This document shows positions 1-42,081 of a DNA stretch of 42,081 bases, piece by piece (position 1 is the stretch's first letter; the number at the start of each line of letters is the position of its first letter). Position numbers and translations under genes: made by a program. The stretch is from an uncultured bacterium (lineage in GTDB: Bacteria > DUMJ01): assembly GCA_937958695.1 (NCBI GenBank), contig CALGNK010000037.1, positions 1-42,081 of the forward strand. The letters run 5' to 3'. The notes under the pieces were generated by a model. The model ran no database searches. It was not told where the DNA came from and worked only from the letters and a program-made list of their open reading frames with translations.

Positions 1-378
1 AGTACTATTATCCCAACCTGAGTCATTACCGTGATTATACTGAGGAATCCCATCATTATCATAGTCTCTATAGTTAAGCCACCAGTTTGTCCATCTACAT
101 AGTGGTTCATATATCTCTAATAGCTTTTTACTATCTATATACTCTGTATTTTTCATCATTTTCTTCAATGCCCACCCATGAATAGGAGGTTTACAATAAC
201 TCCAACTGATTATGTAGTCATTAATTCTATCTGGTATACATCCATTTTCATCCTGATGATCAAACATTACCATAAGTTGGTCCCAGGCAAGCTCCGGATA
301 TTTATAACTTAATGCTATAGCATTGAAGCAGTGGTCCCAGCTCCATACATTAGTCATCCAGTTTTTAGACATAAGCAT
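1..378 (-). CDS. GH63/MGH1-like glycoside hydrolase, partial (runs off the left edge)
   Basis: The minus-strand frame encodes the start of an (alpha/alpha)6-barrel glycosidase. It has a tryptophan-rich WMTNVWSWDHCFNAIAL stretch, then DQLMVMFDHQDENG, and at the window edge QYNHGNDSGWDNST, which resembles the DSGWDNS signature of GH63-type mannosylglycerate/glucosylglycerate hydrolases. The frame is open back to position 429, where a TAA (430-432) closes it. The first ATG is at 378, but sequence that looks homologous (FQKPFDKWGRPT) begins before it with no usable start codon. The N-terminus is therefore either lost or in another frame. It lies directly downstream of a GH36-like gene on the same strand, in a frame shifted by one base. 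It may be a truncated or frameshifted gene, and the C-terminus lies outside the window. The family call is moderate; the exact substrate is unknown. Confidence 0.6.
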   Translation of the reverse strand, partial: MLMSKNWMTNVWSWDHCFNAIALSYKYPELAWDQLMVMFDHQDENGCIPDRINDYIISWSYCKPPIHGWALKKMMKNTEYIDSKKLLEIYEPLCRWTNWWLNYRDYDNDGIPQYNHGNDSGWDNST

Positions 379-421
379 AGTAGGTCTCCCCCATTTGTCA
401 AAAGGTTTCTGAAAAACTACA

Positions 422-2113
422 CTAATAATTTAGAATCCAAGAATGAATCTTAGGGACGATAATCTGCTCTACATTAAGTTTAATAACTATCTTTAGAGGA
501 AGATCTCTTCTTAAGGATTTAATATCGTATAAAAGATTCATCCAGGAACAGCCCGACCACACCGGCCGATTCGGTTCCCAGCTATATGCTGGAATCTCCT
601 TATCCCCTTGATACGCAAGAATAGAAATATAATCTTTAATTGCCGGCTCTTTACCACTCGGACCTTCCTTTTGAGCCTTAAGTCTAAGAGCCAAATCTCT
701 ATCAAATAATTGAACTGAGAGCCTTAAAAATTGACCTTCTTCAGGATTCCAAAGCCCTTCTATCTGATCTTTAGAAACCCTATGAAACTCTATATTTACA
801 GTCTTTGCCTCTCTTGGTACCGGTTCATCTTCACATTCCCCTAAATCTTCTATATCCGCCAATTCTCCTAAGCCTAATAGAACCATCTGCTCTGGAGCTA
901 ATATTAAAGAGATTCTTTCTAATGAAACCTCTATATCTATATTTGATCCTGCATCCTTAAAGATTGGTCTTACCTTCTTGACCCCAGGAATATGGATCTC
1001 TATAAACTGGGATGTAGGAGAGGAATTTACAAGTGCCAATAACCCCTTTGATGCTCCACCAAGAAGAAATCCATGCCAAGGATCTCTTAAAGGGACTTTT
1101 ATAATAGATGTCTCTAGGCTAGCTTCATAGAGATAGAAAAATAAATCCTTGCTAGCTTTTAAAAATGCCAAATCTGAATCGTCTAATAGATGTAAATTAC
1201 CATATAGATGCGCTTTTTTACTTCCCCTTATTAGTGTCATTATCCAGGACCTTCTCCAAGAAGTTTTATCAAGGTAATAGATGGTATTAGTGTTACCTAT
1301 CATACATCCATGGTCATCTATTCTATGAAGAGGAAGTCCAGAGTAGTTAAATTTATATACCATATAGTCCTGATAGAGGTCTATTGATCTTCTAAAAGAA
1401 ATACATGGGATATCTGCAGGTCTAGGATCACCCGAATACATATAATCAAATACTTCTAACCAAGAAGGGTCTATCCCCTTTACTATAGGATAAGAAGTAT
1501 TAGCTATATATCCAGGTATTAGCTCATATCCATTGTATGCTAAGATAATGGCTTCAGAACAGAGTAATTTGAATCTTCTAATTATATCCTTAAGAGCCTG
1601 AGTGTTCTTTAAGTATACTTCATCTATTGTAAGTTTCCCTTCTAGTCTAGGGGTTACTGCCCTAAAGTTTGCAAAGTCTAACTTGAACATCCTTATACCC
1701 CATTCTTTGTATGCATGCACTAGGGCATCAAAAAAGCCTTCTATATATGGCCCATCAAATAGACAATAGCTCCTACCATCACTTGTCAGGCTATCTTTCC
1801 AGATCTCATTCTTAGGTGAAGTAAATCCATTTACATCAAACCAGAGTCCCGGTTTCATACCGAGCTCTTCTATCATACCCCTTACTTTTTTAAAACCATT
1901 AGGCCAATGAGGCTTTTTAAACTGTTTATAATCTCCTCCAGGATCAAACCAGAAGGCATCAAATAGATAATAATCAAAGGTGATCCTTTTTTCTTTCCAA
2001 TTTTTGAGTCTATCTAGAACTTCTAGGGTCATCTTTTCATCTAACTCTATTTTGTCTCCAAGCTCATCATGTAATCCCCAATCACAATAGATAGAAAAAG
2101 GCTTTCTCAACAT
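422..2113 (-). CDS. GH36-like (clan GH-D) glycoside hydrolase, putative alpha-galactosidase
   Basis: The product is 563 aa with no signal peptide, so it is probably a cytoplasmic enzyme trimming imported oligosaccharides. Residues about 40-200 read as a TIM barrel: FDYYLFDAFWFDPGGDY, then GMKPGLWFDVNGF and IRMFKLDFANF. The KLDF aspartate sits where clan GH-D enzymes carry the nucleophile. Residues 210-330 continue the barrel (YSGDPRP, HRIDDHGCM). The part after about residue 360 is beta-rich and looks like an accessory domain. A GGAGG site lies 8 bases before the ATG. A terminator hairpin separates it from the solute-binding-protein gene upstream, so it is probably expressed from read-through of that transcript. 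GH36-like is inferred from motif placement; GH27 or GH31-like alternatives are possible. Confidence 0.62.
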   Translation of the reverse strand: MLRKPFSIYCDWGLHDELGDKIELDEKMTLEVLDRLKNWKEKRITFDYYLFDAFWFDPGGDYKQFKKPHWPNGFKKVRGMIEELGMKPGLWFDVNGFTSPKNEIWKDSLTSDGRSYCLFDGPYIEGFFDALVHAYKEWGIRMFKLDFANFRAVTPRLEGKLTIDEVYLKNTQALKDIIRRFKLLCSEAIILAYNGYELIPGYIANTSYPIVKGIDPSWLEVFDYMYSGDPRPADIPCISFRRSIDLYQDYMVYKFNYSGLPLHRIDDHGCMIGNTNTIYYLDKTSWRRSWIMTLIRGSKKAHLYGNLHLLDDSDLAFLKASKDLFFYLYEASLETSIIKVPLRDPWHGFLLGGASKGLLALVNSSPTSQFIEIHIPGVKKVRPIFKDAGSNIDIEVSLERISLILAPEQMVLLGLGELADIEDLGECEDEPVPREAKTVNIEFHRVSKDQIEGLWNPEEGQFLRLSVQLFDRDLALRLKAQKEGPSGKEPAIKDYISILAYQGDKEIPAYSWEPNRPVWSGCSWMNLLYDIKSLRRDLPLKIVIKLNVEQIIVPKIHSWILNY

Positions 2114-2120
2114 ATATTCA

Positions 2121-2157
2121 CCTCCAATAAAAATAGGGGGAGGCTTTGCCTCCCCCT
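2121..2157 (-). terminator. Rho-independent terminator/attenuator between binding-protein and glycosidase genes
   Basis: A perfect 10-bp stem (2135-2144 with 2148-2157, TTT loop) is followed on the minus strand by ATTTTTATT. It lies between the end of the solute-binding-protein gene and the glycosidase start, so it would let the binding protein be made in excess over the enzymes. The glycosidase ribosome-binding site GGAGG (2121-2125) directly follows the T-rich stretch. Confidence 0.85.
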
Positions 2158-2171
2158 CTACAAGTATTTAG

Positions 2172-4151
2172 CTACTTCTCTAGATACCACTGAATTGGAT
2201 CAGCACCTAACCACCAAGATGTATCGTCTCCCCAGTAGCATTTGCTCGGGAAGTTCTTTATATAGTTCTTGGCAACGATAGGCCTATTAGGTAATCCAAC
2301 TACTCCTATTAGCCATAGATTACTTGCCTGATTATCCCATATCTTTTGTGCAAGTTCCTTATACTTAGTTGGTGTAACAGTTATATACCATTGGTCTAAC
2401 ATATCCATAAACTTGGTGAATTCCTCACCGCATTTACCAGTAGGTTTCTCACCTGACTTACCACCAGTATCTCTCCAGAGCCCCCACTGTACAGCCCATC
2501 CTATTTCACTTCTAGGATTATACTTAATCCATCCAGGAATAGTTACTCTAAATTCCATCATCCTATCAGTGTGCCATACCCCAACATCAAGCTCTCCGGC
2601 TTGAGCACGAACCGAGTATAGAGATCGCTCATTTTCTTTCATAACAGTTTTTACTCCAACATCTCTCCAATACTTGACTATAAGCTCCAAAGATTCTTTA
2701 GCAAAAGCCAATCCCTGAGAGTACTCTATAGTCACTTCTAAGGGCTTTCCATCAGGACGTAGCCTAAATCCATCTGGTCCTCTCTTGAGACCTATCTCAT
2801 CTAAAAGCTTATTCGCTGTAGCTGGATCATACTTTGCATATGCCTTAGCCCATTCTTCTTTAAAGAAGCTACAGTCAGGGTGTACTGTGGCTTGCATAGG
2901 AACTCCTTGGCCCAAAAAGACCATTTGATTAACCTCTTCTCTGTTTATGGCTAGAGACATAGCCCTTCTAAATCTAACATCTTGGAATATTTCTCTCTTT
3001 ACTGGGTCTTTATGGGTCAAGTTAAAACCTAATGCTACTTCTGAAGGAACTGGGCTAGGCCACATATATACTGTATATCCACCCTTTTTCTCATTCTCCT
3101 TAAGTAGTGCGTAATCTGGAAGTTCTAGCCACATACCTGCATAGTCAAATTCTCCACTTACAAGCTTCATTACCATAGTTTCCCTAGATGGTGTAGCCAC
3201 CACATTAAGTTTATCTATGTATGGAAGCTGATTTCCAGCAGTATCAACTGCTGCAAAATATGGGTTTCTTACATAGATTGCTCCTGTAGTTGTCTTTTTC
3301 TGCAGCATCCATGGGTGGATAGTAGGAAGATTTACATCTTGCTGAGCGGGAGTTATGGTCCTATGGAAAGCGAAACATTTATACCAGGCATCAAAACCTT
3401 CCTGTTTTGCTATCTTATCCGCATCAGGGTTATACTTTATATGCCACTTCTTTAGATAATGGGCTGGAACAAAGAAGTTTTGTTGCATAGAACCAAAATA
3501 CCCTAGGATTGATAGTATCGGTCTATACGGAACTGCAAATCTTATCCTTAGAGTATAGTTATCAATCTTTTCAAACTTAGCCAATTTACCTCCAGGCATC
3601 CAGTGCTTCGGCGTAATAGGGGTAAGCTCTTTGTTATTTATAACATCATTCCACCAGAAGAGTATATCATCTACTGTAAATGGCTGGCCATCTGACCACT
3701 TCATCCCTTCTCTTAAGTATAGGGTAATAGTCCTAGCATCCTTAGAGAAATCATATCCTTTAGCTAGGAATGGTATAACCTTCTGGGTATTCTTGTCTAT
3801 CCAGTATAGATATGGAATTCTTACATGAGCTCCACCGTCATTATTCCAGCTATTAGGTTCAGCAGCGGGAGCCCAGAGTTCTCCTCCATATTTACCTATC
3901 TTTTCTATTGGCTGAACAATTAGTGGCTCTTTGGGCAGTCTCTGCTCTACCGGAGGAAGCTTACCCTGCTTTACTAATTCTGCTAATTCTGGAGCTTCAC
4001 TGAATCTAGTAATCTTTCTACCTGTAGCTTTTTCATACTCAGATGGTGTAGCATAGTATTTAGCAGACGGCATCTTCTCCGCAGAAAAAGCAAAAATTGT
4101 TCCTAAAGAGATACTTAAAATCACAAACAAAGATACTAAAATCTTTCTCAT
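2172..4151 (-). CDS. ABC transporter solute-binding protein, family 5 (oligopeptide/oligosaccharide type)
   Basis: The product is 659 aa, long for the SBP_bac_5 family. It starts with a Sec signal peptide (MRKILVSLFVILSISLGTIF, cleavage near AFS-AEK) and has no lipobox cysteine. The family features are visible: LREGMKWSDGQPFTVDDILFW around residues 150-170, FRRAMSLAINREEV in the middle, and a C-terminal domain rich in tryptophan. The N-terminal 60 residues before GKYGGELW are an extension seen in the longer members of this family. It would capture a ligand outside the membrane for an ABC importer, but no permease genes are adjacent. Its linkage to glycosidases suggests an oligosaccharide ligand, which is inference. 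AAGGAGGGAAG precedes the ATG. Confidence 0.88.
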   Translation of the reverse strand: MRKILVSLFVILSISLGTIFAFSAEKMPSAKYYATPSEYEKATGRKITRFSEAPELAELVKQGKLPPVEQRLPKEPLIVQPIEKIGKYGGELWAPAAEPNSWNNDGGAHVRIPYLYWIDKNTQKVIPFLAKGYDFSKDARTITLYLREGMKWSDGQPFTVDDILFWWNDVINNKELTPITPKHWMPGGKLAKFEKIDNYTLRIRFAVPYRPILSILGYFGSMQQNFFVPAHYLKKWHIKYNPDADKIAKQEGFDAWYKCFAFHRTITPAQQDVNLPTIHPWMLQKKTTTGAIYVRNPYFAAVDTAGNQLPYIDKLNVVATPSRETMVMKLVSGEFDYAGMWLELPDYALLKENEKKGGYTVYMWPSPVPSEVALGFNLTHKDPVKREIFQDVRFRRAMSLAINREEVNQMVFLGQGVPMQATVHPDCSFFKEEWAKAYAKYDPATANKLLDEIGLKRGPDGFRLRPDGKPLEVTIEYSQGLAFAKESLELIVKYWRDVGVKTVMKENERSLYSVRAQAGELDVGVWHTDRMMEFRVTIPGWIKYNPRSEIGWAVQWGLWRDTGGKSGEKPTGKCGEEFTKFMDMLDQWYITVTPTKYKELAQKIWDNQASNLWLIGVVGLPNRPIVAKNYIKNFPSKCYWGDDTSWWLGADPIQWYLEK

Positions 4152-4283
4152 AATACTTCCCTCCTTTATTTATAATTAATTACAAACCTAAATCTCCAAT
4201 AACTGGAGTTACTAGACTGGAAAAACTTTTATAAGTTAAGATTATTATAAAATTTATCCTCTATTCATCACCTCCTAGTGCAA

Positions 4284-4313
4284 ATTTTACCACTTCATGT
4301 CTAGTTGTGTCAA
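4284..4313 (-). promoter_or_regulatory. Sigma-70 type promoter for the binding-protein gene
   Basis: On the minus strand TTGACA (4308-4313) is followed after 18 bp by TAAAAT (4284-4289). It lies about 130 bp upstream of the binding-protein start, which leaves a leader of roughly 125 bases. The rest of the gap between 4152 and 4386 is AT-rich and shows no other clear feature. Confidence 0.6.
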
Positions 4314-4386
4314 GGTAACGATCTTCCTCACCATTCCAACGATCTCTAGACTGTATTTTGCCTCTTCAAGAGAAAGTACTATTAGC

Positions 4387-5448
4387 TTATTTACATCGAT
4401 TAAATTCTCTGATAGCCTTTACTATCTGCGGAAAACTCTTTTCCCAAACTCCAGGAGGGATATTCTCTGAAATCTGTATCCAAATTCTACCAGTATCTCC
4501 ACCTTCTTCTAAGATCCTCTTTGCCTCCCTATATATTACCTCTGGTTCCTCTAGGTGCACAGAGGATGGGAAATTTATAAAGAATATCTTATCTTGCCAC
4601 ATAGAAACCGCCTCAGCTACACTCACATCATTATCCGGTGTCGGTGTAAAAGAGTCTAATCCCTTTATTTTTAATCTCTTTATATCCTCAGATAATGGCT
4701 TTAAATTACCATCCATATGAACAAAGATAGGGATATCTAGGATATTAGCTAATTCGTTGTACAGTGGAACGCAATACCTTTGAAAATTACGTCTTCCTAT
4801 TGCATAAGCAGTAATGTTATCTGGGAAATTTATGAAAGGGATAAAGACCTTTTTACTAGCCCTTTTAACAACTTCAAATGTCCTATAGTGGATCTCTAAA
4901 AGTAATTTGATACACTCTTCCACTAATTCTGGATAGTCTACCATGTGAATACAGAGAGCTTCTAGAGAAACCCATTGTATCCATAACTGTTGAAAGGGAG
5001 TTCTTTCCATTGTTACCATTGCTATACCATCATCACCAAGTTCAGCTTCATCCCTAGTAAATTTCTCTATGTCTTCATAGATAATGATATCCTTAAGATA
5101 AGCCATAAATATCCTATAGTCTTCTGGGCTTTGTATAAAGTGCCGATCAATATGGATACTATTATGCACTGGCTCTCTATAAGATTCTTGTCTTAACTCT
5201 CCTTTGGGAGTATGAAGTATAGTCAGAAATCCATCAAATCTATCTTTCTTTATTCTCTTTACTTCAAAATAACAGTTAGGATGTTCAAATCTGTATATCT
5301 TAGACCACCTTAAAAGTCCTAAGTTATCTCTTCCCATAACATTCCAGATATCTTCATTATCTCCTGCAAGACTATCATACTGGACAAATGGTATACGGTC
5401 ATATTTTTCTCCATATATTACTGCTAGCATTCGCTCTCGGTTAGTCAT
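4387..5448 (-). CDS. Uroporphyrinogen decarboxylase-fold (URO-D/MtaA superfamily) protein
   Basis: The product is 353 aa. The opening MTNRERMLAVIYGEKYDRIPF is characteristic of the URO-D superfamily, which contains haem-pathway HemE and also corrinoid methyltransferases such as MtaA. Other supporting stretches are ELVEECIKLLLEIHYR and, in the C-terminal half, IPIFVHMDGNLKPL and GLDSFTPTPDNDVSVAEA. No haem-synthesis genes are nearby and the substrate-binding arginines of HemE are not evident. A methyltransferase or other enzyme acting on a small molecule is therefore more likely than HemE itself. GGAGG lies well placed before the ATG. It is upstream of the carbohydrate cluster in the same direction but is separated from it by a promoter, so co-function is uncertain. 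Confidence 0.75.
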   Translation of the reverse strand: MTNRERMLAVIYGEKYDRIPFVQYDSLAGDNEDIWNVMGRDNLGLLRWSKIYRFEHPNCYFEVKRIKKDRFDGFLTILHTPKGELRQESYREPVHNSIHIDRHFIQSPEDYRIFMAYLKDIIIYEDIEKFTRDEAELGDDGIAMVTMERTPFQQLWIQWVSLEALCIHMVDYPELVEECIKLLLEIHYRTFEVVKRASKKVFIPFINFPDNITAYAIGRRNFQRYCVPLYNELANILDIPIFVHMDGNLKPLSEDIKRLKIKGLDSFTPTPDNDVSVAEAVSMWQDKIFFINFPSSVHLEEPEVIYREAKRILEEGGDTGRIWIQISENIPPGVWEKSFPQIVKAIREFNRCK

Positions 5449-5570
5449 AGAAGTTTCCTCCTTATAGATATCTTTAATTTTAGCACAAAAGGGCTAAAGG
5501 TCTGCTATAAGCCCAAAGGATAGAATGTGAAAACAACTCGGCAAAACAGGAGAAGATCAAATCTATTATA

Positions 5571-6275
5571 TTAAAGTATTAGCTCCATCCCTGTGTTTAC
5601 CTTTATAACTGTATCTCCAAATGCTTGTCGAAGTAGACTAATTGCCTTTTCTCCTGTACAGTGACAAGGAACTAGTCTTCCTATATTCAAAATTTTTAGT
5701 TCCTCGATTATCTTGTAGACCTCATCATCAGTCTTATCATATAAGTGAAAACCGCCTAAAACTAGGTCTATAGGATCTGAAAATATCTCTTTTACCCTTT
5801 TAAGCATAGTATCTATACCCAGATGAGCACAGCCTGTAATTACAGTAAGCTTATTATCTCTTATAACTAACGCCTGCTCCGATAAAGGAGTACTATTATA
5901 CTCACCGATGATTTTTCCTGTAGTAAATATACCTTTCTTTATTTCCATTGGACCATTTACTTCTATAACGCTACTAAAATTCTTTATCCTTTCTTTAAAT
6001 TCAGCGCTAAAATCTCTACAGATTAAGACTTTTACTACCGGATTTTCTCTTAAGATATACCAGAGACCTCCTATATGATCCCAATGCTCATGAGATATAA
6101 CAACATATCTTATTTTATCTACGCTAGTGCCAATTTTCATAAGATTCTCTCTTAAAATCTTTTCGTCGGAGAATGTATCAAAGAGTAAATCTTCTCCAAC
6201 TAAGAAAGAAACTCCCCAACCAATAGTTTTTCGCTCAATTTCTGTTGAAGCCTCAGCAATAATCTTTATCTTCAT
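5571..6275 (-). CDS. Metallo-beta-lactamase-fold hydrolase (dihydropterin/RFA-P synthase-like subfamily)
   Basis: The product is 234 aa and cytoplasmic. The metal-binding signature HEHWDHIGG is at about residues 62-70. It is followed by TGCAH (about 151), GGFHL (about 175) and PCHCTGEKA near the C-terminus. This pattern matches the subfamily often annotated as 7,8-dihydropterin-6-yl-methyl-4-(beta-D-ribofuranosyl)aminobenzene 5'-phosphate synthase. The annotation comes from methanogens, and in bacteria the real substrate is generally unknown. GGAGGTATT precedes the ATG. The gene is divergent from the secreted-protein gene, and the shared intergenic region holds the phased repeats described at 6290-6344. 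A hairpin at 5491-5513 followed by TTTT may be its terminator (weak). Confidence 0.82.
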   Translation of the reverse strand: MKIKIIAEASTEIERKTIGWGVSFLVGEDLLFDTFSDEKILRENLMKIGTSVDKIRYVVISHEHWDHIGGLWYILRENPVVKVLICRDFSAEFKERIKNFSSVIEVNGPMEIKKGIFTTGKIIGEYNSTPLSEQALVIRDNKLTVITGCAHLGIDTMLKRVKEIFSDPIDLVLGGFHLYDKTDDEVYKIIEELKILNIGRLVPCHCTGEKAISLLRQAFGDTVIKVNTGMELIL

Positions 6276-6289
6276 AATACCTCCAAAAC

Positions 6290-6344
6290 TCTAAGCATTT
6301 TTTAAGTTTAATTTTAACTACTCTTAAGTATAGCACTATACAAT
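6290..6344 (+). promoter_or_regulatory. Four 11-bp phased TAAG-type half-sites plus -10 box
   Basis: Hexamers TCTAAG (6290), TTTAAG (6301), TTTTAA (6312) and CTTAAG (6323) start exactly 11 bp apart. The last ends 10 bp before a -10-like TACAAT at 6339-6344. There is no separate -35, so the last half-site occupies its place. Direct repeats with 11-bp phasing are typical binding sites of OmpR/PhoB-family regulators. An OmpR-family regulator is encoded about 1.7 kb away at 7993-8664. Its own divergent promoter region (8702-8756) has the same layout to the base. Confidence 0.7.
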
Positions 6345-6375
6345 GTAATTAAAATAAAGGATGGAGGTGTTGAAA

Positions 6376-6744
6376 ATGAAAAAGGCATTAGTAGTTTTGA
6401 TTTTAGTAGGATTATTAATGAGTTACGCCTATAGCATCGCACTTGCTTGCGAAATGAAACTTACTCCCGATAAGTTTAACGTTAAGGTTGGGGAGAAAGT
6501 AACATTTACTTTGGAGAGGATTCAAGAACACAGGAATTGTGTTCTTCCTTTAGAAGAGACAAAAATAGAGGTCAAGGGGGGAAAGGTCCTAGACCCTGGG
6601 AAATGGATAAAAAAAGATGGTGTTGATATCTTGAAGTTTGTTGTCCAATTTACCACCCCTGGAGATGCAAGTGTAACCATTATAAGAGATTGCCCAAAAG
6701 AGGGACTTCAGACAGTAACAGTCAAAGGAGTTGTATCTAAATAG
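6376..6744 (+). CDS. Small secreted cysteine-containing beta-sandwich-like protein
   Basis: The product is 122 aa from the ATG at 6376, chosen because GGAGGTG (6363-6369) lies seven bases before it. The earlier ATG at 6361 overlaps that site. A signal peptide (MKKALVVLILVGLLMSYAYS) ends near ALA-CEM. The mature part is about 98 aa with an Ig-like pattern (VKVGEKVTFTLERI, VVQFTTPGDASVTI) and three cysteines (CEMK, RNCVLP, RDCPKE). The cleavage-site cysteine is not in a canonical lipobox. The family is not recognised. The shared phased-repeat promoter links it to the two-component system and the NapH-like protein, which suggests a role in envelope redox or metal sensing or electron transfer (inference). 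It converges on the histidine kinase gene with only 22 bp between the stops. Confidence 0.7.
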   Translation: MKKALVVLILVGLLMSYAYSIALACEMKLTPDKFNVKVGEKVTFTLERIQEHRNCVLPLEETKIEVKGGKVLDPGKWIKKDGVDILKFVVQFTTPGDASVTIIRDCPKEGLQTVTVKGVVSK

Positions 6745-6766
6745 GAATCTTAAGGGGAGGGCCTTA

Positions 6767-7996
6767 TTATTCTCTAGAAACGAGATAAAAGGTGCTCCTC
6801 TTCCCTTCTTCACTCTCAACATAAATCTCAAGATTTAATAGACCAGCAAGCTTTCTTGCTAGAGAAAGGCCAAGGCCATACCCCTTACCTTGTCTAGACC
6901 CTTCAAGTCTATAGAATCTTTCAAATATTCTCTCTCTTTCTTCTAACGGGATGCCTTTCCCATAATCCCTTATAAATAACTTTTTCTCTAAATAACCAAG
7001 TTCTACTATCTTCTTATCTAGACTGTTCTTTACAGCATTTTCTACCATAATATTAAAGATAATCTCTAACAAAGGTTTAGAAGAATAAAAGTCTTTAGAG
7101 TGACTAGATAAAATTATGTTAAACTGAAATTCAGGATAGAGTTTACTATAATATTCCTTTCTTTCTTCAAAGAAAGCTTCTAGGTCTATCCTCTCTAAAA
7201 GAATACTTTCCTGAGTCCTTATTGTTTCTAATAGAGTGTCTATAAGCCTCTCCATACCTTCGGCTGTATCCTCTATACACCCGAGTGCCTCTTCTAACAC
7301 ATTCTTATCATCTTTTCCCCATCTATTAAGTAACCTAACATAACCTAAAATTGCAGTTAGAGGACTTCTAAGCTCATGAGATACATCTGCTATAAACTGT
7401 TCCTGAATCTTATAGGCATTATTAACCCTGTCTAGCATATTGTTTATAGTTGAAACTAGTTCCGCAATTTCGTCGTTAGTATTAGGAGTATCTATTCTCT
7501 TACCCAATCTCTTTGCATCTATCTCTTTGGTGGTAAAGATAATCTTTCTTATAGGTGACAAAAATCTCTGAGAAAGGATATAGCCTAATAATAATGATAG
7601 CAAAATGCTAATCAAAGAAAGTATGGTAATATTATATTTTAATCTTTTAAGTGCCAAAATAGTAGGGGTTATGTCCTTACCCAAAAGGTAACTTCCTCTT
7701 TTCACTAATAAGATATAGAGATCAGAAATTTTATAAATTCCTTCTTTATCTTTTAAACCCAAACCAAAAGGGTCCTGTAATACCTTACCTTCAGAAGCTA
7801 TATAGAGAGAGGCAAATTTACCATAACCTGATATCCCTTTTATATAACCCTCAACGTCCGGACCTCTTAGAAGACTCTTTTCTTGCTCATCTAAAAGTAG
7901 CCTCTCGGTATTCCAATATGAAAAGATCAATAAAGATACTGTGAATATGATAAATATAGTGGCATATATGAGGGTTAACTTTATTGCTATCTTCAA
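6767..7996 (-). CDS. Sensor histidine kinase, membrane-bound, HAMP-containing
   Basis: The product is 409 aa. Order: membrane segment 1 (about residues 5-27), a short extracytoplasmic sensor loop of about 90 residues, membrane segment 2 (about 122-142), and a HAMP linker (FLSPIRKI onward). The dimerisation H-box VSHELRSPLTAILGY has the phosphorylated His at 207. The ATPase domain shows the N box (MVENAVKNS), the G1 box (YGKGIP), the F box (ERIFERFYR) and the G2 box (GYGLGLSLARKLAG). This is the common OmpR-partner class, closest in layout to CusS/heavy-metal or stress sensors, though the signal cannot be read from the loop. The start overlaps the regulator stop by 4 bases (ATGA), so the two are translationally coupled. 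Confidence 0.95.
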   Translation of the reverse strand: MKIAIKLTLIYATIFIIFTVSLLIFSYWNTERLLLDEQEKSLLRGPDVEGYIKGISGYGKFASLYIASEGKVLQDPFGLGLKDKEGIYKISDLYILLVKRGSYLLGKDITPTILALKRLKYNITILSLISILLSLLLGYILSQRFLSPIRKIIFTTKEIDAKRLGKRIDTPNTNDEIAELVSTINNMLDRVNNAYKIQEQFIADVSHELRSPLTAILGYVRLLNRWGKDDKNVLEEALGCIEDTAEGMERLIDTLLETIRTQESILLERIDLEAFFEERKEYYSKLYPEFQFNIILSSHSKDFYSSKPLLEIIFNIMVENAVKNSLDKKIVELGYLEKKLFIRDYGKGIPLEERERIFERFYRLEGSRQGKGYGLGLSLARKLAGLLNLEIYVESEEGKRSTFYLVSRE

Positions 7997-8664
7997 CTAT
8001 CACCTCTAAAGGTATATCCAACTCCTCTTATAGTCTTGATATATCTTCCTTTATCCCCCAGCTTCTTCCTAAGATAATTTATATAGACTTCGACTAGGTT
8101 CTCTCTTTCTCCCTCATAATCCTCCCAGACCACTTCTAATATCCTCTCCTTACTCAAAACGATGTCCCTATTCTGCATTAAAAGATATAAAAGAGAGAAC
8201 TCCGTTTTAGAAAGTTCTATCTCCTTTTCATCTACAAAGACTCTATACTGATCAGGTAATAATTCTATACCAAAAAGGTTTAGGCTAGTCTGTCTTTTAA
8301 CTTCCTTTCTCCTAGATACTGCCTCTATTCTGGCTATTAATTCTTCTATACTAAAAGGCTTCACTAGATAATCATCAGCACCATACTTAAATGCTTCTAA
8401 CTTATTCTTTATATCACCTAAAGCGGTAAGCATAATAATCCCTAGATTAGCATCTTTATCCCTTAGCCTCTTTGCGACCTCTTTACCATCGAGTCCTGGT
8501 AAAAGTATATCCAAGATTACTACATCAGGCTTAAACTCTTCAAATTGAATTAGGGCATCATATCCATTGTTTACTATTTGAGTCTTATAACCCTCATGTG
8601 ATAATTCTAACTCTAAAATACGAGATATTTTAGGATCATCTTCAGCTACTAGTATCTTTTTCAT
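7993..8664 (-). CDS. OmpR/PhoB-family response regulator
   Basis: The product is 223 aa. The receiver domain (residues 1-115) has the acidic pocket AEDD, phospho-acceptor Asp52 in VVILDILLPG, the TALGD switch threonine and the KPFSIEEL lysine. The C-terminal winged helix shows LSKTEFSLLYLLMQNRDIV and VEVYINYLRKKLGD...TIRGVGYTF, the family signature. The ATG at 8664 is preferred over 8670 because AGGAGA then lies at a normal distance. It is co-transcribed with the kinase. It probably binds the 11-bp phased repeats upstream of its own divergent neighbour at 8779 and of the secreted-protein gene, and so may also control itself. The target set is inference. Confidence 0.95.
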   Translation of the reverse strand: MKKILVAEDDPKISRILELELSHEGYKTQIVNNGYDALIQFEEFKPDVVILDILLPGLDGKEVAKRLRDKDANLGIIMLTALGDIKNKLEAFKYGADDYLVKPFSIEELIARIEAVSRRKEVKRQTSLNLFGIELLPDQYRVFVDEKEIELSKTEFSLLYLLMQNRDIVLSKERILEVVWEDYEGERENLVEVYINYLRKKLGDKGRYIKTIRGVGYTFRGDS

Positions 8665-8701
8665 ATCCATTCTCCTCTAATTTCTATTATACAATAAAAA
8701 T

Positions 8702-8756
8702 TCTAAGTTTCTTCTAAGCCACAATTAAATTAGCACTAAGAATATCTATATAGAAT
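8702..8756 (+). promoter_or_regulatory. Four 11-bp phased TAAG-type half-sites plus -10 box
   Basis: TCTAAG (8702), TCTAAG (8713), ATTAAA (8724) and ACTAAG (8735) start 11 bp apart. The last ends 10 bp before TAGAAT (8751-8756), a -10-like box 22 bases upstream of the NapH-like gene. Spacing and placement are identical to the element at 6290-6344. It lies in the divergent region shared with the response regulator gene. Confidence 0.7.
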
Positions 8757-8778
8757 AAAAGAAAAACGGAGGTGTAAG

Positions 8779-9531
8779 ATGAATCAGATCTTAGAGATAC
8801 TAAGTAAGTATTATATATGGATTATTTTTATGGGAGCAGGTATAGTGATATACCTATTGAAACTGAGTCCACTAAGAAAAACAATGCTCTTCTTAAGTGT
8901 TATAATTCTCGGTTTTTACCTTGGAGCATGCCCCTGTCCAAGTGGCTCTATATTTCACATCTTTACAAGTGTAGGGGCATTTTTATTCATATTTACTGCA
9001 GTAACTACCATTCTCTTTGGAAGGGTTTATTGTGGATGGGTGTGTCCTTTAGGAGCAGTACAAGAGCTTATACATGCTGACAAATATAAGGTAAAAATTC
9101 CTAGAAAGATAGACAAGTATCTGAGATATATGCGATTTATTATTCTTGGAATATTTCTCTATCTTACAATTATTAGCTCTAGATATATGTGGGGTAAATA
9201 TGATCCGTTTAAAGTACTCTTCAATTTTAGTGGCAATAGAGTAACGTTTATCCTTCTATTAGTAACATTAGGCTTGTCTATTTTTATAGAAAGAGTTTTC
9301 TGTAGATATATATGCCCAATGGGTGGAGTTCTATCTATAATCTCTAGATTTTCTATACTTGGCATAAAGATAGATAAAAATAAGTGTATAAGCTGTCAAA
9401 GATGTGAAAAGATATGCCCAGTGGGAGCTATAGAAAATAAAGAGAAAGAGCTAATAATCAACAAAGGTGAATGTATAGATTGTCTCAGATGTAAAGATAT
9501 ATGTTCTAAAGGGGCTCCTAATTGCCGATAG
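8779..9531 (+). CDS. NapH/MauN-like membrane 4Fe-4S ferredoxin protein
   Basis: The product is 250 aa with about five membrane helices. Two CP motifs flank the middle helices (CGWVCPLGA about residue 87 and CRYICPMGG about residue 175), the hallmark of the NapH/NosR/RdxA family. The C-terminal tail carries two 4Fe-4S motifs: CISCQRCEKICP and CIDCLRCKDIC. An extra GACPCPSGSIF lies near the N-terminus. Proteins of this type pass electrons across or along the membrane to a periplasmic partner. No NapG, nitrate reductase or NosZ is present, so the partner is unknown; the secreted cysteine protein at 6376 is a candidate by shared promoter design. ACGGAGGTG precedes the ATG. An imperfect GC-rich hairpin near 9510-9536 may end the transcript. 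Confidence 0.88.
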   Translation: MNQILEILSKYYIWIIFMGAGIVIYLLKLSPLRKTMLFLSVIILGFYLGACPCPSGSIFHIFTSVGAFLFIFTAVTTILFGRVYCGWVCPLGAVQELIHADKYKVKIPRKIDKYLRYMRFIILGIFLYLTIISSRYMWGKYDPFKVLFNFSGNRVTFILLLVTLGLSIFIERVFCRYICPMGGVLSIISRFSILGIKIDKNKCISCQRCEKICPVGAIENKEKELIINKGECIDCLRCKDICSKGAPNCR

Positions 9532-9545
9532 GGCCCCTCTTCTCT

Positions 9546-10394
9546 CTAAGACAATTTAACTGCTTGTCTTAATAACTGAATACTGGCTAGAATACCTTCT
9601 TCCGAAGATGCCTTACCTTCAAACTCTATAGAGAGATAACCATTATAACTAACATCTTTAAGCATCCTCACTATCTTCACATAGTCAGGATTAAGATTAA
9701 AATCATAAAATATTCCACCACCCCAATAGGTCTTTGCATGAACAAGGACAGTATAGGGAATAAGGGCAGATAATTGTTCATAAGTGTTCTCTCTAAAGTT
9801 TCCACAATCTAAACAAACCTTTAACCATTTACTATTAACGCCATTTATTATATCTAATACACCTTTAGCGGAATAGGTAAGACCCCAATGATTTTCTACA
9901 GCAAGGACGATACCATACTGACTAGCAAACTCTGTACATTCCTTGAAACATTCTATATTCCACTCTACCCCTTGCTCATAAGAATATCCGGGTAATGGTG
10001 GTTCTTTACCATCTAAAGCCATCAATTCTATAAAGTCTTTGACCGTTCCCCACCTGCCTCCAAAGACTCTTATAATTGGAGCTCCTAATTTAGATGCTAT
10101 AACTATCCACTTTTTAACCTTTTCTACCTCTGATCTCCTTATTTCTGAGTCGGGATTTACAAAGTTATTATGAACAGAAAGAGCATAGATATCCTGCGAA
10201 TTAGAAACTGCCAGTTGTTTGATCTTTGAAACATACTCATCACTATCTGAGGTAAATTGAACAGCTAAAAGTTCTAGACCATCAAGCCCATACTTATATG
10301 CTAATGGGAATATATCTTCTAAAGTAAGATTAGCCTCTTCTGACCTTCCATAGTTGAACCTTTTAAAAGAATAACTGGAGCTTCCTATACGCAT
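9546..10394 (-). CDS. Sugar phosphate isomerase/epimerase-like TIM-barrel protein (AP endonuclease 2 superfamily)
   Basis: The product is 282 aa. It follows the xylose-isomerase-like barrel: MRIGSSSYSF at strand 1, DGLELLAVQF at strand 2, PIIRVFGGRWG, and metal-site residues in VLAVENHWG (Glu), VCLDCGNF (Asp), TVLVHAKTYWG (His) and YLSIEFEGK (Glu). This set is typical of sugar or cyclitol isomerases and epimerases such as IolE/IolI relatives; the substrate is not deducible. AGGAGGGATGTTG precedes the ATG. It starts 26 bp after the end of the crcB reading frame, so it should be the third gene of the fluoride-riboswitch operon. It converges on the NapH-like gene with 14 bp between the stops. 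Confidence 0.82.
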   Translation of the reverse strand: MRIGSSSYSFKRFNYGRSEEANLTLEDIFPLAYKYGLDGLELLAVQFTSDSDEYVSKIKQLAVSNSQDIYALSVHNNFVNPDSEIRRSEVEKVKKWIVIASKLGAPIIRVFGGRWGTVKDFIELMALDGKEPPLPGYSYEQGVEWNIECFKECTEFASQYGIVLAVENHWGLTYSAKGVLDIINGVNSKWLKVCLDCGNFRENTYEQLSALIPYTVLVHAKTYWGGGIFYDFNLNPDYVKIVRMLKDVSYNGYLSIEFEGKASSEEGILASIQLLRQAVKLS

Positions 10395-10420
10395 TCAACA
10401 TCCCTCCTAAAATCTTTATT

Positions 10421-10788
10421 TTACTTTACTATTCTAGCACCAAACTCAATAGCCCCTAAGGATAGAATAAGATTAAGAACTATATTATTGAAAGCCAAAA
10501 GATGCTTTCCAGATTTAAGATAATTAATAGTCTCTACCCCAAAGGTAGAAAATGTAGTGAATGCTCCCAAAAACCAACCATAATAATAGTTTTAGTTATA
10601 TCAGATATCTCTAGTCTTTTACTGAATAGGGTTAAAAGTATCCCTGCTAAAAAACAGCCGATTACGTTTACTACAAGGCTTACAAACGGGAATTTCCCTC
10701 CAAAACTTAGCTTAACCCATTGAGATATTACATACCTCATTATCGCACCAAAAAAGCCTCCAATACCAACTGCAACTATCTCGCTCAA
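10421..10788 (-). pseudogene. crcB: crcB fluoride channel gene with a single-base frameshift
   Basis: The first 74 or so codons read as Fluc/CrcB: a GGFFGAIMRYVIS opening, then FVSLVVNVIGCFLAGIL, then TIIMVGF. The frame then runs into WEHSLHFLPLG and a stop. Adding one T to the T5 run within 10568-10576 restores GFLGAFTTFSTFGVE, the most conserved CrcB motif, and the frame continues to a TAA at 10421-10423 with a typical final membrane helix. The repaired gene would be 122 aa, the normal family length. CrcB dimers export fluoride through the membrane. The gene lies second in an operon behind a fluoride riboswitch, which confirms the identity. The shift may be a sequencing error in a homopolymer, a real inactivating mutation, or slippage-dependent expression. 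Confidence 0.92.
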
Positions 10789-10800
10789 AGGTATTCCCTC

Positions 10801-11427
10801 CTACTTTAACTTTAAGATTTCAATAGCCCTTATCCAACTATCTGCTTCTACTCCGATTGGTTCCTCTCTAAACCTATAATCCTGCTTTCTTATAAATTCT
10901 AAAAGTTGATCCGAGAGACCTTTAAGTTTCAAGGCGGTTAACTCTAGAAAGAGATCATTAACTTCTCTATCCTTAGAAATTGCTAAGACCTTAGAAAGAT
11001 GAAGCATACAAAGACCATCAGAGTCTTTATAAATCTCATAGAATTCGTAATCTCTTATATTTTTTATCAATTCTTCTAGTATTCTATTCTCCATATCTTC
11101 TGAAACCTCGCATATAAGGCATCTCCTATCAGATAATATTCTTTGAACGTTTAGAGTCTTATAATAAGCATCTACAAGGTCTTTGTATATAATAGAGATA
11201 CCTAAAGTATAACCCTTATATCCAAACCTAAGTAGTTTCTTAGAGTGTTCTTTACAAAATCCACCTGAACTTATTAGTTTTGCCCTAAGATTAGTATCGT
11301 TTACGCTCTCATATAAAAGACTATCTATATATCTGTCAGTGTATGTCTCTAACAAGAGACATACTGGACAACCTCTCCCTTTCATAGCATCTAACAATTC
11401 ATAATAGGTATTATTCCTTCTATTCAT
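10801..11427 (-). CDS. DUF6062-like double CxxC/CxxH protein, first gene of the fluoride operon
   Basis: The product is 208 aa, cytoplasmic, with no membrane segment. Two similar halves are visible, each with CxxC followed about 35-50 residues later by CxxH. The first is GCPVCLLLE with GGFCKEHSK, the second RRCLICEVS with GLCMLHLSK. This arrangement suggests two zinc (or Fe-S) sites and fits the family I recall as DUF6062. The C-terminal third is helical and basic. It is the first gene after a fluoride riboswitch and lies 12 bp before crcB, so it should be induced by fluoride. Function is unknown; a role in fluoride resistance or in repairing a fluoride-sensitive metalloenzyme is inference. 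The start follows GAGGGG and AATTATG. Confidence 0.68.
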   Translation of the reverse strand: MNRRNNTYYELLDAMKGRGCPVCLLLETYTDRYIDSLLYESVNDTNLRAKLISSGGFCKEHSKKLLRFGYKGYTLGISIIYKDLVDAYYKTLNVQRILSDRRCLICEVSEDMENRILEELIKNIRDYEFYEIYKDSDGLCMLHLSKVLAISKDREVNDLFLELTALKLKGLSDQLLEFIRKQDYRFREEPIGVEADSWIRAIEILKLK

Positions 11428-11451
11428 AATTACCCCTCTAATATATAAAAA

Positions 11452-11521
11452 AGCTCCTACAGAACATCTGTCCTGTAGGAGCTATCAGCCAACATAAGGC
11501 AATCAGGCGAGCTCCATCGCC
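11452..11521 (-). ncRNA. Fluoride (crcB-type) riboswitch with transcription terminator
   Basis: On the minus strand the aptamer starts GGCGATGGAGCTCGCC (11506-11521). It continues through a TTGCC...GGC helix (within about 11490-11502) and ends TGATAGCTCCTACAG (11473-11487). This is the order of conserved elements in the fluoride riboswitch, including the GGAGCT/AGCTCC pairing. The same 3' segment forms the 5' arm of an 11-bp terminator hairpin (11473-11483 with 11452-11462) followed by a run of T. Fluoride binding would hold the segment in the aptamer and let transcription continue into the DUF6062-like gene, crcB and the isomerase gene. Confidence 0.95.
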
Positions 11522-11550
11522 TAATAATATAATAACATAATAGTCAATCC

Positions 11551-12102
11551 TTAGGATTCTTTTCTTAAAAACTCAAAGATAAAATAACACAAACCTATAA
11601 GCAAGATAATATCTCCAATACTATGGACACTTGCGTAAGGCTTCAAAAAGGTTGGCGCAATAATGTCTCCTAGAAAGTTGAGTTTTGTTTTTTCTGACAT
11701 TATTACACCATTATAATATCTTCCAAACTTAGTGAGCATTTCGACTTTATCAAGCTTCCCTATCATCTGAAGCTTACTAATATCTTGAGGCATATATCCA
11801 CCATTAGCAATTATAACTATAAGATTAGAAAGAAAACCTATAAGAGAGATCTTCATCCCTCGATATTTTAGATTTAGCAATATTACAATAAGTAGCATAA
11901 GAAGAGATGTGATGTAGATATATGGGGTTAGATAACGATAATTCGAATTAAAGAACCCTTCACTAAAGATTATTATCTGTAATACAAAACTTACAAGGAT
12001 AAGTGGAAATCCTCTAAATACCTTCTTCTCAATACCTTTTATGCCTTTATTTAATAATAACGCAATCGATAGACATAAAATAATAGCTACTAAATAAACC
12101 AT
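11551..12102 (-). CDS. DUF5317-like membrane protein
   Basis: The product is 183 aa with about five hydrophobic helices: at the N-terminus, about residues 32-50, 58-78, 84-100, and a final one in DIILLIGLCYFIFEFL. The ANGGYMPQD stretch near residue 105, between helices, and the following short loop resemble the DUF5317 family, whose function is unknown. There is only a weak ribosome-binding site. It follows the methyltransferase gene by 34 bp in the same direction and ends 29 bp before the fluoride riboswitch, so it is upstream of and outside the fluoride-controlled unit. No enzymatic residues are evident. Confidence 0.55.
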   Translation of the reverse strand: MVYLVAIILCLSIALLLNKGIKGIEKKVFRGFPLILVSFVLQIIIFSEGFFNSNYRYLTPYIYITSLLMLLIVILLNLKYRGMKISLIGFLSNLIVIIANGGYMPQDISKLQMIGKLDKVEMLTKFGRYYNGVIMSEKTKLNFLGDIIAPTFLKPYASVHSIGDIILLIGLCYFIFEFLRKES

Positions 12103-12136
12103 ACCTTACACCTAATCCTTACAATTTGAAGATATT

Positions 12137-12802
12137 TTAACATAATTCCTTAAGAGAGGAAACCTTACCTCCTAATATTACAGTAAACCCTGCAGATCTA
12201 AAGAAGCCATCCCTAGGTAGCTCAATTTCTCTTACACTGTCAGGTTCCTGAAATAGGGTAGAGATAACCTTTTCAATCTTAAACCCTGCAATTAAAAGAA
12301 GACTCTCTATCTCTTCAAAAGAGTAAAAGTTTGCATATCTATAAAAACGATGTCCTTCCTTTTTCTTTGCTATATATAACTTACCCCAAGGACTATCTTT
12401 TAAAACTAATCCTAAAACAATTTTCCCATCAGGCATTAAAATACGATTACTCTCTTTTAAAACCGCTATTGGAGAATCAACAAAGCATAGAGTAACAATT
12501 AAGAATACTGTACCAAAGGATCCATCTTTAAAGGGCTGATCCTCTCCCCTTGCCTGGCATACCTCTATACCCCTACTTTTAGCTATCTCTAAAAGCTTAT
12601 TAGAAGGGTCTATCCCTAATTCAATACCTAAAGCCTGGGCAAAACGTCCACTACCTACGCCTACTTCAAGCCATGGCTTAGGAAGCAAAGGTAAAATCTT
12701 TCTAAAAGCAAGGAGTTCGGTTTCGAAGATAAGCCTTCCATCTTTATCAAACCAAGAATCATATTCTTGTGCTAATATGTCAAATGGGCTAAAATCTTCC
12801 AT
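12137..12802 (-). CDS. Class I SAM-dependent methyltransferase
   Basis: The product is 221 aa. Motif I is LEVGVGSGRFAQALGIELGID (about residues 41-61, split here by its acidic end), followed by GEDQPFKDGSFGTVFLIVTL (motif II region) and LKESNRILMPDGKIVLGLV (motif III), the Methyltransf_11 layout. The acceptor molecule cannot be read from the sequence; family members methylate small molecules such as quinones or rRNA-unrelated metabolites. It is divergent from the FmdE/ABC operon and may be co-transcribed with the DUF5317-like gene. A TATAAT at 12827-12832 (minus) could be its -10, without a good -35. Confidence 0.85.
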   Translation of the reverse strand: MEDFSPFDILAQEYDSWFDKDGRLIFETELLAFRKILPLLPKPWLEVGVGSGRFAQALGIELGIDPSNKLLEIAKSRGIEVCQARGEDQPFKDGSFGTVFLIVTLCFVDSPIAVLKESNRILMPDGKIVLGLVLKDSPWGKLYIAKKKEGHRFYRYANFYSFEEIESLLLIAGFKIEKVISTLFQEPDSVREIELPRDGFFRSAGFTVILGGKVSSLKELC

Positions 12803-12856
12803 CAGTTCTCTCCAATTACAAGTAATATTATAACTAAATCTCTAGAATGTTGTAGC

Positions 12857-12886
12857 TTGACAGTCTAACTAATGATGTCTTATAAT
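12857..12886 (+). promoter_or_regulatory. Strong sigma-70 promoter of the FmdE/ABC operon
   Basis: TTGACA (12857-12862) is followed by 18 bp and a perfect TATAAT (12881-12886). The predicted transcript begins near 12893, which leaves a leader of about 125 bases before the TTG start at 13020. Confidence 0.8.
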
Positions 12887-12899
12887 CTATTCCTAGGAA

Positions 12900-13003
12900 A
12901 AGAGCCACGAAGGCTTAGATTAATCAAGAATATAAAAATTTAGGATATAAGGACCACGAAGGAGAGCTACATGAAGTAGCTATCTTTGTGGTCCTTAATT
13001 ATT
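12900..13003 (+). ncRNA. Structured leader RNA with two competing copies of CCACGAAGG
   Basis: The leader carries CCACGAAGG twice (12905-12913 and 12954-12962). The second copy forms a long hairpin: 14-bp outer stem 12948-12961 with 12984-12997 and 6-bp inner stem 12965-12970 with 12976-12981. The first copy sits in its own small hairpin (GCC/GGC). The single 3' segment CTTTGTGG (12984-12991) can pair with either copy, so the two folds exclude each other. The hairpin ends seven bases before the AAGGAGG ribosome-binding site (13004-13010). There is no T-run, so if it regulates it probably acts on translation. It matches no riboswitch class I can recall. Confidence 0.45.
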
Positions 13004-13019
13004 AAGGAGGTGCCTAAAC

Positions 13020-14528
13020 TTGAAGAAGTTCTTATTGGCTCTGATTTTTTGTGTTATTATTCTAGCTCAAAGTATTGCTTTTGGGGAGACGATCTATACA
13101 GTAGGGGATACTACAGGTGACTGGGGAATGCCAACTCCCTATCTTCATTATAGTAGAGGTCCTGGGTATGTAAGGATGAGTCTTGTATTTGATTCCCTTA
13201 TATGGAAAAGTAAAGAGGGCCTTATTGGGTTACTAGCCAAGGATTGGTCGTATGATAAAAAGGATAATGCTTATATTTTTACACTGAGGGATAACATAAA
13301 ATGGCATGATGGAGTCCCGTTTACTTCAGACGATGTGGTATTTACGTTTGAATACTATAAAAAATATCCTTATCAGTTTTCTGATGCAGGTTCTATTGTA
13401 AAGAAGGCAGAAAAGATAGGACAAAATAAAGTCAAGATATATCTTAAGTATTCGTATGCCCCATTTCTGACAAATATAGCTGGTACTATACCAATCATAC
13501 CTAGACATATCTATAAAGACATTCAGAATCCAATGGAGTTCACAGATATTAAATGCGCCATAGGTACAGGACCACTCAGACTAAAGACATATGACAAGGC
13601 TAGTGGCTTGTATGTATTTGAGGCAAATAGAGATTATTATTTAGGAGAAGTAAAGATCGACCAGCTAAAAATTGTAAAGGTAAACAATCAAATCATACCC
13701 AGCCTACTCATAGGTGGACAACTAGATGCGGTAGGAATAACACCAGAGATGGTTGGGATCCTTAAGGATAAAGGGCTAAACATTATAAAATCTACATATG
13801 ACTGGAATGCTAAGCTTATCTTTAATCATAAAAGATACCCATTCTCAGATGTAAGATTTAGAAGAGCTATAGCTTATGCCATAGATAGAGAAAGGATGGT
13901 AAAGATAGCCTTGAGAGGTAATGGGATGATAGGTAGTCCTGGGATACTATCTCCCGATAATCCTTACTATACAAAGGATATAGAACAGTATCATCAAGAT
14001 ATAGAAAAGGCAAAGGAGTTATTGTCAGATATAAAATATCAGAAAGAGATAACCATTATATACGCTCAGAACTTTGACCAATTTGCACAGCTTATAAAAG
14101 AAGATCTTAACAAGTTAGGTTTAAAGATAGTATTAAAGTCTATGGAACAAAAGTCGGTAGATGCATTGGTAAATAGTTGGAAGTTCGATATAGCAATTTC
14201 AGGACATGGGGGACTTGGAGGAGATCCTGATATACTATATAGAATCATCTTAGGACGAGGATTTAACTCTGCTAGGTATTATTCAAATAAGAAGCTAATA
14301 GAATTACTTAATAAACAAAGGTTTACTTTAGAGGAGAATCTACGTAAAAAACTTGTAGCAGAGATACAGAGGATATATGCAGAAGAAATACCAACCTTGA
14401 CATTATACTATCCTGACTCATACTGGTGCTTTAATAATAAGATAGAGTTATATTATGTAAAAGGAGGGCTTGGCAGTGGAGTACCAATCCCTCTAAATAA
14501 ATTGGCATTTGTTAATATAAGGAGATGA
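13020..14528 (+). CDS. ABC solute-binding protein, family 5, of an FmdE-linked transporter
   Basis: The product is 502 aa. The start is TTG at 13020, eight bases after AAGGAGGT. A signal peptide (MKKFLLALIFCVIILAQSIA) is followed by FGETIYTVGDTTGDWG; there is no lipobox. Typical SBP_bac_5 features are LRDNIKWHDGVPFTSDDVVFTF (about residues 88-108) and FRRAIAYAIDRERMVKIAL. It would deliver a ligand to the permeases encoded next in the operon. NikA-type proteins in this family bind nickel chelates, while others bind peptides or haem. The FmdE gene at the operon end hints at a metal- or cofactor-related ligand, but this is inference. Confidence 0.9.
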   Translation: MKKFLLALIFCVIILAQSIAFGETIYTVGDTTGDWGMPTPYLHYSRGPGYVRMSLVFDSLIWKSKEGLIGLLAKDWSYDKKDNAYIFTLRDNIKWHDGVPFTSDDVVFTFEYYKKYPYQFSDAGSIVKKAEKIGQNKVKIYLKYSYAPFLTNIAGTIPIIPRHIYKDIQNPMEFTDIKCAIGTGPLRLKTYDKASGLYVFEANRDYYLGEVKIDQLKIVKVNNQIIPSLLIGGQLDAVGITPEMVGILKDKGLNIIKSTYDWNAKLIFNHKRYPFSDVRFRRAIAYAIDRERMVKIALRGNGMIGSPGILSPDNPYYTKDIEQYHQDIEKAKELLSDIKYQKEITIIYAQNFDQFAQLIKEDLNKLGLKIVLKSMEQKSVDALVNSWKFDIAISGHGGLGGDPDILYRIILGRGFNSARYYSNKKLIELLNKQRFTLEENLRKKLVAEIQRIYAEEIPTLTLYYPDSYWCFNNKIELYYVKGGLGSGVPIPLNKLAFVNIRR

Positions 14529-15436
14529 AAAAACTTTTTGACTATTTCATAACAGTCTTCATAATCATCCTCCTAAGCTTTACTCTACCAAGATTATTGC
14601 CTGGAGACCCTATAAGCGCCATATTCGGAGAAGAGGCTATAGCTAATATGAGTGAGGAAATGATAAGTCAAGTTAGAGATAGAATTGGATTAGATAAGCC
14701 AATATGGGTACAGTTTTTTATATTTCTAAGAGATATCTTTAGAGGAAACTTGGGCTATTCCTATTACTATAGAGACTACATAGCAAATATTCTTAAGAAG
14801 AGTTTCCCTTGGACTTTGATGCTTATAGGCGTATCTCTTCCGATCTCCTCTATCTTGGGCTTCTTTTTAGGATTAAATATTAGTTATGCTGTAGGTAGTC
14901 GATATGATAAGGTATCATTTATTACTATGGTAGCAATGGGTAGCCTTCCCGAATTCCTAGTAGGGATTATACTGTTAATAGTTTTTGCTATTAACTTAAA
15001 AATCCTTCCGGCATCATTTTCGTTTTCTCCTTCAAGGTTTAAAGCATTCTTGTTACCTTGTCTATCCCTTATATGTGTTGACCTTCCCAATAGCTATATA
15101 ACAACAAGAAATCTAGCAGTATCGATAGTAAAAGAAAGATTTATAGAAACCGCAAAGGCTAAGTTGAAGAACCAAGGAAGAATAAAGTATATCCATATAG
15201 GAAGAAATATTATCTATCCAGTTATTACAAGATCTCTCTTAAGACTATCTCATTTACTCTTTGGAGTCATATTTATAGAGATAATCTTCTCCTATCCTGG
15301 TATAGGAATGGTACTGTATAACTCAATAATCCACAGAGACTATGCATTTGTCCAGATATGCATATTACTTATATCTATCATTGTAGTAACTATAAATATG
15401 TTGACTGAATTTCTATTTACTAGAGGAAAAGTTTGA
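14525..15436 (+). CDS. ABC transporter permease, DppB/NikB type
   Basis: The product is 303 aa with six predicted membrane helices. The N-terminal helix is followed by FTLPRLLPGDPISAIFGEEA, the typical DppB opening. GLDKPIWVQFFIFLRDIFRGNLGYSY is at about residues 60-85, split by the family's periplasmic loop. The C-terminal half carries ERFIETAKAKLKN, corresponding to the EAA cytoplasmic loop that contacts the ATPase, and FSYPGIGMVLYNSI. ATGA overlaps the binding-protein stop by 4 bases and AAGGAG precedes it. Confidence 0.92.
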   Translation: MKKLFDYFITVFIIILLSFTLPRLLPGDPISAIFGEEAIANMSEEMISQVRDRIGLDKPIWVQFFIFLRDIFRGNLGYSYYYRDYIANILKKSFPWTLMLIGVSLPISSILGFFLGLNISYAVGSRYDKVSFITMVAMGSLPEFLVGIILLIVFAINLKILPASFSFSPSRFKAFLLPCLSLICVDLPNSYITTRNLAVSIVKERFIETAKAKLKNQGRIKYIHIGRNIIYPVITRSLLRLSHLLFGVIFIEIIFSYPGIGMVLYNSIIHRDYAFVQICILLISIIVVTINMLTEFLFTRGKV

Positions 15437-16191
15437 TTAGGCTACCCATTATCTACTCTATGATTCAAAGGGATGAAATATTTATGAGACCATCACATAT
15501 ACATCTATTTGGAACAAACGAAGTCGGGCAGGATATGCTAATGTTAGTATTAGGGGGGATTATAAACTCAATACTACTATCTATTTTGGTAGTCTTAGGA
15601 ACAAATCTTATTTCCCTAATGCTAGGTTCTTTTATGGCTATCTATGGTAAGAATTTAGAACGACTATTATTAAGAGTTATAGATATCTTTTTAGTAATGC
15701 CTTCTAATATATTGATAATGGCTATCTCAATATATATAAAACCTAGCCCTATATGGTTTTCCTTCGTCATACTTATATTTGGCTGGGCTCAAGGAACAAA
15801 ACTTATCTGGAGTCATACTAAGAGGATAGTAAATAAAGATTATATAAATGCGGTTAAATTATTCGGCGGAAGCAGTTTTTATATCTTGCGTAAACATATC
15901 TTCAGAGAGATTCTCCCCTTACTTCTAGTCATTGCTATACAAACAACAAGAAGGACAATACTTATAGAATCAGGGCTAAGCTTTCTAGGTATAACAAATC
16001 CAGAGGTTATAAGTCTTGGAAAATTAATCAATAGATCGTTAGACTTTTTATATTTAGATGTGTGGAAGTGGTGCCTATTACCACCTCTTTTAGGGCTTAT
16101 TATCATCTTAGTGGCGTTAGGCTTTATAGGAATTTATATGGAAGGGAAATTCGACAGGAGGCCTAATATTGATAGAGATATCAGGGCTTAA
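15433..16191 (+). CDS. ABC transporter permease, DppC/NikC type
   Basis: The product is 252 aa, somewhat short for DppC because the usual N-terminal helix is reduced to a few residues. HLFGTNEVGQDMLMLVLGGI corresponds to the family's GTDxxGRD motif. Five hydrophobic helices and the EAA-like loop (DYINAVKLFGGSSFYILRKH) follow, then ESGLSFLGI near the C-terminus. The start is a TTG that overlaps the preceding stop (TTGA), with GAGG upstream. It pairs with the 14525 gene product to form the membrane channel. The 3' end overlaps the ATPase gene by 23 bases. Confidence 0.88.
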   Translation: MIRLPIIYSMIQRDEIFMRPSHIHLFGTNEVGQDMLMLVLGGIINSILLSILVVLGTNLISLMLGSFMAIYGKNLERLLLRVIDIFLVMPSNILIMAISIYIKPSPIWFSFVILIFGWAQGTKLIWSHTKRIVNKDYINAVKLFGGSSFYILRKHIFREILPLLLVIAIQTTRRTILIESGLSFLGITNPEVISLGKLINRSLDFLYLDVWKWCLLPPLLGLIIILVALGFIGIYMEGKFDRRPNIDRDIRA

Positions 16192-17800
16192 TGTAAGCTA
16201 TTCTAATAAAACGGTATTAAAAGATATAGATCTTTCTGTAAAAAGAGGGGAAAAATTAGCCATTATAGGCGAATCTGGAGCAGGGAAAACTACCCTAGCC
16301 CTTACTCTGCTGGGACTGTGTAAGGGAACTGTAAAGGGAAGGATAAATGTAGATGGATTTGAAGTTACCAAACTAAATGAGATAACGATTAAAGAGCTGA
16401 GATGGCGTAAGATTAGTATAGCATTCCAAAATCTAGATGCATTGAATCCTGCACTAAGAATATGGGAACAGTTGACAGAAGCTATTATAGAAAAGAGGAA
16501 TAAAACTTTAAAGGAGGCATATCTAGAGGTAATTGATCTTATAAATCTCTTAGGTCTAGAAGAATCTTATCTGGACCGTTTTCCTTCGCAGCTTAGCGGT
16601 GGAGAAAAGAGAAAGATAATAATAGCTATGGCTCTAATAAATTCTCCTGAGATAATAGTATTAGATGAACCAACATCAAGCCTTGATGTAAACGCAAGGG
16701 ATAAAATCACTGAAATACTAAAAGAGATTCTAGTAGATAAAACCGTAATTATAAATACCCACGATTTAAAATTAGCCTATGAGCTATCAGATAAGATTGC
16801 AGTCCTTTATGGAGGAAGAATCGTAGAGTATGGGGAGACAAAAAGAGTTATAGAAAATCCAAGACATCCTTATACCAGGGGATTATTAAGGGCATCTCCA
16901 AGTCTAAATAAAGGAAAGGACTTACAAGGAATTCCTGGAACCTTCGAATATAGAGAGGTAGGTTGTCCATTCTTTAATAGATGTGTACAAAGGATTGACA
17001 TGTGTAAAAAAGAGACACCTAAACTCATCGAGATTGATGATAGAAAGATAGCTTGTCATAAAGGCGGAATAGAAAAGGTTTTAGAGGTAAAAGCGTTAAG
17101 TAAAAGCTTCTCTGGTAGAAAGGTGTTAAGGGATATTAATTTTTCTTTATACAGCGGAGAGAGTATAACTATCCTAGGTAAAACAGGTTCTGGTAAAAGT
17201 ACTATAGCAAGATGTATAATGGGGCTGATAGAGCAGGATAGTGGAGAGATATTCCTCTTCAATAATAGGGTAGAAAAAAGAGACCTATCTTTCTATAGAA
17301 ACATACAGATGGTATTTCAAGATCCTTTTGAGAGTATAAATTCAAGATTCAACATATACGAAATAGTATCAGAGCCCCTATATATTCAGAGGATAAAGGA
17401 TAAAGACTCTTATATAGAGCTGGTAAAGAATGCCCTCAGACATGTTCAACTGCCTTATAACGAGGAATTTTTAAGACTCTATCCACATCAGCTCAGTGGA
17501 GGAGAACTACAAAGGGTTAGTTTAGCAAGGGCTATAATCTTAAAGCCAAGAATACTCATAGCAGACGAGATTACCTCATTTTTAGATGTAAGCGTTCAAG
17601 CGAAGATAATGAGGCTACTGCTTGACATTCAGGAAAATCTCGGTCTTTCTATGATATTTATACTTCATGATATAGCCCTCGCTAAAAAGGTAAGTGATAG
17701 GATATTAATCCTTAATAATGGGATACTGGAAGAATACAGATATTTAGAGCTAGGAGGCGATATCTATGAATATGAAAGAACTATGGGAAGAATCTGTTAA
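16169..17800 (+). CDS. Fused double ABC ATPase (DppD-DppF/NikD-NikE type)
   Basis: The product is 543 aa. It starts with TTG at 16169 after AGGAGG and carries two complete nucleotide-binding domains. Domain 1 has Walker A GESGAGKTT, signature LSGGEKRK and Walker B IIVLDEPTSS. A cysteine-rich linker follows (CPFFNRCVQRIDMC, about residues 267-280, then CH), matching the oligopeptide-transporter C-terminal region. Domain 2 has Walker A GKTGSGKST, signature LSGGELQR and Walker B ILIADEITSF. Most transporters of this class have two separate ATPases; here one chain supplies both. It powers the import system of the operon and overlaps the FmdE-family gene by 35 bases. Confidence 0.93.
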   Translation: MIEISGLNVSYSNKTVLKDIDLSVKRGEKLAIIGESGAGKTTLALTLLGLCKGTVKGRINVDGFEVTKLNEITIKELRWRKISIAFQNLDALNPALRIWEQLTEAIIEKRNKTLKEAYLEVIDLINLLGLEESYLDRFPSQLSGGEKRKIIIAMALINSPEIIVLDEPTSSLDVNARDKITEILKEILVDKTVIINTHDLKLAYELSDKIAVLYGGRIVEYGETKRVIENPRHPYTRGLLRASPSLNKGKDLQGIPGTFEYREVGCPFFNRCVQRIDMCKKETPKLIEIDDRKIACHKGGIEKVLEVKALSKSFSGRKVLRDINFSLYSGESITILGKTGSGKSTIARCIMGLIEQDSGEIFLFNNRVEKRDLSFYRNIQMVFQDPFESINSRFNIYEIVSEPLYIQRIKDKDSYIELVKNALRHVQLPYNEEFLRLYPHQLSGGELQRVSLARAIILKPRILIADEITSFLDVSVQAKIMRLLLDIQENLGLSMIFILHDIALAKKVSDRILILNNGILEEYRYLELGGDIYEYERTMGRIC

Positions 17801-18356
17801 GTTTCACGGGCATAGTTGTCCTGGGCTAGCATATGGTGTCAAGGCAAGTATAATAGCTTTAGAAAAGCTAAATATAAATAGGTCTAAAGATGAAGAACTA
17901 GTAGCTATAGTAGAGAACGATGCCTGTGGAGTAGATGCAGTGCAGGTAATTACTGGGTGTTCTATAGGAAAGGGCAATCTTATCATTAGAAATTATGGCA
18001 AACAGGTATTTATATTCATAAAGAGAGGTTATGATAATGCTCTAAGGATATATATAAAGCCTCTACCTAGAAATGAGGAAGAAAGGGAACTAAGAAAGAA
18101 AGTCTTTGAAAGGACTGCCACCGAAGAAGAAAAGGAAAGGTTTAACAAGATAAGACAAGAACGAATAGAGTATCTTCTAAATGCTAAAGAGGAAGAAGTA
18201 GCAGATATAAAATGGATAGATATAGAAGAACCTGAAAGGGCTAGGATTTTTAACAGCCTACAGTGTGAGATATGTGGAGAATTCTTTATGGAAACGAAGG
18301 GGAGAATTCAGGATGGAAAGATTGTCTGTATGGAGTGTTTTAGGTATAAAGAGTAA
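17766..18356 (+). CDS. FmdE-family protein with C-terminal zinc ribbon
   Basis: The product is 196 aa. The N-terminal FmdE domain shows FHGHSCPGLAYG and the conserved ENDACGVDAVQVITGCSIGK with two cysteines. A helical stretch (about 100-155) links to a zinc-ribbon-like end, CEICGEFF...CMECF. The family is named after a gene of the molybdenum formylmethanofuran dehydrogenase operon in methanogens, but it is not a catalytic subunit, and bacterial copies have no established role. It lies at the end of a transporter operon, overlapping the ATPase gene, with GGAGG before the ATG. A metal- or cofactor-handling role coupled to the importer is inference. A second in-frame ATG lies 6 bases downstream. 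Confidence 0.9.
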   Translation: MNMKELWEESVKFHGHSCPGLAYGVKASIIALEKLNINRSKDEELVAIVENDACGVDAVQVITGCSIGKGNLIIRNYGKQVFIFIKRGYDNALRIYIKPLPRNEEERELRKKVFERTATEEEKERFNKIRQERIEYLLNAKEEEVADIKWIDIEEPERARIFNSLQCEICGEFFMETKGRIQDGKIVCMECFRYKE

Positions 18357-18358
18357 AT

Positions 18359-18390
18359 TTATAGAGGCAACTGACGAGTTGCCCCTATAA
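18359..18390. terminator. Bidirectional terminator between convergent genes
   Basis: Stem 18359-18372 pairs with 18377-18390 with one A/C mismatch and a GACG loop. The arms start with TTATAG and end with CTATAA, so both directions leave an AT-rich tail. It lies exactly between the FmdE-family stop (18356) and the esterase stop (18397). Confidence 0.75.
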
Positions 18391-18396
18391 CAAATT

Positions 18397-19185
18397 CTAA
18401 TACTGTGTAAGCCAATCTAAGACCTTCTTTATATACCTATCCCAGAAGCTCCAATCATGTCCGCCAGGTCCCTCTTCATAGGTTACCTCGTATCCAAGCT
18501 TTTGAAGATGTTCTTTAAACTTCACATTAGAAGGATATAGACGGTCTTCAGTTCCACAGGCAATATATATCTTAGGTGCCTCTAAGTTTTCATTTTTAAG
18601 TTTTTCTGCCAGATAGAATAGGTCATTCTCGCTACCCTTTACCCTTGTAAGATCTCCAAATAGATTCTCATGGAATGGTTTAGAGATACCTTCAGCAGAT
18701 TCTATAATTCCAACAATGTCCAAGGCACCAGAGAGGCTTGCCCCTGCGCTAAAGAAGTCCGGTTTTCTAAGAGCCCACTTTATAGCACCATAACCACCCA
18801 TAGATAGTCCTGCTACAAAATTATCTTCTCGTTTATCCGATAATGGGAACAAGGACCTCATAACTAAAGGTAATTCTTCCGAGATATAAGACCAACATCT
18901 TATACCATGAGCCATATCAGTATAGAAACTATTATATGCAGAAGGCATAACTACAGCTATCCCCTTCTCATTAGCATATCTCTCTATAGCTGTATATCTG
19001 AGCCAATTAGTATGGTCTCCCAAAAAACCATGGAGTAGATATAATGTTGGGAATTTCTTATCCTTATTATATACAGCATCCAGAGGATTCTGCAAATCTT
19101 TTGACTGTAGAGTAGGAATGATAACTGTTACCTCTGTATCCATCACAAGATACTTAGATAAGAAATTGACCTGTAAAACTGCCAT
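18397..19185 (-). CDS. Alpha/beta-hydrolase esterase (tributyrin esterase/EstA-like)
   Basis: The product is 262 aa. Oxyanion region LLHGFLGDHTNW is at about residues 49-60, the nucleophile elbow GLSMGGYGAIKWAL about 117-130, the acidic residue lies in ACGTEDRLY, and the catalytic His in GPGGHDWSFWDRYI. This is the layout of the S-formylglutathione hydrolase/tributyrin esterase group (esterase D-like). No signal peptide is present. The ATG at 19185 is chosen because GGAGG (19191-19195) then lies five bases upstream; an in-frame GTG at 19191 overlaps that site. The natural ester substrate is unknown; acetyl or feruloyl groups on plant sugars are plausible in this saccharolytic context. Confidence 0.85.
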   Translation of the reverse strand: MAVLQVNFLSKYLVMDTEVTVIIPTLQSKDLQNPLDAVYNKDKKFPTLYLLHGFLGDHTNWLRYTAIERYANEKGIAVVMPSAYNSFYTDMAHGIRCWSYISEELPLVMRSLFPLSDKREDNFVAGLSMGGYGAIKWALRKPDFFSAGASLSGALDIVGIIESAEGISKPFHENLFGDLTRVKGSENDLFYLAEKLKNENLEAPKIYIACGTEDRLYPSNVKFKEHLQKLGYEVTYEEGPGGHDWSFWDRYIKKVLDWLTQY

Positions 19186-19316
19186 ATACACCTCCTATTG
19201 AACTTTAATTTTTAAGACAAAATTATTTTATCACAAGTTTATAAGATCAACACTTTAGATGAACAAATAATATATACTTTGGCATAGAGCACAAGAAAAA
19301 TCCCAAAAGAGCTTAA

Positions 19317-19973
19317 TTAAGTTCTACCCAGTAAAGCATATCTTAAAAAGTATATTCCAAAGCCAACAAGGAAAAAGCTTGCAACAGTAAGAATATATCT
19401 ATAGACCCTTCTCCAGAATGAAAGAGACAATGCCCCTCCTATAAACCCTATAAAAAGATACCAAACGTAGTCTGATAATATGTGCCCTATATAAAATGTT
19501 AGGATACCTATAATTAGATAGACCTTAGCCTGAGCTATAAAAGAAACCCCTACAGTAAGCCACCATAAAAGCCAATAAGGATTAGCCAAAGATGTCAAAG
19601 CTCCTGCAAGAACTAAAGAGGGATTAAATGTGTATGTCCTTGCCTCAGGAGGATCATCTATATTTGAGGGAGAGAAGATTTTACCCCTAATAATATCTAA
19701 AAATAGGGTTATCCCTGAGTAGATCAAAAATAGACTGCCAATAAAGCTGAATGTCCTAAGAAATATAGGATTATTAAGAAAGGTTTGAAATCCAAGAAGG
19801 AGTAAAACTATCAAAGTTCCCTCTAAAATGGCATGACCTGTAACAATCTCTATAGATCTTCTCCATCCACCTAAGCTACTTTGAGCTAAAACTAGAGTCA
19901 TTAGTGGACCAGGAGCAGATGCCCCAGAGAAACCCACCAAAAAACTAGTAGAAAATAAAATTAAAAGTCCCAT
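19317..19973 (-). CDS. LysE/RhtB-type transporter
   Basis: The product is 218 aa with six hydrophobic helices. The family's N-terminal signature is present as GFSGASAPGPLMTLVLAQSS, and a second conserved block reads SLANPYWLLWWLTVG. Such proteins export amino acids or related small molecules, with the substrate not predictable. AGAGGAGG lies well placed before the ATG. It follows yggS by about 58 bp in the same direction and may share its transcript. Confidence 0.85.
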   Translation of the reverse strand: MGLLILFSTSFLVGFSGASAPGPLMTLVLAQSSLGGWRRSIEIVTGHAILEGTLIVLLLLGFQTFLNNPIFLRTFSFIGSLFLIYSGITLFLDIIRGKIFSPSNIDDPPEARTYTFNPSLVLAGALTSLANPYWLLWWLTVGVSFIAQAKVYLIIGILTFYIGHILSDYVWYLFIGFIGGALSLSFWRRVYRYILTVASFFLVGFGIYFLRYALLGRT

Positions 19974-20031
19974 ATCTAAATATATTCCTCCTCTACTTAA
20001 GAATGAACTACTTTAGTTATTAAGCAATGGT

Positions 20032-20691
20032 CTATTCTTCAAACAGTTTAGTCCCTATCCTTATTATATTTGCCCCTTCTTCAATAGCAACCTTATACGA
20101 ATTGCTCATACCCATAGAAAGATATCTCATTTCTATATTGGGTAATCTAAGGATATTTATATAATCAAATAATCTTTTCATCTCTCTAAAATATGGCCTT
20201 AATTTTTCAGGGTCATCGACCAATGGGCCCATTGTCATCAATCCAGTAACCTTTACATATTTTAGAGATGAAATCTCTCTAACTATACCCTCTAATTCTT
20301 CCGGAATTACACCAGACTTTTGAGGTTCTTTGGCTATATTTACCTCTATAAGTATCGGCATTATCTTCCCTATATTAGCACATTTATTGTCTAGCTCCTT
20401 AGCTAGCTCTACAGAATCTATGGTCTCTATCATATCAAAGATCTCTAGATACTTTCTTCTCAGAAGATCATGCTTCTCCAAACTAACTATACCTATATAA
20501 TGCCAATTAACCCTTCTATCTAATAATGAAAAAAGATTCTTGACATCCTTTACATAGTTTACCCCTAGAGTCTTTATCCCAGCATCTATTACACTCAAAA
20601 TATCCTCAGTAGACCGTCCCTTTATAACAGCAACTAGTTCTACCCCTTGGGGTAACTCTCCTATTATCTTTTGAACGTTATCTCTTACCAT
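20032..20691 (-). CDS. YggS/PLPBP-family pyridoxal phosphate homeostasis protein
   Basis: The product is 219 aa from the ATG at 20691 (a TTG at 20700 is also in frame). The PLP lysine lies in [10 protein letters not shown], where most family members have VAVSKT. GVNYVKD replaces the common GENYVQE. The C-terminal block [25 protein letters not shown] is very typical. The barrel binds PLP but is not a racemase; it buffers PLP and affects amino-acid pools. The start lies inside the 3' end of thiC (overlap 14 bases), so the two are translationally coupled. The differences at the lysine and N-Y motifs mark a divergent branch. Confidence 0.85.
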
Positions 20692-21994
20692 AACTCTCAA
20701 GAGCTTTCTTAGTTAATCTTATAGCACAAAACTTTGCTCCACACATAGAACAAAATTCACTAGTCTTATAGGCTTCTCCAGGCATAGATCTACTATAGAT
20801 TTCCTTAGCTCGGTCTGGATCTATAGCCAATTTAAACTGTTTTTCCCAATCGAAAGCAAACCTTGCTTTAGACATCTCATCATCCCATTCTCTTGCATTT
20901 TTAATCCCTCTTGCTAAATCTGCTACATGGGCAGCAATTCTGGCAGAGATAACTCCAATTCTAACATCTTCCACAGTAGGAAGACCTAAATGTTCTGAAG
21001 GGGTAACATAACAGATAAAGGACGCTCCTGCCCAACCTGCTATTGCTGCACCAATGGCTGAGGTTATATGGTCATAACCAGGAGCAATATCAGTTACTAT
21101 AGGACCAAGGACATAAAAAGGGGCTTCCCTACAGATTCTTCTTGCCTTTTCTACATTCATAACAACCTTATCTATCGGAATGTGACCAGGTCCCTCTATT
21201 ATAACCTGAACATCCTTTTTCCAAGCCCTTGTTGTAAGTTCTCCTAAAACTTCTAACTCGGCAAACTGGGCAGAATCATTAGCATCAGCAAGACATCCTG
21301 GCCTCAATCCATCTCCAAGGCTTAGAGTAACATCATATCTTCTAGCTATCTCTAAAATGTCATCAAACCTCTCATAATATGGATTTTGCTTATTCTGATA
21401 CGCCATCCAACAGGCAAGTATACTTCCTCCTCTACTTACTATACCAGTCACCCTTTTTTCTACAAGAGGAAGATGTTCCTTCAGAATTCCTGCATGGATA
21501 GTCATAAAATCAACACCCTGCTTAGCGTGAAGTTCAACAATATCTATAAAATCATCCTCTTTTATGTCTCTTATATCATTAAATTCTTCTGCTAATTGAT
21601 ACACAGGGACGGTTCCAACAGGAACGGTGCTCTTCTCTATAATCTTTTCCCTTATCCTGTTAAGGTCTCCTCCAGTACTTAAGTCCATCACGGTGTCTGC
21701 ACCATACTTTATAGCAGTATTTAACTTTTCAAGCTCAATCTCCTCACTAGCTTCTACTGGAGAGCTACCTATATTGGCATTTATCTTACATCTTACTGAT
21801 ATACCAATCCCAATAGGATGAAGATTCTTATGATTTACATTGGCAGGAATAACTAACCTACCCACTGCTACTTCTTGTCTGACAAATTCAGGGTCTAATC
21901 CTTCATCCTCCGCTACTATTTCCATTTCTTCTGTAATAAGCCCAGAACGGGCATAACGCATTTGGGTTAACAGATACTTTCTCCTAGGTTTCAC
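20678..21994 (-). CDS. thiC: Phosphomethylpyrimidine synthase ThiC
   Basis: The product is 438 aa from the GTG at 21994, chosen because TGGAGGGA lies about ten bases upstream; the open frame extends 23 more codons without a ribosome-binding site. ThiC converts aminoimidazole ribotide to hydroxymethylpyrimidine phosphate in thiamin synthesis, using radical SAM chemistry. [15 protein letters not shown] marks the N-terminus and the C-terminal CSMCGAKFC gives the CxxCx4C cluster site. Other conserved stretches are [23 protein letters not shown] and [11 protein letters not shown]. It is the short form without the extra N-terminal domain of proteobacteria and plants. No TPP riboswitch is visible upstream in the 139-base gap to the divergent gene. 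Confidence 0.97.
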
Positions 21995-22133
21995 TATATA
22001 ATCCCTCCATAAACTCATAAATATATACAATATTATTATAATCTTCCTGATAGAAATTCGCATAGATTTTCTAAATCAATGTTATAATTCTAGATAAAAT
22101 AGGTTTAAAGCTTAAATATTGGAGGTGAAGGGT

Positions 22134-23390
22134 GTGGATTTTTATCTTCCCGAAGATCACTCTTATACAGTAGTTGATAGTATGAGAGATTCTGTTAGAT
22201 TTGTCTTAGAGCGTTGCCTTACTAAATATAATGGACATTACTGTGCGAAGTCTAGCTTTGTAGATGAAAACGGAGAACCAATGTTATGGCATGACTTTGG
22301 GGGCTTAGAGGGTCCTGGCTGGGCAGCAAATGCTGTGGGTGGAAGCTACGAACTTTTACTATACGCAGATTATGCTAAGGATGAAAGGACAAGAGAAATA
22401 GCCCTTTCTATTTTGGACCATATCTTAGAAGATGGATTTATCAATTATGAAACTGGATTTGTATATCCGTACAGAGATATAGAAAAAGATAGATTATGTC
22501 TAAACTTCAAACATAATAATGATTGGCTCTGTCCAGGATCGCTAGCTAAGATAGGATATCAGTTTCTTACCGTAAGCGACCTTGTAGAAGAGTTAGACAA
22601 GAAAAAGAAGTTATTAAAGATTGGAGAGAAATTAATGGGATGGATTATCTCTAGAATTGAGATATGTTCAAATGGCTGGTTTCCTAGGAGAATAACAGCA
22701 GATGGAAGAATCTACAAGGAAAGAGCAGAGGGAGGATTTGATCCTATATGGGATCATAGTGGAGACGGATTATTTATTATTCAACTTATGACTGAACTCA
22801 CAAAAAGAAATTTAGCAGACTATTCTAAAGAGATAAAAGAAAAGACGAATATATTTATCGAAAATGGAGGCTTTTACGGAAGCATCAATCATGATACATA
22901 TGATGATAATGAAAACGTCAGTTATGCTGTTGCTTTTAGGGTTTTAAAAGAAGTTAGTAAACTATTTGATGATGAGAAGATAAGGGACTTTGCCTATAGT
23001 AATTCCTTAGCAGGATTAACTCAGTTTGAACTAGCAGAAAATAAAAATGGTGTTGACACAAAGGGGCTTTTATTTATGGAAAAATCATGGGATACTGCAT
23101 ACCTTTGGGAGAATGCAGAAGCATCTCTAGCCTATCTAGAGGCTTATAGTGAGACAAATGATGAAGTATTCCTAAATAAAGGGCTTACTATACTTAGAGC
23201 TATAGCAAAACATCATCATGGAAAGTATGGTTTTCTTACAGAAGGGGTGGACTGGAATAACCATGTGGGAGCACAACATCACTTCGATGGTAAGGAGTTT
23301 GGAGATATAAAGTACACGGAACCTTTCCTTAATAACTTGCATATCGTAGAGCCAACTATATATTATCTACAAAAAATTTCTATTATTTAG
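22134..23390 (+). CDS. Six-hairpin (alpha/alpha-barrel) glycosidase-like protein
   Basis: The product is 418 aa from the GTG at 22134, six bases after GGAGGTG; an in-frame TTG at 22119 precedes that site. There is no signal peptide. Repeated helix pairs are spaced like an alpha/alpha toroid: GGSYELLLYADYAKDE, REIALSILDHIL, SVSDLVEELDK-like segments, and AEASLAYLEAYSE near the C-terminus. Tryptophan- and aromatic-rich turns (HDFGGLEGPGWAAN, FDPIWDHSGDG) could line a sugar-binding cleft. Candidate families are six-hairpin glycosidases or the AGE/glucuronyl epimerase group, but I do not recognise a catalytic signature. It stands alone: divergent from thiC and followed by the suf promoter. Confidence 0.6.
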   Translation: MDFYLPEDHSYTVVDSMRDSVRFVLERCLTKYNGHYCAKSSFVDENGEPMLWHDFGGLEGPGWAANAVGGSYELLLYADYAKDERTREIALSILDHILEDGFINYETGFVYPYRDIEKDRLCLNFKHNNDWLCPGSLAKIGYQFLTVSDLVEELDKKKKLLKIGEKLMGWIISRIEICSNGWFPRRITADGRIYKERAEGGFDPIWDHSGDGLFIIQLMTELTKRNLADYSKEIKEKTNIFIENGGFYGSINHDTYDDNENVSYAVAFRVLKEVSKLFDDEKIRDFAYSNSLAGLTQFELAENKNGVDTKGLLFMEKSWDTAYLWENAEASLAYLEAYSETNDEVFLNKGLTILRAIAKHHHGKYGFLTEGVDWNNHVGAQHHFDGKEFGDIKYTEPFLNNLHIVEPTIYYLQKISII

Positions 23391-23407
23391 AGATAAGTAA
23401 TTATAAT

Positions 23408-23437
23408 TTGGTTTTTTCTTACATCATATGTTATAAT
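23408..23437 (+). promoter_or_regulatory. Promoter of the sufC operon
   Basis: TTGGTT (23408-23413) is followed by 18 bp and a perfect TATAAT (23432-23437). It lies 39 bases before the sufC start, and TCAAGGAG gives the ribosome-binding site. Confidence 0.65.
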
Positions 23438-23476
23438 TAATCGAGAATTTTTATAAACTTTCAAGGAGATGAGAAG

Positions 23477-24208
23477 ATGCTTATAATAGAAGACCTTTAT
23501 GTTGAGGTAGGAAAGGTGCCTATATTAAAGGGGATAAATTTAGAGATAAATGATGGAGAAACCCATATACTTTTAGGTCCCAATGGCGGTGGGAAAACTA
23601 CACTCTTAATGAGTATTATGGGCTTACCTAGATATAAAGTAACTAGAGGCAAAATATACTTTAGAGGGATGGATATAACCAACTTACCACCAAATGAGAG
23701 AGCAAAAATGGGTATCGGTATAATGTTTCAAAAGCCTCCAAGTATTAGAGGTGTAAAGCTCTATCAGATAGGTGAAATTACCTTAAAAGACGGAAAAGAT
23801 GGGGACAAAATAAGAAGCTACGCTGAAGTACTTAATCTTACAAACCACTTAGATAGAGATCTAAATTATGGTTTTTCCGGTGGAGAACTAAAACGTTCAG
23901 AACTTTTTCAACTCTTATGTCAGAAGCCTGAACTTATTCTGTTAGATGAACCAGAATCTGGAGTAGACTTAGATAATATAGCACTTATAGGGAATGTAAT
24001 AAATGAATTATTAAATAAAGAGGATAAGATAAAGACCAGAAAGAGTTCTGGAATCATAGTAACCCATACAGGTTATATCTTAGAGTATGTAAATGCAGAT
24101 AAAGGGCACGTCATTATAGATGGGAAAATTATCTGCCATGGGTCTCCAAGAGATCTTTTTGAAGAGATAAGAAAATATGGATATGGAAGGTGTGTAGAAT
24201 GTCTGTAA
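23477..24208 (+). CDS. sufC: SufC-type Fe-S assembly ATPase
   Basis: The product is 243 aa. Walker A is GPNGGGKTT (about residue 35), the signature is GFSGGELKRSELFQLL and Walker B is LILLDEPESGVDLDN. The ESGVD and SELFQL wording is that of SufC and its two-gene archaeal-type relatives, not of transporters. It lacks any membrane partner and is followed by a SufB/D-family gene, so the pair should form a SufBC-like scaffold for iron-sulfur clusters. No SufS, SufU or separate SufD gene is nearby. This resembles the minimal two-gene SUF system described in archaea and early-branching anaerobes. The C-terminus ends in CVECL with two cysteines, which is unusual. Confidence 0.92.
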   Translation: MLIIEDLYVEVGKVPILKGINLEINDGETHILLGPNGGGKTTLLMSIMGLPRYKVTRGKIYFRGMDITNLPPNERAKMGIGIMFQKPPSIRGVKLYQIGEITLKDGKDGDKIRSYAEVLNLTNHLDRDLNYGFSGGELKRSELFQLLCQKPELILLDEPESGVDLDNIALIGNVINELLNKEDKIKTRKSSGIIVTHTGYILEYVNADKGHVIIDGKIICHGSPRDLFEEIRKYGYGRCVECL

Positions 24209-25449
24209 TAAATATTTCAAAAAAGGAAGAACTGAGAAAATTAGCTGAATCTGCAAGGGATAAAAAGGCATTATATGGGGAAGATATAAATTTAAGTATA
24301 TTTGAAGAACCAGAAGAGAAAGAATCGGTAGATGAGCTTTCTAAGCTTCCACCAGAGCTACAGAATATAGCAGTTTCCTCAGGAATAGATATAACGGAAA
24401 AGGATAGGGCTGGTAGCTTTTTACAGCTAGACCACAGCGTAATATACCAAAAGATACAATCTGCTTACAAGGACCAATTAGAAATTATGAGTATAACAGA
24501 TGCCCTAGAAAGATACCCCGAATTAGAGGAATACTGGTGGAAGGCTGTAAGGGTAGACCAAGACAAGTATACCGCTTATGCCGAATTACACCCGGTTCAT
24601 GGATACTTTATTAGAATATTCCCAGGGCAGAAGGTAGACAGGGCAATACAGGCATGTTTATTACTCGAAGAGAACGCTAAGATGCAAAATGTTCATAATA
24701 TTGTCATAGTAGAAGAAGGAGCGTCAGCTCAGCTTATAACAGGTTGTTCTCTTGCTCCAAAAGTAAAAGAAGGGATTCACATAGGTATAAGTGAGTTCTA
24801 TGTAAAAAAGGGAGCGAAGCTTGTCTTTACTATGATACATAACTGGGCAGAAGGTTTTTATGTGAGACCCAGAACAGGTATCATAGTAGAAGACAATGGT
24901 ATATACATAAATAATTATGTGTTATTAAAACCTGTCAAATCAATTCAATCATTTCCTACCGCCATATTAGAGGGAGAAAATTCAAAAGCGGTATTTAACT
25001 CACTAATCTATGGGCTAAAAGACTCTGTTATAGACATTGGTTCTAGGATTATACTTAGAGGCAAAAACTCTGCAGGAGAAGCTATATCTAGGGCTATAGT
25101 AGCTGATAGATCCCAAATATATGCAAGAGGAACCCTAATTGCTCAGAATGACGATAGTAAGGCTCATCTAGATTGTAGAGGAATCTTATTCTCTAATGAA
25201 GGCTTAATGTATGCTATACCAGAACTAATAGCTGATAAGAGCCCTAAGAGTATACTCTCTCACGAGGCAGCTATAGGTCCTATAGCTGAGGAAGAAATAG
25301 AATATCTAATGACTAGAGGGCTCTCAAAAGATGAGGCAGTATCTTTAATAACTCAAGGATTTATGGATGTAAAGATCTTAGGGTTACCTAAGCATTTAGA
25401 AGACTATATAAGAAGAATGATAGAGTTGACACAAAAAGAGTCTATGTAA
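24199..25449 (+). CDS. sufB: SufB/SufD-family scaffold protein
   Basis: The product is 416 aa from the ATG at 24199, which overlaps the sufC stop by 10 bases; GGAAGGTG lies before it and an in-frame GTG at 24190 is less likely. The beta-helical core and the end block LSHEAAIGPIAEEEIEYLMTRG are the family signature, followed by ITQGFMDVKI. The core carries ITGCSLAPKV and HLDCRGILFS, both with cysteines that could be cluster ligands. A single SufB/D gene serves as a homodimer scaffold in minimal systems, in contrast to the SufB+SufD pairs of most bacteria. It is followed 9 bp later by a gene of unknown function. Confidence 0.9.
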   Translation: MSVINISKKEELRKLAESARDKKALYGEDINLSIFEEPEEKESVDELSKLPPELQNIAVSSGIDITEKDRAGSFLQLDHSVIYQKIQSAYKDQLEIMSITDALERYPELEEYWWKAVRVDQDKYTAYAELHPVHGYFIRIFPGQKVDRAIQACLLLEENAKMQNVHNIVIVEEGASAQLITGCSLAPKVKEGIHIGISEFYVKKGAKLVFTMIHNWAEGFYVRPRTGIIVEDNGIYINNYVLLKPVKSIQSFPTAILEGENSKAVFNSLIYGLKDSVIDIGSRIILRGKNSAGEAISRAIVADRSQIYARGTLIAQNDDSKAHLDCRGILFSNEGLMYAIPELIADKSPKSILSHEAAIGPIAEEEIEYLMTRGLSKDEAVSLITQGFMDVKILGLPKHLEDYIRRMIELTQKESM

Positions 25450-25458
25450 GAGGGAAAG

Positions 25459-27309
25459 ATGATAGAAAGGGTTATTAACGAGATTAAGGAGAAGTATTAT
25501 GGTGTTCCTTTCCTTGCTCTAGGGCAGACAGTCCTTTGGGATGAACCAACAAAGATAGCGTTAAAGTATTGGTTAGACAAATTATATCCAGAATCGGTCT
25601 TCATATTTGGGGTGCATAATACGGATTATTTTGCCAAATCTCCAATAGCTTCAGATAAGGATGCATATATACTTATGTCGCATAATGACAATTCTACAAG
25701 AGATCTTTGGGCTTCGACTATAGAGATATCTAGACCATTTGGAAGTGAAAATCATCCAACATTACAGTTTTTTAGAAGATGTAATGTCCCGATAAACAGT
25801 ATAGTCCCTAACGAAAAAAAGAATGAATTCTTAGACGAGATAACCTCTTGTTGGGGTTGGATGGCGGTAGTAAAAAGTGGAACTAGGTCTATAGTAGCCT
25901 GTGATGTCAAACTCCAAGATATATTGGAGAAACTTATAGAACTTATTGTGTGGGGGACTTGCGGTGTTAGAGACATCATCGGAGAAAGAGGATGTATAAA
26001 GGATTTTTGTGATAGGATTAGAGAATTCATATTGGATTATGCCAAGAAAAATGTTAATGCTACAATTACAGATCTATTTAAAGAGTTATACAGATGGTTC
26101 TGGGAAGAGCTAATCGGATACATTCCTCAAGATATAATAATAACTTCGTCTTTAGAACTTTTCAGATTTAATACAAAAACCTATGATCTACCAAGATTCT
26201 CTATTATAGAAGGATTCATAAATCCATATATGAGTAACATCTATAAGAATTGTTACAACAACGCTGTAAAAGACTCAGGTATATATTCATTAGACTATTT
26301 TGGCTATGGAGCAATCCCATTTGACCTAGTAATACCTGGTAAGGAGAGAGGAACTATACTTATCCAACCCAAATTTCTCATAATAGAAGGAGAAGAAGAG
26401 ATTAGAGTCCCTCTAGATAACCCTATTACATCCCTTAAGGATCTTGCAGAAATTATAGAGAAGAACTTTGGCGAAAACTCAGCAATTATAGGGAAGGCGG
26501 TTGTCCTCTTATCTATGATAAGAAGTGAATTTATACTTGTATTCAATGAAAGAGGCTCTCTATACTATAATCTCACATTCAATATGGAGAGAATGTTAGA
26601 AGAGAATGGGATTCATACAGAATTTTACCCTATTCTTAGACTCAGATACGGGACGTGGGATTTAATAGAAGATATAGATAGAGAAATTACACTTCCAGAC
26701 TATATGAGAATAGCATTTGGAAAAGATGTTATTAGTCTTAAAGAATTTAGTATTAAATGGAGAAATGTAGTAAAAGAGCAGGAGAGTTTCATACATAAGG
26801 TGGCTAATACGAGAAAACCCAGAGAAATTATGAAGTTTTTAATCGAGATAAAAGAAAACGAATGGGAAGAGAAGTTAAATCTATACAATCAACTAAAACA
26901 AGACCTCATATCGAAAAGATTACCAATAGAAGCAAACTGGCAGAAGATGAGAGAACTTAAAGAAAAACTGAAAGGGATTAATAATCCTACTGAGAGAAGG
27001 CAGTTAAAAGAAGAGATAAGAAGACTTAGGGATGAGGCCTGGAGAATGGAAAAATCTAGAGAGATAAAAGAGATAAGAGAAAAATTAAAAGAGATAGAAA
27101 GAGAGGTGGAAAGAAAAAAGGCAGAGATACTTAGGTATTCTTATTTGGTAAAAGAGAATCTCCCATATACACATTGTAGACCGTCAGCCTGGTGGTTTAT
27201 CGCTATGGATCCTAGTAGAAAATGGTTCAAAAACTTAGTAGAGAAGCTTGATGGATATACAGAAGGTGAAAGATGCAAAAGTTACAGTTTACAAAAATGC
27301 AGACAGTAG
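25459..27309 (+). CDS. Uncharacterised 616-residue protein in the suf-dapF operon
   Basis: The family is not recognised. The protein is soluble, with no signal peptide or membrane helix. The N-terminal part (about 1-190) is mixed alpha/beta with PFLALGQTVLWDEPTK and ESVFIFGVHNTDYF. It holds several cysteines, including a RRCNVP stretch, and CGVRDIIGERGC near residues 173-184. A middle domain (about 200-420) has IIITSSLELFRFNT and LDYFGYGAIPFDL. From about residue 480 to 575 there is a long charged coiled coil rich in Lys, Arg and Glu, followed by THCRPSAWWFIAMDP. It starts 9 bp after sufB and overlaps dapF by 37 bases, so it is translated with them. A role linked to the Fe-S operon is only positional inference. 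Confidence 0.75.
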   Translation: MIERVINEIKEKYYGVPFLALGQTVLWDEPTKIALKYWLDKLYPESVFIFGVHNTDYFAKSPIASDKDAYILMSHNDNSTRDLWASTIEISRPFGSENHPTLQFFRRCNVPINSIVPNEKKNEFLDEITSCWGWMAVVKSGTRSIVACDVKLQDILEKLIELIVWGTCGVRDIIGERGCIKDFCDRIREFILDYAKKNVNATITDLFKELYRWFWEELIGYIPQDIIITSSLELFRFNTKTYDLPRFSIIEGFINPYMSNIYKNCYNNAVKDSGIYSLDYFGYGAIPFDLVIPGKERGTILIQPKFLIIEGEEEIRVPLDNPITSLKDLAEIIEKNFGENSAIIGKAVVLLSMIRSEFILVFNERGSLYYNLTFNMERMLEENGIHTEFYPILRLRYGTWDLIEDIDREITLPDYMRIAFGKDVISLKEFSIKWRNVVKEQESFIHKVANTRKPREIMKFLIEIKENEWEEKLNLYNQLKQDLISKRLPIEANWQKMRELKEKLKGINNPTERRQLKEEIRRLRDEAWRMEKSREIKEIREKLKEIEREVERKKAEILRYSYLVKENLPYTHCRPSAWWFIAMDPSRKWFKNLVEKLDGYTEGERCKSYSLQKCRQ

Positions 27310-28100
27310 GGAATGATTTTATTATAATAAATTGGGAGAAAGAAGAGTTAAATTGGAACCTTATAAGTAAAAGATTATCCGACAGGCATTTTGGTATTGG
27401 GGCAGACGGATTAATTGTTATTCTACCATCAGATGTTGCTGATTATAGAATGCGTATGTTTAATCCAGACGGGACGGAAGATATGTGCGGTAATGGACTT
27501 AGATGTTCAGTTAGAGTATTCTCTGAGTTAAAAAATCTAAAGGGAAATGACATTGAGATAGAGACTATTAGTGGTATAAAGAGGGCTAAGATAATAGATG
27601 GAGATGATTGGATTATAGAGGTAAACCTAGGTGAGCCTGTATTAGACCCAAAAAAGATACCAGTACTTTTAGACTTTTCTCCAATAATAGATTACCCTTT
27701 GGTAGTTAAGGATAAGATCTTCAACGCTACAATAGTATCTACAGGAACTACCCATTCTGTAATATTTTATAAAAATCTTACAGAGGAGATATTCAAAAAA
27801 TATAGCCCTATAATAGAGAATCATCCGCTATTTCCAGATAGAACAAGTGTAATCTGGGTAATAGATGAATATCACAGAGAATTAAAGATAAGAATATGGG
27901 AAAGAGGTGTTGGAGAGACTCTAGGCTGTGGAACAGGTGCCTGTGCAGCAGTGGTAGCTAAGATATTAAGAGGAGAAGAAAATCTCAACTATAAAGTAAC
28001 CTCTAAAGGTGGAACCTTATATGTAGAATGGAAGGATAGAAAAGATATATTTCTATCTGGAAAGGCAGAAAAGGTCTTTGAAGGAATTATCTGTATATAG
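27273..28100 (+). CDS. dapF: Diaminopimelate epimerase
   Basis: The product is 275 aa. It interconverts LL- and meso-diaminopimelate for lysine and peptidoglycan. The two catalytic cysteines sit in EDMCGNGLRCSVR (first half) and LGCGTGACAAVVAK (second half). FTKMQTVGNDFI at the N-terminus (usually KMHGLGNDF) and DRHFGIGADGL are the usual family blocks. The start lies within the end of the preceding gene, with AAGGTG upstream. No other lysine-pathway genes are in the window. The last 16 codons and the terminator after it are included in the 84-bp duplication made by the downstream IS, so a copy of the gene tail also occurs at 30058-30105. Confidence 0.96.
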   Translation: MQKLQFTKMQTVGNDFIIINWEKEELNWNLISKRLSDRHFGIGADGLIVILPSDVADYRMRMFNPDGTEDMCGNGLRCSVRVFSELKNLKGNDIEIETISGIKRAKIIDGDDWIIEVNLGEPVLDPKKIPVLLDFSPIIDYPLVVKDKIFNATIVSTGTTHSVIFYKNLTEEIFKKYSPIIENHPLFPDRTSVIWVIDEYHRELKIRIWERGVGETLGCGTGACAAVVAKILRGEENLNYKVTSKGGTLYVEWKDRKDIFLSGKAEKVFEGIICI

Positions 28101-28136
28101 ATAAGAGAGCGGGAGCCATTTATAGCTCCCACTTCT
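28053..28136. repeat. Left copy of 84-bp direct repeat (target-site duplication)
   Basis: A perfect copy of 30058-30141, flanking the insertion sequence directly. It contains the last 16 codons of dapF and the terminator hairpin (28111-28116 with 28125-28130). IS1634-family elements are known for unusually long, variable-length target duplications. Confidence 0.95.
28107..28136. terminator. Hairpin after dapF (also copied at 30112-30141)
   Basis: GGGAGC (28111-28116) pairs with GCTCCC (28125-28130) around an 8-base loop, with only a modest pyrimidine tail (ACTTCT). In the right copy the same arm encodes the last residues (KKWEL) and stop of the ABC ATPase gene, so the hairpin originally served the two convergent genes together. 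Confidence 0.6.
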
Positions 28137-28220
28137 CGCAAGTTTGACACCCTAAAATTTAAAAACCCGCATGGCTAGCGGGTTATCTTAATTTTCAGAC
28201 CTAAGGCGTAGGCACCAGGT

Positions 28221-29900
28221 CTACTTTACTGTACCTAATATCCTTGGTGGAATTTTTAGCCCTAAAGCTTTATATACTATCTCAGCTTTCCCTTTTAAGT
28301 TTGTCCTTACTATTACTTTCCCTTCACCTTCTATATTTATCTCTACTGCCTTTAACTTACTTATATCTCTCATTACTTCACTGTATGTGGCTTCTTCATC
28401 TATCTCTTTTATCTTCTTACTTAATAGTACCTTCATCTGTAAAGCTATAAAACATACAAATATATGCCCTCTTATCCTCCTCTCTACATAGTGATATATT
28501 GGCCCTACTTCTAATTCATTCTTTAACTCCCTAAAGTGTCTCTCTATCATTGCTAATCCTTTATATCCCCCTATCACCTCTCCTATCCTTAGACTACTAT
28601 TTGTCACTAATACCCACTTACCATCATATATCTCTTCTTCTCTTAACTTCTCTTCATCTAGGCTTATCTTCATGTCTTCTATCTTTACATACTTCTTGTA
28701 CCCGTTCCTTATTATCCATTCTTTTGCTGTACTAAACTCTATCTTGTTCTCTATTATCTTCTGGAAATACTCCCTCTTTTCTTTTTCCATCTTTGCTATC
28801 TCTTCGTTGTAGCATACTATCCATCTCCTCTTTGACTTCTTAGAAGTCTCTATACTACTATCTTTATCTTTCCCTCTCTCCCCTTTCTCTAACTCCTCTA
28901 GCTCCTCCTCTGTCATCTCCTTAGCTTTTAGGTTCCTACCTATACTTTCAAATCCCTCTTCTTTTAATAGGATTCCTTTCCTTACCTTGTTTATTTGTCT
29001 CATCTTTACCCCTAGGATATACTCATATCCATTCTCCTCTAAATACCTTATGTTCTCTTCAGATACCATTCCTCTATCTGCTACTAGTATCACTTTCCCT
29101 ATCTGATACCTATCCCTTACTTTCTCTATTATCTCCTTAAATGCTGGCTTGTCTGACTTGTTCCCTTCCCATACTTCATGCCCTATCGGAAATCCATTCT
29201 GATCCATTAGTATCCCTATTACTAATTGCTTTAAGTCGTTCCTCTTGTTCTTTGGATACCCATACTTCAGTAACTCTTCAGCATTATCTCCTTCTCCCCA
29301 GTAGCTAACTGTTGTAGTGTCAAACATAACTATGTCTACCCGATAGTTGAATAGATTCTTATTCCTATTGAACAATTTTAGCTCTATCCTCTCTTTGTTC
29401 TCTATCAGGAAATCTAGACCTCGATAGAAGTGATGTAGGTCATAATTCTCCCACTTAGGCTCATACACACCCTTCTTCCATTCATTTGTCTCTCTTTCAC
29501 TTGAAGGGGCTATAAGACGATTACATACCATCGCAAAGATGGCTTCTACTAGATCTACTTGTTTATTTGTTTCTTCGAAGTATTTCCTTAGAACTTTTTC
29601 AAAGCCTAAACTTTCCCAGAGCTTTCTGAAGATTTGTATCTCCCCATATGTTTTAGCCTCATCAATATCAAGCTCTTCTAAATCTAGAAACTTACATTTA
29701 GAGGAGAAAGGAAGTAGATAATTGATGATGTTATCTACTAATTTAGTGGTCTCTGAGGTATCAACTCTACCAAGACAACAGATATTTTTCTGTCTAGTTG
29801 AGTTAGATTTCTTATCCCAGTAATTTCTAACTAGATATAGGTAAGCTCTAGTGGAACCATCTTTATTTTTAAACCTTTTAACTCTAGGGAAAATACTCAT
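28221..29900 (-). CDS. IS1634-family DDE transposase
   Basis: The product is 559 aa. The N-terminal block reads RAYLYLVRNYWDKKSNSTRQ, then ICCLGRVD, the usual opening of this IS4-superfamily group. The first catalytic Asp is in RVDIVMFDTTTVSYWG, the second in VILVADRGMVSEEN (residues about 274-287), and the Glu lies in the C-terminal YKGLAMIERHFRELKNEL (Y-(2)-R-(3)-E-(6)-K-like motif). The C-terminal region (HIFVCFIALQM) completes the fold. Length and all motifs are intact, so the enzyme should be active. Its terminator is the hairpin at 28164-28184. Confidence 0.95.
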   Translation of the reverse strand: MSIFPRVKRFKNKDGSTRAYLYLVRNYWDKKSNSTRQKNICCLGRVDTSETTKLVDNIINYLLPFSSKCKFLDLEELDIDEAKTYGEIQIFRKLWESLGFEKVLRKYFEETNKQVDLVEAIFAMVCNRLIAPSSERETNEWKKGVYEPKWENYDLHHFYRGLDFLIENKERIELKLFNRNKNLFNYRVDIVMFDTTTVSYWGEGDNAEELLKYGYPKNKRNDLKQLVIGILMDQNGFPIGHEVWEGNKSDKPAFKEIIEKVRDRYQIGKVILVADRGMVSEENIRYLEENGYEYILGVKMRQINKVRKGILLKEEGFESIGRNLKAKEMTEEELEELEKGERGKDKDSSIETSKKSKRRWIVCYNEEIAKMEKEKREYFQKIIENKIEFSTAKEWIIRNGYKKYVKIEDMKISLDEEKLREEEIYDGKWVLVTNSSLRIGEVIGGYKGLAMIERHFRELKNELEVGPIYHYVERRIRGHIFVCFIALQMKVLLSKKIKEIDEEATYSEVMRDISKLKAVEINIEGEGKVIVRTNLKGKAEIVYKALGLKIPPRILGTVK

Positions 29901-29996
29901 AGCAATAAAATAATATCATATTTAAATCTATATGTCAATACTTTATAAATTGACGTGGCACCAGGAAAATTTTTAAAAATGAGAGGGTCATATAAT

Positions 29997-30034
29997 AAAA
30001 AAGCGGGTTCAGGATGTTTCGAACCCGCTTTTTT
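29997..30034. terminator. Bidirectional terminator inside the right end of the IS
   Basis: AAAAAAGCGGGTTC (29997-30010) is exactly complementary to GAACCCGCTTTTTT (30021-30034). Strong T-runs exist on both strands. It probably insulates the transposase gene from outside transcription, a common trick of IS4-type elements. Confidence 0.85.
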
Positions 30035-30057
30035 GAACTTTACCTGTCAAACTTACG

Positions 30058-30141
30058 CTATCTGGAAAGGCAGAAAAGGTCTTTGAAGGAATTATCTGTA
30101 TATAGATAAGAGAGCGGGAGCCATTTATAGCTCCCACTTCT
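30058..30141. repeat. Right copy of 84-bp direct repeat (target-site duplication)
   Basis: Identical to 28053-28136. It carries a stranded copy of the dapF tail (30058-30105) and the 3' end of the downstream ATPase gene with its hairpin. Confidence 0.95.
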
Positions 30142-30919
30142 TGTGAATTACTGGAACATCTTCGAGAAGTTTCTTCGTGTAAGAATCTTTAGGATCAGTA
30201 ATTATCTCTTCAGCATCTCCCGATTCAACTATCTTTCCATTATTCATTATAAATAACCTATCGCTGGTATAGTAAGCCAAGCCTATATCATGAGTAATGA
30301 ACATTATAGACATATTATATTGTTTCCTTAGATCTAAGAGTAGATTCAGTATACCAGCCCTAGAAGAGGCATCTATCATAGATGTAGGTTCGTCTGCAAT
30401 AAGAAGCTTAGGCTTTATAATTAGGATTCTAGCTAACATTATCCTCTGTTTCTGTCCACCACTCAACTCGTAGGGACGCTTATCTAAAACCTCATCAGGA
30501 TTTAATCCAACACTCAATAACGACTCCCTAATTATCTTTTCTCTTTCCTCATTAGAAGGAGAATTTAAGACAAGCCTAAATGCGTTATTTAATAACCTTC
30601 TTACAGAGTAGAATATATTGAAAGAGGCAAATGGGTCCTGAAATATTGCCTGTACCTCTCTCCAATAATTCAAAAGATCTTTCCTAGAAGATATATGTGT
30701 AATATCTTTATCTCTAAATATTATCCTACCACTTGTAGGAGGGAGTAATTTTAATATCAACCTAGCAGTAGTAGTCTTACCGCTACCACTCTCCCCTAAC
30801 AGGGTAACTATCTCTCCCTCATTAATAGAAAAAGAGACATTATCTACCGCCCTTATCTGAGACTTGCCAGTTCCAAAGGTCCTAGTTAGATTTTCAACCC
30901 TTAGAAGTTCTCTATCCAT
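30125..30919 (-). CDS. ABC transporter ATPase, DppF/OppF type
   Basis: The product is 264 aa from the ATG at 30919, which follows GGAGGAG by three bases; an ATG at 30931 overlaps that site. Walker A is GESGSGKTT, the signature ELSGGQKQRIMLARIL and Walker B LLIADEPTSMID. The short C-terminal tail lacks the oligopeptide-transporter cysteine region found in its partner. It ends in KKWEL, whose codons form one arm of the terminator hairpin. It is the last gene of the 30.1-35.6 kb transport operon and overlaps the preceding ATPase gene by 8 bases. Confidence 0.94.
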   Translation of the reverse strand: MDRELLRVENLTRTFGTGKSQIRAVDNVSFSINEGEIVTLLGESGSGKTTTARLILKLLPPTSGRIIFRDKDITHISSRKDLLNYWREVQAIFQDPFASFNIFYSVRRLLNNAFRLVLNSPSNEEREKIIRESLLSVGLNPDEVLDKRPYELSGGQKQRIMLARILIIKPKLLIADEPTSMIDASSRAGILNLLLDLRKQYNMSIMFITHDIGLAYYTSDRLFIMNNGKIVESGDAEEIITDPKDSYTKKLLEDVPVIHKKWEL

Positions 30920-31901
30920 GTTCTCCTCCATATAAGAAGCAACTAACTATATGGTCAGACTTTACAGTTATAAAGGGTGGGACAGAAGTATTACAGATAC
31001 CTTCTATATAAGATGGACATCTGGGGTGAAATCTACATCCAGTAGGAGGATCTTTCAGATTAGGAGGAACCCCTGGTATAGCCTCTATTCTCTTAGACTT
31101 CATACCTGACTCTGGAACTAAGACTGAAGATATTAATAGTTTACTATAAGGATGCAACGGTTCAAATATTATGCTTTCCATAGGACCAACCTCTACTATC
31201 TTCCCTGCATACATAACTGCTATTCTATTTGCGAAATGTCTTAATAGGGGAAGCTCATGAGTTATAAAAACAACGCTTTTTATAATCTGCTTCCTCAAAA
31301 GCTCCACTAATAGTTTTATTACAATCTTCTGGCTAGAGACATCTAATGCTGAGGTGGGTTCATCTGCTATCAAAACCTTTGGATTTAGTAACGTCGAGAT
31401 AACTGTTACCGTCCTCTGTTTCATTCCTCCACTAAGTTGGTGAGGATAGGCATCTAGTATCCTTGGAGGCAAAGATAAAGCCTCAAATCTCTCCCTTGCC
31501 CTCTGTAGAGCTTCTTCTTTTGACATCTCTGGGAAATGTTCTTTCAACACATCTATTACAAAATTTTTAATCCTTGAAGTAGGATTTAAGGAGTTCATAG
31601 CCCCTTGAGGGACAATGGATATATATTTACCCTTTATTTCTCTCCTCAGTGTCTCCTTATCAAGTGTTAGTATATTTGTACCATTAGCTCTAACCTCACC
31701 GCTTACTACATATAGAGGAGGAATAACCGTAAAGGCAAGGACAGAAGCTAATGTAGACTTTCCACATCCAGACTCACCAGCTATCCCTAAAACCTCTCCC
31801 TCTCTAACCTCTAAAGAAACTTCATCTACAGCTTTAATCTCTTCCCCCTGAACCGTCTTATAATAAGCTCTCAAGTCAATAGCAGTTAGAAGGTTACCCA
31901 T
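30912..31901 (-). CDS. ABC transporter ATPase, DppD/OppD type
   Basis: The product is 329 aa. Walker A is GESGCGKST, the signature QLSGGMKQRTV and Walker B LIADEPTSALDV. The C-terminal oligopeptide-transporter region carries cysteines in GCRFHPRCPSYIEGIC, typical of the family and possibly an Fe-S or zinc site. It pairs with the 30125 product to power the importer. GAGTTAGCGATG gives only a weak ribosome-binding site; it begins 3 bases after the permease stop, so coupling to upstream translation is likely. Confidence 0.94.
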   Translation of the reverse strand: MGNLLTAIDLRAYYKTVQGEEIKAVDEVSLEVREGEVLGIAGESGCGKSTLASVLAFTVIPPLYVVSGEVRANGTNILTLDKETLRREIKGKYISIVPQGAMNSLNPTSRIKNFVIDVLKEHFPEMSKEEALQRARERFEALSLPPRILDAYPHQLSGGMKQRTVTVISTLLNPKVLIADEPTSALDVSSQKIVIKLLVELLRKQIIKSVVFITHELPLLRHFANRIAVMYAGKIVEVGPMESIIFEPLHPYSKLLISSVLVPESGMKSKRIEAIPGVPPNLKDPPTGCRFHPRCPSYIEGICNTSVPPFITVKSDHIVSCFLYGGEHG

Positions 31902-31903
31902 CG

Positions 31904-32743
31904 CTAACTCCTTCTTAGTCTAGGATTAAAGACTTCATCCATACCAGTATTCATACTCATAAGAGAAAAAGTCGTCATAGAGAGGCATATAACTGGAGGT
32001 ATAAATGCCCACCAAGCTCCAGTTCTCACTGCTTCCCATAATAAAGACCAGTGTAACATTACGCCAAGAGATACTGTCTGAAATGGACCAAGCCCTAACA
32101 TACTTAAAGTAGCTTCATTCAATATTCCACCAGAGAACTGAAGTATAAAAGCCATAAATATATAAGAAAACATATAGGGCAATATCTCATATATAATCAT
32201 CTCTAAAGAGCTAAATCCAGTTATTCTAGCTATATCTATATGTTCCCTTGTCTTTAGACTTGAAGTTTGAGCTCTAACCGCTCTAGCTGTCCAGGGCCAA
32301 GCAGTTATTCCTATAACTAATCCCATTACTACAGCAGATCTAGCTTTAATAGCGATAGAGAGAAGGATTAGTATTACTATCGAAGGTATGGTAATAAATA
32401 CATTAGTTATACCCATCAATACCTCTTCAATTATTCCTCCTTTATAACCTGCAATAGAGCCAATAGTAACTCCTATGGTAGTAGCTATAAGTCCAGCGGT
32501 ACAACCAATGAGAAGTGAAGTCCTAGTCCCATACATAAGCTGAGTAAATACATCCCTACCTAGGTTATCTGTTCCAAGAATAAACCTATCTGAAGGGGGA
32601 CTGAAAAGTCCGCCAACCATCTGGAAGGGATTTTTAGGATTTAAAATCGGACCTATTAATGCAAAAGAGAGAATTCCAAGGAAAAGAACAAATCCTACTA
32701 TAAACCTTTTAGACCTAAAGAGTAATATCAGTATATCCTTCAT
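31904..32743 (-). CDS. ABC transporter permease, DppC/OppC type
   Basis: The product is 279 aa. It has an N-terminal membrane helix, then FILGTDNLGRDVFTQLMYGT (family motif GTDxxGRD) at about residues 54-73, five more helices and the EAA-like loop EHIDIARITGFSSLEMIIYE. NEATLSMLGLGP near residue 207 is also typical. It forms the channel with the 32744 product; the two genes abut with no gap. Confidence 0.93.
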   Translation of the reverse strand: MKDILILLFRSKRFIVGFVLFLGILSFALIGPILNPKNPFQMVGGLFSPPSDRFILGTDNLGRDVFTQLMYGTRTSLLIGCTAGLIATTIGVTIGSIAGYKGGIIEEVLMGITNVFITIPSIVILILLSIAIKARSAVVMGLVIGITAWPWTARAVRAQTSSLKTREHIDIARITGFSSLEMIIYEILPYMFSYIFMAFILQFSGGILNEATLSMLGLGPFQTVSLGVMLHWSLLWEAVRTGAWWAFIPPVICLSMTTFSLMSMNTGMDEVFNPRLRRS

Positions 32744-33757
32744 TTATCTCTCCCCTAACTGAACCGCTCTTATACGCGGATCTATAAATCCATAAGCTAT
32801 TTCTACAAGAAAATTAGCGGTCAAAACCGCAACAGTTATTATAAGTGTACAACCTTGTATAAGAGGATAATCGTTCTGCCTTATAGCAGTGAAGAGCAAG
32901 CTTCCTACACCAGGATAAGAAAAGACAGACTCAGTAACCAAGGCACCACCCATCATAGTACCAAAAGAGATTGCCAATCCTGTAATCTGTGGCAACATTG
33001 CATTTCTAAAGACATATCTGATAATTCTCTCATCTCTTATCCCTAAATTCTTAGCATAATTAACATAGTCTGAGGTAAGTTCATAGAGTGACATCTCTCT
33101 CATCCCAATAGCCTGACCCCCTATAGCAACTAAAACCATAGAAAGATACGGAAGTATATAATGGTAGAGGGCATTCATAATAAACCTCAAAGATAATGTT
33201 GGGACCATACCAAAGCTATAACCGCCACCTACAGGGAACAAGCCAAACCTAACAGCTAAAAGGTAAAGAAATACTATAGCAAGACAATAGTAAGGTATGT
33301 TAGAAAAGACTAGAGAAAGTGTAAAAGCTACACTATCGAATTTACCCCCTTTATATGCACTAAAAGCACCCAATAGATTACCAATTATCCAACCTGATAA
33401 TATGGCAGGGACCTGTAAACTTATAGTCCAAGGCAATGCCCTACCTATAAGGTCCTTAACCTTACCAGGGTAAAGCATAAAAGATGTACCTAGATTCCAA
33501 CGAAATATATTTCTCAAATAATTAAAGTATTGGATATATAAAGGTTTATCTAGACCAAACTCCTTCATATAGGTAGAGTATAATCTTTCTAATACATCAC
33601 TCTGAACCCCACCTGTTGCCATCTGATTTACTATTACAGAGACAGGATTACCTGGAATAAGACGAGGCAGAATAAAGTTTAAACTGACAGCGACAAAAAA
33701 TGCTAAGATATACCAACTTATCTTTTGAAGTATATATCTAGCAAATGGATTCTTCAT
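32744..33757 (-). CDS. ABC transporter permease, DppB/OppB type
   Basis: The product is 337 aa. The opening FILPRLIPGNPVSVIVNQMA is typical, followed by EFGLDKPLYIQYFNYLRN. Six membrane helices, the EAA-like loop (DYVNYAKNLGIRDERIIRY) and FSYPGVGSLLFTAI complete the family pattern. A longer periplasmic insertion near residues 175-200 (GGGYSFGM) matches sugar-transporting members. AAAGGAGAGAG precedes the ATG. Confidence 0.93.
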   Translation of the reverse strand: MKNPFARYILQKISWYILAFFVAVSLNFILPRLIPGNPVSVIVNQMATGGVQSDVLERLYSTYMKEFGLDKPLYIQYFNYLRNIFRWNLGTSFMLYPGKVKDLIGRALPWTISLQVPAILSGWIIGNLLGAFSAYKGGKFDSVAFTLSLVFSNIPYYCLAIVFLYLLAVRFGLFPVGGGYSFGMVPTLSLRFIMNALYHYILPYLSMVLVAIGGQAIGMREMSLYELTSDYVNYAKNLGIRDERIIRYVFRNAMLPQITGLAISFGTMMGGALVTESVFSYPGVGSLLFTAIRQNDYPLIQGCTLIITVAVLTANFLVEIAYGFIDPRIRAVQLGER

Positions 33758-33777
33758 ACTCTCTCCTTTCTAACAAG

Positions 33778-33807
33778 AGGGAGGGCAAGAAATTTCTTGC
33801 CCTCCCT
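33778..33807. terminator. Perfect 30-bp palindromic hairpin between binding-protein and permease genes
   Basis: Stem 33778-33792 with 33793-33807 is perfect. It lies 21 bases after the binding-protein stop and 20 bases before the permease start. There is no T-run on the minus strand, so it more likely stabilises or partly attenuates the message, keeping the binding protein more abundant than the membrane parts. Confidence 0.75.
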
Positions 33808-33828
33808 TTATAAATAATTATCCTAATC

Positions 33829-35556
33829 TTATTCTTTCGGCTTAATTAAGTAGAATATTCTGATCCCCTGAGCAGTATGTAATGGAGAAGCGGTAGGATT
33901 ATTTTCATTGGGGAATCCTGTCCAGTAAGTTTCATTATATTCATAGAAGTGCCAAGGTCTGTACTCAAGAGGAATAATAGGGATATCTTTCATAAAGATT
34001 CTATCCAACTCTCTAAATATGGTGGCTAGCTTCTGCTCATCTGTTATCTTAGCAGCAGCTTCAATAAGTGAACTTGCCTTCTTGTTAGAATACCTATTGA
34101 AGTTCCAGTAAGCTACTTGTCCTATTGGTGGTACCCCCTTAATTTCCATCACTTCAAAGAATCTTAGCCAAGGATGGGCAGGGGTATATCCACCTGCAGG
34201 TGTATTCATAAGAAGGTCAAAATTACCAGTATTTCTACGATCTACCCATACAGGAGCGTCAGGATATTCTGTTCTAATATCAATACCAACCGCCCTTGCA
34301 CTTTCAGCAACAACCTCTAGACTTGTCATCCAGTCAGTCCATCCATAGGGGCACATAGCAGTGAACGGACCAAGTCTTGTTCCGTCTGGTAGGACATAAA
34401 TACCATCTGGGCCTTTCTTTGCTTTCAACTGCTTCTCTAGGATTTCTATTGCCTTTGCTGGGTCATACTTCCATCCATATTTATCAACGTCTTCTTGGCT
34501 AAAGTATTTTCTCTCGGGAACACCAACTGGGATAATTAGGCTCGATTTTGCTGGAGGCGAATATCTAGACATAGCGGTTTCTGCTATCTTTGGATAGTTT
34601 ATAGCATAAGCCAAAGCCCTTCTTACCAAAGGATTATTTAGTGGCTTCTTATGTATATTTATATATAATGAAGGGACAGATGCTGGTATATGATAAGGCT
34701 CTTTTTTATACCAAGTTCCTACTGGAAGCTTCTTTACTTCCCACATCTTCCAAATTTCTGGACAAAATTGCTGAGAAAAGTCTACATCTCCTCTCTCAAA
34801 AGCGAGGTTTCCTGCGTCATTACTCTTAAATATAGGATGTACTACATACTTAGGAGCAGGTTTTCCATAGTAAGGAATTCCCCAATAATTGTCATCTCTC
34901 TGTAATACTATCTGCTCTGGAGAGTAAGATAAAAGTTTATAAGGGCCAGAACCAACAGGTTCTGTATTAGTATATTCTAGTAAAGCCTTCTGCCCAGTAT
35001 CTATCTTACTCCATATATGCTGAGGTACAATAAAGATCTGATTTAAAAATACTTCAACCCTCTTTTTAAAAGGTTTATCCTTGTTTAAAGTCATGACAAC
35101 TGTAAGATCATCCTTTGCCTTTACATCTGTAACAAAGTCCCAGAAAGATGAGAAGTAAAGAGGATATTTCTTACCAAGTTGTAAACTATAAACAACATCT
35201 TTCGCAGTTAGAGGAGTTCCATCTTGCCACTTGGCTCCCTTCCTAAGTTTTATTGTAAGGGTATACACAGACCAACTATAACTCTCGCCGATCAATGGGT
35301 CTAGCTTTCCAGTTAGTAGGTTATAGACGAATAGGGTTTCATATATAAGATAGTGCTGGCCTCTGTTAGTTGGCCAAGCAGGGCTAGGAGCCATAGGATT
35401 AAAAGTAGTTGGTGGTCCCCACTGCATCCCTGCTACATATAAGGTTTCTTTCCTAGGTAATTGAACAGGTGCTTGGGCAAAAGAAACGCTTCCTAAAAGA
35501 GTGGTAATAACAACTATACTTATTAAACTTGCCAAAAATCTCTTCATCTTAAACAT
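33829..35556 (-). CDS. ABC solute-binding protein, family 5 (oligosaccharide/peptide)
   Basis: The product is 575 aa with a signal peptide (MKRFLASLISIVVITTLLGS, cleavage after SFA) and no lipobox. Family blocks: ETLYVAGMQWGPPTTFNPM at the start, LRKGAKWQDGTPLTAKDVVYS, PLVRRALAYAINYPKIAETAM, and GWTDWMTSLEVVAESARAVG. These resemble the Thermotoga-type binding proteins that take up beta-linked oligosaccharides instead of peptides, so a sugar ligand is plausible (inference). Two ATGs (35556 and 35547) flank a good GGAGGAGG site; the second is better spaced. It is the first gene of the operon behind the promoter at 35687-35716. Confidence 0.9.
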   Translation of the reverse strand: MFKMKRFLASLISIVVITTLLGSVSFAQAPVQLPRKETLYVAGMQWGPPTTFNPMAPSPAWPTNRGQHYLIYETLFVYNLLTGKLDPLIGESYSWSVYTLTIKLRKGAKWQDGTPLTAKDVVYSLQLGKKYPLYFSSFWDFVTDVKAKDDLTVVMTLNKDKPFKKRVEVFLNQIFIVPQHIWSKIDTGQKALLEYTNTEPVGSGPYKLLSYSPEQIVLQRDDNYWGIPYYGKPAPKYVVHPIFKSNDAGNLAFERGDVDFSQQFCPEIWKMWEVKKLPVGTWYKKEPYHIPASVPSLYINIHKKPLNNPLVRRALAYAINYPKIAETAMSRYSPPAKSSLIIPVGVPERKYFSQEDVDKYGWKYDPAKAIEILEKQLKAKKGPDGIYVLPDGTRLGPFTAMCPYGWTDWMTSLEVVAESARAVGIDIRTEYPDAPVWVDRRNTGNFDLLMNTPAGGYTPAHPWLRFFEVMEIKGVPPIGQVAYWNFNRYSNKKASSLIEAAAKITDEQKLATIFRELDRIFMKDIPIIPLEYRPWHFYEYNETYWTGFPNENNPTASPLHTAQGIRIFYLIKPKE

Positions 35557-35686
35557 CAGCCTCCTCCAAAAGATTTTGTATATCTTTAAAGGAAGTTATC
35601 ACCTACCACTTACTCCTCATCTATTTCCCTTATCCTAAACTACACCCCTCACCTCCTTCCACATTCAGATGTATTTTACTATAGAG

Positions 35687-35716
35687 ATTATAACACCAAA
35701 AGTATCATCTTTTCAA
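35687..35716 (-). promoter_or_regulatory. Promoter of the 30-35.6 kb ABC operon
   Basis: On the minus strand TTGAAA (35711-35716) is followed by 18 bp and a perfect TATAAT (35687-35692). The leader is about 125 bases. The rest of the 302-base gap (35557-35858) shows no clear operator or RNA structure. Confidence 0.7.
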
Positions 35717-35858
35717 TATTAAAAGACCTGATCTGTAATCATTTTATTAAATCGGTTTTTCTATATAGTACCAAATGCCCTTGAAGAAACACTCAATTGT
35801 ATCTTCATTAAAGTTATGATAATCTTTATCTAAAACAGAAAGAAAGGAGAAATGGAAA

Positions 35859-37079
35859 TTGTTTAGTAGAATCAAGGGCAATGCAAGAGCTTGTCTAATG
35901 TTTGAAGCTATGTGGGTTATTCCATTCAATATGTTTGGTACTTATGCATCTATCTATATGTTATCTCTAGGGCTTAAGGAGACACAGATAGGGCTTCTTA
36001 CCACTATAAATCTTGTTCTTCAGATATTTACATCTTTTATGAGTGGGCACTTAACAGACAGATTAGGAAGAAGGATAGCTTTACTTATATTTGATCTAGT
36101 TAGTTGGAGTCTTGCCACACTTATATGGGCAATAGCTCAAAATTTTTGGTATTTTTTAGCTGCAGTCATAGTGAATAGCTTTCAAAAGATTCCAAATACT
36201 GCTTGGTACTGTCTCTTAGTAGAAGACACAGAACCGGAAAACAGGTCAATAATCTTTACTATCCTACAGGTTATATCAGTTATATCTGGCTTTTTTGCCC
36301 CTCTTGGTGGACTACTAGTAAGTAAACTTACGCTAGTCCCTGCAGTGAGGCTTATGTATCTTTTTGCCTGTATAAGTATGACAATAATGTTCTTTGGTAG
36401 AAATGCGATTACCTATGATACAGAAATAAGTATTAAGAAAAGATCTGAGAGTAAAGGGATAAATTTTAAAGAAAGCCTAAAAGAATATAAAGAAGTATTA
36501 GAAGAAATAGTAAAAAACAGACTATTAATGATTATAGTTTGTGTTTATATATTAAACAACTTCCAGATGGCAATAAGAGGGACATATCTTTCTATATACC
36601 TAGTAAATGTTTTAGGGATAAAGGATTCTCTAATTGGTTTATTCCCAGCATTCTCTTCAATTGCTATGCTAACCCTATTACTACTAGTAATGCCTAGGTT
36701 TAGAGAAGAGTCCTCTAGTAGATATATGGTTATAGGATTTGGTATCTCTATATTAGCCAATGTTATGTTGATACTTCTTCCCCCTAAAAATATTACTGGG
36801 GTAGTAATTGTTACTATGCTATCTGCTAGCGGAAGTATAATAGCCAACCCCTATTTGGAGTCTACCATAGCAAATCTTATCTCCGATGAGAATAGAGCTA
36901 AGACTTTAGCCATTCTAACAGTATTACTACTTGTTTTTATATCCCCTGCTGGAATTATTGGCGGTTGGACATATAGTATAAATCCCAAGATACCTTTTAT
37001 ATTAGTTACCTTAGCTTTTCTATTAAACGAAACATTTCTTCTCTTTTTTAAGAGAAAAAGACAATTTAATATCAGCTAA
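35859..37079 (+). CDS. Major facilitator superfamily transporter
   Basis: The product is 406 aa with 12 predicted membrane helices in two halves. The loop between helices 2 and 3 carries SGHLTDRLGRRIAL, the MFS signature (G-x-L-x-D-R-x-G-R-R), in about residues 64-77. The long cytoplasmic middle loop (about 187-215, KKRSESKGINFKESLKEYK) is charged. The start is TTG at 35859 with AAAGGAG upstream. Substrate is unknown: it could export drugs or import sugars. A hairpin (37093-37121) follows 14 bases after the stop. Confidence 0.85.
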   Translation: MFSRIKGNARACLMFEAMWVIPFNMFGTYASIYMLSLGLKETQIGLLTTINLVLQIFTSFMSGHLTDRLGRRIALLIFDLVSWSLATLIWAIAQNFWYFLAAVIVNSFQKIPNTAWYCLLVEDTEPENRSIIFTILQVISVISGFFAPLGGLLVSKLTLVPAVRLMYLFACISMTIMFFGRNAITYDTEISIKKRSESKGINFKESLKEYKEVLEEIVKNRLLMIIVCVYILNNFQMAIRGTYLSIYLVNVLGIKDSLIGLFPAFSSIAMLTLLLLVMPRFREESSSRYMVIGFGISILANVMLILLPPKNITGVVIVTMLSASGSIIANPYLESTIANLISDENRAKTLAILTVLLLVFISPAGIIGGWTYSINPKIPFILVTLAFLLNETFLLFFKRKRQFNIS

Positions 37080-37092
37080 TCTTACAATAAAA

Positions 37093-37121
37093 ACAATAGG
37101 GACCTTGGCGGTCCCTATTGT
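37093..37121. terminator. Hairpin after the MFS gene
   Basis: A 12-bp perfect stem (37093-37104 with 37110-37121) with a TTGGC loop. Downstream bases on the plus strand are not T-rich (AAGGGGGG), while the minus-strand side is, so its use as a plus-strand terminator is uncertain. Confidence 0.5.
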
Positions 37122-37206
37122 AAGGGGGGTAGGTCATATGATGAGGTTACCTAGACTGCTAATTTATTATATAAAACCTAACATTGACTAGTATAGAGAT
37201 AATATA

Positions 37207-37282
37207 TTAAGAAAAAATTAAGAAATGGTTAAGAAAATATTAAGAATTTATCTATTGACTTTACAGTATAAATGATGATAAC
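37207..37282 (+). promoter_or_regulatory. Four TTAAG half-sites 11 bp apart and promoter before rpmB-ilvA
   Basis: TTAAG occurs at 37207, 37218, 37229 and 37240, exactly 11 bp apart and each followed by A-rich bases. The array is the cleanest of the three phased arrays in the window and probably binds an OmpR/PhoB-family regulator. It is followed by TTGACT (37255-37260), with possible -10 boxes TATAAA (37267-37272) or GATAAC after an extended TGAT (37277-37282). Unlike the arrays at 6290 and 8702, it lies upstream of, not in place of, the -35. Confidence 0.65.
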
Positions 37283-37337
37283 CTATTTATTGAGCTAAGC
37301 CCTTGCCTAGTTTTAACAATAAGGAGGGAAGAAAATT

Positions 37338-37511
37338 ATGGCTAAAAGATGCAGTATATGTGGAAAGGGTCCTATGTATGGTAATAATGTAAGTCACTCT
37401 AACAGAAGGACCCGTAGACGTTGGTTACCAAATTTACAAAAAGTCAAGAGAGTTATAAACGGAGAGATTAAAAGAGTTTATGTCTGTACAGACTGTCTAA
37501 AATCTATATAA
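37338..37511 (+). CDS. rpmB: Ribosomal protein L28 (short, zinc-ribbon type)
   Basis: The product is only 57 aa. It opens [20 protein letters not shown], and then [13 protein letters not shown], the conserved L28 core. Two CxxC pairs (CSIC at residues 5-8 and CTDC at 50-53) would bind zinc. AAGGAGGGAAG precedes the ATG. L28 belongs to the large ribosomal subunit. The stop is followed after one base by the ilvA start, so the two are translationally coupled. Its promoter region holds the phased repeats at 37207-37244. Confidence 0.93.
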
Positions 37512-37512
37512 G

Positions 37513-38712
37513 ATGATTCTACTTGAAAGGATACAAAAGGCAAGGGCTCTTTTGACTCAAATCGTTCATAAAACACCTTTAATATATTCTACAACACTTT
37601 CAGAATGGGTATCATGTTCAATATATCTTAAGTGTGAAAATTTCCAAAAGACAGGGTCCTTTAAGGTAAGGGGAGCTTACTTTAAACTCTCTCAACTTTC
37701 TGACGAAGAAAAGAAAAGAGGTATTATAGCTTGCTCTGCCGGGAATCATGCACAAGGGGTAGCTTATGCTAGCTCCAAACTAGGAATAGACTCTGTCATA
37801 GTTATGCCAGAATTTGCCTCCATAAGCAAGATGGAGGCTACTAGAGGGTACGGAAGTAAAGTTATGCTATATGGAAAAACTTTCGATGAAGCTCAGGAAA
37901 AGGCTATAGAGATGGCAAGGGAAACAGGAAGAGTATTTGTCTCGCCTTATGATGACCCAGATATTATAGCGGGTCAGGGCACTATAGCCCTTGAGATATT
38001 AGAACAACTACCAGAAGTAGATATGATAGTGATGCCTGTTGGAGGAGGGGGACTAATTTCTGGAATAGCTTCTGCAGTAAAAAGTATAAATCCAAAGATA
38101 AAAATAGTTGGAGTTCAAACCAAAGCAGTCCCAAGTGTATATAATGCCATTTCTAAAGGAAAGATAGAAGAAGTAACATGTGAAACCATAGCAGATGGAA
38201 TTGCTGTAAAGAAACCGGGAAAAGTTAATCTAGAGATTATATCTAAACTAGTAGACGATATAGTCCTTGTAGAGGAAGAGGAGATCGCTGGAGCTATTCT
38301 ATTCTTAATAGAGAGATGTAAGATGATAGTAGAAGGTGCAGGGGCGGTAAGTGTTTCTAGTATTCTGTACAACAAGTTTCCTCTTAAAGGGAATGTTGTT
38401 GCTATATTAAGCGGTGGTAATATCGATGTAAACCTTATCTCTACAATAATAGAACATGGGTTAACAAAGTCTGGCAGGAGACTAAAGTTTATAACAGCTA
38501 TACCTGATAGGCCAGGAGAACTCCATAAACTTTTAACTATAATAGCAAAAATAGGTGCAAATATAATATCTATTCACCATGAGAGGTTAAATCCAATAGT
38601 TCCTATAGGGATGGTAGAGGTAGAAATATCAGTAGAGACAAGAAGTAAAGAACATAGCGAGGAATTAATATCTGCCATAAAGTCTGCCGGATATAAGTTA
38701 TCAATAATATAA
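37513..38712 (+). CDS. ilvA: Threonine ammonia-lyase (catabolic/short form with ACT domain)
   Basis: The product is 399 aa. It deaminates threonine to 2-oxobutanoate with PLP. PLP lysine is in GSFKVRGAYF (about residue 52), SAGNHAQGVAYAS follows, and the phosphate loop is GGGGLISG (about 176). The C-terminal 80 residues, starting GRRLKFITAIPDRPGELHKL, form an ACT domain. The form is the roughly 400-aa type seen in many anaerobes; the two-ACT biosynthetic IlvA is about 100 aa longer. No ribosome-binding site is visible, and translation is probably coupled to rpmB (TAA-G-ATG). Confidence 0.94.
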   Translation: MILLERIQKARALLTQIVHKTPLIYSTTLSEWVSCSIYLKCENFQKTGSFKVRGAYFKLSQLSDEEKKRGIIACSAGNHAQGVAYASSKLGIDSVIVMPEFASISKMEATRGYGSKVMLYGKTFDEAQEKAIEMARETGRVFVSPYDDPDIIAGQGTIALEILEQLPEVDMIVMPVGGGGLISGIASAVKSINPKIKIVGVQTKAVPSVYNAISKGKIEEVTCETIADGIAVKKPGKVNLEIISKLVDDIVLVEEEEIAGAILFLIERCKMIVEGAGAVSVSSILYNKFPLKGNVVAILSGGNIDVNLISTIIEHGLTKSGRRLKFITAIPDRPGELHKLLTIIAKIGANIISIHHERLNPIVPIGMVEVEISVETRSKEHSEELISAIKSAGYKLSII

Positions 38713-38759
38713 GGGAGCAGAGATATACTCTACCCCCCCTCTAAATTTTAGAATACTTC

Positions 38760-40631
38760 TTAGAATACTTCCCAAGGGAATTTACACTCTACTAGGTCTG
38801 CTAAGCCATGAGAAAATCTATCACCAGATGAGATAACAAAGTGAGCTTCTACGGGTTTATCCTTCCTCTCTATCTTAACTAGTACTTGATTCCAACCTTC
38901 TCTAAAGTTAGAAACTACATAACTCCTTCCATCGCCACCATAGTTAGGCCTTAAGATACCTTCATTCTTAACCTCATGAACCTTTTCTCCATTAAGCCAA
39001 ATCTTAAAAGGACAGTTAGAAGGTAAACCCATCTTAATAGATCTAGCAGTCGGAGAATAGATATAATGTCTAAGATATATTATCCATGACCTATTATCAA
39101 AATAAGGCTCTATTAAAAGCTCATTTTCATCAAAATTTACTATACTCCAAATCTCACCTAAGCCACTTGGATTTGTATCCTTTTCTACATAAGTTTCGGT
39201 GTCTATGTCTCCATCAAACCTTGGAGAGACTAACCATCTATTAGAACCAAGATATACTACTGGAATCTCAGGAATGCTAGGTCGATCTTTAACAGAGATT
39301 GATATACTTCCTCGATTAGAGGTATTTATATATTTCACATCATATACGGATATAGAAAAAGAGAGGGTACGTTTTTCATTAGGCTGTAAGGTAAGCCTTT
39401 CTTCTTGAGGATTTATTCTCCATCCTATAGGAAATCTACAGGAAACGTTAGCTTCTATTATTTCAGGGTGTGGATTTTCTACGATAAGTTCAAGTCTTTT
39501 CTCTTTCCCAAACTGCATAGCTGGATTATCTAAATAATCTAAAGAAACCTTAACTGTCTTTAGATCATAGTCTATTCTTGTGGGTGGAATATACCATAGT
39601 TTTTTAACTTCATCTTTAGGAGTAAGAGGTTGGGGCTCATCTCCATAAAGTGCTAGTATCTTTTTACCTATTTTACACACCCTCTTAGTAAGGTCATCTA
39701 AATCCTTTGGCTCTTTTACATTCTTTATCCCACCCCAACTAGCATTAGTAACAATCTTGTCACTTAAAGGCTCTATCCACTTAGAAGGAAGCCCATCTTT
39801 ACCTAGGATTATCCCTAATATTGAACCTAATGTTGCTCCGGTGCAGTCTGTGTCATATCCGCAGTTTACCGCTTTGCATATCGCATCTCCAAAGTCTTCT
39901 CCATATAGAAGGCCTATGGTTTGAAAACCAAGATTTACTGGAGAGTACTGTGCTATTGGACTGTAAGAATTCTTTAAAACAAAATTTCTTGCAGATTTCC
40001 AATCCATTCCTTTTTGGTATGCGGTTATAGCATTTTTTATAGCCTTTGCAGTCTCACAATTCTCAGGTATAAATGACAAACCAATTTCAAGTAGCTTCAT
40101 CTTATCAGAAATGACAAATGCAGTAGATTCTACAACCGCATTAAATATCTCCCCATATACCGATTCCCCACCAGCGTGGTCTACTATAGCATCCTCATAG
40201 GCATATTTAGCAGCTACATTTGGCAATCCAGGGGCGATACAAGCCCAAATCTCAGAACGTATCGGGCTTCCCATACAGTGTTTAAACCAATTATTGAAAT
40301 AACCAGACACCGGAGGAACCAGCCCTTTTTTCAGATTTGTCTTGTTCAATCCATACTCATCAAAGTTATAAGCAATACAATCTAACCAATATTCTGCCAA
40401 ATCTCTAGCATTAATATCTAAACCTTTCTCCTCAAGTGCCTGAAGCCATATCAACTGCAATTCTAAATCGTCATTAGGTAAACCACCTTCTTGTAGCTTA
40501 GGATACCACCATACATCAAACATCTCCTCCTTACCCCATCCACTTTCAAGTGGAGTCCCCAAAGTCCCTCCTGCATTTTTACCTAACCAACACCCATAGA
40601 CCTTATTATAATATTCCTGTTCATTTAACAT
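38760..40631 (-). CDS. ADP-ribosylglycohydrolase-family protein with C-terminal sugar-type domains
   Basis: The product is 623 aa from the ATG at 40631, which has GAGGAGG ten bases upstream; the open frame extends 21 codons further without one. Residues 1-330 follow the ADP-ribosyl-GH fold: YGCWLGKNAGGTLGTPLES, LPNDDLELQLIWL (usually DDT) and GYDTDCTGATLGSILG, giving the two magnesium-binding acidic clusters, with Leu in place of the usual Thr at the first. The C-terminal half (about 350-623) is beta-rich, like the NEW-type or galactose-binding modules of glycosidases. The enzyme probably cleaves a ribose- or sugar-linked compound; involvement in ADP-ribose signalling is not shown by context. 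Confidence 0.85.
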   Translation of the reverse strand: MLNEQEYYNKVYGCWLGKNAGGTLGTPLESGWGKEEMFDVWWYPKLQEGGLPNDDLELQLIWLQALEEKGLDINARDLAEYWLDCIAYNFDEYGLNKTNLKKGLVPPVSGYFNNWFKHCMGSPIRSEIWACIAPGLPNVAAKYAYEDAIVDHAGGESVYGEIFNAVVESTAFVISDKMKLLEIGLSFIPENCETAKAIKNAITAYQKGMDWKSARNFVLKNSYSPIAQYSPVNLGFQTIGLLYGEDFGDAICKAVNCGYDTDCTGATLGSILGIILGKDGLPSKWIEPLSDKIVTNASWGGIKNVKEPKDLDDLTKRVCKIGKKILALYGDEPQPLTPKDEVKKLWYIPPTRIDYDLKTVKVSLDYLDNPAMQFGKEKRLELIVENPHPEIIEANVSCRFPIGWRINPQEERLTLQPNEKRTLSFSISVYDVKYINTSNRGSISISVKDRPSIPEIPVVYLGSNRWLVSPRFDGDIDTETYVEKDTNPSGLGEIWSIVNFDENELLIEPYFDNRSWIIYLRHYIYSPTARSIKMGLPSNCPFKIWLNGEKVHEVKNEGILRPNYGGDGRSYVVSNFREGWNQVLVKIERKDKPVEAHFVISSGDRFSHGLADLVECKFPWEVF

Positions 40632-40805
40632 AAAATTAACCTCCTCAACTTTATCATATTTTAATAGAATTACTACTTGATTATATTGATACAAAGTTTA
40701 ATGAAAGTCAAGCTATAACTTAATTCAAACCTTAATAATAGAATGATTCTAGCTATTAGATCCGATATAATAGATAAAAATTTTATCTTGTTGGGAGGAT
40801 TTGCT

Positions 40806-41228
40806 ATGAATAAAGTAGAAGAAGCTGTTGAGACTTTTAAGAGTGGGTTTAATTGTTCACAATCTGTTATTTCTACCTATGCCCCTGAGCTAGGTTTAAA
40901 AAGAGATTTAGCGCTTCTAATCTCAAGTGGATTTGGCGGAGGATTAGGTAGAACAGGAGAGGTTTGTGGTGCAGTAACTGGAGCAATTATGGCTTTAGGA
41001 CTTAAATATGGATACACAGTCTTTAGTAACGAAGCTAAAGAAAAGGTATACAGTATAGTAAGAGATTTCATTAATAGATTCAAAGAAAAGAATAATTCCA
41101 TCCTCTGTAGAGAATTACTTGGAGCAGATATTAATACTCCTGAGGGAAGAGAAAGGGCTCACATTATATGTCCTAAGCTAGTCGGGGATGCTGTAGAGAT
41201 ACTAGAAAAAATTCTAAATGAAAGATAA
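40806..41228 (+). CDS. C_GCAxxG_C_C-family redox-type protein
   Basis: The product is 140 aa from the ATG at 40806, with GGGAGG at 40794-40799. The family signature appears as FNCSQSVI, VCGAVTGAIMALG and, further on, CRELLG with a last cysteine in IICPKLV. Four cysteines at these positions define the family, thought to be redox or metal proteins in anaerobes and of unknown reaction. It stands alone; the preceding 64-bp open frame extension has no ribosome-binding site. Confidence 0.88.
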   Translation: MNKVEEAVETFKSGFNCSQSVISTYAPELGLKRDLALLISSGFGGGLGRTGEVCGAVTGAIMALGLKYGYTVFSNEAKEKVYSIVRDFINRFKEKNNSILCRELLGADINTPEGRERAHIICPKLVGDAVEILEKILNER

Positions 41229-41303
41229 AAACCTATCGTTCTTTTTTTGCAGAAGTTGCATAACATAAGAGACTATTACTTATAGGAAGGAGTGTCTCTT
41301 AGA

Positions 41304-42081
41304 ATGAAAAGGAAGAGTAAGAGTACCTCAGAGAGATATGCATATTTACTATGGAACATCATTGTATAATAGATCTATTATGAAGACTTGGATTAAAAAA
41401 TTAGATTTCTCTAAAAATGAAGTAGCTAAGTTCAGATTAGAAGTTATTAACTTCTATAAGAAACATGGGCTAGCTGCAACTAAAGATGCTTATGGGGTAT
41501 CTAGAGCTACCATCTTTAGATGGAAGAAGAAGTTAGAAGATTCTAAGGGGAATATAACAAGTCTTATACCGAAATCAAAAGCACCTAAGAGAAGAAGAAA
41601 GATGGAGGTTTCTAATGGAGTCATAGAGTTTGTAAGAAATATTAGGAAAGAACATCCAAGGCTAGGAAAGGAGAAGATAAAGCCATTATTAGATGAATAT
41701 TGTAAGGAGATAGGAGTCAAGACTGTATCTGTATCAACTATAGGGAAGATAATAAAGAGATATGATATGTTTTATGCAAAGACAGGTAGATGTTATCATA
41801 ATCCCAATGGTAAGTGGGCAAATAAAAGAAGAGACTACAAATCTAAGGTAAAGAAGTCACCTAGAGAGAAAGAGCCAGGATATCAGGATATATAGAGATA
41901 GACTCAATAATCAAGTTTATAGATAGTATAAGGGTATATGTAATTAATGCTATAGATATAAAGACAAAGTTTGTTTTTTCACAAGCATATAGGAGCCTTA
42001 GCAGTAATAATGCATTAGACTTTTTCAAGAAGTTAGAAAGGGATAGAACATAGATTTATATATCCGAGGAATCCAAAGATA
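41304..42081 (+). pseudogene. Degenerate transposase gene (integrase-core, IS481/IS3-like), partial
   Basis: An HTH-type N-terminal part is readable (KTWIKKLDFSKNEVAKFRLE, then GVSRATIFRWKKKLED), followed by KEHPRLGKEKIKPLLDEYC. The frame shifts at an 8-bp tandem duplication of CAGGATAT (41876-41883 and 41884-41891). Removing one copy gives PGYIEIDSII, the first Asp of the integrase core. The core continues as INAIDIKTKFVFSQAYRS, then jumps near 42040 from KKLE to GIEHRFIYPRNPKI in another frame, missing the second-Asp segment. At the 5' end GGAAGGAG leads to ATG 41304, whose frame ends at 41369, one base out of the main frame. The gene has at least two lesions and continues past the window. 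Confidence 0.82.
41876..41891 (+). repeat. 8-bp tandem duplication in the transposase pseudogene
   Basis: CAGGATAT is present twice in tandem. With one copy the downstream integrase-core frame is restored, so the duplication is the direct cause of the frameshift. Confidence 0.8.

Follow-up and report, generated by a model that had tools for sequence, protein, structure and literature searches.

A probable fluoride-inducible operon of an uncultured bacterium points to DUF6062 proteins as recurrent members of bacterial fluoride regulons

On the minus strand of a contig from an uncultured bacterium, a fluoride riboswitch with its terminator is followed by a gene of the DUF6062 family, by crcB, and by a gene for a TIM-barrel isomerase. 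There are good grounds to regard this arrangement as a fluoride-inducible operon in which DUF6062 is a recurrent member of the fluoride regulon that probably acts as a protective factor beside fluoride export, and in which the isomerase is a passenger. The window, i.e., the whole stretch of DNA that was analysed (42,081 nucleotides), lies on contig C37 of a genome of 2.09 Mb. The same genus includes two other metagenome-assembled genomes, both designated as 'bacterium', and the remaining listed relatives share only the domain with the source. The order of the genes is identical in the three genomes of the genus, that is, in the source and in the two sister species. The DUF6062 gene starts 42 nt past the aptamer, with crcB and the isomerase gene close behind, and the coordinates of all the features are given in the table.

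Table. Features of the riboswitch operon, with positions in the window
Feature	Coordinates	Strand	Evidence
Probable extended -10 promoter element	11529..11537	-	TG-T-TATTAT, read directly from the sequence
Fluoride riboswitch aptamer RF01734	11469..11530	-	38.9 bits against a gathering score of 34 (E 2e-7), full length; helices covary
Intrinsic terminator (expression platform)	11446..11483	-	Stem and U-tract; overlaps the 3' strand of the aptamer pseudoknot
DUF6062 protein, 208 aa	10801..11427	-	PF19538; two C-x2-C-x(33-34)-C-x2-H modules
crcB (Fluc fluoride channel), two frames	10421..10788	-	PF02537 for both halves
Xylose-isomerase-like TIM-barrel protein, 282 aa	9546..10394	-	PF01261; four metal ligands

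The leader has the layout of a classical fluoride ON-switch, as predicted from its sequence. All three helices of the aptamer, including the pseudoknot, are backed by covariation in an alignment of 24 related aptamers, where 99% of the cells are paired and double changes amount to 43 versus 12 in shuffles; the pseudoknot columns (16-20/73-77) are 100% paired. The terminator consists of a 14-bp stem with seven GC pairs followed by a U-tract, located at 11452-11483 on the minus strand, and when folded alone it reaches -24 kcal/mol (z = -7.6); its hairpin is kept in the sister species, with sequence changes near the loop. The strand GCUCC of the aptamer pseudoknot sits within the 5' arm of the terminator, and both sequence and folding indicate that the two structures, which have this strand in common, are mutually exclusive, in agreement with the aptamer and overlapping terminator that had been proposed in the original prediction. 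Upstream of the aptamer there is an element, TGnTATNAT, that is also present in genomes G001 and G002 and in front of another riboswitch of the source genome, the one that precedes a MoxR gene (see below). This element was not listed by the consensus promoter scanner because the program demands a match to the -35 region; transcription probably starts at about the 5' end of the aptamer, a position that would be set by this extended -10.

The product of the first gene, which had been described as a DUF6062-like protein with paired CxxC/CxxH sites, is indeed a member of this family, given that it matches PF19538 with 82.3 bits (E 4.6e-23) over a cut-off of 27 and carries the paired signature of the family in two ligand sets, C20/C23/C58/H61 and C103/C106/C140/H143. 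These eight residues are 100% invariant among 53 DUF6062 proteins, and no other polar residue is fully invariant in this set, a pattern that would argue mildly against a conventional enzyme and in favour of an adaptor, a chaperone or a sensor. Residue E40 is invariant among the riboswitch-linked members, not among all others. The two halves of the protein align as homologues in hhalign (probability 98.1, E 1.2e-13), revealing a tandem duplication of the module given in the table, and the three cysteines and one histidine of each predicted site suggest structural zinc or, possibly, an Fe-S centre. The AlphaFold (AF2) model is all-helical, with a pLDDT of 90.8 and a pTM of 0.83. The search with this fold gave no match (best E 0.37 in the PDB and 2.4 in the viral library) and the sequence search of the PDB returned nothing credible; therefore, the biochemical function of DUF6062 is not readable from these comparisons. 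Two other identities were considered and discarded, i.e., Pfam Elf4, with an E of 0.0033 that is below the cut-off, and an NCBIfam zinc-finger, for which the match was weak. The name DUF6062 was not found in the literature that was searched, and the protein may have been listed earlier as an unnamed hypothetical cargo. The cargoes of fluoride riboswitches were reportedly surveyed by Baker et al. in 2012.

The main evidence for a role of DUF6062 in the fluoride response is its recurrence next to fluoride riboswitches. Scanning genomes with an alignment of the family gave 14 loci, ten of which were compared with Rfam; four of these ten, three from Omnitrophota and one from Elusimicrobia, are preceded on the same strand by a fluoride riboswitch, at distances from 62 nt to 1.2 kb. 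DUF6062 was also searched for in genomes of Omnitrophota (237), Elusimicrobiota (150) and Bacillota (300), which had been sampled according to phylum and irrespective of riboswitches, and the flanking DNA of the matches was taken. A custom covariance model made from 24 aptamers and run on 57 loci (706 kb) produced 43 matches and left the range from E 4e-5 to 0.1 empty; some members of the model are DUF6062-linked aptamers and hence match by construction, and independent Rfam scans gave the same picture for most loci. A riboswitch on the same strand was found within 2.5 kb upstream for 26 of the 55 DUF6062 genes, and 17 of these 26 occupy the first-gene position, as a rule 2-71 nt from the aptamer; inspection of the coordinates adds riboswitch-linked genes in G633 and G658 (97-99 nt) and in G739 (about 1.6 kb). 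The survey proposed with the original prediction thus shows the recurrence in at least 26 of 55 genes and at least four deep lineages, namely the source lineage, Omnitrophota, Elusimicrobiota and Bacillota, which gives PF19538 riboswitch-linked members in no fewer than three phyla besides the source lineage. One of the Bacillota genomes (G718) shows the order riboswitch-DUF6062-crcB, as in the source operon. At locus L043, the first fluoride match was rejected as the DUF6062 leader, being about 6 kb off and on the opposite strand; the likely leader is an aptamer located 62 nt upstream that scores below the Rfam threshold. About half of the DUF6062 genes, from gut clostridia, Caldisericota, Lentisphaerota and Nitrospinota, are devoid of a nearby fluoride riboswitch, and therefore the basic function of the family is not fluoride-specific.

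The frequencies obtained from the phylum samples allow this association to be quantified. DUF6062 is present in 6 and the riboswitch in 29 of the 237 Omnitrophota genomes, and the two are adjacent in all four genomes that have both; in the 300 Bacillota genomes they are present in 36 and 119, respectively, and adjacent in 16 of the 20 that have both. Co-occurrence in the same genome is modest (Fisher p 0.002 for Omnitrophota and 0.03 for Bacillota). The probability of the adjacency arising by chance, under a null of uniform placement, is about 1e-10 for Omnitrophota and 5e-36 for Bacillota, values that are indicative since related genomes are not independent. On the DUF6062 tree, in which many branches are long or weak, the riboswitch label requires at least eight changes, and this history could reflect either repeated gain or an old linkage with losses. 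As judged by genomic association, DUF6062 truly belongs to the fluoride regulon of bacteria, of which it is a recurrent component.

Several genes recur in and around the DUF6062 fluoride operons. They encode enolase, a Na+/H+ antiporter (NHE), an MFS transporter, a dynamin-like GTPase, a protein of the MutS-V type and a small protein with zinc-ribbon and HEAT regions. According to a 2024 review, the usual cargo of fluoride riboswitches includes enolase, antiporters and pyrophosphatase (PMC11139923), and the fluoride operon ppaC-uspA-eno-gpmA-crcB of Enterobacter cloacae FRM has been experimentally verified (PMC5533749). The source operon shares with operons of the latter type the RF01734 aptamer, the overlapping terminator and the crcB cargo, and the related DUF6062 operons likewise carry genes for enolase, a phosphoglycerate-mutase-like protein and a Na+/H+ antiporter; on the other hand, the source operon differs in that DUF6062 is the first gene, the isomerase gene is the last, and crcB is frameshifted in the assembly.

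Regarding this last gene, crcB is present as the expected cargo; however, in the source assembly it is split by a deletion of a single base in a T run near position 10570. The frame at 10534-10788 stops early and the C-terminal half runs on in another frame to about 10421, so that a full-length crcB frame is absent from the source assembly and PF02537 matches two pieces in two frames. In the sister species crcB is intact (122/125 aa). At the gap, which falls at reference codon 72 of the alignment, the sisters have GGC TTT TTG or GGC TTC TTA, and the source has GGTTTTTGG, with one base fewer. The differences from the sister sequences are mostly at third codon positions on both sides of the gap, and the persistence of this bias past the gap indicates that the frameshift is either recent or an assembly error. 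No second copy of crcB was found elsewhere in the source genome. It was also observed that purifying selection is still visible downstream of the deletion in this only crcB of the genome.

The third gene had been predicted to encode an isomerase or epimerase with a divalent-metal site, and its product matches PF01261 with 106.8 bits (E 1.9e-30; cut-off 31.1). Residues E167, D196, H219 and E259, which we take to be the usual metal ligands of the family, were located in the sequence, and relatives in the PDB are 4ovx, 7bvs and D-tagatose 3-epimerase. The protein resembles AP_endonuc_2 members and sugar 3-epimerases (4ovx, D-tagatose 3-epimerase) in its TIM barrel and its four metal ligands; unlike them, it falls below every NCBIfam equivalog cut-off, and for this reason no substrate was assigned. 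Its homologues in 19 other genomes that have both the riboswitch and DUF6062 are not close to riboswitches, and the isomerase was accordingly rejected as a recurrent fluoride gene; most likely, it is a genus-specific passenger of the operon. Induction of the isomerase by fluoride would follow from its position alone and says little about its function.

Three other readings of these data were weighed. It is very improbable that the isomerase belongs to the fluoride response and bypasses or replaces a step of sugar metabolism that fluoride inhibits, in spite of its being the third gene of the operon in the three genomes of the genus and retaining all four metal ligands, given that none of the 19 other genomes with riboswitch and DUF6062 has a homologue near the riboswitch and that the source genome encodes several more members of the family elsewhere. 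The idea that both genes may represent new fluoride-response functions is supported for DUF6062, on account of its recurrent link, and unsupported for the isomerase, and the bypass of a fluoride-sensitive enzyme found no direct support in either protein. Even less credible is that the adjacency of DUF6062 and the riboswitch is a coincidence, or the outcome of hitch-hiking in stress islands, with no fluoride role. Such a view could appeal to the many DUF6062 genes that have no riboswitch and to the often mosaic nature of fluoride operons; nevertheless, the repeated first-gene position at a short distance past the aptamer in several phyla, the several changes needed on the tree and an adjacency far beyond chance largely refute it.

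A third reading, which we regard as rather unlikely, is that DUF6062 is a fluoride-sensitive housekeeping factor of which the riboswitch-linked copies provide extra doses or resistant paralogues, in the manner of enolase and pyrophosphatase. In four gut-clostridial genomes (G731, G606, G633 and G658) DUF6062 is encoded twice, and just one of the two genes is linked to a riboswitch; such pairs may point to a general factor that was enlisted against fluoride stress, or else to a factor impaired by fluoride. Likewise, enolase, an enzyme inhibited by fluoride, is a partner of DUF6062 in three Omnitrophota. The occurrence of ppaC, eno and gpmA in the E. cloacae FRM operon (PMC5533749) also favours this possibility. 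Against it, DUF6062 is a single gene in the source genus and in most of the Omnitrophota matches, and no obvious conserved acidic site of the Mg type is seen in the protein. Its invariant residues are cysteines and histidines, which are not typical targets of fluoride.

Several other fluoride loci were noticed in the course of this analysis. Besides the one upstream of DUF6062, the source genome has two fluoride riboswitches. The second (L030:8726-12187, contig C44) precedes a gene for a MoxR-type AAA ATPase and two genes for proteins with no Pfam match, an unusual fluoride cargo that is conserved in two species, the source and a sister species (L029:3409-6865). The third (L031:9401-11027, contig C8) precedes the genes for a 134-aa zinc-ribbon and HEAT-repeat protein and for an MFS transporter; homologues of the former recur in Omnitrophota (L036) and Bacillota (L141, L143), again within fluoride operons. 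The zinc-ribbon/HEAT protein of the source is 37% identical to one from an Omnitrophota DUF6062 operon, and the MFS proteins are only distantly alike. An unusually large fluoride regulon is seen in Bacillota bacterium Ch109 (G068; L043, L145, L148, L167), where elements resembling the fluoride riboswitch number about ten and are nearly all confined to two contigs; two of these elements precede DUF6062 copies, and MutS-V, UspA-like, antiporter and dynamin-like genes are nearby. In an Elusimicrobia locus (L042:140-712) the riboswitch is followed by a truncated DUF6062, and the end of its frame resembles the N-terminal part of enolase, KRIVGREILDSRGNPI; apparently, this is what a deletion has left of an operon of DUF6062 and enolase. 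Finally, at L144:6684-6988 and L039:7654-7932 divergent fluoride riboswitches lie back to back, and one of each pair feeds DUF6062.

Considering DUF6062 as a protective member of the fluoride regulon, the anatomy of the leader and the established biology of these riboswitches suggest that cytoplasmic F-, together with Mg2+, would stabilise the pseudoknotted aptamer, and that the stabilised aptamer would block the terminator, allowing read-through into the DUF6062, crcB and isomerase genes. CrcB would export F-. DUF6062, predicted to be a soluble and all-helical protein with an internal duplication and with a pair of 3Cys-1His sites that would most likely hold structural Zn(II), would probably be an intracellular protective or maintenance factor that operates beside export, a role that fits the genes for enolase, a Na+/H+ antiporter and a dynamin-like GTPase in its company. 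The zinc-dependent protection suggested in the original prediction may be inferred from the invariant Cys/His ligands. More tentatively, and somewhat short of an even chance, DUF6062 could represent a form of fluoride tolerance other than export based on a fold absent from the PDB, in which the duplicated 3Cys-1His metal module would work, for instance, as a metal-loaded chaperone, adaptor or sensor for the protection or repair of metalloproteins damaged by fluoride in Bacillota, Omnitrophota, Elusimicrobiota and the source lineage.

Fluoride riboswitches have served to guide the study of fluoride physiology and led to the discovery of CrcB/Fluc and CLC-F. As far as the literature searched shows, DUF6062 gains here its first functional context, and as a recurrent riboswitch cargo that lacks a solved fold it offers a testable entry to fluoride tolerance beyond export. 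Since its pairing with the riboswitch recurs in unrelated phyla, DUF6062 very probably has a hitherto unrecognised place in the bacterial response to fluoride.
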